Part shown: positions 1 through 38,714 of the stretch, piece after piece
How the letters are laid out: each line of letters begins with the position of its first letter
Position numbering within the stretch: position 1 is the stretch's first letter
Made by a program: the position numbers and the translations under genes
The notes under the pieces: generated by a model
The model's input: the letters and a program-made list of their open reading frames with translations, nothing else
What the model was told of the DNA's origin: nothing
Database searches by the model: none
From: a virus
Length of the DNA stretch: 38,714 nucleotides
Reading direction: 5' to 3' (one strand)
IMG/VR virus record: IMGVR_UViG_3300031707_000066
Coordinates: 1 to 38,714 of that record

Positions 1-127
1 TTATACAAATAGTATCAACTAATACTGCTGTCTGTAAATCCGCTCTTGTGTATCCAAGTTTTATTAACCTTGCTTCTACATAGTTTTCCGCTTCATCTAT
101 CCTTAAATCAATATCGGTATCAAGCCA
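1..127. repeat. Left copy of 127-bp terminal direct repeat
   Basis: Identical to 38588-38714 over all 127 bases that can be compared. An exact end overlap of this size is what a short-read assembler leaves when a circular or circularly permuted molecule is written as a linear contig, so this is probably one locus seen twice and not a biological repeat. Removing one copy leaves 38,587 bp. Confidence 0.95.
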
Positions 128-199
128 ACCTGCCCTTGTGATTAGGTCGTTTATGGTTTTGTCTTTTACTTCCGTAGCGGTTATATAATTATGTGCCAT
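1..199 (-). CDS. Mu gp36-like head-tail connector, N-terminal part (gene crosses circle junction)
   Basis: This is the 5' part of a 167-residue gene split by the contig ends. It starts with ATG at 199-197 and enters the right end at base 38587. The joined protein opens MAHNYITATEVKDKTINDLI and has the layout of the DUF1320/gp36 family: an N-terminal helical bundle with an acidic DIDLRIDEAENYVEARL segment, then a helix pair. These proteins are head-completion or connector components in Mu-like heads. The position between the capsid genes and the gpG-like gene fits that role. No strong ribosome site precedes the ATG. The family call rests on pattern and neighbours, not on a database search. Confidence 0.75.
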   Translation of the reverse strand, partial: MAHNYITATEVKDKTINDLITRAGWLDTDIDLRIDEAENYVEARLIKLGYTRADLQTAVLVDTICI

Positions 200-220
200 A
201 TATTTATTTTATAATTGCAA

Positions 221-242
221 CCGCAGGCTTGAAAACCTGCGG
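221..242 (-). terminator. Hairpin ending the head operon
   Basis: Perfect 7-bp inverted repeat CCGCAGG/CCTGCGG with an 8-base loop, between the secreted-protein gene (stop at 270) and the connector start (199). In the minus-strand transcript it is preceded by a T-rich stretch and followed by TTGCAATTAT, only a weak U tract. It may be a partial terminator or an RNA-stability element. Confidence 0.5.
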
Positions 243-269
243 AAAAGAAAACTCCAATGGCTAAATTGG

Positions 270-629
270 TTATTTCTTTCTATATAAAATCGTCAATCCT
301 ACGTCTGATGTTGTGTAACTATCAATGTAAACTTTCATACTTGTGTCAAAACTCAACCATTGCTGTCTGTATTCAACAAATAAAGTATCTCCCATAGGTA
401 CTACATATCTTACCTTTTTTGATACTGTTGAAGTTGAACCATCACAGACATACAAGGTTATAATAGAACTACTATTGTTTGCCACCTGGATTGCATCAAT
501 AGTCACAGGATAGGCGTAAGCCGTAACAGTAGTCGTGGAACCAGTAGCATTATACATCAATGCGTGGCTTGTTCCAAAAGACACAAGAACCAGAAACAGA
601 ACCAGAAATCCTAAAAATATTCTTTTCAT
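270..629 (-). CDS. Small secreted beta-rich protein next to the capsid gene
   Basis: 119 residues, function not recognised. The ATG at 629 is chosen because CGGGAGGAAAGTGGT lies just upstream; a longer reading starting at 710 would overlap the capsid gene. Residues 1-24 form a textbook Sec signal peptide: KR, a hydrophobic core FLGFLVLFLVLVSF and a small-residue cleavage site (THSHA-like, ending S-H-A). The mature part is rich in Thr, Ser, Val and Tyr and looks all-beta. It is the last gene of the head operon, where no secreted protein is expected. Its N terminus resembles that of the secreted protein at 35331-36086 (MKRIFLG versus MKRLFLG). A virion surface or accessory role is inference. 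Confidence 0.8.
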   Translation of the reverse strand: MKRIFLGFLVLFLVLVSFGTSHALMYNATGSTTTVTAYAYPVTIDAIQVANNSSSIITLYVCDGSTSTVSKKVRYVVPMGDTLFVEYRQQWLSFDTSMKVYIDSYTTSDVGLTILYRKK

Positions 630-654
630 ACCACTTTCCTCCCGTTTGTTTTTT

Positions 655-1587
655 TTATACGACTGTTGTAAAGATATAGCCTGCGGTATTAGCCACAATG
701 GCTTTATCATACTTGTCGTTTACTCTTATCCAATCCGACCTCGTTTCAGGTTCTCTCCATTTCTCAACGTTCCTGTAACCTTCTTTTCTGAACAGAAAAG
801 CATAGGAGATAGTTTTCACAGTCGCTCTCGGATTCACATATGCAAGGATTACACAGTTTGACCACAGTTGTGTAAGCGTCTCGGTTGACTGTCCTTCTTT
901 GTCGCTGACATATCCCGATAAACCGATAACCACTTCATCAACTTCAAAGAACTGTGCAAGTAACTGCGGAGTAGTAACTCCGAGATGTGTGTATTTGATT
1001 TGTTCTCTGATTTGAGGGTGATTTTTGATTTTCTTAAACACGTCGTTTGAGATTATCATTATGTTCGGTGACAAGAATATTGAGTTTTCAATCTGCTTTA
1101 TAGCGTCTTGAACCTGTCCGAGCGGGTCGCTTGAATTGTCACTCCATTTATCAGTTCCCGTGAGGGCTTTCTGGTTTGATGCTCCGTAATTGGTTACGTC
1201 CTGTGCTATCGCTGAAAGAGTGTATTCTAAGTTTAACAACCCAATATTTGTTATGTATTCGGTTGAATCGGCGTCGTATCTGATTGGGTCATCAGCGTTG
1301 TCCCTGATTTCATCAATCAATTGCATCTCGTTTGAATGTTCTTTCACTCTATATGCGTCGCTCTTTGAAATTGTCCACTCTACCTTTTTACCTCTACCGC
1401 CAGGTGCTCTTGTATCGTCCTGAATACGGAAGTCCTGCTTACCGTAAATAAAATATACATCACTATCTTTTCTCACAGGCAATACGGTAAATAATCTTTC
1501 GCCTATGAACTTTGCGTTTTTATACTTGACGGAGACGTTCGTCAACGCAACATCTATATGGACATCTCTTACAGTTGGTGCACTCAT
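655..1587 (-). CDS. Major capsid protein
   Basis: 310 residues. The N-terminal pattern (YKNAKFIGERLFTVLPVRKDSDVY-like start, then RAPGGRGKKVEW, then a conserved IDEIRDNADDPI helix) is that of phage major capsid proteins of the HK97 fold that follow a decoration protein and a protease. Later come a P-loop-like segment with NIMIISNDVFKKIKNHP and a C-terminal domain with ILAYVNPRA, typical of the A domain. It has one of the best ribosome sites in the window (GCAGGAGGAATAAACAA before ATG), as expected for the most abundant virion protein. It lies 41 bp after the decoration gene. The fold is inferred from family resemblance. Confidence 0.88.
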   Translation of the reverse strand: MSAPTVRDVHIDVALTNVSVKYKNAKFIGERLFTVLPVRKDSDVYFIYGKQDFRIQDDTRAPGGRGKKVEWTISKSDAYRVKEHSNEMQLIDEIRDNADDPIRYDADSTEYITNIGLLNLEYTLSAIAQDVTNYGASNQKALTGTDKWSDNSSDPLGQVQDAIKQIENSIFLSPNIMIISNDVFKKIKNHPQIREQIKYTHLGVTTPQLLAQFFEVDEVVIGLSGYVSDKEGQSTETLTQLWSNCVILAYVNPRATVKTISYAFLFRKEGYRNVEKWREPETRSDWIRVNDKYDKAIVANTAGYIFTTVV

Positions 1588-1628
1588 TTGTTTATTCCTC
1601 CTGCGTTAGTTTTTTTAAAATTTACAAA

Positions 1629-2000
1629 TTAGGCAACGTATAAATGAATAACCAAAACTTCAATTATATCATTATCTACGCCTGCCTCCATAGCGATTGC
1701 TCCGACCATTCCTGCCGCACCTGTTTTTACAGCGTCGCCACTTGAATCCGATATCAGCATATCGCCGATTGCGACTGTTCCGCCGAGTTTTAACTTTGAT
1801 GTTCCACCGATACACACAAGACCTGCGACGCCATCAGCGTCAGGTTTGTCCTGCAATATACCAAGAGGCATTAAGTTTGAACCTGCTAATTCAAGTTTGC
1901 CAGATGTGGTGTTCTTTTTAACAAAACGATACTGACCAGTTGTGCTTAAATCCGATGCCGATGCTACACTAACGTGCATTATTGGTGTTGACTGTGACAT
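1629..2000 (-). CDS. Capsid decoration protein (DUF2190-like)
   Basis: 123 residues, all-beta, rich in Gly, Ala and Val with the motif GILQDKPDADGVAGLVCIGG and a C-terminal half KLKLGGTVAIGDMLISDSSG. This is the pattern of small head-decoration proteins encoded between protease/scaffold and major capsid protein. In the virion it would sit on capsid trimers or hexamers. Strong ribosome site GACAGGAGGAAAGTAAA. One base separates its start from the stop of the upstream protease gene, so the two are probably coupled. Confidence 0.8.
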   Translation of the reverse strand: MSQSTPIMHVSVASASDLSTTGQYRFVKKNTTSGKLELAGSNLMPLGILQDKPDADGVAGLVCIGGTSKLKLGGTVAIGDMLISDSSGDAVKTGAAGMVGAIAMEAGVDNDIIEVLVIHLYVA

Positions 2001-2001
2001 T

Positions 2002-3924
2002 TTACTTTCCTCCTGTCATAAATTTATTTGCGAGAATCAGGGCTTCCCTATAAGGGATTTTTTCCTTTTTCTCTATCCTTTCTGCAAGGATGTGGAGTTC
2101 AATGTTCTTGACCTCTTCTCCTTTTTCAGAATACTTTTTTACGATTTTATCTTTTTCCTCGTCTGTTACTTCTTCCGAAAACTTCTCGTCATCTTTTGCT
2201 GTTGATTTCAGAAGTTCTTGGAGTATGACTGACTTCCCTTTTACAAGTTCCGAAAGCATAGTGAAAAACAATTCACGTGCATTCAGTTCCTTGTCGTCAA
2301 ACTTTACAATACTGTCCACTCCTTCAAGAACTTCACTGAACTTATCAATGTATTTGTCAAGGGCAGGAATAAGAATACCCCTGTTTTGTATTTTCAAGTC
2401 CTCTGTCATTTTTTTGAGTTTTTCTTTCTGCAACTGTTTTATCTTTTCCTGCAACTCGGCGTATTTCTTTTCCTGTTCCACTTTGTCTGCGTCAACTTTC
2501 GTAGTGTCTTCTTTTTGCCTTGTTGCTTCTATTTCCTGTTTCCTTTCGGGTGTCATAGCGTGGTGGTAAATCCAACCGCAAAGTGCTTCTGGATTGTCCG
2601 CAGTCCCGCTGACACTTGAAACACATTGGTCAAACCAACCTTTCGGCGGTTTCAGGTCATCAGGAAATCCGTCGGCTTTTACCATCTTACCGAGTTCATC
2701 TTGCTTTTCTTTCGGTAGTGCTTTATATTTTTCAATCATAGGTGCCACTTCTTCGGGCTTCCAGTCCTTTGGTTCTTTTTTCAATAAATCCTTATATTCG
2801 GCAATACCTTCTTCTTTCGGTGGTTGGCCAGATTTTGCTTCATCGGGTTTTGCTTCGGGTGGTTTTGTTTCATCTGGTTTCTGACCGTCAGGGTTGCCTT
2901 CTCCCATAGCAGGAACACACTTCTGTGACGCTTCGTCCCATTTCATACCTTTCGGGCAGACCTTTCTTTCTTCTTCCTTTCCTGCGTTGTCTGTCGTAAC
3001 GCTTTCTGGAATACATCTCCCGACAGTAACGTCCCACTTGAAGTCAGGCGGACATTCTGGATTAGGGTTACCTGCACCATCTACGAATTTACTTAATCTT
3101 TCTTTTGTTAAAATCTCTGCGTATTCGTCCACAGTAATGGAGTCTTTTTTCTTTTCCTCCATATATTTTTTGACCACTTCCACGCAACACGGTGACATTT
3201 TCTCAACATCTTTTAACGTCCAAATACGTTCCATCTTGTTTACCTCCTGTAAATCTTTTTCTGAAAATGTGGCGAAAGTGAAACTCGCCTCGCTATTATA
3301 TAATGCCTGTATATCTCCAAGACCTTTTATAGCAGGAACATCACCTCCGAGTAACGCTACTGCTCTTAAAACTTTCCCAATGTTCTCGCCAGTAGTCGGA
3401 TGTTTGAATTCGTTGTATATCTCAGCACTAATCTTGCTGTATGCTCTTTTATCAATAAGTTCCTTTACTTTCTTCGGAACATCGCCTATATCAACAAATA
3501 TCTGGTCGCCGATACGATATATCTTGTCAACATATCCGCCCGCAGGCAGTCCGTCGTTTTTAAGAAGTTTCTGCTCTTCATTGTGTCCAAGTTTTATCGG
3601 TGGTTCGTGAAGGTGTGAATTAAGAAGTGCGTTTGTATTGGTTACTATTTCATCTATGTCATCAATCGTGAAGTTCTGTCCTTTGTGGTTTCCTGCTTTG
3701 AATACGGGAACGCTTGTTACAGTAAAGACATTCTGATTTGCTGATACTTTTCTTCTGTTTCCGACTTTTAGTCCAGCAGGTATATGGACATCGGTTGCGG
3801 TTGGGCTTGTGAAGTCTGCTCCCCAAATTCCACCTGCTATATAGCGTTGACATCTTTCCTTTGTCCAACCCTTCCTCTGCATACAGTTATTGACTAATCT
3901 TTCCAGTTCTTTTCCTTCTGGCAT
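2002..3924 (-). CDS. Mu I-like head maturation protease with C-terminal scaffold
   Basis: 640 residues. Residues about 55-215 match the Mu I-protein protease family: VFKAGNHKGQNFTIDDIDEI, PPIKLGHNEEQ, GLPAGGYVDKIYRIGD, YSKISAEIY, and the AVALLGGDVPAIKGLGD block. The rest is a charged, helix-rich scaffold (about 460-640), expected to guide capsid assembly and be cleaved. There are three unusual cysteine modules: N-terminal C14/C25 in an NNCMQRKGWTKERCQRY segment; two CP...W...C repeats around residues 285-335; and a DNPEALCGWIYHHAMTP motif near 435. These may bind metal or form protein contacts; that is inference. A Pro/Lys/Glu linker follows the second repeat. The gene follows a consensus promoter and a structured leader and starts at ATG 3924 after TTTGGAG. 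Confidence 0.85.
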   Translation of the reverse strand: MPEGKELERLVNNCMQRKGWTKERCQRYIAGGIWGADFTSPTATDVHIPAGLKVGNRRKVSANQNVFTVTSVPVFKAGNHKGQNFTIDDIDEIVTNTNALLNSHLHEPPIKLGHNEEQKLLKNDGLPAGGYVDKIYRIGDQIFVDIGDVPKKVKELIDKRAYSKISAEIYNEFKHPTTGENIGKVLRAVALLGGDVPAIKGLGDIQALYNSEASFTFATFSEKDLQEVNKMERIWTLKDVEKMSPCCVEVVKKYMEEKKKDSITVDEYAEILTKERLSKFVDGAGNPNPECPPDFKWDVTVGRCIPESVTTDNAGKEEERKVCPKGMKWDEASQKCVPAMGEGNPDGQKPDETKPPEAKPDEAKSGQPPKEEGIAEYKDLLKKEPKDWKPEEVAPMIEKYKALPKEKQDELGKMVKADGFPDDLKPPKGWFDQCVSSVSGTADNPEALCGWIYHHAMTPERKQEIEATRQKEDTTKVDADKVEQEKKYAELQEKIKQLQKEKLKKMTEDLKIQNRGILIPALDKYIDKFSEVLEGVDSIVKFDDKELNARELFFTMLSELVKGKSVILQELLKSTAKDDEKFSEEVTDEEKDKIVKKYSEKGEEVKNIELHILAERIEKKEKIPYREALILANKFMTGGK

Positions 3925-3938
3925 TTTTTTTCTCCAAA

Positions 3939-4022
3939 TAAAAAAACCGAACTAATGTATTTAAACATTGCCACAAACCCATAAGGTTCATAACACTTCC
4001 ATAGGAAGCAATTCGGCTTACT
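3939..4022 (-). ncRNA. Structured leader or small RNA before the protease gene
   Basis: Predicted RNA of about 83 nt starting near 4022, 8 bases after a perfect -10 box. An 8-bp closing stem joins 4019-4012 (AAGCCGAA) to 3951-3944 (UUCGGUUU, one G-U pair). It encloses three hairpins: 4008-3996 (5 bp CUUCC/GGAAG, loop of 3), 3988-3976 (4 bp AACC/GGUU, loop of 5) and 3969-3954 (5 bp AAUGU/ACAUU, loop of 6). U7 follows at 3946-3940, so the closing stem can act as an intrinsic terminator. The protease ribosome site and ATG 3924 come directly after. It could be a free small RNA or an attenuator of the head operon. The folding was done by eye. It matches no riboswitch or tRNA known to me. Confidence 0.6.
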
Positions 4023-4029
4023 GATACGT

Positions 4030-4058
4030 ATTATACACTATCAATGTAATTTTGTCAA
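4030..4058 (-). promoter_or_regulatory. Consensus sigma-70 promoter for the head operon
   Basis: On the minus strand TTGACA (4058-4053) and TATAAT (4035-4030) are separated by exactly 17 bp, matching the bacterial housekeeping consensus at all 12 positions, with TG one base before the -10 box. The -35 box lies in the last codons of the preceding gene. Start predicted at 4021-4023, immediately before the structured RNA. Confidence 0.9.
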
Positions 4059-4340
4059 GACCTTTTTAAAAAATCCCTGCTTGACTTCTTTTCTCTCTTT
4101 TTCTATCTGCTCTTTTATCGTCCGCATAAACTCGGAAGCCTTCTTGTTTATTTCGTCTGCTGTTATAAGTTTTTTTTCTTTGAGTATTTCTATTAACGCC
4201 ATCATATTGCAGTAAAACTTCTGCTGATTTTCTTCAAGCGTCAAAACAGAACCTACAATTTCCCTTTTGAATTTTTCAAAGTCTTCTCTTAACAATTCGT
4301 GTGATAACTTTTGCGGGTCAATGAACAATTTCTCTGCCAT
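4041..4340 (-). CDS. Small helical protein after the portal
   Basis: 99 residues; function not recognised. The start MAEKLFIDPQ at 4340 is preferred over an upstream start at 4394 because GGGAGTTAAACC precedes it and the longer form would overlap the portal gene by 50 bases. The sequence is almost entirely amphipathic helix with many Lys and Glu (HELLREDFEKFKREI, ITADEINKKASEFMRTI), probably coiled-coil. It follows the portal-MuF stop by 4 bases and is co-transcribed with it. A head-assembly or scaffolding helper is plausible from position alone. The -35 box of the head promoter lies within its 3' end. Confidence 0.75.
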   Translation of the reverse strand: MAEKLFIDPQKLSHELLREDFEKFKREIVGSVLTLEENQQKFYCNMMALIEILKEKKLITADEINKKASEFMRTIKEQIEKERKEVKQGFFKKVLTKLH

Positions 4341-4344
4341 TGGT

Positions 4345-6543
4345 TTAACTCCCTTTTGTGCCAGGCTTTTCAAATCCTGCATCTGGTTGAACATCTATCA
4401 CAGGACTTTCTTCCCACTCCTCGTCTGCTGTTACAGGTATAAGTAGACAACGACAATTGAAACCGTTTGGCGGTGTCCAAGTGTCCCATATAGGATTGGT
4501 TACTGCATAAATCCTGCTGTCCATTTTTGCGTGGTTCGGTCTAACCCTGTCATCAAGTATAGCCGAATACTGATACGCCTGCGTAAAACCTTCAAGTGTA
4601 GGGTCTTCAAAATACGCTTTTCTGCCCTGATTATATGCACTTGATATATTTGTTCTTGTAATTGTTTCAAGTCTTGCACCGCTATATACTTCGTCATCAA
4701 CAAGACCTGTGTCAAAATACGGTTGAAGTGCATCGTCAAGTCCTTTCATAATGTCTTTGACGCTTGCACCTGTTTCAATTCCCCTGTATAAAATATCTTT
4801 GACTTTTTTAAGTATGAAATCTCTTTCTATCCCTGTAACGTAGAACGCTTTGTTGTTGTATAAGATATTGAGTGCTTCGGTTGGCGTCACTTTTCGCCAG
4901 TCAATTTCCTGGTATGTTTTGACTTTTTTCTTTGCGAGTATTTCCTTTCTTGCATCTCTCATACCAAGTTTATACAGGCTTTCAAGCATTTCCTGAAACC
5001 TTATTTTCATATCGCCCACATACTTCAAATGCAGATTTTCTATTGCCTTGATATTTTTGTCCTGAATGATTTTCTTTCTATCTATCTGACCTTTTATATC
5101 ATCAACGCTTTCCATCATTATTTTGCCAATCTTAACCGAAAAATCCTCCGTATTACTTTCAAGTATGTCTTTTATATCGGAATAATCGGTGTGCTTCTCG
5201 TATGGGGTTAAGGTTTTACGTCTCGTTCCCGTGAACAGTTTTTCCTTGAATGCTATAATATTATCGGCATATTTCTCTGTTTGCTGTGCAATCGTGACCT
5301 GTGCAGGACTTTTGCTTTCATCCCTTTTCGGCAGATGCAACAGTTCCCTAATTTTGTCCTCGTCTTCTGGAATAGGTTTAATCGCTCCCATTTGGACGCC
5401 TGTGTAGTATTTATCTATCATCACGGTTACGTCATCCTGGACTAACGGTTTGAACCTGAACTTTGGATATTCTTCCTGCTTCCCGAAATTATAATCAATA
5501 AGTCGCTTTATAATCTGGTTGTTTATTGCTTTCTTTGAAAGGTCTTCCCCGAGATGCTGTTCATACATAAGCAATATATCAAAATGAACCTGTCCCAATC
5601 CGTAACTGCCTTTACTACCTGCGTCGCTTGTCAATGTCTGCCCGAGTATGGTTTTTCTTATCTGTTCATTTATGTGTTCCAATGATTTTATGTAAAGGTC
5701 TGTGCTGTTAATTTTTACATCAGCAAAATCAAGTTCAACTGCTTTCGGAATGAGAAGTCCTGTTTCAACCCTGAACTGTTTAAGTGCAGTTAATAGATTT
5801 GCTTTTGCCTGTGAGTCAAGACCTGGGTGCTTGATAATCGGGATAGGATGTCCGTATTTTTCTATAAATATCGCCCAACTCTTAATAATGATTTGCTTTA
5901 AGAACCACAAGTCGTATATTGCCCTCAGCCTTGAAGTGCCGAGGACATTCTCGTATTTTTTGTTGAAACTGTAAATAACAAACTTCTCGGCGGGATATTT
6001 TCTTCCGTAGTCAATACCTGATATGTTTACAATTCCGTCCTCTCTTATGTTGTCAAAGTCGTCAACCCACACGTTCAAGTATTTGGGATTTTTGCTTTTT
6101 AAAGACGACAGTATAATTTTATTCTTGTATAATCCTTGTTCCTGAACCGCCCATACAAGTTCGTTTATGCTTACTCCCATTTCAACCGCTCCCATCATCT
6201 CACGCAGGTCATCATCAAAAGAACCTTCAATGTTCTCAAAATTATATATAACAAAATCTGACTGCTGTTTGTGGATAGGAATATCACTTGCAGGAACCAC
6301 CTCCCAACCAGAACTCAATCTGATTGTCTTTAAGGCGTTTATACTGCTTTCAATCTCGGCATCATTTATCAGGTCATTATATACTTCTATTTTCTTTTTG
6401 GTTAATAATTTGTCAGGACTGTATTGCGTGTATTTTATTCGCTTCCAGTATGCTTCTTCGTTTACTGCTAATTCTACATCAAGGAAAGGTCTTGTTGGCG
6501 TGATAGGCTTCATTCTTTGGAAGTATTCGTTTAATAGTCCCAT
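4345..6543 (-). CDS. Portal protein (Mu gp29/DUF935-like) fused to MuF minor head protein
   Basis: 732 residues. Residues 1 to about 430 match the Mu-type portal: KLLTKKKIEVYNDLINDAEIESSI, SSGWEVVPA, the FVIYSFNKKYENVLGTSRLR block and IIKSWAIFIEKYGHPIPI. The dodecameric portal is the DNA gateway and head-tail connector. The C-terminal 300 residues are a MuF-type domain with ETITRTNISSAYNQGRKAYF, AILDDRVRPNHAKMD and the terminal PPNGFNCRCLLIPV signature. In Mu these are two genes, and here they are one reading frame. Good ribosome site GCGGAGGTTTAACAAA. It is transcribed from its own promoter just after the terminase stop. Confidence 0.88.
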   Translation of the reverse strand: MGLLNEYFQRMKPITPTRPFLDVELAVNEEAYWKRIKYTQYSPDKLLTKKKIEVYNDLINDAEIESSINALKTIRLSSGWEVVPASDIPIHKQQSDFVIYNFENIEGSFDDDLREMMGAVEMGVSINELVWAVQEQGLYKNKIILSSLKSKNPKYLNVWVDDFDNIREDGIVNISGIDYGRKYPAEKFVIYSFNKKYENVLGTSRLRAIYDLWFLKQIIIKSWAIFIEKYGHPIPIIKHPGLDSQAKANLLTALKQFRVETGLLIPKAVELDFADVKINSTDLYIKSLEHINEQIRKTILGQTLTSDAGSKGSYGLGQVHFDILLMYEQHLGEDLSKKAINNQIIKRLIDYNFGKQEEYPKFRFKPLVQDDVTVMIDKYYTGVQMGAIKPIPEDEDKIRELLHLPKRDESKSPAQVTIAQQTEKYADNIIAFKEKLFTGTRRKTLTPYEKHTDYSDIKDILESNTEDFSVKIGKIMMESVDDIKGQIDRKKIIQDKNIKAIENLHLKYVGDMKIRFQEMLESLYKLGMRDARKEILAKKKVKTYQEIDWRKVTPTEALNILYNNKAFYVTGIERDFILKKVKDILYRGIETGASVKDIMKGLDDALQPYFDTGLVDDEVYSGARLETITRTNISSAYNQGRKAYFEDPTLEGFTQAYQYSAILDDRVRPNHAKMDSRIYAVTNPIWDTWTPPNGFNCRCLLIPVTADEEWEESPVIDVQPDAGFEKPGTKGS

Positions 6544-6596
6544 TTTGTTAAACCTCCGCTATATATTCTTATCTTCTTTATATACTCTAATCTGGC

Positions 6597-6629
6597 ATAG
6601 AGTTTTTATAGAATTTTTATAGAGTGATT
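6597..6629. repeat. Three 11-bp tandem repeats in the portal leader
   Basis: On the plus strand ATAGAGTTTTT (6597-6607), ATAGAATTTTT (6608-6618) and ATAGAGTGATT (6619-6629) follow head to tail. An 11-bp period places the copies on one face of the helix. They lie about 15-50 bases downstream of the predicted start of the portal promoter. The first copy also forms a 6-bp hairpin with ACTCTA at 6584-6589. Confidence 0.6.
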
Positions 6630-6651
6630 TTCTTAACCATTACACTATTGA

Positions 6652-6680
6652 ATTATAGTTTATGTTTTTGAAAAAGTCAA
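6652..6680 (-). promoter_or_regulatory. Sigma-70 promoter for portal gene
   Basis: TTGACT (6680-6675) and TATAAT (6657-6652) with a 17-bp spacer on the minus strand, 11 of 12 consensus positions. It begins 5 bases after the large-terminase stop and leaves a leader of about 100 nt before the portal ATG at 6543. Confidence 0.82.
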
Positions 6681-6685
6681 GAGCT

Positions 6686-8287
6686 TTATTTGTAATCAAA
6701 AATATTGTTGCTTTCCAAAGTCCCTACTCCTTCAATAGTATTCTCACTTCCAGTTATATTTACTTCCTCGCTCTGTATTGACCAATAGACGCTACCTGCA
6801 AGTGCGTCAGACATATCTTTGCTTCCCTTCGGCTTGTGGTCAACCTTGCTTTCTCTCTTTTCAAGTTCTCTCAGTTCCTTGTATAGCCACTCCTCAGGCG
6901 TCTCGGGAACGAACTTCGCCTTTTCTATGTTGACGTTAGGCAGTTCTATTTTCATATCGTAAATCAATTCTTTCAAAGTATCGTATGGTTGAAGCGACCT
7001 ATCCACACTTAACAGTTCCACTTCAAATCCTTGTGCTTTTAATATTTGAAGACTGTCCACGCTTTGAAAACCGTCGTAACTTATTTTTGCTATCTGTATG
7101 CCTTTGTCTCTTAATGCAATAAGAATCTGCCTTATATCGCTGAATTTAATAGGACTCTGGACTGAACCCTTAAATCTCAGTAGTAACCCGACTTTAACCT
7201 TTCCATTTTCTTTATAGGTCATAGCGAATCCGCCTGCGTCACCAGTCAAGCCCAAGTCAATATGAACGTTACATATCTTGTGCTTTAACTTAACTATCTC
7301 GTCATATAAAACAAAACCTTCTTTGACAGGATTGTTCATATTAACGTTTATACACTTGTCTATTGCATTAGGATTAACCAACCAAGGATATAAAGTATCA
7401 GACGGGAAGCCAAGCATATCTCTCTTGAAACTGTCGGGATTAGCCTGTGCCTCTATAAGCAATTCAGTCGGTATTTTATATTTAAGCCACTCAACCAATT
7501 CGCCATTGAACAACCAGGGCTTCATCTCCCATATACTCTTTCTCACGCCGAATACTTTCGGGTTTTCAATTAGATATTCAACATACCTGTCGGGATAAGA
7601 AGGGTTGGTAATGAGGACTATCTTCCAAGCCCACTTGTCGGCAAACCTGTTACTCATTCTTTTTTCTAATGTTTCATAAACATCTTTGACATAGTCTCTT
7701 TCTTTTGTCACTTCCCACCAAGCCACTTCGTCCATAACCACTACTATCAGATTGTATCCGTATGGATTTGTTTCCGAACTGTTACCAGGTATGATGACCA
7801 CTCCCCTGCCGAAGTCAAGTTCGCTTTTTTTGTCCTGGTTAAGCGTATTGAATTTATTAAACCAGAACGAGTTTTCAATTCGGGCTTTAATTTCGCCGAA
7901 CACTACCTTCTTCGCTTGCAACCCATTCTGTGACATATTCATAACTGCTATGTTGGAACCCCTTGCAAGACCGAGTTCTGTTTGCGGGTCTTTGAGGCAG
8001 GATATTTTATGGATTTCGTATGCAGTTATTATACTTGAAAGATATGACTTGCCTGCTCCAGGTGGCATCTCAAACACGGCGGTATTTTTTTTACTGGCTT
8101 CAAATTCAGTTAGCAGGTCTTTTATTGTTTGCCAACATTCCGAACCCATATTCAAGTAAAATTGGTTATCAATAAAATCCCTTATATTTTTTGCGGGTTT
8201 GTGTATATATTCTGGGTGGCGTTCACAGAACACCTTATCAAGCAGTAAAAACTTTTCCTCTTTTGGAAGTTCGGCAGTATCAACCAT
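6686..8287 (-). CDS. terL: Terminase large subunit
   Basis: 533 residues. The N-terminal ATPase has Walker A PPGAGKS at residues 75-81 and Walker B VVVMDEVAWW with the acidic pair at 186-187; the coupling motif LITNPSYP follows. The C-terminal RNase H-fold nuclease shows its acidic residues in VHIDLGLTGDAGG, ISYDGFQS and KGSKDMSDALAG. The protein would translocate DNA into the prohead and cut the concatemer, docked on the portal encoded just downstream. It follows the small subunit by 3 bases. The start has no clear ribosome site (AAACAAAATAAAAT), so translation probably depends on coupling. Confidence 0.93.
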   Translation of the reverse strand: MVDTAELPKEEKFLLLDKVFCERHPEYIHKPAKNIRDFIDNQFYLNMGSECWQTIKDLLTEFEASKKNTAVFEMPPGAGKSYLSSIITAYEIHKISCLKDPQTELGLARGSNIAVMNMSQNGLQAKKVVFGEIKARIENSFWFNKFNTLNQDKKSELDFGRGVVIIPGNSSETNPYGYNLIVVVMDEVAWWEVTKERDYVKDVYETLEKRMSNRFADKWAWKIVLITNPSYPDRYVEYLIENPKVFGVRKSIWEMKPWLFNGELVEWLKYKIPTELLIEAQANPDSFKRDMLGFPSDTLYPWLVNPNAIDKCINVNMNNPVKEGFVLYDEIVKLKHKICNVHIDLGLTGDAGGFAMTYKENGKVKVGLLLRFKGSVQSPIKFSDIRQILIALRDKGIQIAKISYDGFQSVDSLQILKAQGFEVELLSVDRSLQPYDTLKELIYDMKIELPNVNIEKAKFVPETPEEWLYKELRELEKRESKVDHKPKGSKDMSDALAGSVYWSIQSEEVNITGSENTIEGVGTLESNNIFDYK

Positions 8288-8290
8288 ATT

Positions 8291-8833
8291 TTATTTTGTT
8301 TCCAGTTCCTGTTCCAACTTATTTATTAGTTCGTCTTTTTCGGTATCGCTTTTTGTTTCGTTATATACGTTCTGCGTTTGCTGTTGAAGGACTATGCTAA
8401 CAGGTTGCGGTAGAACGGCGTCTTCTTTCCAATGCTCAATATACTTCATCCAGGCGTGAACCTCTTGTGCAGAACCGTCCTTCAAAATAGTTTTGTATAA
8501 AGATATGAAAACATTCGGAGTTAAAAAGGACAGCATTTTCTCCGTTTCTTTCATCCGTTGCAATAATTCGGGACGTTTATTCCAATTCACAAGTGTCGCT
8601 TCATTCAGGTCGTATTTCTCGGCAAATTCTTTTTGAGTTTTTATCTGCAATAGTTCGGTAGCGAATCCAGGTTCAAAACCCAACTGCTCAAGCACTTCTA
8701 TCGGCTTGCCCCTTAATATGCTCGGCAATGATTTCCATTGAAGATACAGATTGAATTCAACCTCTCTGCGTATCTGTATATCGCTTTCGCCTTTATTATT
8801 CAACTGAGTTTTATTAGAAACAATTTGTTCCAT
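8291..8833 (-). CDS. terS: Terminase small subunit (phBC6A51-type HTH)
   Basis: 180 residues. A helix-turn-helix lies around residues 65-95 (KTQKEFAEKYDLNEATLVNW), in the form seen in small terminase subunits with a homeodomain-like recognition helix. A helical oligomerisation region follows. The C-terminal tail, rich in Gln, Glu and Lys, probably contacts the large subunit. It would bind packaging sites on phage DNA and deliver them to the nuclease. It lies directly upstream of terL and directly downstream of the radical-SAM gene. Confidence 0.8.
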   Translation of the reverse strand: MEQIVSNKTQLNNKGESDIQIRREVEFNLYLQWKSLPSILRGKPIEVLEQLGFEPGFATELLQIKTQKEFAEKYDLNEATLVNWNKRPELLQRMKETEKMLSFLTPNVFISLYKTILKDGSAQEVHAWMKYIEHWKEDAVLPQPVSIVLQQQTQNVYNETKSDTEKDELINKLEQELETK

Positions 8834-8841
8834 AATTTTAA

Positions 8842-10107
8842 TTATTTAATTATGTTCTCTCCCTCATACTTGTATATTATATCTTTGTTTAAATCATATC
8901 CTATTGGTTTAAGCATACCTGCAAAATAAACATACATACCATTTTGGGCATTTACATTATTCCATTTATTTCTGAAAAATTGCATTAAACTCATCGCACA
9001 ATATTTTGCCCTATGTTCTCCATTCTTGAAATGATAATGGATGTCTTTTTCAAGATTCATATCATTATATTTATCAAACTTTACATCGCTGAATTTTACT
9101 GTTCCATTCTTTTTGGCTAACATAAGGGCTTCGGTTAAATGAATCCTGCTATAATTCCACGATTCGTCAAGTCCGCAACAACAAGCATTGTGGCAATAAT
9201 CTTTAATATGAGCATCAGAACAATAGAACCTCATACCAAGTTTTTTACTGAGTTCATACATCTTTTCTACATATTTAAGTTTTAACTGCCTGTTTAATCT
9301 ATAATAACCTCTGTCTATGCTGTTTTTCTTGTAATAGGCATATACATCAAAACCAAGGACTTTTGACATTTCAAAGAACCTTTGCTTCGTATTTATCGTA
9401 GCCCGTGCCTCAACGCACATAAATTCAACCGAAACCGCAGTTGCTCCGCAAATATGGGCTTTTTTGATTAAATCAAGATATTCGTCATTAACGTCGCTCA
9501 TACCCATTATAAACGGTCTAAGGCGTAAAGTAACCCCTCCTTTATTGAATTTTGAGTATATTGCCATTGCTTTTAGCCGTTCTTCTGGACTTGGACAACC
9601 ACGCTCAATTTTTTGTGCTATTTCAGGGTTAAGGTTGATTATACTGAACTTGCAGTTCCAATTATCCTGATTTCTGAACAGTTCAATATACTTATCGTCA
9701 TTCACCCACCAAGTTGATTTTGTTGAAAAAGTTATCGGATAATTGATTTTTTTAAAGAATTTCAAAAGTTCAAGGGTTATACCGTACTTTTTTTCGTGTT
9801 GGTCAAATTGGTCGGCAAGACCTCCCCACTGCAAAACTATTCTGTTTTTTATGAGTTTCTGGAATAATTTACCGTGACCTTCACCTGTTGAAAACAATCT
9901 GTATATTTTTTCGGGATTAACCCAACGAACCTGTGATTGCATATAGTTTGTTCCCATTGTTGAACTGAGAGATTTTTGAAAATAACTGAAACAATACAGA
10001 CAGTTGAAACCGCACTTGCTGTATGTGTCCATAGACATAGGCAAACTGCAATCAAGGATTTCGCCTGTTATTCTTGGACTATCGTAAAATTTTAAAGTTT
10101 GCTCCAT
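8842..10107 (-). CDS. Radical-SAM enzyme
   Basis: 421 residues. The canonical CX3CX2C iron-sulfur motif is at Cys32, Cys36 and Cys39 (KCGFNCLYCFSYF). A TIM-barrel-like body follows with LQWGGLADQFD, ITFSTKST and VTLRLRPFIMG, resembling the spore-photoproduct-lyase-like branch of the superfamily. A second cluster, YCSDAHIKDYCHNACCCG near residue 300, could hold an auxiliary cluster. The substrate cannot be read from the sequence. It overlaps the glycosyltransferase gene by 16 bases and follows the ParB-like gene, which suggests one process, possibly phage DNA base modification. That inference rests on the partners, not on the enzyme itself. Confidence 0.85.
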   Translation of the reverse strand: MEQTLKFYDSPRITGEILDCSLPMSMDTYSKCGFNCLYCFSYFQKSLSSTMGTNYMQSQVRWVNPEKIYRLFSTGEGHGKLFQKLIKNRIVLQWGGLADQFDQHEKKYGITLELLKFFKKINYPITFSTKSTWWVNDDKYIELFRNQDNWNCKFSIINLNPEIAQKIERGCPSPEERLKAMAIYSKFNKGGVTLRLRPFIMGMSDVNDEYLDLIKKAHICGATAVSVEFMCVEARATINTKQRFFEMSKVLGFDVYAYYKKNSIDRGYYRLNRQLKLKYVEKMYELSKKLGMRFYCSDAHIKDYCHNACCCGLDESWNYSRIHLTEALMLAKKNGTVKFSDVKFDKYNDMNLEKDIHYHFKNGEHRAKYCAMSLMQFFRNKWNNVNAQNGMYVYFAGMLKPIGYDLNKDIIYKYEGENIIK

Positions 10108-10814
10108 TTGAACCTTATTTCTTTTTGGTTATGTATTATTTTGTTGGTTATACATTTATCTCCATATCTTCCACGAAGCATTTCTTCCGCTTCTTCTAAC
10201 AGTTCTTTGTGTTTATATATATCACTTGCTCCGCCTTCTCTTGATTTCATTTTGTGAATAAACATTGCATCATAATAACAAGCGGTTTTGTATCCCAATT
10301 TTATCAATTTCGCACTCATATCCCAATCATTGAAAATAGGCAAATTTTCATCATATCCACCAACACTTTGTATTGCTTTTGTAAAATTGGCAATGAACCC
10401 CCACGCACCTATTTTTTCTTTTACCATTCCATCATAATACCAATTATGTCCTATAAAACTCATTGCAAGTTGTGTATATTTATTATCATCAATTAGTTTA
10501 TACATTTTGTCTATTTCGTTTAATAGGTTGCTTTTAATATCCCTGAATTTAAACCCGAAAATATCATCATCGCAGAATATGTATTTATTAAATCTATTTT
10601 CAACAGCATAGTTTAACATAGAATTCAGAAGATATCCGAATCCTTTATTATTGTCTTTTAATTTAACAACATTGAATCTTTCACCATACATCAGAAAATA
10701 ATCAGGAAATTCATCTGGTTCTACAAACAGTGTAGCCCCTGATACTATTTTTGACATATCAAAAAAGAGACGGGATTTGCTTCCGATAAAAAAATTTTTC
10801 TCTACTTTATACAT
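10092..10814 (-). CDS. GT-A type glycosyltransferase, TET-associated-like
   Basis: 240 residues. The layout is that of a small GT-A enzyme: an N-terminal Rossmann-like part with ATLFVEPDEFPDYFLMYG, the metal/nucleotide-sugar motif YIFCDDDIFGF (Asp82-84), then GAWGFIANFTKAIQSVGGYD and the acceptor-loop block PIFNDWDMSAKLIKLGY. The order resembles the glycosyltransferase family first noted beside TET/JBP base oxidases in phages. No oxidase is present here; the neighbour is a radical-SAM enzyme. A DNA-glycosylating role is inference, and a cell-surface polymer is an alternative acceptor. The gene starts 3 bases after the ParB-like stop. Confidence 0.72.
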   Translation of the reverse strand: MYKVEKNFFIGSKSRLFFDMSKIVSGATLFVEPDEFPDYFLMYGERFNVVKLKDNNKGFGYLLNSMLNYAVENRFNKYIFCDDDIFGFKFRDIKSNLLNEIDKMYKLIDDNKYTQLAMSFIGHNWYYDGMVKEKIGAWGFIANFTKAIQSVGGYDENLPIFNDWDMSAKLIKLGYKTACYYDAMFIHKMKSREGGASDIYKHKELLEEAEEMLRGRYGDKCITNKIIHNQKEIRFKWSKL

Positions 10815-10817
10815 AAA

Positions 10818-11402
10818 TCATTCTTTGATTATATCTTTAAATTTTTCTACGAATTTATTATATGGAATTGCTCTTTGATTTTTTCCTAATTTTAGAATAT
10901 TCTTCACTTTTTCAAATTCCAATTTATCAGGGAATACAATTATAAGCGCCTGTTGAGTTCCCTCTTCTTCATATCCACCAAATTCCGAACCTGCATTGGG
11001 AACTGCTATATTGCCAGAAATAAGCAATATTTCTTCATTTGAAAATCCAACAACTTCAAGAAGTTCTTTATTAAAATTAGCCAACATTTCATAATCCCAA
11101 GAACCAAGATTTTTATTCAGTCTTAAATTAAGTTCCTGTTCTTCTTCTGTTGTCAGCAACTTGTTTGGAACCCTGACATCAACTTCTTTTATTCCTTTGT
11201 CTTTCAGTATCTTTATCCTGAAATGCCCACCGATGACATTATTGTTCCTGTTTATCACTATCGGGTCGGCTACACTGAATTTTTCCAGTGATTCTGAAAG
11301 GTCTTGACACTCTTTTTCTGTTGCTTTTCTCGGATTGTATTCGGCAGGTTTCAACTCGGATATTTTCCTTCTCTCGGTTTTCCAGGTGATTTCGTTAGGC
11401 AT
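10818..11402 (-). CDS. ParB/Srx-fold protein
   Basis: 194 residues. Residues 10-75 are a ParB N-terminal domain: RKISELKPAEYNPRK, LSESLEKFSVADPIVINRNN, then the nucleotide-binding motif IGGHFR (58-62). A helical region with LTTEEEQELNLRLNKN and a charged C terminus follow. In phages such proteins commonly sit just before terminase, often joined to a DNA methylase; here a glycosyltransferase and radical-SAM gene take that place. It is the first gene after a perfect promoter, with ribosome site AAAAAAGGAGGCTGT. Roles as DNA-binding/CTPase-like adaptor, nuclease or kinase are all possible. Confidence 0.82.
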   Translation of the reverse strand: MPNEITWKTERRKISELKPAEYNPRKATEKECQDLSESLEKFSVADPIVINRNNNVIGGHFRIKILKDKGIKEVDVRVPNKLLTTEEEQELNLRLNKNLGSWDYEMLANFNKELLEVVGFSNEEILLISGNIAVPNAGSEFGGYEEEGTQQALIIVFPDKLEFEKVKNILKLGKNQRAIPYNKFVEKFKDIIKE

Positions 11403-11418
11403 ACAGCCTCCTTTTTTA

Positions 11419-11447
11419 ATTATACATCAAGTTCTTTCGTTTGTCAA
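11419..11447 (-). promoter_or_regulatory. Consensus sigma-70 promoter for ParB/terminase operon
   Basis: TTGACA (11447-11442) and TATAAT (11424-11419) separated by 17 bp, a 12 of 12 consensus match, between the VRR-NUC gene and the ParB-like gene. The predicted start near 11412 leaves only about 10 nt before ATG 11402, so the ribosome site is at the very 5' end of the transcript. Confidence 0.9.
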
Positions 11448-11451
11448 GCAA

Positions 11452-11838
11452 TTACCTGTTCGCCATATATTCATCAATAACTATTTCCGCTTCATTTGAA
11501 CCGTAGCAGACCACCGCCTTGTATCCTCTTGCATTAAGCAAATCTATCATTACATTTTGTTCTTTTGATACTGTCCCTTTTTCACAGAAATATGTTTTCG
11601 GTGTTTTCATTTCAATGAATAAACCTGAATATATTCCTTTCGGTTCAAAAATCATTAAATCTGGCGTCCCAGCCCGATACCCTAAACTTTTTATTCGTTT
11701 TGCCATAAATATTGATTTAATAAACAATGCAGGGCTAATTGTAAATATTACATCAGGATATTTTATCTTTAAATAATTTGCTACCGCTATCTGATATTCC
11801 TCTTCATAGTATTTTGGTTTTTGTCTTTCTGATTTCAT
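11452..11838 (-). CDS. VRR-NUC nuclease
   Basis: 128 residues, about the size of stand-alone VRR-NUC proteins. The PD-(D/E)XK core is visible as GYRAGTPDLMIF (Asp60) and GLFIEMKTP (Glu76, Lys78). The family-typical GTVSKEQNVMIDLLNARGY and KAVVCYGSNEAEIVI follow. The family cuts branched or flap DNA, and stand-alone phage members are proposed to resolve recombination or replication junctions before packaging. It is the last gene of the early block, 36 bases downstream of which the ParB promoter begins. Ribosome site GAAAGGGAATT. Confidence 0.87.
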   Translation of the reverse strand: MKSERQKPKYYEEEYQIAVANYLKIKYPDVIFTISPALFIKSIFMAKRIKSLGYRAGTPDLMIFEPKGIYSGLFIEMKTPKTYFCEKGTVSKEQNVMIDLLNARGYKAVVCYGSNEAEIVIDEYMANR

Positions 11839-11888
11839 AATTCCCTTTCTATCAAAACGTATTATTTGTTATACATTGTTAGGGCTTT

Positions 11889-12104
11889 TTAATTTATATT
11901 TATCAATCCTCTTGGAAAATAACTCATATCTGGTATTTCTTCATAAACAAAACACCAAGTTCTCCCTAAAAATTTAAATGCTATTTCTCTTGCCTGTTCT
12001 TTATTTTCTGCTTTTATCACAGCCACGGTATCTTTATCTAATGTTTTACCATTTATTGAATGTGTATGTATCTGACCAAAAGTTATGTAATACTCTCTCA
12101 TCAT
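11889..12104 (-). CDS. Small unknown protein
   Basis: 71 residues, function not recognised. Compact alpha/beta pattern: REYYITFGQIHTHSINGKTL, then VAVIKAENKEQAREIAFKFL, then a C-terminal DMSYFPRGLINI. This ordered strand-helix arrangement suggests a conserved folded domain. Good ribosome site AAAGGGGGA before tandem ATG codons; the second (12101) is an alternative start. It ends 50 bases before the nuclease gene. Confidence 0.65.
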   Translation of the reverse strand: MMREYYITFGQIHTHSINGKTLDKDTVAVIKAENKEQAREIAFKFLGRTWCFVYEEIPDMSYFPRGLININ

Positions 12105-12114
12105 TCCCCCTTTC

Positions 12115-12468
12115 TTATTCTATCGGAATAAGTTTAAATTTCTTTGTATCACCTTTTTTGATTAACTTTTTTAATTCATTCATAGAACCGAATTTAAAAC
12201 TATCTATTGTAAATAATTTTCCTTGACTACTGCAATTTATGTAAACCACTATATCTTTGGGTTCGGGCTTGATTGTTTGCCAGTCTTTTTTGAATAAATC
12301 TATTATTCTACACGCCATACCAAACGGAGTTAATTTGCCATTTTCATCTCCGGATATTATTATGGAAATTATGTCTTTTATCAATTCTTTATAAACAACT
12401 GTCTTTTCGTGATAATCATTCGGTATAGCAGTATAATCAAATTCCTTCTTAACTCTTTTAGGTTTCAT
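12115..12468 (-). CDS. Unknown protein, paralogue of 13065-13394
   Basis: 117 residues, function not recognised. It begins MKPKRVKK exactly like the protein at 13065-13394, and both end with a matching module: KPEPKDIVVYI here and NPEPEQIVVEI there, followed by EL-K--K-G----F-LI. The middle sections differ, so this looks like an old duplication with divergent inserts. Strong ribosome site GAGGAGGAAAG. The region holds several other small early genes. Confidence 0.65.
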   Translation of the reverse strand: MKPKRVKKEFDYTAIPNDYHEKTVVYKELIKDIISIIISGDENGKLTPFGMACRIIDLFKKDWQTIKPEPKDIVVYINCSSQGKLFTIDSFKFGSMNELKKLIKKGDTKKFKLIPIE

Positions 12469-12508
12469 CTTTCCTCCTCAAATATATTGTATTCTTTAGG
12501 ATTGCACC

Positions 12509-13057
12509 TTACTTTATTAACTCTTTTCCTGCTTCATACCCTTTTTCATAAGTTATAAATTTATCCTTTAAATCATAATTTCCTACACGAACATACCAAT
12601 GCTTCCCATTCATCCATTGTTGAACAACTATATCTTTCTCTGTATATTTATTAGGAAACACTAATTCCTTACTCGAGTATGTTTCTAAAATTTCAAATGT
12701 GTCATCTATATCGCGATATGAAAAACAATTAGGATTAACGACAAATTTTTCTTTTGCATTATAAAATCTTACATAACCGTCGGTCAAACTATCTAAAACA
12801 TTAGCATCATCAGTTATAGTTTTCCTTTCAGTATGTTCCATAGTTATACCTATCAATGTTTGGTCTGCACTAAAATAATGTCCACCTTTTTCGCTCTTAC
12901 GATTTTTTAAATCAAAATATACTTTTACTAATTTTCTTTTTCTATAATCTATAAAATCCATTAAAGAATCTATATTATCTATTAATAAATACCATCCTAT
13001 ATATGTCTCTTCACATTTAGGATGTATCTTGTGTTTAGCATAAATAAATTTATACAT
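12509..13057 (-). CDS. Unknown 182-residue protein
   Basis: Function not recognised. The sequence is rich in Tyr, Asp and Lys with beta-strand character (YTGWYLLI-like start, VKVYFDLKNRKSEKGGHYF, WMNGKHWYVRVGNYDLKD) and no signal peptide or membrane segment. It sits between the two paralogous MKPKRVKK proteins, so the three may have come or moved together. Ribosome site GAGGTAACAAAGAA precedes ATG 13057. Confidence 0.6.
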   Translation of the reverse strand: MYKFIYAKHKIHPKCEETYIGWYLLIDNIDSLMDFIDYRKRKLVKVYFDLKNRKSEKGGHYFSADQTLIGITMEHTERKTITDDANVLDSLTDGYVRFYNAKEKFVVNPNCFSYRDIDDTFEILETYSSKELVFPNKYTEKDIVVQQWMNGKHWYVRVGNYDLKDKFITYEKGYEAGKELIK

Positions 13058-13064
13058 TTCTTTG

Positions 13065-13394
13065 TTACCTCTTTATTAAAATAAATTCAGCACTTATACC
13101 TTCTTTAAGAACTTTACTTAATTCCGTAGTTTTCCCTCTTATTTGAAAACCAAAAATATTGTGTTCTATTTCCACAACTATCTGCTCGGGTTCGGGATTG
13201 ATTGATTTTTCTTCAATTATCAATTTACCATCATTGAATATATGTTCGTGATTTATTTCGGGCTTAATTGGTTTCCATATTATTTTACTTTTTTTGCTTT
13301 TAACCCAACAAGGTGGGTTTATCATTTTAGAATTTCCTACACAATCTTTATCACCACAATTCTCACACGTCTTTTTAACTCTTTTAGGTTTCAT
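13065..13394 (-). CDS. Zinc-ribbon-like unknown protein, paralogue of 12115-12468
   Basis: 109 residues. The shared MKPKRVKK start is followed by CENCGDKDC and a later Cys in NPPCW, a plausible zinc knuckle that the paralogue lacks. The C-terminal PEPEQIVVEI module matches the paralogue. Ribosome site AAAGGGGGATTAAGAAA. A nucleic-acid-binding role is a guess from the basic N terminus and cysteines. Confidence 0.62.
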   Translation of the reverse strand: MKPKRVKKTCENCGDKDCVGNSKMINPPCWVKSKKSKIIWKPIKPEINHEHIFNDGKLIIEEKSINPEPEQIVVEIEHNIFGFQIRGKTTELSKVLKEGISAEFILIKR

Positions 13395-13409
13395 TTTCTT
13401 AATCCCCCT

Positions 13410-13553
13410 TTAACAAACCAATAAATTTATATACCATTTATGTCCATTTTCACACATACAAATTTTTCCGTTTATTTCTAACACACAAGGTTTACCGCAA
13501 TATGGACAAATCAAAGTAAGGAACATTAACAATAAAAAGCAATATATTTTCAT
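13410..13553 (-). CDS. Tiny cysteine-rich membrane or zinc-ribbon peptide
   Basis: 47 residues. A hydrophobic N terminus (MKIYCFLLLMFLTLI) is followed by CPYCGKPC and later CMCENGHKW, a four-cysteine ribbon-like set. There is no valid lipobox, since the residue before the first Cys of CPYC is Ile. The ATG overlaps the stop of the upstream gene (ATGA) and has GAAAGGAGAGTGT in front. That arrangement is the main reason to accept so short a gene. Confidence 0.6.
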   Translation of the reverse strand: MKIYCFLLLMFLTLICPYCGKPCVLEINGKICMCENGHKWYINLLVC

Positions 13554-13816
13554 ACACTCTCCTTTCCCATTATTTTATCTCGCAGGTTCTGGGAATACTT
13601 GTCTATTGCTTCATCATAACCATTATAAAATTCATTAGATGGTGCGTGATTTTCTTGATTGGGCTTCGCTTCTTCCACCAGTTTTAGCAGAGAGACTTTG
13701 AAGTCTTTGACAAATTCGCAATTATCAATACAACTATGTTCTGAATTAACAGTAGTTATACATAGACAACAAAAACTATTCTTAATCAACTCATCTACTT
13801 CATTTTGTTTGGACAT
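13550..13816 (-). CDS. Small cysteine-containing unknown protein
   Basis: 88 residues, function not recognised. FCCLC near residue 15 and CIDNC near 29 could form a metal site, followed by a helical, acidic C terminus. The start MSKQNE (ATG 13816, ribosome site GCGAGGTTCCCG) is nearly repeated by a 9-codon mini-ORF at 14072-14101. It overlaps the upstream membrane-protein gene by 17 bases and the downstream 47-residue gene by 4. Confidence 0.62.
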   Translation of the reverse strand: MSKQNEVDELIKNSFCCLCITTVNSEHSCIDNCEFVKDFKVSLLKLVEEAKPNQENHAPSNEFYNGYDEAIDKYSQNLRDKIMGKESV

Positions 13817-14075
13817 CGGGAACCTCGCTTTTCTTAATATGAAAAGTTAAACTAAATACAAGTAAACTTAATATTATTGTTGTGCTACCAATCTGAATAC
13901 CTAATTTCCAATTCCAACCGCCACCAAATCTACCCCATAAGTTATTTTTACTTCTCCATTCAAATTGAATTTCTAATCTATTTATATTCCAAGTTTTTTT
14001 GATTTCTTTCCTACCAAATAATTCATTAGATCTAACAATACTTAAAATACCTTTTTCATCATTTGTTAATTTCAT
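13800..14075 (-). CDS. Small protein with C-terminal membrane segment
   Basis: 91 residues, function not recognised. A polar N-terminal half (DEKGILSIVRSNELFGRKEI, then WNINRLEIQFEWRSKNNLWG and a Gly/Trp-rich GRFGGGWNWKLG) leads into one hydrophobic helix, about residues 62-80 (STTIILSLLVFSLTF). The tail is short and basic. Strong ribosome site GAGGAGGGGAA. Its ATG overlaps the stop of a 9-codon ORF. Confidence 0.65.
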   Translation of the reverse strand: MKLTNDEKGILSIVRSNELFGRKEIKKTWNINRLEIQFEWRSKNNLWGRFGGGWNWKLGIQIGSTTIILSLLVFSLTFHIKKSEVPDVQTK

Positions 14076-14101
14076 TTCCCCTCCTCATTTTGTTTGGGCA
14101 T
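14072..14101 (-). CDS. Nine-codon leader ORF
   Basis: Encodes MPKQNEEGK. It has its own ribosome site (AAAGGAGTATAAA) and its stop overlaps the ATG of the next gene (AAATGA). Its first 16 bases differ at one position from the start of the gene at 13816, so it may be a remnant of a partial duplication or a translation-coupling leader. Confidence 0.35.
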   Translation of the reverse strand: MPKQNEEGK

Positions 14102-14112
14102 TTTATACTCCT

Positions 14113-14178
14113 TTAATATTCGGGTTCATTAATATTTTTATCGTGCCAATAATCTTTTAACATTTCTTTATAATTCAT
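14113..14178 (-). CDS. Possible 21-residue peptide
   Basis: Encodes MNYKEMLKDYWHDKNINEPEY. The ATG overlaps the end of the preceding gene (ATGAATTATAA) with AGGAACAG upstream. Short polar helix; no function recognised. The evidence is only spacing and a weak ribosome site. Confidence 0.35.
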   Translation of the reverse strand: MNYKEMLKDYWHDKNINEPEY

Positions 14179-14335
14179 TTTCTGTTCCTATTTCATACCC
14201 TAATATTATAGCTAATACTCCAATCACAGTCAAAATTAGATTTACAAAAGAATTTTGATTTTCGCCTATTTTTATTAAAAGTATTCCTATTGAAGAAAAC
14301 ACTATATACAACATAAGTTTAATAAATATTTTCAC
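14168..14335 (-). CDS. Small two-helix membrane protein
   Basis: 55 residues from GTG 14335, which has the strong ribosome site AAAGGGGGAATA. Two hydrophobic segments (KLMLYIVFSSIGILLIKI and FVNLILTVIGVLAIILGY) are joined by a short polar GENQN turn, a hairpin membrane protein. It overlaps genes on both sides. Function unknown; its position far from the lysis genes argues against a holin. Confidence 0.6.
   Translation of the reverse strand: MKIFIKLMLYIVFSSIGILLIKIGENQNSFVNLILTVIGVLAIILGYEIGTENEL
14205..14233 (-). promoter_or_regulatory. Candidate internal sigma-70 promoter
   Basis: TTGACT (14233-14228) and TATAAT (14210-14205) with a 17-bp spacer, the same form as the portal promoter. It lies inside the 55-residue membrane-protein gene and would drive the small genes downstream. 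Being inside coding DNA, it could be chance. Confidence 0.5.
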
Positions 14336-14417
14336 TATTCCCCCTTTCTGGTAACGATATATTCGGAGTTACAAGATTTTTTCTTGCAATCATTTCTCTT
14401 ACATTTGGATTACTCAT
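14319..14417 (-). CDS. 32-residue peptide gene
   Basis: Encodes a basic peptide beginning MSNPNVREMIARKN. The ATG overlaps the upstream stop (ATGAGTAA) and has GAGGTGGGGA just before it. It overlaps the next GTG-started gene by 17 bases. No domain recognised. Confidence 0.48.
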   Translation of the reverse strand: MSNPNVREMIARKNLVTPNISLPERGNSENIY

Positions 14418-14640
14418 TCCCCACCTCATCTGAAAAGATTTTTTCTATTTGTTCATAAGTTAAATGACAAGGATTTTTCTTTTGATAATCGGATATTTGT
14501 TTAAATATTTCAATCAACCTAAAATCTCTTGCTTTTATTAGGGATAGGATTTCCTCTTTTAACTTAATCTCATCTTCTTCATATATTACTGGTGTATTTT
14601 TGTGTATTACTTCCTCAATCTCTTTTTCCAGTTTATTCAT
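14410..14640 (-). CDS. Small helical unknown protein
   Basis: 76 residues. The start MNKLEKEIEEVIHKN at 14640 is chosen for its ribosome site AAGGAGAAAAGC; a longer in-frame form exists from 14670 but would run through the end of the upstream gene. Charged helices dominate (EDEIKLKEEILSLIKARDFRLIEIF). Function not recognised. Confidence 0.62.
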   Translation of the reverse strand: MNKLEKEIEEVIHKNTPVIYEEDEIKLKEEILSLIKARDFRLIEIFKQISDYQKKNPCHLTYEQIEKIFSDEVGNE

Positions 14641-14785
14641 TGCTTTTCTCCTTATATAAACAACCAGCAATTATTAAAAAAATACCAGACATAAACCATA
14701 TCAGTAAAACATCTTCGAAATGAATACAGGCAATAATTATCAAAATACCCATTGCATAACAAAATTTAATATAATCAAATTTCAT
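14633..14785 (-). CDS. Small two-helix membrane protein
   Basis: 50 residues from ATG 14785, after AATGGAGGTGGAGAG. Two hydrophobic stretches (CYAMGILIIIACI and VLLIWFMSGIFLIIAGCLY) with a short acidic turn between them, and a basic C terminus. It overlaps the next start by 8 bases. Function unknown. Confidence 0.6.
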   Translation of the reverse strand: MKFDYIKFCYAMGILIIIACIHFEDVLLIWFMSGIFLIIAGCLYKEKSNE

Positions 14786-14798
14786 CTCTCCACCTCCA

Positions 14799-14984
14799 TT
14801 ATTTTACCGAGATTTTATTTTCCTCTTTGTCTTTTTCTTCCTTCAATATTTTCTTTAATATCCTATATAAGTCACGTATTTCTGTTGAACCTCGCAATAC
14901 CCAACCGATATAGACACAAAGAACATAGGCAAGTCCACGCATAATGTCAAGTATCAATCCTGTAATTTCAAGCCAAGTAATCAT
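14799..14984 (-). CDS. Small membrane-anchored protein
   Basis: 61 residues from ATG 14984, chosen because AAAGGGAGGAAAAGGA precedes it. A hydrophobic N-terminal half (ITGLILDIMRGLAYVLCVYIGWVL) and a charged helical C-terminal half (EIRDLYRILKKILKEEKDKEE). The upstream 42-residue gene overlaps its start by ATGA. Function unknown. Confidence 0.6.
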   Translation of the reverse strand: MITWLEITGLILDIMRGLAYVLCVYIGWVLRGSTEIRDLYRILKKILKEEKDKEENKISVK

Positions 14985-15109
14985 TCCTTTTCCTCCCTTT
15001 CTCTCATAACAACTTTGGCTTGTTTGACTACCATCCACATTATTCCTATTGATACTCCTGCACAGAACGAAGCGACTATCAATACTACTATAAGTGCTGT
15101 TATCAACAT
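14981..15109 (-). CDS. 42-residue single-pass membrane peptide
   Basis: One N-terminal hydrophobic helix (LITALIVVLIVASFCAGVSI) and a short basic/acidic tail. Very strong ribosome site AGAGGAGGAGTAT. The stop overlaps the next ATG (ATGA). Function unknown. Confidence 0.6.
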   Translation of the reverse strand: MLITALIVVLIVASFCAGVSIGIMWMVVKQAKVVMREREEKE

Positions 15110-15134
15110 ATACTCCTCCTCTTTTATATTTTAA

Positions 15135-15213
15135 AGCAGGGCAGTTACCAGAATTTTGCCTCGTCTATATTGTATCCCTTTGCTCTACAAAGAACTATAC
15201 TACCTGCCCTGCT
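15135..15213 (-). ncRNA. Long-range stem enclosing a tiny ORF
   Basis: Perfect 10-bp inverted repeat: CTGCCCTGCT at 15204-15213 and AGCAGGGCAG at 15135-15144, with 59 bases between. Inside, CTTTG (15178-15182) and CAAAG (15188-15192) form a second hairpin. On the minus-strand RNA the outer stem is followed by UUUAAAAUA, a poor terminator tail. The internal TAGTTC...GTAGAGCA stretch recalls a tRNA D-arm, but no anticodon or T arm can be drawn. Confidence 0.4.
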
Positions 15214-15216
15214 CAT
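15145..15216 (-). CDS. Doubtful 23-residue ORF inside the stem element
   Basis: Encodes a peptide beginning MSRAGSIVLCRAKGYN and ending at TAA just inside the stem. There is no good ribosome site (AAATAAAAT before ATG), so the RNA structure may be the functional element. If it is translated, the ribosome would have to open the 5' arm. Confidence 0.25.
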   Translation of the reverse strand: MSRAGSIVLCRAKGYNIDEAKFW

Positions 15217-15259
15217 ATTTTATTTCTTTTAAACAAATATAGCAATTATCTTTACACAT
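15200..15259 (-). CDS. Possible 19-residue cysteine peptide
   Basis: Encodes MCKDNCYICLKEIKYEQGR, with three cysteines in the first nine residues and AAGGAAGGTG nine bases upstream. It starts one base after the preceding gene ends and stops with TAG inside the 5' arm of the stem element. Too short to assign. Confidence 0.35.
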   Translation of the reverse strand: MCKDNCYICLKEIKYEQGR

Positions 15260-15260
15260 T

Positions 15261-15485
15261 TTATTCACCTTCCTTTTGCCCCTGTTTTGATATTTTCGCT
15301 GTCTCGGTTTTTCTTAATGCTTCAAGAAGTTTCTCAACCTGCGAACCTGCGATATGAATGACCAAGTCGGTTTCGTTGAACAGCACGTCAAACGCCTCGC
15401 TATCAATGTAGAACTTGTCACCTTGTATCCCAAGATTCATAAGCAATATTTTCAATTCATCGTTTACAGGTTCCAATTTAATCAC
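15261..15485 (-). CDS. Small unknown acidic protein
   Basis: 74 residues from GTG 15485, overlapping the upstream gene by 8 bases (GTGATTAA). Sequence of alternating strands and helices (LVIHIAGSQVEKLLEALRKTE) with a polar tail. The residue pattern around LGIQGDKFYIDSEAFDVLF suggests a small folded domain. Function not recognised. Confidence 0.58.
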   Translation of the reverse strand: MIKLEPVNDELKILLMNLGIQGDKFYIDSEAFDVLFNETDLVIHIAGSQVEKLLEALRKTETAKISKQGQKEGE

Positions 15486-15750
15486 CTCTTGGAGAATACT
15501 TTGTCTTGTGGTTTTTCACGAACATATCATACATTCGTTTTTCTCGTATTTCCCTGAACTCAACTTTCAGCCTGTCAAATACTTCGGGCTGTCGTGCATT
15601 TACATTCATAACCAAAGCACCGACGATACTGTTTATGCTCACATAATAACCGAGTTCCTTTGACATCTTATTGCTCAGGTTTTTCAGTATGCAATAGACA
15701 GGCTCACTTGTAGTGAACACCCTATAATGATACTTCTTCTTCTGTTTCAT
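15478..15750 (-). CDS. Small basic unknown protein
   Basis: 90 residues, function not recognised. Strongly basic N terminus (MKQKKKYHYRVF), a central helical LKNLSNKMSKELGYYVSINS and a C-terminal REIREKRMYDMF. This could be a DNA- or RNA-binding fold of ribbon-helix-helix type, but no clear motif is visible. Ribosome site TTGGAGGTAACCGCAG. It overlaps both neighbours. Confidence 0.6.
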   Translation of the reverse strand: MKQKKKYHYRVFTTSEPVYCILKNLSNKMSKELGYYVSINSIVGALVMNVNARQPEVFDRLKVEFREIREKRMYDMFVKNHKTKYSPRGD

Positions 15751-15991
15751 CTGCGGTTACCTCCAATTTGTCTATAACTTCATTTGGATTTATTTCGTTG
15801 GGATTTTGTTTCTCCTTCTTTTCCTGCTTCATCATAGCATCGTGACACCTATTGCAGATTCCGAACTCGTTCAACGCTTGTAGCTTGTATTCGTCGTCAC
15901 ATTTATTGCACTTAGTCCAGGTAGTATTGTTCAGAACATCCATAAACCTTTTTATCATTTTTTGGCATTCCTTTTTTGAATCGGTCAGCAT
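15722..15991 (-). CDS. Four-cysteine zinc-finger protein
   Basis: 89 residues. CNKC and CNRCH, 19 residues apart, form a plausible zinc ribbon (about residues 28-50), followed by a Lys/Glu/Asn-rich low-complexity tail. Many phage replication operons encode such a ribbon next to the initiator. The gene directly follows the replisome-organizer gene (TAAATG junction). It is one of few genes ending in TAG. Confidence 0.65.
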   Translation of the reverse strand: MLTDSKKECQKMIKRFMDVLNNTTWTKCNKCDDEYKLQALNEFGICNRCHDAMMKQEKKEKQNPNEINPNEVIDKLEVTADETEEEVSL

Positions 15992-16660
15992 TTAGTTCTC
16001 CTTCTTTTCCTGCTTCATCTTCCATTCAAGACTATGATTGACTATTGTTTCCAGTGTCCAATTTAATCCTGCTTTTTCAAATTCCGCACTTAATTCTTTC
16101 AAGCACGCCCTTATTTTCTCCCAATTATTGTCAAATATTTCAACTATTTTATTCACTGATTTCATACATCTTGCAAAGTGAATTTTATCCCACTGCCTGT
16201 CATCAAACTTGAACCCTTTTAAAAGTTTATACGCAACAACAATCCTTTGTTTATCGCTTCTTATTGTATATCCGCCGTCTTTTTGTTTCGCAGGCAAATT
16301 TTCAGATGGCATATATGTCTTGCCTTCCTGCAATTCTTTGAAAGTATTTACTCCGTCTATACTGTCAATAAACACCATTCCCTTTTCCTTAAACAACTTA
16401 ATTGCTTTATCAACACTATCCTTTCCGTTGGAACTTATCTGCTTCGTTATCCAGTCCAAATCATAAGGTATAAGATTGTTTGTCTTGCAAGCAAGACATA
16501 TAAGCCCGATAAAAAGCCATTTATGTCCGTCATCCATCATACTAAATTTATGGTCTATAAGGCAATTTAGATACCATTTGAACCAAATCATATTGTTAAT
16601 GGAATCGTATTTTTTATAATGTTGATGTTTCCTAAATTTAACTACAACAATATATTCCAC
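15992..16660 (-). CDS. Replisome-organizer-like replication initiator
   Basis: 222 residues. Residues 10-110 resemble the N-terminal winged-helix domain of phage replisome organizers: KHQHYKKYDSINNMIWFKWY, DDGHKWLFIGLICLACKTNN and IPYDLDWITKQ. In that family this domain binds origin repeats, and a C-terminal region recruits the host helicase or loader. It starts at GTG 16660 with AGGAGG six bases upstream; that ribosome site lies in a 12-bp tandem duplication (TAGGAGGCTAAT twice) covering the end of the previous gene. No helicase or polymerase gene is present, so the phage must recruit the host replisome. Confidence 0.68.
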   Translation of the reverse strand: MEYIVVVKFRKHQHYKKYDSINNMIWFKWYLNCLIDHKFSMMDDGHKWLFIGLICLACKTNNLIPYDLDWITKQISSNGKDSVDKAIKLFKEKGMVFIDSIDGVNTFKELQEGKTYMPSENLPAKQKDGGYTIRSDKQRIVVAYKLLKGFKFDDRQWDKIHFARCMKSVNKIVEIFDNNWEKIRACLKELSAEFEKAGLNWTLETIVNHSLEWKMKQEKKEN

Positions 16661-16673
16661 ATTAGCCTCCTAA

Positions 16674-17669
16674 TTAGCCTCCTATCATCTTGTTTTCTTT
16701 AAGGTTAATTATTCTGACTGTCACGGTCTCGTTCAGAACCATATATTGTTCTTTGACTTCTTCGGGAATTGCTTTTGTGTCCAATCTTTCCCCTGTCCGA
16801 ACGCTTGTCAATATCCGCCAGTTAATTCCGACCATAACATCAGGTATTCTTTTATCTTTGAACTTTGTTTTTACCTCATCGTCTATTTCATCATATTCAT
16901 CTGCCAATGGTTTAAGTTCCGCTCTCCTTTGTAACCTCGCTTCAAGTTCCTCGCTTTCAATAAAGTTAGCACCTTCGGTCTTTATATCGGGCAAACAGAT
17001 ATGATTAAACGCACATCTGTCGCAAATCTTACTCTCATACTCAATGGGGTTGGGATAGGTTCTGTCCTTGACGTGCTTCCAGTTCGCTTCTATTCTTTTT
17101 AATATCCACTCGCACTCGCCGTAATCCAAATACACAGGGATAAGTTTGTAGTGTCCCTGCAAGTCACTCAATACGAACATTCCTGATTCCTTTTCGTGTC
17201 CATATAAATATAGTTGCATCTGCCTTAAATACTTCCTATGCAAGGGCTTTTTTATAAAATCATCAAGCGAGTTCAAACTATTGAATGTGTTCATATTCAT
17301 TGACTTTATTTCAACAGGGAAGGCTTCGTCTTTGTATTTCAACTTGCCGTCAATCTTTCCCCTGCAAATAATTTCATTGTCTTTGTTTTTTATTTCAAAC
17401 GGGCTTGCTATTTCTATAAATTCAAAGCCAAGACTTGCGAAGTCCTGCCTAACTATCGTTTCTTCTTTGTTACCACGCTCAAATATCGCCTGTAAGCCCT
17501 CGTCATATAACGCCCTCTTATCCCAATCCAAAATGCTGTGAACCATATATCTGTCACAGTCTGGTATGTCACTTGCTATAAACCTCTCACGAGGATACCT
17601 CTGAATCTTTGAAGCAAGGTATTCCTTCCGCCTTGTAACTATCTCATCTATTAGATTCTCTATCGGCAT
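16674..17669 (-). CDS. Cas4/RecB-like iron-sulfur exonuclease
   Basis: 331 residues. PD-(D/E)XK residues are visible at Asp107 (GKIDGKL) and Glu120/Lys122 (FPVEIKSMN), with a QMQLYLYG motif after them. Cys38 (PDCDRYM) together with Cys216, Cys219 and Cys225 (ICDRCAFNHIC) reproduces the split 4Fe-4S ligand set of Cas4/AddB-type nucleases. It probably resects DNA ends for recombination with the putative annealing protein encoded just upstream. The C-terminal 100 residues are extra and unassigned. No cas genes or CRISPR array accompany it. Confidence 0.85.
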   Translation of the reverse strand: MPIENLIDEIVTRRKEYLASKIQRYPRERFIASDIPDCDRYMVHSILDWDKRALYDEGLQAIFERGNKEETIVRQDFASLGFEFIEIASPFEIKNKDNEIICRGKIDGKLKYKDEAFPVEIKSMNMNTFNSLNSLDDFIKKPLHRKYLRQMQLYLYGHEKESGMFVLSDLQGHYKLIPVYLDYGECEWILKRIEANWKHVKDRTYPNPIEYESKICDRCAFNHICLPDIKTEGANFIESEELEARLQRRAELKPLADEYDEIDDEVKTKFKDKRIPDVMVGINWRILTSVRTGERLDTKAIPEEVKEQYMVLNETVTVRIINLKENKMIGG

Positions 17670-17683
17670 TTATTTCTCCTTTT

Positions 17684-17727
17684 GGCTGAGTCCCTGCCCA
17701 ACTCAGGTTAGGCAAGGACAGTCAGCC
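17684..17727 (-). promoter_or_regulatory. Stable intergenic hairpin before the exonuclease gene
   Basis: GGCTGA/TCAGCC, GTCC/GGAC and TGCC/GGCA pair in order, with a 2-base bulge and one mismatch, around a 12-base loop. There is no U tract; instead AAAAGGAGAAATAA and the exonuclease ATG (17669) follow directly. A role in mRNA stability or in gating translation of the exonuclease is more likely than termination. Confidence 0.55.
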
Positions 17728-17734
17728 CTGTTCA

Positions 17735-18535
17735 TTATTTCTTTTCCGCCCAGTTACAAATTGTCTCATAGTCCGAAGTCTTTATCTTTGAAGTGTGTCC
17801 TTCCGTGTAAGGATACTTCTCAACCAGATACTTCTTCACATCGTCGTCTTTTTTCTTTGCCGAAGTCCATATAGCATACAGTCTTTTTCTCTGACCTTCG
17901 GATATAAGTCCTCCACCTAATCCACCAGAAGCATAAGTCACCTTTGATATTTTATCTATATCTATTCCTGCTTCTTTTAAGTCTTCCCAAGTCGGATTGA
18001 ACCCGAGTATCTTTTTCAGGATTCTGTTCTGAAAGTTCGTGTATGCCTTTTTCTTAATGTTTTCCAAGTCAACATCTTCTAACAATTTAAATTTCTTATC
18101 CTTCTTTCCGAAAAAGTCATCACGAGTTGAACAAGTCCCGATGTCTTCTATCGTATGCCCCTGCCAAATCGCCTTGCCTGAACAGGTGAATAGTTTGTAA
18201 GTTCCCGATTCATCTTTTATTGTCTCGCACTCTATTTTCGTATCCTTGATTGTTATACCCCAGACCTGCCGTATCTTCATCGTGCCGTTGAGCGTCAGGT
18301 AAGGGTTGTCACCGCTTTTAATCCAGTCACGGGAATTTGTAGAACGCATACATAATAACTTCACCTTATTCAAGCCGTTGACCTGTATCTCCGCCCTTTT
18401 CAAAACATCGTCAGTCAGTAGTTCAGTCTTCTGAACTACCAATGGTTGATATTCATCTTTCTGTTCTGGCGGTTCTATCGCATCATTTTCATCAAACGGA
18501 ATCTCAAATTTTTCTTTTACTTTTTCTTCTGCCAT
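17735..18535 (-). CDS. Putative recombination/single-strand annealing protein
   Basis: 266 residues. Recognisable features are LTLNGTMKIRQVWGI, the block GTCSTRDDFFGK, then KKAYTNFQNRILKKILGFNP and TWEDLKEAGIDI, followed by a Gly-rich YASGGLGGG and QRKRLYAIW. This pattern occurs in phage proteins next to Cas4-like or lambda-type exonucleases, but I cannot place it firmly in a named annealase family. The pairing with the iron-sulfur exonuclease is the main functional evidence. Acidic N-terminal tail; strong ribosome site AAGGAGGAAAGTCC. Confidence 0.55.
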   Translation of the reverse strand: MAEEKVKEKFEIPFDENDAIEPPEQKDEYQPLVVQKTELLTDDVLKRAEIQVNGLNKVKLLCMRSTNSRDWIKSGDNPYLTLNGTMKIRQVWGITIKDTKIECETIKDESGTYKLFTCSGKAIWQGHTIEDIGTCSTRDDFFGKKDKKFKLLEDVDLENIKKKAYTNFQNRILKKILGFNPTWEDLKEAGIDIDKISKVTYASGGLGGGLISEGQRKRLYAIWTSAKKKDDDVKKYLVEKYPYTEGHTSKIKTSDYETICNWAEKK

Positions 18536-18548
18536 TGGACTTTCCTCC

Positions 18549-18620
18549 TTATTGGAATATCAATAACGCCAACACTAAAACAACCAACATTACATCAGCC
18601 CAAAACTCTATCCTGTCCAA
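18549..18620 (-). CDS. Possible 23-residue membrane peptide
   Basis: TTG start at 18620 with GGGAGGTG ten bases upstream. Encodes a short acidic N terminus and one hydrophobic helix (VMLVVLVLALLIF). It overlaps the end of the amber-interrupted zinc-ribbon frame and precedes the annealing gene by 13 bases. Confidence 0.4.
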   Translation of the reverse strand: MDRIEFWADVMLVVLVLALLIFQ

Positions 18621-18792
18621 TAAAATTACACCTCCCTTTTTTGATTTTTTTCTCCTGCTTCGGCGTCATACAGAAGTCACATCGCTTTCCATATAATTTC
18701 GTTGTCTCATTTCCGCAGGTGGGACACACCACGAGACCTTTTCTTTCTAACTATGTCAAATACTGTTCATCAAACAATGGTTTATCAGCCAT
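18595..18792 (-). pseudogene. Zinc-ribbon gene interrupted by an in-frame amber codon
   Basis: ATG 18792 has the strong ribosome site AAAAGGAGACGGCAA. After 13 codons (MADKPLFDEQYLT) the frame meets TAG at 18753-18751, then stays open for 51 codons with a convincing zinc ribbon (VVCPTCGNETTKLYGKRCDF, then C). A CAG to TAG change would explain it. Options: an inactivating mutation, an assembly error, suppression, or re-initiation at GTG codons near 18727. TAG is used as a normal terminal stop elsewhere (15722, 19403, 32272), which argues against genome-wide recoding. Confidence 0.55.
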
Positions 18793-19150
18793 TTGCCGTC
18801 TCCTTTTCGTTGAAGTTCCAGTTTAATGGAAGTTCGCCGTTGGGGTTGATTTTCTGCGAAAAACTGTTCTTTATCCTTGAAGCCCTGACAAACAGGCTTC
18901 TTGCTTTTGATTCAAGTTCAGAAAGTGCTATGTTCAAGTCATCCTGTGTTTCAATAATGAAATACCCGTAAGCATTGTGGGAACCAAGTAAGAAGCCTTC
19001 ATCAACCATTTCTTTTATTATTCTACGCATATCTGAATCTTTAATCTTAATCCCTTCCGCAATTATCAAGCCGTGCAACACATCTCTCTTTATAGCGTTC
19101 TTATAGCCCTTATGCTTTTCCATTATCTGCTTAATTATTTCCATTATCAT
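18785..19150 (-). CDS. Winged-helix-like early protein
   Basis: 121 residues. Residues 1-75 look like a winged helix: RDVLHGLIIAEGIKIKDSDM, RRIIKEMVDEGFLLGSHNAY, then a wing strand YGYFIIETQDD. A helix rich in Ala, Arg and Ser follows (SELESKARSLFVRASRIKNS). DNA-binding regulator or replication helper are both possible. Ribosome site AAAAGGAGAAATT before ATG 19150. Its last codons overlap the start of the amber-interrupted gene. Confidence 0.6.
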   Translation of the reverse strand: MIMEIIKQIMEKHKGYKNAIKRDVLHGLIIAEGIKIKDSDMRRIIKEMVDEGFLLGSHNAYGYFIIETQDDLNIALSELESKARSLFVRASRIKNSFSQKINPNGELPLNWNFNEKETANG

Positions 19151-19161
19151 AATTTCTCCTT

Positions 19162-19422
19162 TTAATACCTTTCATTCCATTCCCCTAAACCACCACAGTT
19201 TTGGCAGGGGATAGTTCCTTTCTTTTTCCAGCATCTATATTCAAGTATCAATGCCCAATATTTCCAATATCTAAAAAAACATCGTGTCAAATATTCCCTA
19301 AACTCATCAATGTCAACTTCTTTGTATCCTGTCCCATCACAATCATCACAGAAATGCTTCACTTCCGTATAATTCGCAACCATATTTCCCGTTCCGATTG
19401 TTCTATATGTTTTTGTTATCAT
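19162..19422 (-). CDS. DnaJ-type zinc-finger protein
   Basis: 86 residues with two CxxCxGxG modules, CDDCDGTG and CQNCGGLG, about 45 residues apart. They match half of the zinc domain of DnaJ. Such small proteins are common in phage early regions and often bind nucleic acid or act as chaperone-like adaptors. Its start overlaps the end of the preceding gene by 20 bases. Confidence 0.68.
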   Translation of the reverse strand: MITKTYRTIGTGNMVANYTEVKHFCDDCDGTGYKEVDIDEFREYLTRCFFRYWKYWALILEYRCWKKKGTIPCQNCGGLGEWNERY

Positions 19423-19648
19423 TCTCTTTCTTCCTTTCTTCTATGCCGTCCAAAACTGACTGTGGCATATTAGCCTGTTCAATCCCATCGTCCTTGTTCA
19501 GTTTGTCCGCTATTATGCTTCCTATCAAACAAAATTCAACATAGGTGACTGCCCTGTAAAACTGTATCTCATTGCAACTGTATTTCACAACAAGCCCACC
19601 ATTGTCATCACGAATCCCAAAACTTTTGCTTTCGCTCTTTATAATCAT
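19403..19648 (-). CDS. Small unknown protein
   Basis: 81 residues, no recognised domain. Beta-rich N terminus (SFGIRDDNGGLVVKYSCNEIQF), then a helical YVEFCLIGSIIADKLNKDDG and a charged tail. Ribosome site TTATGGAGGTAAA. It ends with TAG inside the start of the DnaJ-type gene. Confidence 0.58.
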   Translation of the reverse strand: MIIKSESKSFGIRDDNGGLVVKYSCNEIQFYRAVTYVEFCLIGSIIADKLNKDDGIEQANMPQSVLDGIEERKKENDNKNI

Positions 19649-19770
19649 TTTACCTCCATAAGTTTTTTGTTCTGTGCGTATATTTCCCTTTCCCTTGAAA
19701 CTGTCCCTACCACGCTGTCATTACATTTCTTGCAAACTTTCAATTCTTCAAGTGTTAATATCAGTTCCAT
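19645..19770 (-). CDS. 41-residue peptide with CxxC motif
   Basis: Encodes a helical peptide with one CKKC pair (VCKKCNDSVVG). Start overlaps the upstream stop by one base (TAATG) and stop overlaps the next start (ATGA), a tight operon arrangement. AAGGACGGTGCAAAAT precedes it, a sequence repeated before 20502. Function unknown. Confidence 0.52.
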   Translation of the reverse strand: MELILTLEELKVCKKCNDSVVGTVSREREIYAQNKKLMEVK

Positions 19771-19925
19771 TATTTTGCACCGTCCTTTATTTCTTCACTC
19801 CAGCAATCTTCTGGTTTCCAGTTTCTTTTTTCGCCTTCGTCTAATGCTTTTTTAATTATGTCATTCAATGTATCTGCTTCTATAACAATTTCGTCAATAT
19901 CTTTATAATGAATTTTATATTTCAT
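19770..19925 (-). CDS. 51-residue unknown protein
   Basis: Strand-then-helix pattern (KYKIHYKDIDEIVIEADTLN, then IIKKALDEGEKRNWKP) with an acidic C terminus. Ribosome site AAAAGGAGAAATAAA. Followed directly by the 41-residue gene. Not recognised. Confidence 0.52.
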   Translation of the reverse strand: MKYKIHYKDIDEIVIEADTLNDIIKKALDEGEKRNWKPEDCWSEEIKDGAK

Positions 19926-19939
19926 TTTATTTCTCCTTT

Positions 19940-20231
19940 TTATTCGCCTTCATTGAATATTTTAACTGCTATTATTCTAAATACAGGACTATCAAAAAAC
20001 ATTTTTTTAAATGCTTCTACTATATCTCTTGTTGAACCTATATGAAATATTGAATTTTCTTGATTAACCAAAGCAAACCAAATATTATTGTTTAAATTAT
20101 TTTCACGTTTTTCGATAAATAATAAGATAGCCCCCCCCCAAACTATCTTTAACCTCATAACAACATTTAGTTTTATTAAATTCAACATTTTCTGTGCATA
20201 TTTTTTCAACTCCTTTTTCTAATTCATTCAT
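19940..20231 (-). pseudogene. Unknown gene split by a G9 tract
   Basis: ATG 20231 opens a frame encoding MNELEKGVEKICTENVEFNK and more, which runs into nine consecutive G residues (C9 at 20131-20139 on the plus strand) and ends soon after at TGA 20105-20103, 42 residues. In the next frame a good coding segment (NNIWFALVNQENSIFHIGST through IIAVKIFNEGE) continues to TAA 19940. Removing one G joins the two into about 96 residues. The homopolymer may be a sequencing or assembly error, a phase-variable tract, or a transcriptional-slippage site. The domain is not recognised. Confidence 0.6.
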
Positions 20232-20232
20232 T

Positions 20233-20502
20233 TTAATACCCCACCATTCCAATTATATTAGAATAGCTATTTCTTGTAATATCTCTTACCTTTAAATGCT
20301 CAAACCACTTTAAATGGTCACCTTGTAGAACATCATTCTCGTATTGTTTTAAATCCCTTTTTAATTTATCAAGTAATCTCTCTCTTGAAATTCTTGAATT
20401 TCTATGTATTTTTGCGTCATCAGATTTTAGATATTCCTCGCAGACTCTAATGATTTTCTTAATATTATGTTTTTTAATTTTTAAAAATAAATCTCTGTTC
20501 AT
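20233..20502 (-). CDS. Small basic helical protein
   Basis: 89 residues from ATG 20502; a longer in-frame form from TTG 20535 would overlap the RadC-like gene. AAGGACGGTGCAAA precedes the ATG. Rich in Lys, Arg and Asn with long helices (LFLKIKKHNIKKIIRVCEEY, RERLLDKLKRDLKQYENDV), consistent with nucleic-acid binding. Function not recognised. Confidence 0.58.
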   Translation of the reverse strand: MNRDLFLKIKKHNIKKIIRVCEEYLKSDDAKIHRNSRISRERLLDKLKRDLKQYENDVLQGDHLKWFEHLKVRDITRNSYSNIIGMVGY

Positions 20503-20524
20503 TTTGCACCGTCCTTTTTTATAA

Positions 20525-20956
20525 TTACCCTTCAAATATATTATGATTTGAACTAAAACTATAACTTGAATTGTCGCTAATTATCATATGGTCAAGTAAT
20601 TCAATACCTAAAATTTTTCCTGCATCCTTCAATCGTTTTGTTAGTTTATTGTCATCATCACTCGGCATAGTATCTCCACTTGGATGGTTATGGCACAATA
20701 TTAAAGAAGATATGCCCTGCATTATAGCCGTTCTGAAAGTTTCACGAGGGTGAACAATACTTGCGTTCAATATTCCCAGCGAAACCAATTCAATGTATTT
20801 AACTGAATTTCTTGCTGTTAAGCCCATAACCCAGAAATGCTCCTTGTCCCTATCCACTTCGTTTTCAGTATTCAAAATCTCATTGAAAATCTTACATACA
20901 TTTTCGGGCTTTGAAACTATTTCTTTTGTTAATTTTTCGCCTATCTTTATAATCAT
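20525..20956 (-). CDS. radC: RadC-like JAMM-fold protein
   Basis: 143 residues, the length of the isolated MPN/JAB domain without the usual N-terminal helix-hairpin-helix. The metal motif is present as LILCHNHPSGDTMPSDDD (His89, His91, Ser99, Asp102), after the typical SLGILNASIVHPRETFRTAI block. The biochemical role of RadC proteins is unsettled; phage copies are often early genes linked to recombination or anti-restriction. It is the first gene downstream of the control region, so it is probably expressed first if the two leader terminators are passed. Ribosome site AGGCGGG. Confidence 0.87.
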   Translation of the reverse strand: MIIKIGEKLTKEIVSKPENVCKIFNEILNTENEVDRDKEHFWVMGLTARNSVKYIELVSLGILNASIVHPRETFRTAIMQGISSLILCHNHPSGDTMPSDDDNKLTKRLKDAGKILGIELLDHMIISDNSSYSFSSNHNIFEG

Positions 20957-20981
20957 TTTTTTACCCGCCTTTTTTTAAATT

Positions 20982-21029
20982 AAAAAGGGCAGTCACGGAA
21001 TCGGAACAGAAACCGTAACCACCCTTTTT
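20982..21029. terminator. Terminator-like hairpin T2 before the RadC-like gene
   Basis: AAAAAGGG (20982-20989) pairs with CCCTTTTT (21022-21029), with an inner imperfect stem ACGG/CCGT. A run on one side and T run on the other make it usable in both directions. On the minus strand it ends about 25 bases before the RadC-like start. Confidence 0.65.
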
Positions 21030-21040
21030 GACATTAAAAA

Positions 21041-21089
21041 GGCTTAAAAGAGTCCCGATTTTTACCACCTCTCTTTTTTCTTTTAAGCC
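21041..21089 (-). terminator. Terminator-like hairpin T1 in the early leader
   Basis: Perfect 11-bp stem GGCTTAAAAGA (21041-21051) with TCTTTTAAGCC (21079-21089), followed in the minus-strand transcript by UUUUU. The 27-base loop contains most of one copy of the duplicated 17-bp box, so something binding that box could open or block the hairpin. Confidence 0.65.
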
Positions 21090-21115
21090 CTTTCTTGCAG
21101 TCCCGATTTTTACCA
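21051..21115. repeat. Duplicated 17-bp box in the early leader
   Basis: AGTCCCGATTTTTACCA occurs exactly at 21051-21067 and 21099-21115. One copy lies before the 5' arm of T1 in transcription order and the other lies in its loop and 3' arm. The sequence is not palindromic, so an RNA box or a non-dyad DNA site is more likely than a classical operator. Confidence 0.75.
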
Positions 21116-21155
21116 TATCTTAATCCTTCTAAAATTGCCCTACCCCTTCACTAAT

Positions 21156-21184
21156 ATAATAACATATTTTTTTGAAATTGTCAA
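21156..21184 (-). promoter_or_regulatory. Early promoter Pb
   Basis: TTGACA (21184-21179), 17-bp spacer, TATTAT (21161-21156), 11 of 12 consensus positions. Start predicted near 21149, upstream of both 17-bp boxes and both hairpins. Confidence 0.65.
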
Positions 21185-21245
21185 TAGGTATTTTAAAATT
21201 CCCCTGCCCCTCAAATCCTTGACGGTAATCCTTATCCATACCATA

Positions 21246-21274
21246 ATTATATAAAATTTTGAAAAGGTTGTCAA
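21246..21274 (-). promoter_or_regulatory. Early promoter Pa
   Basis: TTGACA (21274-21269), 17-bp spacer, TATAAT (21251-21246), a complete consensus match, 90 bases upstream of Pb. A third TTGACA at 21337-21332 has no matching -10 box. TTGTCAATAGG is shared by the Pa and Pb -35 regions on the plus strand. Confidence 0.82.
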
Positions 21275-21339
21275 TAGGGTCAAAAAATATTCCAACTTCC
21301 AAAACCCCGAAAAATCTCCATATAGTATTATTGTCAATT

Positions 21340-21519
21340 ATAAATTTATTGGTTATTTATTATAGTTTTATCATTAGTGTCTTGTGTGTTATTCTTTATG
21401 TTTTAAAGATTAGAATAGATAAGAATATAAGCGTCTATAATCATTATATAAAAATCATATATATTTTATATAACTATTATATAATTTATTCCTTATTATG
21501 TAAAGGCGTAAAACGGGCT
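21340..21519. other. Very AT-rich gene-free segment, possible replication origin
   Basis: Runs of TATATA-type sequence with almost no G or C between the ATP-grasp stop and the early promoters. Easily melted DNA beside a control region is where a phage origin is often found, but no clear iterons or DnaA boxes were seen, so this is position-based inference. It is part of the only gene-free stretch over 300 bp (20957-21519). Confidence 0.4.
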
Positions 21520-22806
21520 TTATATGATTTTTGACCTTTTCAGGAAGTCCTCAACAAATGTATATTTATCGCCTATTTCGGGGTTAAAAATGACCTCAAA
21601 CGGGGTGTATATTTTTGATATGGTTTTATACACCAAGTCCTGTGCTTTTGCAAGTTCTGTTGCAGACCCTATTACCACGCCAATATGTCCCTGTTTTCCT
21701 GTTAAATAGTATTGGTTAGTATCTTTGTCCTTCCGCAGGTCGCCTTCAAAAAAACCCGCATCTACACCCAAAGGGTCAAAATCAAAAATAACAGGTATAT
21801 CAGTAGGCACATTATATATGCTTTCCTGCTTCATATCAGGGCAAGGTTCTACATCTAATTTAACTATAACTATAAACCTTCCCACCGTTGCGAAATCGTC
21901 TTTTAATTGCCCTTTTGCACATTGATAAAAGAAGTCAGTCCACCTAATATTCAGGGCTTCGTTATAACCATATGTTGCAGGAATACCTAACCTATTTGTC
22001 AATTCCATAGGGTATATTCCGTTCTCATTTACCTTACAATTCATATCAAATTGACCGCAGTAATTGGTCTTTGTAAGCCACTTTTCAAAGGGCTTTAACA
22101 TCTCATCAAATATTCTGCTTTCATTGACAAATAACTGCAAGGTTCCTGCTTCACCTATGTTGCTTCCTTGTCCATAAGTTCTTAGGTGTTTATGCTCAAA
22201 ATTAAGTTCGTAGGGCTTAACAAAATGATTTCTTGAAAACATAGCACATAATCCTACCTCTACCCCTTCAATATACAGTTGCAACTGGTTCGCCTGTCCG
22301 CCCTGCCATACTTTTTTCAGCCACTTTATGAACCAGATAAGGTCTTGCCCGTTCACCATATCGCCCACTTTTGTGAAATATCTCGGATGTTGTCCCATAG
22401 GCTTGAATACGTATCTTTCGGGATTGTCTTTTATGAACTGAATTGTCTGGTCAAGCGTATCAAACTCCCAATGAGGTATTGTTTGGATTCCAAGTTGTTC
22501 CATTATTTGCGATGCGTATTTCCTATCGTTTTCAAGCATTCCACCGAACCTGTTCGTCCCAAAAACAACCTTGCCGTCGTCTTCCAACTGCTCCACCCAT
22601 TCACCCTGATTTTCGTCGTCACAGGTTATCATATCTGCCCAATCAACATATTCCTGCCAGTCCCCTATCTTTTCAACTATTCCGTCACCAACCTGCTTGT
22701 TCATCTCTGCGTCAATATATAGGCGGACATCGTTTCCGTCTTTCTCTTTCATAAGCCTTGCAAGTGATAAACTATCTCCAAACTTACTCCAAACAAGTAT
22801 TTTCAC
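21520..22806 (-). CDS. ATP-grasp ligase, PurD (GARS)-like
   Basis: 428 residues, about the size of glycinamide ribonucleotide synthetase. The ATP-grasp order is visible: an N-terminal Rossmann-like part (MKILVWSKFGDSLSLARLMK), a linker with FGTNRFGGMLENDRKYASQI, ATP-binding YVFKPMGQHPRYF, adenine-side LQLYIEGVEVGLCAMF, GEAGTLQLFV, and a metal-site LTNRLGIPATYG after PMELT. The classical PurD N-terminal glycine loop is not obvious, so it may ligate a different amine or amino acid. It starts at GTG 22806. It is the last gene of the late operon, after a cysteine-peptidase-like gene and a spike gene, which suggests a role on virion, envelope or nucleotide substrates. Confidence 0.75.
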   Translation of the reverse strand: MKILVWSKFGDSLSLARLMKEKDGNDVRLYIDAEMNKQVGDGIVEKIGDWQEYVDWADMITCDDENQGEWVEQLEDDGKVVFGTNRFGGMLENDRKYASQIMEQLGIQTIPHWEFDTLDQTIQFIKDNPERYVFKPMGQHPRYFTKVGDMVNGQDLIWFIKWLKKVWQGGQANQLQLYIEGVEVGLCAMFSRNHFVKPYELNFEHKHLRTYGQGSNIGEAGTLQLFVNESRIFDEMLKPFEKWLTKTNYCGQFDMNCKVNENGIYPMELTNRLGIPATYGYNEALNIRWTDFFYQCAKGQLKDDFATVGRFIVIVKLDVEPCPDMKQESIYNVPTDIPVIFDFDPLGVDAGFFEGDLRKDKDTNQYYLTGKQGHIGVVIGSATELAKAQDLVYKTISKIYTPFEVIFNPEIGDKYTFVEDFLKRSKII

Positions 22807-22810
22807 AGTT

Positions 22811-23338
22811 TTATATCCTTACCCAGTCCCTGTTCCAGTTTTCTGGTCTTGTGAATATAGTCGCAGACTGCGGTTCAATATACCTGAATTTTTTGTTCTC
22901 GTCTATAAATCCGATAACGTCGTGTCCGTGCCAGCCCGTGTTATCGTCCCAACTCACAAGCACCTCTCCTATACACAGTCCAGGGAACGCAACCTTAATT
23001 TTTCCAAGCATCGTTATAGCAAAATCGTCACAATCATAAAAGTCGGCTATATACTGATGAAGTTTTGTGTTGTCTTCGCTCAGCCATTTTGATATATCTT
23101 CATTTCTGTAAATCCTGTATTTGTCGTCATACAGTTTTATTTCCGTGACCTTCGTGTATTCAAGGATTATTATGCTTCTCGCCTCTCCGCTCCCTATCTC
23201 GCCTATCGGCTTGTATCCTTCGTTCCTGACAGTCTCATTGTAAACCTCGCTGAAAAACTTTGGTATCTTTTTGATAAGAACTACGATAAATTTTAGCGGA
23301 ATGAAAAGATTGTTCAATACCTTTATTATATTGTCCAT
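22811..23338 (-). CDS. Cysteine-peptidase/transglutaminase-like protein (MOA C-terminal-like)
   Basis: 175 residues. A catalytic-triad pattern can be drawn: Cys103 in FYDCDDFAI, His137/His139 in GWHGHDVIGF and Glu155 in RYIEPQS, as in papain/transglutaminase-like enzymes related to the C-terminal domain of the mushroom lectin MOA. The N terminus has a hydrophobic, basic segment (LFIPLKFIVVLIKKIPKFF) that may be a membrane anchor. Located between the spike and ATP-grasp genes. It could process virion or cell-wall peptides; the substrate is unknown. Confidence 0.62.
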   Translation of the reverse strand: MDNIIKVLNNLFIPLKFIVVLIKKIPKFFSEVYNETVRNEGYKPIGEIGSGEARSIIILEYTKVTEIKLYDDKYRIYRNEDISKWLSEDNTKLHQYIADFYDCDDFAITMLGKIKVAFPGLCIGEVLVSWDDNTGWHGHDVIGFIDENKKFRYIEPQSATIFTRPENWNRDWVRI

Positions 23339-23341
23339 ATT

Positions 23342-25186
23342 TTACTTTTTCTCCAATTCCTCAATTCTTTTGATTAGGTTTTGATTTGTCTTTATCAGTA
23401 TAGTCACAATATCATTCAAAGAAGTTCCAGCGTTTTCAACAATTTCTTCTTGTTTATCTTTAACCATCTTGGTATATCTTTTTTCGGGTATATATGCCCT
23501 TCCATATGTTGACTTGTCGTTTATTTTAAGTTTTTTCAATGTGTCAACTGCCTCGCTTTCGGTAATGTTATCAATTAAAGAATGAAATATCATAGTTGAA
23601 CAATGAACCTCGTGCCAATAAAATGTGGCATTTCCCGAATCGTGTCCCAAACCAAGTGGCGACACATCCCCTTCTGCTTCCAAATTGCCATTTTCTATAT
23701 GTATATTGCCATTGTTAAACCAAAACTCGTTGTATATGTAATTCGGATTCATAGTGAAATAGCAGTTAGGATAACCGTTCAAGTCGCCCCATAAAGTCAA
23801 ACCGTTTATCGTTCCCCCACTATGATTATAAGGTCTGAACCTGATTGTTGATATTTGGTTGCCAGCAAAATTCTTTTGATATAAGTCATAATACGACATA
23901 GTTCCGTCATCGCCCACTTTCATATTCCAACTTGTATGTTCGTCGGCTGAATATCCTGCTGGTAAAATATTTTTAGCAGTGAAGAATGGCATATTTATGT
24001 CGCTTGAAGAACTTAAAAACACCCCTGTCACAGAACTTGTTCCTATGTGAACTCCACTTATAAAATTGACAGGGCTTGTCCCGATTACCGTTGAAACGAC
24101 TATCGTCTGAAAATATCCTGTTGCATCGCTTTTAATATCACCGTGAACATCAAGTGCGTATCCATCAGGCGACTTGTTTATCCCGACGCTTGAACCTCTT
24201 ATTACAAATGTGTTTGTCAATGAACCAGGATATATCGCAACAGGAGTTTTTAAATTAGTCCTATCGTATATTGTATAAACACTTCCCGTCCCGAACATTT
24301 TCGGCTCCCAGATTTGCTCCGCATTTTGTAGCCAAAGCCCGACATCTCTATCTGCTCCTGACTGTGTGCAAAGTATGTGCAGGGAATTCTGCGTCCAATA
24401 ATCAGGTGCATACAGTTCAAGCCCGACATAAGTTTGTGTGTTCTTCCTGCCTATCCCAAGATTAAAATTATACACTCCGCTGTCAGAATAAACTGCATAT
24501 CCTTCTCTAAACTTTGCAGATTTTGGTATTGCATTTACACAACCAAATCCAAGTGCCATACTGTCAACTGCACTTGCGTTTGCATATGCACCCAATGAAA
24601 CCGAACTGCTTTCAGAAGTTGTGTATGCTCCAAGTCCAATCCCGAACTTATGATTTCCCGTTGAACCTTGCCCGATACCAATGCCCCAATTATAATTTCC
24701 ATTTGCAGAATTTCCAATTCCGATACCCTGATTATAGTTGTTGTAAGCATTTAATCCTACTCCAACTCCTGCATTGTAATTATTACTTGCGACGTGTCCA
24801 ACACCAACACCGTTATTGTAGTTATATCCCGCCAACCTGCCTATTCCTATTCCGTCATTATTATTGTAAGTGCTATTGTATCCGAAACCAATACCGTAAT
24901 TCCCGTTCTGGTTCGTATCCCAACCAATGTTTATTCCAAAAACATTTGAACTTGAAAGGTCGCCACTACCTATCTTGATTGATTCCTTCATAAAATTGAA
25001 TTCATTTTGGTTGCCGTTCATTCTCATTCCCGAACCTTTCATATACGCACCGACTTCAAGATTTCCGAACATATAAGCAGTTGCATAACCCTGTATCGGG
25101 TCTAATATGATTTTCCAATAATCACCTGCGTAAGTTGTGCCAATAAAATACAAAAATAAAAATACTGTAAATAAGATTTTTTTCAT
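23342..25186 (-). CDS. Tail spike/adhesin with YadA-like head and Sec signal peptide
   Basis: 614 residues. Residues 1-20 are a Sec signal peptide (MKKILFTVFLFLYFIGTTYA, cleavage before GDYW). Residues about 75-205 consist of 14-15-residue repeats of the type NNYNAGVGVGLNA / GNYNWGIGIGQGS, the left-handed roll of YadA-like trimeric adhesin heads. A beta-rich middle follows, and the C terminus has helical coils ending IKTNQNLIKRIEELEKK, fit for trimerisation. Position after the tail hub gene suggests the receptor-binding spike, yet virion parts normally assemble in the cytoplasm and lack export signals. Ribosome site CGGGAGGATTAG. Confidence 0.75.
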   Translation of the reverse strand: MKKILFTVFLFLYFIGTTYAGDYWKIILDPIQGYATAYMFGNLEVGAYMKGSGMRMNGNQNEFNFMKESIKIGSGDLSSSNVFGINIGWDTNQNGNYGIGFGYNSTYNNNDGIGIGRLAGYNYNNGVGVGHVASNNYNAGVGVGLNAYNNYNQGIGIGNSANGNYNWGIGIGQGSTGNHKFGIGLGAYTTSESSSVSLGAYANASAVDSMALGFGCVNAIPKSAKFREGYAVYSDSGVYNFNLGIGRKNTQTYVGLELYAPDYWTQNSLHILCTQSGADRDVGLWLQNAEQIWEPKMFGTGSVYTIYDRTNLKTPVAIYPGSLTNTFVIRGSSVGINKSPDGYALDVHGDIKSDATGYFQTIVVSTVIGTSPVNFISGVHIGTSSVTGVFLSSSSDINMPFFTAKNILPAGYSADEHTSWNMKVGDDGTMSYYDLYQKNFAGNQISTIRFRPYNHSGGTINGLTLWGDLNGYPNCYFTMNPNYIYNEFWFNNGNIHIENGNLEAEGDVSPLGLGHDSGNATFYWHEVHCSTMIFHSLIDNITESEAVDTLKKLKINDKSTYGRAYIPEKRYTKMVKDKQEEIVENAGTSLNDIVTILIKTNQNLIKRIEELEKK

Positions 25187-25199
25187 CTAATCCTCCCGT

Positions 25200-25463
25200 T
25201 TATCCGAATAATATGAAGTCAGTTCCGTCCCAACCAACATACTGATGTTTGTCTGTGGCGTAAAATAACTCGCCTTCTTCAACGCCTGTCAATGCAATTA
25301 TGTTTGCGTAAGTGTCTCTGTAAACCTTGAACCTATACTGTCCATTTACCAAATTGTCAAGTATTAACATTACATTATCAGCGTTTAATTCCGTTTTATC
25401 CGTCGGGCTTAAAGGCGGATACTTGTTAGATATTCGGTCTGCCCCTGGTATTGTTTTTGCCAT
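25200..25463 (-). CDS. Small tail-associated protein
   Basis: 87 residues from ATG 25463 (MAKTIPGADRISNKYPPLSP), chosen for GGAGGG upstream and the TAATG overlap with the 995-residue gene. The C-terminal ALTGVEEGELFYATDKHQYV then GWDGTDFI is the short beta motif often found at the attachment end of phage fibres. It may be an adaptor between the tail tip and the spike encoded next. Confidence 0.65.
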   Translation of the reverse strand: MAKTIPGADRISNKYPPLSPTDKTELNADNVMLILDNLVNGQYRFKVYRDTYANIIALTGVEEGELFYATDKHQYVGWDGTDFILFG

Positions 25464-28450
25464 TATGTCAACCCTCCGTAATATTGGGCTTGTCCTGTTG
25501 ATAAAGTTCCCCAATATTTACCACCACCCCAATATTGTGCCACATAAAAATCTGCGTAGTTAAAAACTCTTGCCTCAACATCAACATCGTATTGATTCTG
25601 CCCCACGTCAAGTATTATTTCAAGGGAAGTAATTTCGGTATTCAAAACAAGATTATTATACCCGTCTTTTATTCCAAGCATAGTGTCTAATGATAAATCT
25701 AAATTAAAATCAACACCGCCGAGATTATACAGTTTCCAGACAGGTGCGGTTGCGAACCTCATCTGCTTGTTTGATACCGCTTTCGCCATAGCACTCGTCT
25801 GTATGTAATCATTCTTGACTTCTTTGTATATTTCCCCGTAATTCAGTTGGCTGTCAACATTTTCGTATGTCTGCTTGAACTTTGACAGAATATCGTATTT
25901 TTCCCCGAACACTTCTATCTTTGTTATGTTTATTGTTGCCACGCTAACATTTTCCATAACAAGATTCAGTCCCAACGTATACGCAGTATAAGTGACCTTC
26001 AAACCAGAAATCGTCGCTGTGCCAGGATAAAAAGTCAAGTCACCTATTCCTGTTACGGTTATTTTTACAGATTGATTGATTTTGTAATTTGAATCCAAAA
26101 TAAGTTCAAGCGTCCGTGAATAAGTCGGGTCTATACTTATCGCCTCGTTGTATGTTGAGAGAGAGGCACTTGCAAGTTTACCTACATTGTCAACCTCTAT
26201 GTCAACGATGTTTGTCATTATGTTGTCGCCGTTGTCAGTCCCCGTCTTTTCGTATTGCAGTTGCTTCGGGTATAAAGTCACCGATTTCCTGAAAGCAGGA
26301 TAGGATATAGAAGTTCCATAAACAATTGTCAACTGAGAAAGTGTCATTGTTACATTTCCCAAGTCATCATCGTATATGTTAAATATCGCCATAACTTTTA
26401 TATACCTGTTCGCTGTGCTTTTTATACTTCCACTTATTATTTCTTTGAATGCCTCCCAAGTTATTCCGTCAGCAGAAGTGCTTGTCAAATAGGTCATTGA
26501 ATATCCTGCTTTGTTTCCCGTGCTATTGTCTTTTGCTACGGTATTTAAAGTGTCAAGAAACGCTACTCCTGTTCCCAAATCCAACGGGTCTGAAACCCAA
26601 TACGCAAATGCCCTGCTTGAATTCCAGTATTGACTTAATTTCCAATTACCTGCACCAGAACCGTAGAATCTTATTTCTGAAATTTCTCCTGTTCTTGTGA
26701 ATAGGGTTGAATCAGCAGTATCAGAATACGAGTTTGTATAACCGCCATTGTTTATATCAATATACATTTTCCAAGCAACAGGTGGGAACAGTCCTCCGCC
26801 TGTAAAATAAAAACCAAACTTGAACCTTATCCTGCTGAGTGCAAGGTTTCCGTTGTATATCATAACTGTGTTAGTATAAGCACCCCTTGCGTGCGTCCAG
26901 TATATCTCCCATTTTGTAGTCCCTGCGTTCCAATGTATTTTTATCGTTTCTTCTGTATTATCAGGCGTCATATATTCTTTTGGAATTATATACAAGTCGG
27001 TGTTTACAGATGTAGCATTAAAATATATTTCAAAGTCAAACATTTTTTGAACTGAATCTCCGCCTATCGTTTCAACAGGATTGCGCATATCGTAACTCGG
27101 AGTTCTTACATCTGTGCTTCCATCTATCTGCCAGGCATAATTTCCACCGCCAACACTTACTATTGAACCAAGAGTTTTCGCAGGACTTGTCTTTATGAAA
27201 TTGAAGGGATAGCCAAATAAATAATGATACAGGTCAAAAATTTGATAATTCAAGTTATATGTAAAAGGATTCCAGTTATCGTTTCGTATCCAATTATAAC
27301 CAGAGTGATAAAAACTGTTGTAAAATATATCTGATATTGTATTTAAGTTGTTATAAGTCAAATATTTTGGCAGGAATGTATTTCGGTTTCTTATGTAAAT
27401 CTGCCCATATTCCGTTATAAATGCTTCCGTGTCACCGCAGGCTTCAATCAATTGAACGATTATATCTTTTACGTTTTTCCTGTCGGTCGTGAAAGTGGGG
27501 AGGTCGGGCAGTATGTCAAACATCATAAAGTCCGAGTGAATTTCCGCTTGCAACAAAAGATATTCAATCGTCTTGTCAATCGCAGTATTCGTATATACCG
27601 TGTAGTCTTTGTCAATCAATGTGCTTTCCAATTGTTTCCATAAGTCGTAAAATCCGAGAGAACTGATTTTCAGTTCCGTTTGGTTCTGTATGCTGTCAAT
27701 GTAGAGTATCGCCTTTTTGTAATACTTGTCCTCGTATTCCGAGCCGAAGTCGGATATGTCAACATATACTTTCTGCCTTTTTTCAAGGACGGTCGTGCCG
27801 ACAAAATAGGCGGAAGAAATATCTTTTAATGTCATTGAGGCGTATGAGTCCCTTGTGCCTCCGAGTATGTCTCTCTTGTTGTTAAGTCTGAAATTCATTA
27901 CATCGCCAGATATGTCAAGAATCTTGAACATCATTATTTCGGTTATTTTATGTGAACTATATCCCGATGGGAATATTATTTTTATTCGGTTTGTAGTAAC
28001 AGAAGTGCTTGAATATAATGAAACATAGCCCTGTGCATTATTGTCGGTAAATAAAGAAGGAGTTGAAGCGTCTTTTTCCAAATCAGAAAAACCATATCTA
28101 TTATTAAAAGATTGAAGTGTATCCCAACCAACAAAACTTGAACCGTTGTAATATTGAATCTGTATTTGCTTGTTTGCTGAACCAGTAGTGAATCTTGATG
28201 TTTTCGGGAAGAATGCTATATCTATTTTATTCAATGTTACACTTTGATTGAAAATAATCGTAAATTCAAATGAGAAGGCACTTACATCTATTTCAAAATA
28301 ACTACCGAGATGTGAAAGCATTCCGTCGTGTAATACAGAAGTGCTGTTGTTTGGAACCACCACAACACCCGTATAGGATATACTGTTATTAACAGTTCGT
28401 ATAACATTTTCAAGTTCAATCAAGCATTTGACTTTCGGAAGTATCGCCAT
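25463..28450 (-). CDS. Large tail tip/hub protein
   Basis: 995 residues. Two beta-sandwich insertions of carbohydrate-binding type appear to be present: about 30-175 (FEFTIIFNQSVTLNKIDIAF and RIKIIFPSGYSSHKITEI, like an F5/8 C domain) and about 440-640 (IYFNATSVNTDLYIIPKE through AFAYWVSDPLDLG). Between and after them lie segments resembling siphophage tail-tip proteins (VDISDFGSEYEDKYYKKAIL, IVQLIEACGDTEAFITEYGQ, FNYADFYVAQYWGGG at the end). It follows the tape measure gene by 3 bases, the usual place for distal tail/hub proteins. Receptor contact through the sandwich domains is inference. Confidence 0.75.
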   Translation of the reverse strand: MAILPKVKCLIELENVIRTVNNSISYTGVVVVPNNSTSVLHDGMLSHLGSYFEIDVSAFSFEFTIIFNQSVTLNKIDIAFFPKTSRFTTGSANKQIQIQYYNGSSFVGWDTLQSFNNRYGFSDLEKDASTPSLFTDNNAQGYVSLYSSTSVTTNRIKIIFPSGYSSHKITEIMMFKILDISGDVMNFRLNNKRDILGGTRDSYASMTLKDISSAYFVGTTVLEKRQKVYVDISDFGSEYEDKYYKKAILYIDSIQNQTELKISSLGFYDLWKQLESTLIDKDYTVYTNTAIDKTIEYLLLQAEIHSDFMMFDILPDLPTFTTDRKNVKDIIVQLIEACGDTEAFITEYGQIYIRNRNTFLPKYLTYNNLNTISDIFYNSFYHSGYNWIRNDNWNPFTYNLNYQIFDLYHYLFGYPFNFIKTSPAKTLGSIVSVGGGNYAWQIDGSTDVRTPSYDMRNPVETIGGDSVQKMFDFEIYFNATSVNTDLYIIPKEYMTPDNTEETIKIHWNAGTTKWEIYWTHARGAYTNTVMIYNGNLALSRIRFKFGFYFTGGGLFPPVAWKMYIDINNGGYTNSYSDTADSTLFTRTGEISEIRFYGSGAGNWKLSQYWNSSRAFAYWVSDPLDLGTGVAFLDTLNTVAKDNSTGNKAGYSMTYLTSTSADGITWEAFKEIISGSIKSTANRYIKVMAIFNIYDDDLGNVTMTLSQLTIVYGTSISYPAFRKSVTLYPKQLQYEKTGTDNGDNIMTNIVDIEVDNVGKLASASLSTYNEAISIDPTYSRTLELILDSNYKINQSVKITVTGIGDLTFYPGTATISGLKVTYTAYTLGLNLVMENVSVATINITKIEVFGEKYDILSKFKQTYENVDSQLNYGEIYKEVKNDYIQTSAMAKAVSNKQMRFATAPVWKLYNLGGVDFNLDLSLDTMLGIKDGYNNLVLNTEITSLEIILDVGQNQYDVDVEARVFNYADFYVAQYWGGGKYWGTLSTGQAQYYGGLT

Positions 28451-28453
28451 ATA

Positions 28454-29935
28454 TTATCTTTTCATCTCCCTGTTTATTATGGGAACTATCTGTTGAACCA
28501 ATCTATCAATATGTCTTTGTTCAACCGACCTTATGTCAAGGGGAGAAAGATTCAGATTGACAACAACGGAAGGTCTAATTCCTCCCGCAATAGACGGCTG
28601 AGAACCTGAGGGAATAACCCGTTCGCCTTGATGCAACAAATAAGGTGCGGTTCTCGGGACAATTCCGCCCGTTTGCATACCGCCCATCAATCCTGATAGT
28701 GCGGTGGCAGGAACTCCAAATATACCCCCTAAAAGACCTATTATTGCACGGCGGGCTATATACTCAGCAACCATTGTCGCAAGTGCATTTACAAATGCTA
28801 CCTTCACCCTTTCAAACATACCGCTTATTGCAGTTTCAAATGTAGTGCCTTCTCCTATCATTTGCGTCATAGTGTCTGCGAATATGCCTGTGAAATCACT
28901 TGATAACTTCTGTATCAATTTCAGTTTGTTTTCCCAAGACTTGTTATCCTCATCTGCTGTTTCTATTGTAGCATCTATTGAGGCGTCCATAGTCTTTTTA
29001 GTTTCAACTCTTTTTTTATCTTCCAATTCAGCATATTTCTTGTTTATTTTTTCATACGCCTCTTTCTGCAATCTCTCAAAATTAGCGGTATCAAAAGCAA
29101 GTCCCTTGAACCCTGCCTTGAATATTGCACTCATAGAAGCAAGCATTTTTTCAATATTTATAGGGAAGTTGACTATTGTCTCGGTAATCCTGTCCCAGAA
29201 TTCCAAAAATATTTTACCGTAACTTTCCCAAGTCTCTCTCCATTTTTTCCTTGTTTTCATTGTCCTTTCAACAAGGTCGTCCGTTGAAATGGCTACGTCT
29301 TTTGTTCTTCTTTCAAGTTCCTTCAACTGTGTGACTACGTCCTTGCTGTCGCCAACAAAAGAACCGAATTCACGCCTGAGCATCAGGTATCCTCTTGTAG
29401 GTGATTGGAGAGCCAATCCAATCATTCGTGTTATCTCGCCCAAATCTTTCTGGGTTACCACCGATGTGTTCATTGCTATATTTAAAAGTCTTTGAGATGA
29501 GTTTATGTCGCCAGTATATTTTAGTAATGTCTGGTATGCTTTCAACGTGTCCGACTGAGTGAATCTTGTAACCTGAGATATAGTTCTGAAATAATCGTTG
29601 AGTTGTTTGCTTGTCTTATCCCAACTCGCCCCCGTTCCCTCAACAGCAAATTTCAACTGCTTCATTGCTACTATATCGTCATAAGCGTCCTTTATTCCAG
29701 TTCTAATCCAATTACTGAAAGTAGCAATAGCGTCATTTATTGATGTAAAAGCGAATTGTCCAAGACCAATCGCAATCAACATATTACGCCAACTGAAATT
29801 GAACTTTTTTGAGTTGCTGTCAATATTTTTCAAGTGTTCGGTAGTTTTACCAAGTTGTGCGTCAACTATTTCAAGGTTGCCTGTGTCTTTGTCAACTTTT
29901 ACAACTATTCTCAGATTTTGCAGTTCTTCGGGCAT
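28454..29935 (-). CDS. Tail tape measure protein
   Basis: 493 residues. The N-terminal helical part (GNLEIVDAQLGKTTEHLKNI) and hydrophobic segment NMLIAIGLGQFAFTSINDAI are followed by a long, mostly helical core with FTQSDTLKAYQTLLKYTGD and EITRMIGLALQSPTRG. A glycine-rich hydrophobic region follows (IIGLLGGIFGVPATALSGLM), then a lambda gpH-like end GGIVPRTAPYLLHQGERVIP. It sets tail length and is ejected with the DNA. At about 0.15 nm per residue it predicts a tail near 70 nm. Ribosome site GGCGGAGAATAAT. Confidence 0.85.
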   Translation of the reverse strand: MPEELQNLRIVVKVDKDTGNLEIVDAQLGKTTEHLKNIDSNSKKFNFSWRNMLIAIGLGQFAFTSINDAIATFSNWIRTGIKDAYDDIVAMKQLKFAVEGTGASWDKTSKQLNDYFRTISQVTRFTQSDTLKAYQTLLKYTGDINSSQRLLNIAMNTSVVTQKDLGEITRMIGLALQSPTRGYLMLRREFGSFVGDSKDVVTQLKELERRTKDVAISTDDLVERTMKTRKKWRETWESYGKIFLEFWDRITETIVNFPINIEKMLASMSAIFKAGFKGLAFDTANFERLQKEAYEKINKKYAELEDKKRVETKKTMDASIDATIETADEDNKSWENKLKLIQKLSSDFTGIFADTMTQMIGEGTTFETAISGMFERVKVAFVNALATMVAEYIARRAIIGLLGGIFGVPATALSGLMGGMQTGGIVPRTAPYLLHQGERVIPSGSQPSIAGGIRPSVVVNLNLSPLDIRSVEQRHIDRLVQQIVPIINREMKR

Positions 29936-29936
29936 A

Positions 29937-30164
29937 TTATTCTCCGCCTTCTTTTTCTATGTCAATTCTGTTTGATATAGAAACGAGATATTCCAGCCTT
30001 TCTTTGTAGTCGTCTGGATTTTCCTCTTTGATTTTCTTATACATAGAGTATATTATGAATTTTTCAAGGTTCTCTTTCTTTGAAAAGTCAATGTCAAGAC
30101 TTGACGCAGAAAAATCTTTATCTTCAAATTCTTCAATCCATTCCTTTACCTTAACTGTATCCAT
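29937..30164 (-). CDS. Probable tail assembly chaperone
   Basis: 75 residues, acidic and helical (KVKEWIEEFEDKDFSASSLD, ENPDDYKERLEYLVSISNRI). Assignment is by position just before the tape measure gene and by its acidic helical character; there is no recognised domain. It lies +1 relative to the preceding cysteine-rich frame, which contains a G6 run near its end, so a fused product by frameshift or slippage is conceivable. One base separates it from the tape measure start. Confidence 0.5.
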   Translation of the reverse strand: MDTVKVKEWIEEFEDKDFSASSLDIDFSKKENLEKFIIYSMYKKIKEENPDDYKERLEYLVSISNRIDIEKEGGE

Positions 30165-30342
30165 TGTAATTGAACCCCCCGCATATAATATCGCTGTAAA
30201 ACTTCAATTTTTTATTTATTTGGCACACGCCTATGCATCTCCTGAACTTGTTCTTGCAATCATCTGAACACTTGTAACTCCTGCAATCTCCACAAAAAAA
30301 AATTCTGGACTTACTCTTATTGCTTTGTATATTTTGTTTCAT
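30151..30342 (-). CDS. Cysteine-rich small protein
   Basis: 63 residues with eight cysteines in FFCGDCRSYKCSDDC, then FRRCIGVC and DIICGGF, like small phage zinc- or iron-binding proteins. The ATG at 30342 has no ribosome site and lies in the loop of the 12-bp hairpin at 30301-30372, whose 3' arm encodes codons 11-14. Its 3' end overlaps the next gene by 14 bases. Function unknown. Confidence 0.55.
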   Translation of the reverse strand: MKQNIQSNKSKSRIFFCGDCRSYKCSDDCKNKFRRCIGVCQINKKLKFYSDIICGGFNYNGYS

Positions 30343-30372
30343 TTTTTTAGCAACAAAGACAAGTCCAGAATT
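30301..30372 (-). terminator. Terminator-like hairpin after the endolysin gene
   Basis: Perfect 12-bp inverted repeat AATTCTGGACTT (30301-30312) and AAGTCCAGAATT (30361-30372), followed in the minus-strand transcript by at least seven U residues from plus-strand A run 30294-30300. An inner TTGCT/AGCAA pair can shorten the loop. It would separate lysis and tail transcripts unless translation of the overlapping cysteine-rich gene opens it. Confidence 0.65.
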
Positions 30373-30396
30373 CGGACACTACTTGTCCTATAAAAT

Positions 30397-30960
30397 TTAA
30401 TACAGTCCTATATGGACGCACTCCTGCAATTTTTCAAAAAGTAATTGTCTTATAAGGTCAGGATTTTCCTTTCCTATCGTGTCTATTGTATCAAATATTT
30501 TCTCTCTATCAGTTTCACGCTGTGTTTCGTTTCCTTTTATATCAGGCAATATACTATCAAAATCAAGTGCCTTTACTTGTCCGTTTTCGTTTTCAAAGTG
30601 GTCGGAAGGGTTGCGTTCCTGTCCTGCCCTTGAACCAGTCAGAATGGTGACGTGTGACAGCGGTGCAATCAAATATCCCATCTCTATCAACTGCTCCCAC
30701 GCAGGTTGCCAATCAGGGACATTGTGTCCTTCCCAATCTGTTCTTTCAGTCATACTTAAAGTTTCGTTATCAGGTATGAGTTTATGCAGGTGTGCCTTGT
30801 CAACGATAATTGCTAACTGCTTGTATTTAGCCCTTGTGCAACCTACTATCAGGGCGTGTATTCCGTTCTCAACGAGTTTGACATCAAGCAACTCCAAGAA
30901 CTTGTTCACATAGTCGTTCATAACTACGCCTGTTCTGATTATTATGTTTCTCAGTTCCAC
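30397..30960 (-). CDS. Putative M15-like peptidase endolysin
   Basis: 187 residues from GTG 30960 (TGAGG upstream); ATG 30921 is an alternative start. The segment GSRAGQERNPSDHFENENGQVKAL-D resembles the SxHxxGxAxD zinc motif of M15 D-Ala-D-Ala peptidases (Ser119, His121, Asp133) with a few extra residues. The usual second histidine pair is not clear, so activity is uncertain. The context supports a cell-wall role: holin-like and spanin-like genes lie just upstream and a terminator follows. No signal peptide, so holin-dependent release would be expected. Confidence 0.48.
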   Translation of the reverse strand: MELRNIIIRTGVVMNDYVNKFLELLDVKLVENGIHALIVGCTRAKYKQLAIIVDKAHLHKLIPDNETLSMTERTDWEGHNVPDWQPAWEQLIEMGYLIAPLSHVTILTGSRAGQERNPSDHFENENGQVKALDFDSILPDIKGNETQRETDREKIFDTIDTIGKENPDLIRQLLFEKLQECVHIGLY

Positions 30961-30962
30961 AG

Positions 30963-31514
30963 TTAAAACCTCACAAGCGTCATAATCCCTATTTTTCCGT
31001 TTGTATTTATGCTTCCGCCGATACTTGTTTCTTTATATACTTTACAAGCAATTCCTAAATTAAGATAGTCGCCAATCTTATATTCAACCAAGCCAGTCAG
31101 TTTTTTGTCATTTACATTGCTTTGCTGGACAGGGATAATCGGTTCGGACTGCCTTGTTGTCGTGGTTTCCGAATACTCCAGCACTCTTTCCGCCTGCTTT
31201 ATTTCAGGAGCGGTTGCGGGCGAATTGACCTCCACTCTCGTGGCATTATTTATCCGTGACGGTTGCACTACTGATACGACATCGTCCTCTGAAATATCTA
31301 TCACTTTTGACGGCTTTTCGGGAACGGTGACTTTCCATTTTTTTGTAGTCGTGGTTTCGTTGACCTTCGGCTTGTTTAACGCTTCCTTTAATACGGAGTT
31401 TTCATCAATCGTTTTCCTTAGAGATATTTCCTTTGACCTATTAGCCAAAAACAAAATAACAATAACCACTACACACACAAACAATAATGCACCGAGTATT
31501 TTATTTAAGTTCAT
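30963..31514 (-). CDS. Single-pass periplasmic protein, spanin-like position
   Basis: 183 residues. One N-terminal membrane helix (ILGALLFVCVVVIVILFLA) is followed by a polar, extended Thr/Pro/Val-rich region and a beta-rich C terminus (LVEYKIGDYLNLGIACKVYK). The topology and position next to the endolysin resemble an inner-membrane spanin, but the long central coiled coil is lacking. Strong ribosome site TGGAGGAATAA. It overlaps the upstream gene by 4 bases. Confidence 0.5.
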   Translation of the reverse strand: MNLNKILGALLFVCVVVIVILFLANRSKEISLRKTIDENSVLKEALNKPKVNETTTTKKWKVTVPEKPSKVIDISEDDVVSVVQPSRINNATRVEVNSPATAPEIKQAERVLEYSETTTTRQSEPIIPVQQSNVNDKKLTGLVEYKIGDYLNLGIACKVYKETSIGGSINTNGKIGIMTLVRF

Positions 31515-32107
31515 TTATTCCTCCAATATCCTGATATTTTATTCCATATCCATTTAATTGTTCTGATTATTTTGCCTATCCAATCGTGTTTGCCTTGCGT
31601 ATAATAAGCACCAAAAAGAACAATCAATATAGTACTTACCCAACCTGGCAAGTTTAATATTTCAAGAAATCCTATTGATTTACCATTTACTGTTACAGGT
31701 TCGGTTATCTTTTCGCTTTCGGATTTTTTCGTTCCATCGGGATAAAAACTCTTGTATTTCTCAGTTGTCTTGACCTTATCACTTTGATTTTGAAATAGGG
31801 TTACATCTACTTTATCAACTTCAACAGCAGGACTATTATATTTGTCAAGAACTTTTATTACGGGTTCTTTGCCTGAATAGTTTATTTCCATACCTTTGAC
31901 TTTGATAGCACCTGGCTGAACATTTATTGCGTCTTTTTCAACTTTGGCTTCTATTTTACCCTGAACTGCACCTGGTTGAACAGTATTACTGCTTACATTA
32001 GTATTTCTCGCGTCAAAAACAGTAACCCCTGCATCCTTACCACATTCAGGTAAAACACCGCCTAAAAGAAAAGGCAAAAATATTAAAAACCATAATTCTT
32101 TTCTCAT
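31511..32107 (-). CDS. Exported protein with N- and C-terminal hydrophobic segments
   Basis: 198 residues from ATG 32107 (TAGGAGCGACAAA upstream). Residues 1-25 are signal-like (KELWFLIFLPFLLGGVLPEC), but the Cys is preceded by Pro-Glu, so it is not a normal lipobox. The middle has two VQPGA repeats and beta-strand repeats (VKVKGMEINYSGKEPVIKVL-type). Near the C terminus a membrane helix (WVSTILIVLFGAYYT) precedes a Trp/Lys-rich basic tail. Its place between holin-like and spanin-like genes suggests a lysis or envelope role. Not assigned to a family. Confidence 0.6.
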   Translation of the reverse strand: MRKELWFLIFLPFLLGGVLPECGKDAGVTVFDARNTNVSSNTVQPGAVQGKIEAKVEKDAINVQPGAIKVKGMEINYSGKEPVIKVLDKYNSPAVEVDKVDVTLFQNQSDKVKTTEKYKSFYPDGTKKSESEKITEPVTVNGKSIGFLEILNLPGWVSTILIVLFGAYYTQGKHDWIGKIIRTIKWIWNKISGYWRNK

Positions 32108-32268
32108 TTTGTCGCTCCTAAATACACCCAATTTATTGCTTTCTCATAATCACACTTTTCACAGAACATATATTTTCTAACAAAGAACCAATGCTTCTCT
32201 CTCTTGTCTTTCCGATAAAAGCACAATGCGTCTTTAACTGTTTTAAGTATATGACCGCATTTTTTCAT
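32104..32268 (-). CDS. 54-residue zinc-ribbon-like protein
   Basis: Basic protein with CGH near the start and FCEKC near residue 37, plus HWFF in between. The stop overlaps the next ATG (ATGA); the ATG lies 3 bases after the upstream TAG. No strong ribosome site, so translation probably continues from the holin-like gene. Function unknown. Confidence 0.55.
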   Translation of the reverse strand: MKKCGHILKTVKDALCFYRKDKREKHWFFVRKYMFCEKCDYEKAINWVYLGATK

Positions 32269-32271
32269 TCA

Positions 32272-32598
32272 CTATTTTGGTGCAATAGGCGGAGTAGAAT
32301 TATTTTCGCCAAGCAATTTATTGAATATGATTTTATATACACCAGAAGCGAACAAACCCGAAGCAAGACTAATTTCAAAAGATAGGTGCATTTTAAGAAG
32401 ACCTATCGCCAACGCAACACAAACAGTTATTGCCTGTAATGTTACATCAAGATACAATGCTTCAAGTTTGTCGGGCATAATTGCTTTTACTATTTTTTTA
32501 ATTACTTCCATACCTGCCATTGTAAATCCGCACAACATTGGGTTTACGTACTTCATAAATTCCGCCATTGCGTCCGTAATCATCTTTGTTAAATCCAT
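32272..32598 (-). CDS. Holin-like membrane protein
   Basis: 108 residues with two or three hydrophobic helices (MLCGFTMAGMEVIKKIV, LQAITVCVALAIGLL, ISLASGLFASGVYKIIF) and a short polar Pro-rich tail. Size, topology and neighbourhood fit a holin that would permeabilise the inner membrane. Strong ribosome site AAAAGGGGAGGATAAAAAA. It ends TAG then TGA directly. Confidence 0.6.
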   Translation of the reverse strand: MDLTKMITDAMAEFMKYVNPMLCGFTMAGMEVIKKIVKAIMPDKLEALYLDVTLQAITVCVALAIGLLKMHLSFEISLASGLFASGVYKIIFNKLLGENNSTPPIAPK

Positions 32599-32618
32599 TT
32601 TTTTATCCTCCCCTTTTT

Positions 32619-32738
32619 TTATTTTTTTATGAGAATTATGAAATTTATTACACTAATAATTAAGTTAAATAAAACTAACCAGCCTAAAATCTCAATTTCT
32701 GTGAATATAGAAGAATATTTACTTAATAATCTTAACAT
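32619..32738 (-). CDS. 39-residue membrane peptide
   Basis: ATG 32738 lies directly after the stop of the preceding gene (TAAATG). Encodes a short polar start and one hydrophobic helix (LGWLVLFNLIISVINFIILI) ending in KK. Could be a holin partner or antiholin; evidence is composition and spacing only. Confidence 0.48.
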   Translation of the reverse strand: MLRLLSKYSSIFTEIEILGWLVLFNLIISVINFIILIKK

Positions 32739-33011
32739 TTATTTTTGGTTTATCTTCATTACCGCTAATATAGATTTTATATCTGATTTCATTTCTGAAA
32801 CATCTTTTTGTAAAACTTCTTTTTGTATCTTATCTTCAGTTTTATATTGTTCAAGGCTATCAAGCCTATAATTTGTTTTATTAAAAAAAGTCAGCCAGCC
32901 GATAAATAAAGCGAATAATGAAGCAAGAACCCAGCTAACAAAAGGGCTTCTTAAAATATTTAATAAATTGTTATTATTAACGTTGTTTTTTATTGTTTGA
33001 GTTTCATTCAT
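32739..33011 (-). CDS. Membrane protein with C-terminal coiled coil
   Basis: 90 residues: an Asn-rich N terminus, one membrane helix (FVSWVLASLFALFIGWLTFF) and a coiled coil (RLDSLEQYKTEDKIQKEVLQ to SDIKSILAVMK). Similar architecture occurs in haemolysin XhlA-like or spanin-like phage lysis proteins, with the order of elements reversed from XhlA. It is the first gene of the lysis-like module, after the secreted proteins. Confidence 0.58.
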   Translation of the reverse strand: MNETQTIKNNVNNNNLLNILRSPFVSWVLASLFALFIGWLTFFNKTNYRLDSLEQYKTEDKIQKEVLQKDVSEMKSDIKSILAVMKINQK

Positions 33012-33012
33012 A

Positions 33013-33519
33013 TTATTTACTGCTGGTATTTATTATATATAAAGACCAGTCTTTATTTGAATATGTCGGTGTATAATTTCTATGTATAGTTCGTTCTACC
33101 ATAGAATTATTTTTTTTACCTGTTATTGTATCATCATAAATCATTTCATAATATGTTGAAAGTTTGATAGCTTTATGGTTTGCTTCCAAATCTTTTAGTA
33201 TATAATCATAAACAGCGTCAATAGTTATTATTACTCTTGTTGAAAGGCTTCCAATTACAAAATTTGTTTTTGTATAATGACATTCATTTAATACAGTCCA
33301 TGTTGAATTATATACACTTTCAAATCTTGCAATAGGTTGACGTTGTATTTTACAATTAGTCATTAAAACATTTCCAATATTTAACAAATCATTTGCTGTT
33401 AAACTTGAAGGATACACAAGATATTCTACTGCAATAGATTGTGTAGATTTTATTATATAATCTGCATATAATAAATTTGAAACTAAACTTAGTAAAATTA
33501 TAAAAATATATTTTTTCAT
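33013..33519 (-). CDS. Secreted protein of unknown function
   Basis: 168 residues. Sec signal peptide MKKYIFIILLSLVSNLLYA, cleavage before DYII. The mature part mixes strands and helices with two cysteines (TNCKIQRQPIARFESVYNST, LNECHYTKTN) that could form a disulfide in the periplasm. Third or fourth in a run of exported proteins between tail tube and lysis genes. It starts one base after the LamG gene stop; weak ribosome site. Confidence 0.65.
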   Translation of the reverse strand: MKKYIFIILLSLVSNLLYADYIIKSTQSIAVEYLVYPSSLTANDLLNIGNVLMTNCKIQRQPIARFESVYNSTWTVLNECHYTKTNFVIGSLSTRVIITIDAVYDYILKDLEANHKAIKLSTYYEMIYDDTITGKKNNSMVERTIHRNYTPTYSNKDWSLYIINTSSK

Positions 33520-33520
33520 A

Positions 33521-34294
33521 TTATTGCATAAGTATTATTTCATTATCGTCAGGATTTAGAGTTACAGTCGGTGCATCATTAACAAGTGCTTGTATTTCCT
33601 GTTGCGACATAGCATAATTGACTACATAAAAATCATCATAAATTATATCTCCGCTACTTGCAAAAGGTGTCTGGTCATTAAATAAAGTTGCAACTACACT
33701 ATCATTTCCGACATGAGAATTGACGCCTGCGTCTGCTACAGCTATAGAACTTACCATAACTGTGTCTATATATAAGGCTACTTTATCATTGCTGTCAAAA
33801 GTATAGTCAATATGGTGCCAAACACCAGAAGTTATTTGAATGTTTGTATCGGCAAAATTATTTACGTGTTCTTGCCATACTAAAAAACCAAATTCTTTTG
33901 AACTGTGTGTATAATGAGGATAACAAGAATATGTGTTTGGTGCAAGCCTGAAATATAATTCAGTTCCTGCTGGATATGAAGTATAATATATCCAAAATCC
34001 TATAGTAAACGAACTTATTGAAGTTAAACCAAAAGAAGTATTTACTTTGGTTACCGCATAACTTGCTTTACTGTTACCATAAGTTCTTATTCCTGAACCG
34101 TATTTGCCTGTAACCCAAGAAGTTGCAGTTAGAGTTATTGTATCGCCTGAAACAGTATCATTAGCAGATATACCGCCATTTTCGTTTAAGTTCCAATGAC
34201 GTAATTTTCCTCTCTGCGTACTGTCATCAAATTCAATACTAAAAAGTGTTATGGGAATAAAAAATAAAATAATAAATATTATTACTTTTTTCAT
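33521..34294 (-). CDS. Secreted LamG/concanavalin A-like domain protein
   Basis: 257 residues. Signal peptide MKKVIIFIILFFIPITLFS, then a single LamG-type jelly-roll: LRHWNLNENGGISANDTVSG, SWVTGKYGSGIRTYG, FTIGFWIYYTS, GVWHHIDYTFDSNDKVALYI and IYDDFYVVNYAMSQQEIQAL. Such domains bind sugars or proteins. The C-terminal tail, about 15 residues, is extended. In a phage this could be a receptor-binding or capsid-surface lectin; the signal peptide instead suggests export. Ribosome site GTAGGACAATAAAA. Confidence 0.8.
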   Translation of the reverse strand: MKKVIIFIILFFIPITLFSIEFDDSTQRGKLRHWNLNENGGISANDTVSGDTITLTATSWVTGKYGSGIRTYGNSKASYAVTKVNTSFGLTSISSFTIGFWIYYTSYPAGTELYFRLAPNTYSCYPHYTHSSKEFGFLVWQEHVNNFADTNIQITSGVWHHIDYTFDSNDKVALYIDTVMVSSIAVADAGVNSHVGNDSVVATLFNDQTPFASSGDIIYDDFYVVNYAMSQQEIQALVNDAPTVTLNPDDNEIILMQ

Positions 34295-34296
34295 TT

Positions 34297-35313
34297 TTAT
34301 TGTCCTACAAGTTCACTATATTTGACATTTATATTAGTATTAAATCCACCTATTGTGCTTCCTATTCCTGTAACTAAAATTGTCACAGGCGTATCTTTTG
34401 CTATGTATTGATTTGGTGACAATGTATTTGATTGTATTGTTCCGTTAACAATAGTCAATGTTCCGAGTACTGTTCCCTTTAATGTTCCTGTTGTGACTGT
34501 GATTGTCATATTTGCACCAGTAGGTGCAACTTCGCTATATGCGGTTATTTTAGTTATAGTATATGAAGTTTGTAATACTATATATTTTGAAAGATTTACT
34601 ATCGGCGTGGAAAATGTTACATAATATTGTTTAAATAACGTATCACTTGGAAATGTGACAGATGATACAAATTGTCCGCCAGGCATATTTATTCCAGATG
34701 ATACGTTTACAATTGTTGTTGTAACGCTGCCAGTAGTGATAATATCAGAATAAACATATACACTTGTGGATACAACTACAATATCTTTTCTTACACCGTC
34801 AAATAAAGGTGTAATAGCAATATCAATATATTTATTTCCGTGTCTTATATAACTAATGCTTGCACTTGACGTAAAATTCCCAAAGTTAGCATAAATACCC
34901 TGTTCAAGATTTACAGTAGAATTTGTATTGCGTAACATAATTGCGGCAGTATTTGCTAAATTGCTTGTTCTTAAAAAAAGAGTGGGTGTTGTTCCGTTAT
35001 TAGTTACAGTGCAAGAACCTTCAATAGCCATAAATCCGTGAATTATTGTTGTTCCTGCACAAATACCGTAACTTCTTGATAAACTTTCGTTGCATAAATC
35101 AAGCGTGCCCATTAAAACCATTCCGTTATCGTCTATTACAGTTCCATTTGCAAGTGATACGCTGGTAGCACGAATTACAGCATACAATCCCTGAAAATTC
35201 AAAGGTATTAAAACTATATGGTCACCTAAATTATCACCACCTAAATCCACCCCTGCATAACTAACACTTGATACTAATAAAATCAATAACCCAAATAAAA
35301 AACATTTTCTCAT
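34297..35313 (-). CDS. Fibre-like protein with signal peptide
   Basis: 338 residues from ATG 35313, chosen for AGAGGGTATAAAA upstream; a longer in-frame form from 35352 would bury the signal peptide. MRKCFLFGLLILLVSSVSYA is a clear signal, cleaved before GVDL. The mature start DLGGDNLGDHIVLIPLNFQG is the GGDNLG(N/D)H motif common in phage tail fibres. The C-terminal beta-sandwich (ITKITAYSEVAPTGANMTIT) resembles receptor-binding tips. It overlaps no domain of known enzymes. Tail-fibre identity is likely; the export signal is unexplained. Confidence 0.72.
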   Translation of the reverse strand: MRKCFLFGLLILLVSSVSYAGVDLGGDNLGDHIVLIPLNFQGLYAVIRATSVSLANGTVIDDNGMVLMGTLDLCNESLSRSYGICAGTTIIHGFMAIEGSCTVTNNGTTPTLFLRTSNLANTAAIMLRNTNSTVNLEQGIYANFGNFTSSASISYIRHGNKYIDIAITPLFDGVRKDIVVVSTSVYVYSDIITTGSVTTTIVNVSSGINMPGGQFVSSVTFPSDTLFKQYYVTFSTPIVNLSKYIVLQTSYTITKITAYSEVAPTGANMTITVTTGTLKGTVLGTLTIVNGTIQSNTLSPNQYIAKDTPVTILVTGIGSTIGGFNTNINVKYSELVGQ

Positions 35314-35330
35314 TTTTATACCCTCTTTTT

Positions 35331-36086
35331 TTACGGTCTTGAATATCCCCAAATTTTATACGGCATACTTGAACCTGCAACTACATATAAATTAAATGTC
35401 GGTCTATCTAATCGTCTTGGTATATTATCAATATTTTCTGATGTTTTATCAAAAATATTAACATTATTTCCGCCGTTAATATTATATTGATTTACTGCTC
35501 CGTTTGTGTTTGAATTAAATGAAATAAACCAATATCCTGCTACTTCAAAAGTCGGGCTTATTGTTGTAGTTGTAACCGCTATTCCAGCTAAATAAGTAAA
35601 AGTTGAAATACCTGTATAGTTATAATCCGTTACTGTTGTCACATTTAATACATAGGTATTTTGCGTTGTAGGGAAAGACGTTATAGTGACATACCAGTTC
35701 CCACTCTGGCTTGAACCGAAACTTGCAGGAAAGTTATTCACGTTTGCGGTTACGGTTGAACTGTTTGCGGAAATATTTACCGCAGTCGTGACACTATTTA
35801 CGCCAGTCACAACGGAAGTATCAATCACAGTCACGGGTTTTGTCTGGTTCTGAATATCAACTGGAACTAATATGTTTGAACCAGAAATAATATTGTAAAC
35901 CGTCCCGCCTTGCTGTAATCCGCCTGAAACAGTAGGATTAACTAAATAAACCCTCGTAGAGTGTGTTGACGAACTGTTGCCTTCGTATGTCAAATTCGCT
36001 ATCTGTTCGGTAGTGTAATTTGTTCCTGCAATAACAATTCCTGCCGAACACATCAAAATCAATACGCCTAAAAATAATCTTTTCAT
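35331..36086 (-). CDS. Secreted beta-rich protein
   Basis: 251 residues. Signal peptide MKRLFLGVLILMCSAGIVIA, then a Thr/Ser/Val/Asn-rich beta protein with no cysteine after the signal. SSTHSTRVYLVNPTVSGGLQ and the terminal SSMPYKIWGYSRP are the most distinctive segments. The start resembles that of the secreted protein next to the capsid gene. First gene after the tail tube protein; ribosome site GGGAGGAATGTAAA. Function unknown. Confidence 0.7.
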   Translation of the reverse strand: MKRLFLGVLILMCSAGIVIAGTNYTTEQIANLTYEGNSSSTHSTRVYLVNPTVSGGLQQGGTVYNIISGSNILVPVDIQNQTKPVTVIDTSVVTGVNSVTTAVNISANSSTVTANVNNFPASFGSSQSGNWYVTITSFPTTQNTYVLNVTTVTDYNYTGISTFTYLAGIAVTTTTISPTFEVAGYWFISFNSNTNGAVNQYNINGGNNVNIFDKTSENIDNIPRRLDRPTFNLYVVAGSSMPYKIWGYSRP

Positions 36087-36102
36087 TTTACATTCCTCCC
36101 AC

Positions 36103-37062
36103 TTAATACGCTGTTATGATATTTGTTAAATCTATCTGCAATGTTTTCGCTCCGCTTACGTTATAGTATGCGTTGAATGTAACGCTTGCTCCGAGCAACC
36201 CGTCAACTTCTCCGAACGGATACGCAGTGTAGTGAATTTCTTTAAGGTCTATGTCAAGTTGGTTGTAATAAGTTGCTTCAATTAAAGCACCAACTAATGA
36301 AAATTTAAGGGTGGCAGAAGTATTTGCAAGGAATTTTGTCCTGTCGGCTTCGGTAGTGAAATACACGGTCATAGCACCCGACACAAGAAGTTTTCCTATC
36401 GTTAATACATCAACAATATTCTGGCTTCCACTTAATACTCTTAATGGAACGCTTTGGTTGTCTATCGTAAGAGACCAGTCCTTTATTGCGGTGACATTAG
36501 GTGTTGAATCAATGGTAACTGTGTTCTGGTAGAACATAAACGGCTTCGGGTCAACCCAAGTCGGCGAAAGAGAAAATCCTTCCGCATCTTCCGACTTGAA
36601 AAGTATGTCTGCGTCCATCGTGGTTTTTCCGTCGGCAGACTGTGTTATCGTTACCGATTTTACTACCGACAGAGGATATTGCTTTTGAACCAAACTTCTT
36701 TCAATGTGAAATGTAAAACTCTGATTTTGGACACTTGAATTATTCTTTAATATTGTATGTTTATATGCTAATGTTCCTGGATGGGCAGTAGTTAATGTCC
36801 CTAAAAGAGAATAAAAAATCTCTCCACAATTCAAACTCGTGACATCCATTTTACTTATTCTGCCTGTCCCGTCTTTTATGCCTGCTTGCGGAGGGTATCT
36901 TTCAAAAATTCCCCTGACTAAATCATCTTCTATCAGGCTCAATTTATAGTCAAATTCGCTGTCTCTTGCTACTGCAATATATCTTGACGGAATTACCGCA
37001 GTTCCTCTCGTTCCTTCTTTTCCTAATGCAATGTATTTACTCTCAATCGGATAATAACTCAT
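36103..37062 (-). CDS. Tail tube (major tail) protein
   Basis: 319 residues, all-beta. The start YIALGKEGTRGTAVIPSRYI is the KE-(T/S)-xGT pattern of siphophage major tail proteins. MDVTSLNCGEIFYSLLGTLT and ADGKTTMDADILFKSEDAEG follow, and a late SLTIDNQSVPLRVLSGSQNI matches tube proteins with paired domains. Hexamers would stack around the tape measure. Strong ribosome site GGAGGTAAAGTAAG. No sheath gene follows, consistent with a non-contractile tail. Confidence 0.82.
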   Translation of the reverse strand: MSYYPIESKYIALGKEGTRGTAVIPSRYIAVARDSEFDYKLSLIEDDLVRGIFERYPPQAGIKDGTGRISKMDVTSLNCGEIFYSLLGTLTTAHPGTLAYKHTILKNNSSVQNQSFTFHIERSLVQKQYPLSVVKSVTITQSADGKTTMDADILFKSEDAEGFSLSPTWVDPKPFMFYQNTVTIDSTPNVTAIKDWSLTIDNQSVPLRVLSGSQNIVDVLTIGKLLVSGAMTVYFTTEADRTKFLANTSATLKFSLVGALIEATYYNQLDIDLKEIHYTAYPFGEVDGLLGASVTFNAYYNVSGAKTLQIDLTNIITAY

Positions 37063-37063
37063 C

Positions 37064-37258
37064 TTACTTTACCTCCTCAATGGGTTCTTCTGATAATAGA
37101 CCTTGCGGTTTCAGTATTTCTATTACCGTTTCGTCTGTTACTTCCTGTCTCTTTTTGTAGAAAAACACTGTCGCTTGATGTGTTACCACGCAATCCTCTA
37201 CTGCATAATATTTTTTGATTTCGTCTTTTTCGTTTTTTTCCTTGTCTTTCTTTTTCAT
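37064..37258 (-). CDS. Small charged protein before the tail tube gene
   Basis: 64 residues, Lys/Glu/Asp-rich N terminus (KKKDKEKNEKDEIKKYYAVE) and a beta-like centre with VVTHQATVFFYKKRQEVTDE. One base from the tube gene. Co-localisation suggests a tail or neck accessory. Not recognised. Confidence 0.58.
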   Translation of the reverse strand: MKKKDKEKNEKDEIKKYYAVEDCVVTHQATVFFYKKRQEVTDETVIEILKPQGLLSEEPIEEVK

Positions 37259-37263
37259 ATTTT

Positions 37264-37719
37264 TTACCTGCTTGTTCTTAAAGTTACGAATTCCACTTCC
37301 ATTGTTATCTCCGCTTCCCTGTAAGGGTAACTCACTATGCTGTAATTCGTTGTTAAGAACTGAAATTTTAACGCTTTCCCGTTCAGGTCTGGATACGCCT
37401 CAAGTGTGTTCTTTATATCTTTTTCTATATCCATTATTCCTTGTGCAGTCGTGTCTCCAATTATTTGTTTCGTTATCCCGTAAACGTCCAGAACTATGTA
37501 TATTAGGATATTCAGTTTTATCCTTATATGGTTCGGGATACTATACCTATCCTCTGTGCAGGTCTGGGGTTCAAGGTATATAATCGGAAAGTTGGCGAAA
37601 TCTTCCCTGACGCCTTCCGCTATTTCCTTCACGTAATTCAAAGAACCAGAACCTGCCTGTGCGTTTTTTAATATTGTTACGACTTGTGTCCAGATGTCCT
37701 CTAATTTCGCTACCGCCAT
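37264..37719 (-). CDS. Tail terminator/completion protein
   Basis: 151 residues. LEDIWTQVVTILKNA, then FPIIYLEPQTCTEDRY and a beta pair with IVSYPYREAEITMEVEF near the C terminus are the layout of siphophage tail-terminator or minor tail proteins that cap the tube and join it to the head. Located between the gpG-like gene and the tube gene, the usual place. Start 37719 overlaps the upstream stop by the reading GGGACAATAAATG. Confidence 0.68.
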   Translation of the reverse strand: MAVAKLEDIWTQVVTILKNAQAGSGSLNYVKEIAEGVREDFANFPIIYLEPQTCTEDRYSIPNHIRIKLNILIYIVLDVYGITKQIIGDTTAQGIMDIEKDIKNTLEAYPDLNGKALKFQFLTTNYSIVSYPYREAEITMEVEFVTLRTSR

Positions 37720-38283
37720 TTATTGTCCCTTGAATACCCAATCACTTGCTATTTTTCTTATTCGTTCCATATGCAACCTTCTTATGTAAAGGAACGGTCT
37801 TGCTTGTATGACGCTTTCGGGCATATGCTTGTCGTGTTTTTTAACTTTAACTTTTTTCGGTATCATCGGTCTTCCCCAAGCCATCGTTTGAGTTCTAATG
37901 TGAGCCTTCGTGTGCAATATCCAGGGCGAACTCACTCCTCCAAATTGGTGTATAAATCCATATCCCACATTTGTTCCAACTGTCGCATATTCATCTGTTG
38001 CATTAGGAATTATATTTGCTCGCAAATACCCTGTATCCTGTAAAATTTTCGGCTTTCCTTCGCCTTTTCCTTTTCTTCTTAACGCTATTGTTAGTGGACT
38101 TAGTTCTTTCCATTTTTCTTTGTCCGTTCCTTCTTCACTGAAATTCTGCATAATGCTTTGATATATAACTTCCGAAATTCTCATCAAGGGAGTCTTCATA
38201 TTATTTATTCTGTCCCTTGTGTCTACTAAATTTTTAACAATCTTTTTTACAGCCTCCTTGTCATAAGTTATGAATATCCCCAT
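37720..38283 (-). CDS. Mu gpG-like virion morphogenesis protein
   Basis: 187 residues. Pattern of the phage virion morphogenesis family: IYQSIMQNFSEEGTDKEKWK, then ELSPLTIALRRKGKGEGKPK, ILQDTGYLRANI, VGTNVGYGFIHQFGG, and a terminal RPFLYI. In Mu this family acts in joining tail and head. Follows the gp36-like gene with a TAATG overlap. Family assignment by motif order. Confidence 0.8.
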   Translation of the reverse strand: MGIFITYDKEAVKKIVKNLVDTRDRINNMKTPLMRISEVIYQSIMQNFSEEGTDKEKWKELSPLTIALRRKGKGEGKPKILQDTGYLRANIIPNATDEYATVGTNVGYGFIHQFGGVSSPWILHTKAHIRTQTMAWGRPMIPKKVKVKKHDKHMPESVIQARPFLYIRRLHMERIRKIASDWVFKGQ

Positions 38284-38714
38284 TATTTCAAACCCACCAC
38301 GCTTTCATCAATGTTTGTGTCGTCAACTGTCCAAGTGCTTCCGTCGTCAAGCGTCATAATTCTCTTTACGTTTTTCGTTGTGGAATCTATTGCAAATCTT
38401 GAATCTCCTCCCGAAGGGCTTATTATTACTCCTGTGGAAGTTGTAAGTCTGATTTCATTGCTTTCAATCTTAGAAAGAACTTCGTCAACCCATTCCTTCC
38501 ACTTATTGTAGCCCATCTCTGGACTTTGACTTGGGCTTGGCGTCCTGTTTTGGTATATATCTCTTAAAACTGCGTATCGTGAATAATTTATACAAATAGT
38601 ATCAACTAATACTGCTGTCTGTAAATCCGCTCTTGTGTATCCAAGTTTTATTAACCTTGCTTCTACATAGTTTTCCGCTTCATCTATCCTTAAATCAATA
38701 TCGGTATCAAGCCA
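38283..38714 (-). CDS. Mu gp36-like head-tail connector, C-terminal part (gene crosses circle junction)
   Basis: This is the 3' part of the connector gene; coding continues beyond 38714 to the ATG at 199 once the circle is closed. The internal methionine at 38516 is codon 91 of the full protein, so a 77-residue call starting there would be truncated. This part carries the second helix pair (WKEWVDEVLSKIESNEIRL) and a beta-rich tail ending at TAA 38285-38283. The stop overlaps the start of the gpG-like gene (TAATG), implying translational coupling. Total length 167 residues, close to the usual size of gp36-like proteins. Confidence 0.75.
   Translation of the reverse strand, partial: WLDTDIDLRIDEAENYVEARLIKLGYTRADLQTAVLVDTICINYSRYAVLRDIYQNRTPSPSQSPEMGYNKWKEWVDEVLSKIESNEIRLTTSTGVIISPSGGDSRFAIDSTTKNVKRIMTLDDGSTWTVDDTNIDESVVGLK
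38588..38714. repeat. Right copy of 127-bp terminal direct repeat
   Basis: Second copy of bases 1-127. The reading frame of the connector gene runs through this copy without interruption and continues at base 128 of the left end to its start codon at 199, which supports true circular closure. Confidence 0.95.

Follow-up and report, generated by a model that had tools for sequence, protein, structure and literature searches.

A structured leader RNA before the head protease gene of a Mu-type-head phage, a candidate promoter-proximal terminator

Leader and promoter control in described phages

The leader made between pR′ and tR′ of phage lambda is the source of the lambda 6S RNA. Unless Q intervenes, late transcripts initiated at pR′ end at a terminator (PMC6266700), and the late genes, preceded by a strong sigma-70 promoter, a short transcript and an intrinsic terminator, depend on readthrough (PMC6266700, PMC4604602). 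The head operon of the phage analysed here resembles this arrangement, in that a strong sigma-70-type promoter and a predicted terminator stand before the first late gene. Unlike the lambda leader, however, its predicted terminator begins less than 10 nt from the expected 5′ end of the RNA and carries a multi-helix top, and the first gene encodes a head protease instead of a lysis function. No convincing Q gene and no qut were identified in this phage; the start region is AT-rich.

Two other systems are comparable in part. In the Mu-type head module, the promoter P_I lies directly before gene I, which encodes the protease/scaffold protein, as does the promoter described here; P_I, however, needs the activator C, whereas the present promoter matches the consensus in full and it is the leader that would exert control. 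The putL site of phage HK022 encodes an antiterminator RNA with two stem-loops (PMC9378689), and it too is a structured RNA of approximately 70 nt just after an early promoter. Put RNAs have no terminator of their own, whereas the present leader consists of a closing stem, three hairpins and a U7 run, so the two-stem-loop, terminator-free form of put is not found in it.

Promoter and predicted fold of the head-operon leader

The window, by which we mean the whole stretch of DNA analysed, is a contig from an uncultivated tailed phage, 38,714 bases long. The same 127 bases stand at both of its ends (1–127 and 38588–38714), an exact terminal repeat from which we take it to be, very probably, a circular assembly that is complete at 38,587 bp. 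All recognisable genes of the record are on the minus strand, in the order Mu-type portal, protease, small decoration/scaffold-like gene, capsid protein and tail genes, and then an early region, in which Pfam and PHROGs scans recognised RadC-like, Cas4-like exonuclease, DnaD-like and ParB-like genes and most genes are without a named function.

A sequence-only reading of the window had claimed a perfect sigma-70 promoter with a 17-bp spacer upstream of the protease gene, and we find it on the minus strand at 4058–4030, with the −35 hexamer TTGACA (4053–4058) and the −10 hexamer TATAAT (4030–4035) together matching the sigma-70-type consensus at 12/12 positions. This promoter overlaps the end of a 117-aa ORF downstream of the portal gene, and its spacing predicts a transcription start at approximately 4022–4024. 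Three 12/12 promoters are present in the whole window (21274, 11447 and 4058), all on the gene strand, so the one at 4058 is typical of the strong promoters of this phage and not unique. The portal operon, which has its own 11/12 promoter at 6680, reads towards the leader site. No terminator was found after either of the strong promoters at 11447 and 6680.

The RNA expected from the promoter at 4058 (approximately 4022–3940, minus strand) is predicted to fold into a closing stem around three hairpins, followed by a U7 run, with a minimum free energy (MFE) of −28.3 kcal/mol and a z-score of −4.88; none of 200 dinucleotide shuffles folded as well. From 5′ to 3′ on the minus strand, its parts are the 5′ arm of the closing (terminator) stem (AAGCCGAAUU, 4010–4019), hairpin 1 (GCUUCC-UAU-GGAAGU, 3995–4009), hairpin 2 (GUUAUGAACCU-UAU-GGGUUUGUGGC, 3970–3994), hairpin 3 (AAUGU-UUAAAU-ACAUU, 3954–3969), the 3′ arm (AGUUCGGUUU, 3944–3953) and the U7 run (3940–3946), which is the predicted termination point. 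This agrees with the fold described in the sequence-only reading, including its length of 76 nt stem to stem. The closing stem that it gave as 8 bp is likewise present, but has 10 pairs in the MFE structure (4019–4010/3953–3944), of which the earlier 8 are the outer part and the last three use the first Us of the U-run. The ribosome binding site GGAG (3932–3935) and the ATG (3924) of the protease gene both lie outside the fold; this gene (2002–3924, minus strand, 640 aa), the head maturation protease/scaffold gene, is the first after the leader and matches the PHROGs head maturation protease.

The leader ranks third among the most structured 90-nt stretches of the window (both strands, GC-corrected). 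A scan of the window for long-range closed stems followed by a U-run picked out three candidates. Two of them are on the gene strand, with energies of −27.8 and −25.4 kcal/mol, against −20.2 for the best of 12 shuffled windows. A standard terminator scan, with loops of 3–8 nt, misses the leader fold. As expected of an intrinsic terminator, a stable stem stands directly before the U-run; the compact G+C-rich hairpin with a short loop is absent, and the 56-nt structured loop and the three G-C pairs in the core stem are unusual for an efficient terminator.

At the gathering score no Rfam 15 family matches the leader, as the sequence-only reading had anticipated, and at relaxed thresholds nothing was accepted. 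The candidate considered was the freshwater-2 RNA (RF02980), a cis-regulatory RNA that likewise has hairpins, a U-run, GGAG and a start codon in that order; its match reached 20.7 bits (E 0.41), well short of the gathering score of 49.9, rests mainly on the U-run and ribosome site, and was rejected. A tRNA-like reading was also dropped, as ARAGORN finds no tRNA in the leader. DNA similarity searches in phages and plasmids returned chance matches only.

A second leader of similar layout precedes the early operon (20970–21274, minus strand). It has promoters at 21274 (12/12) and 21184 (11/12) and two terminator-like, U-tailed stems at 21094–21036 and 21029–20982, whose cut-stem energies are −16.8 and −26.9 (z −2.7 and −7.6); downstream of them come a ribosome site and the RadC-like gene (20956) that opens this operon. 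This leader is the most structured 90-nt stretch of the window after GC correction, and it also holds a 16-nt direct repeat, GGTAAAAATCGGGACT. Judging from these arrangements, both main operons seem to begin with a promoter, a terminator and then a gene.

Other folds on the minus strand were seen elsewhere in the window. A stable, closed multi-branch fold without a U-run (AGCAGGGCAG...CTGCCCTGCT, 15214–15125, z −4.3) lies between small genes, and a very stable hairpin, also without a U-run (17727–17684, z −5.7), adjoins the AAGGAG ribosome site of the Cas4-like gene. Between tail genes, a long stem with U9 (30373–30292) has the ATG of a 63-aa ORF in its 24-nt loop.

Leaders before the protease gene in related phages

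Protease and capsid profiles, searched against IMG/VR, gave approximately 15 distinct relatives of this phage group, with protease identities of about 35–50%; single-sequence searches with the portal and capsid found no relatives. In GTDB genomes the protease profile had no match, and the capsid profile matched one Myxococcales sequence weakly and a contig of an Endomicrobia MAG. The latter relative, L088, is part of a contig that binning assigns to Endomicrobia (Elusimicrobiota), which hints at the host group of these phages.

Seven relatives (L005, L006, L008, L009, L059, L067 and L068) have the same order of promoter, folded leader, U-rich tail and protease gene; in L059 one small ORF stands before the protease, which in the other six follows directly. 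Their promoters carry TTGACA and match the consensus at 10 to 12 of 12 positions. The leaders extend over 79–223 nt from the predicted start, and the best 85-nt stretch of each has a z-score between −4.3 and −8.3. The U-rich tails have 6–8 U in 8 positions, compared with a background, which is that of 8-mers and not of known terminators, in which 5.6% of 8-mers have at least 5 T. In L067 and L068 the leader position is occupied by long-stem terminators of ordinary type, which indicates that the slot is a terminator slot. In L068 a 41-aa ORF between promoter and terminator (170–295) resembles what we take to be DUF2292 proteins. On a reading of their sequences, L005 (18–1886) and L008 (34–2349) also carry portal/minor-head fusions with an intein-like insert near the C-terminus.

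Other relatives (L002, L003, L031, L037 and L088) keep the promoter and have leaders of 14–42 nt with no significant fold, so the leader is not essential in the wider group. On the protease tree the folded leaders are spread out and the leaderless form occupies separate clades (L031+L037; L088+L002+L004; L033+L072). The simplest reading of this distribution is a folded leader that was already present in the ancestor and was lost on several occasions.

The nearest match to the leader of the window is that of L006. Between the two, hairpins 1 and 2 keep all 17 of 17 pairs, with four two-sided and three one-sided changes, and when partners were slid by 1–3 columns as a control, no two-sided changes were seen. 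Two of the two-sided changes are in hairpin 1. The base of hairpin 2 (GUUAU/GUGGC), with three G-U pairs, is unchanged in L006, and the upper pairs of this hairpin covary. Both leaders have a closing stem, though not of the same length or sequence, and hairpin 3 is found in the window and missing in L006. A DNA pattern of hairpin 1 had no match in IMG/VR, and one of hairpin 2 matched L006 and ten further places that we judged from their context to be chance.

When a covariance model was built from the window and L006, it recovered the leaders of L067, L059, L005, L009 and L008, each on the expected strand and at the expected place, at 9–22 bits. However, the plain terminator of L068 scores 15.3 bits, as high as L009 and close to L005. 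Since most leaders thus score no better than a plain terminator, we do not claim one RNA family across all eight phages; at the level of sequence and predicted folds, the layout appears conserved across the eight, and homology of the apical structure is not supported beyond L006. Upstream of the relatives' proteases the layout given in the sequence-only reading recurs, with compensatory changes in hairpins 1 and 2 against L006, but its three hairpins do not hold as one conserved unit, given that hairpin 3 is not conserved and L068 has a plain hairpin. On the opposite strand, the model also matches a hairpin between the decoration-type and capsid genes of three relatives (L002 5240–5315, L004 5283–5358 and L061 1604–1678).

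Probable premature termination and competing readings

The position of the predicted terminator is informative. Because it follows the operon's own promoter, it must act on the transcripts of that promoter, and premature termination is thus the most economical reading. The early-operon leader, with the same layout, strengthens this reading. We therefore consider it probable that the head-operon leader is a promoter-proximal intrinsic terminator with a multi-helix top, which causes premature termination with controlled or fractional readthrough; termination itself, its regulation and its regulator we infer. Between the small RNA and the premature-termination switch that the sequence-only reading had offered, the recurring layout and the covariation in hairpins 1 and 2 favour the termination option, and support neither a free small RNA nor an actual switch.

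The alternatives differ in what the RNA would do. The leader could be a sensing element, riboswitch-like or opened by a phage protein, in which the hairpins would recognise some partner and the choice between terminator and readthrough would rest on a competing pairing of the 5′ arm. In predicted folds of L005, L008 and L067, the 5′ arm pairs with an internal segment before the 3′ arm is made and is later displaced by the terminator, which would allow a switch, and the unchanged base of hairpin 2 below covarying pairs suggests a sequence constraint. In the window and L006, however, the 5′ arm stays free until the 3′ arm is made and no mutually exclusive pairing was found; with no Rfam match and sequences unconserved across the phage group, we regard sensing as unlikely. 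We find it still harder to see the locus as the gene of a stand-alone small RNA that acts in trans and is merely sited before the protease. The strong promoter and terminator do bracket a compactly folded RNA of approximately 83 nt, but the relatives' leaders vary in length and are unrelated in sequence, that of L068 holds a small ORF, and what is kept among the relatives is the position before the protease, no copy of the leader having been found elsewhere.

An insulating terminator, stopping transcripts from the upstream portal operon ahead of a new promoter strong enough to tolerate it, would fit the direction of that operon and its promoter at 6680, but would be expected before the promoter, whereas in 8 of 8 phages the terminator comes after it; this explanation is about as improbable as the small RNA. 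Least likely is a put-like RNA, which would bind RNA polymerase and, as in HK022, let it pass later terminators. The leader is placed like putL, just after a strong promoter, and has several stem-loops in approximately 70–80 nt (PMC9378689), yet putL consists of two stem-loops without a closing stem and U-run, this leader closes with a terminator-like stem of its own, and in L068 there is a plain hairpin only. A leader-peptide attenuator was considered as well, as several hairpin loops contain AUGs and the window and L006 share M-x-L-W; it was rejected because the small ORFs differ in every relative and their ribosome sites and frames are inconsistent.

Under premature termination, RNA polymerase would start constitutively at the strong, activator-independent sigma-70-type promoter, the hairpins would fold as they emerge, and the closing stem would form while the U-run is made. 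Much of the transcription would then stop at the U-run, leaving an RNA of approximately 83 nt, and head-gene expression would depend on readthrough. The fraction that reads through could be constant, or readthrough could await a phage or host antitermination event acting on the polymerase or on the fold of the leader. No convincing antiterminator gene emerged when most of the proteins were scanned against Pfam and PHROGs; the match to a Q-like PHROG family, over 12 residues (E 0.0076) and without a counterpart in Pfam, is likely chance.

The leader thus probably serves as a checkpoint that times capsid production or turns it on and off. Control of this kind is known; its RNA form here is unusual and complex. 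That it represents a new class of phage regulatory RNA, whose multi-helix terminator top senses a phage protein or small molecule, times capsid production and has been kept over the deep divergence of the group, is a speculative and rather doubtful extension. If the premature-termination reading is right, uncultivated phages with Mu-type heads would time capsid production by a stop after a constitutive promoter and not by an activator as in Mu, and leader termination of the lambda style would reach the head operon in a phage group unrelated to lambda. The short leader RNA could be sought directly in metatranscriptomes or with a reporter in a laboratory strain.
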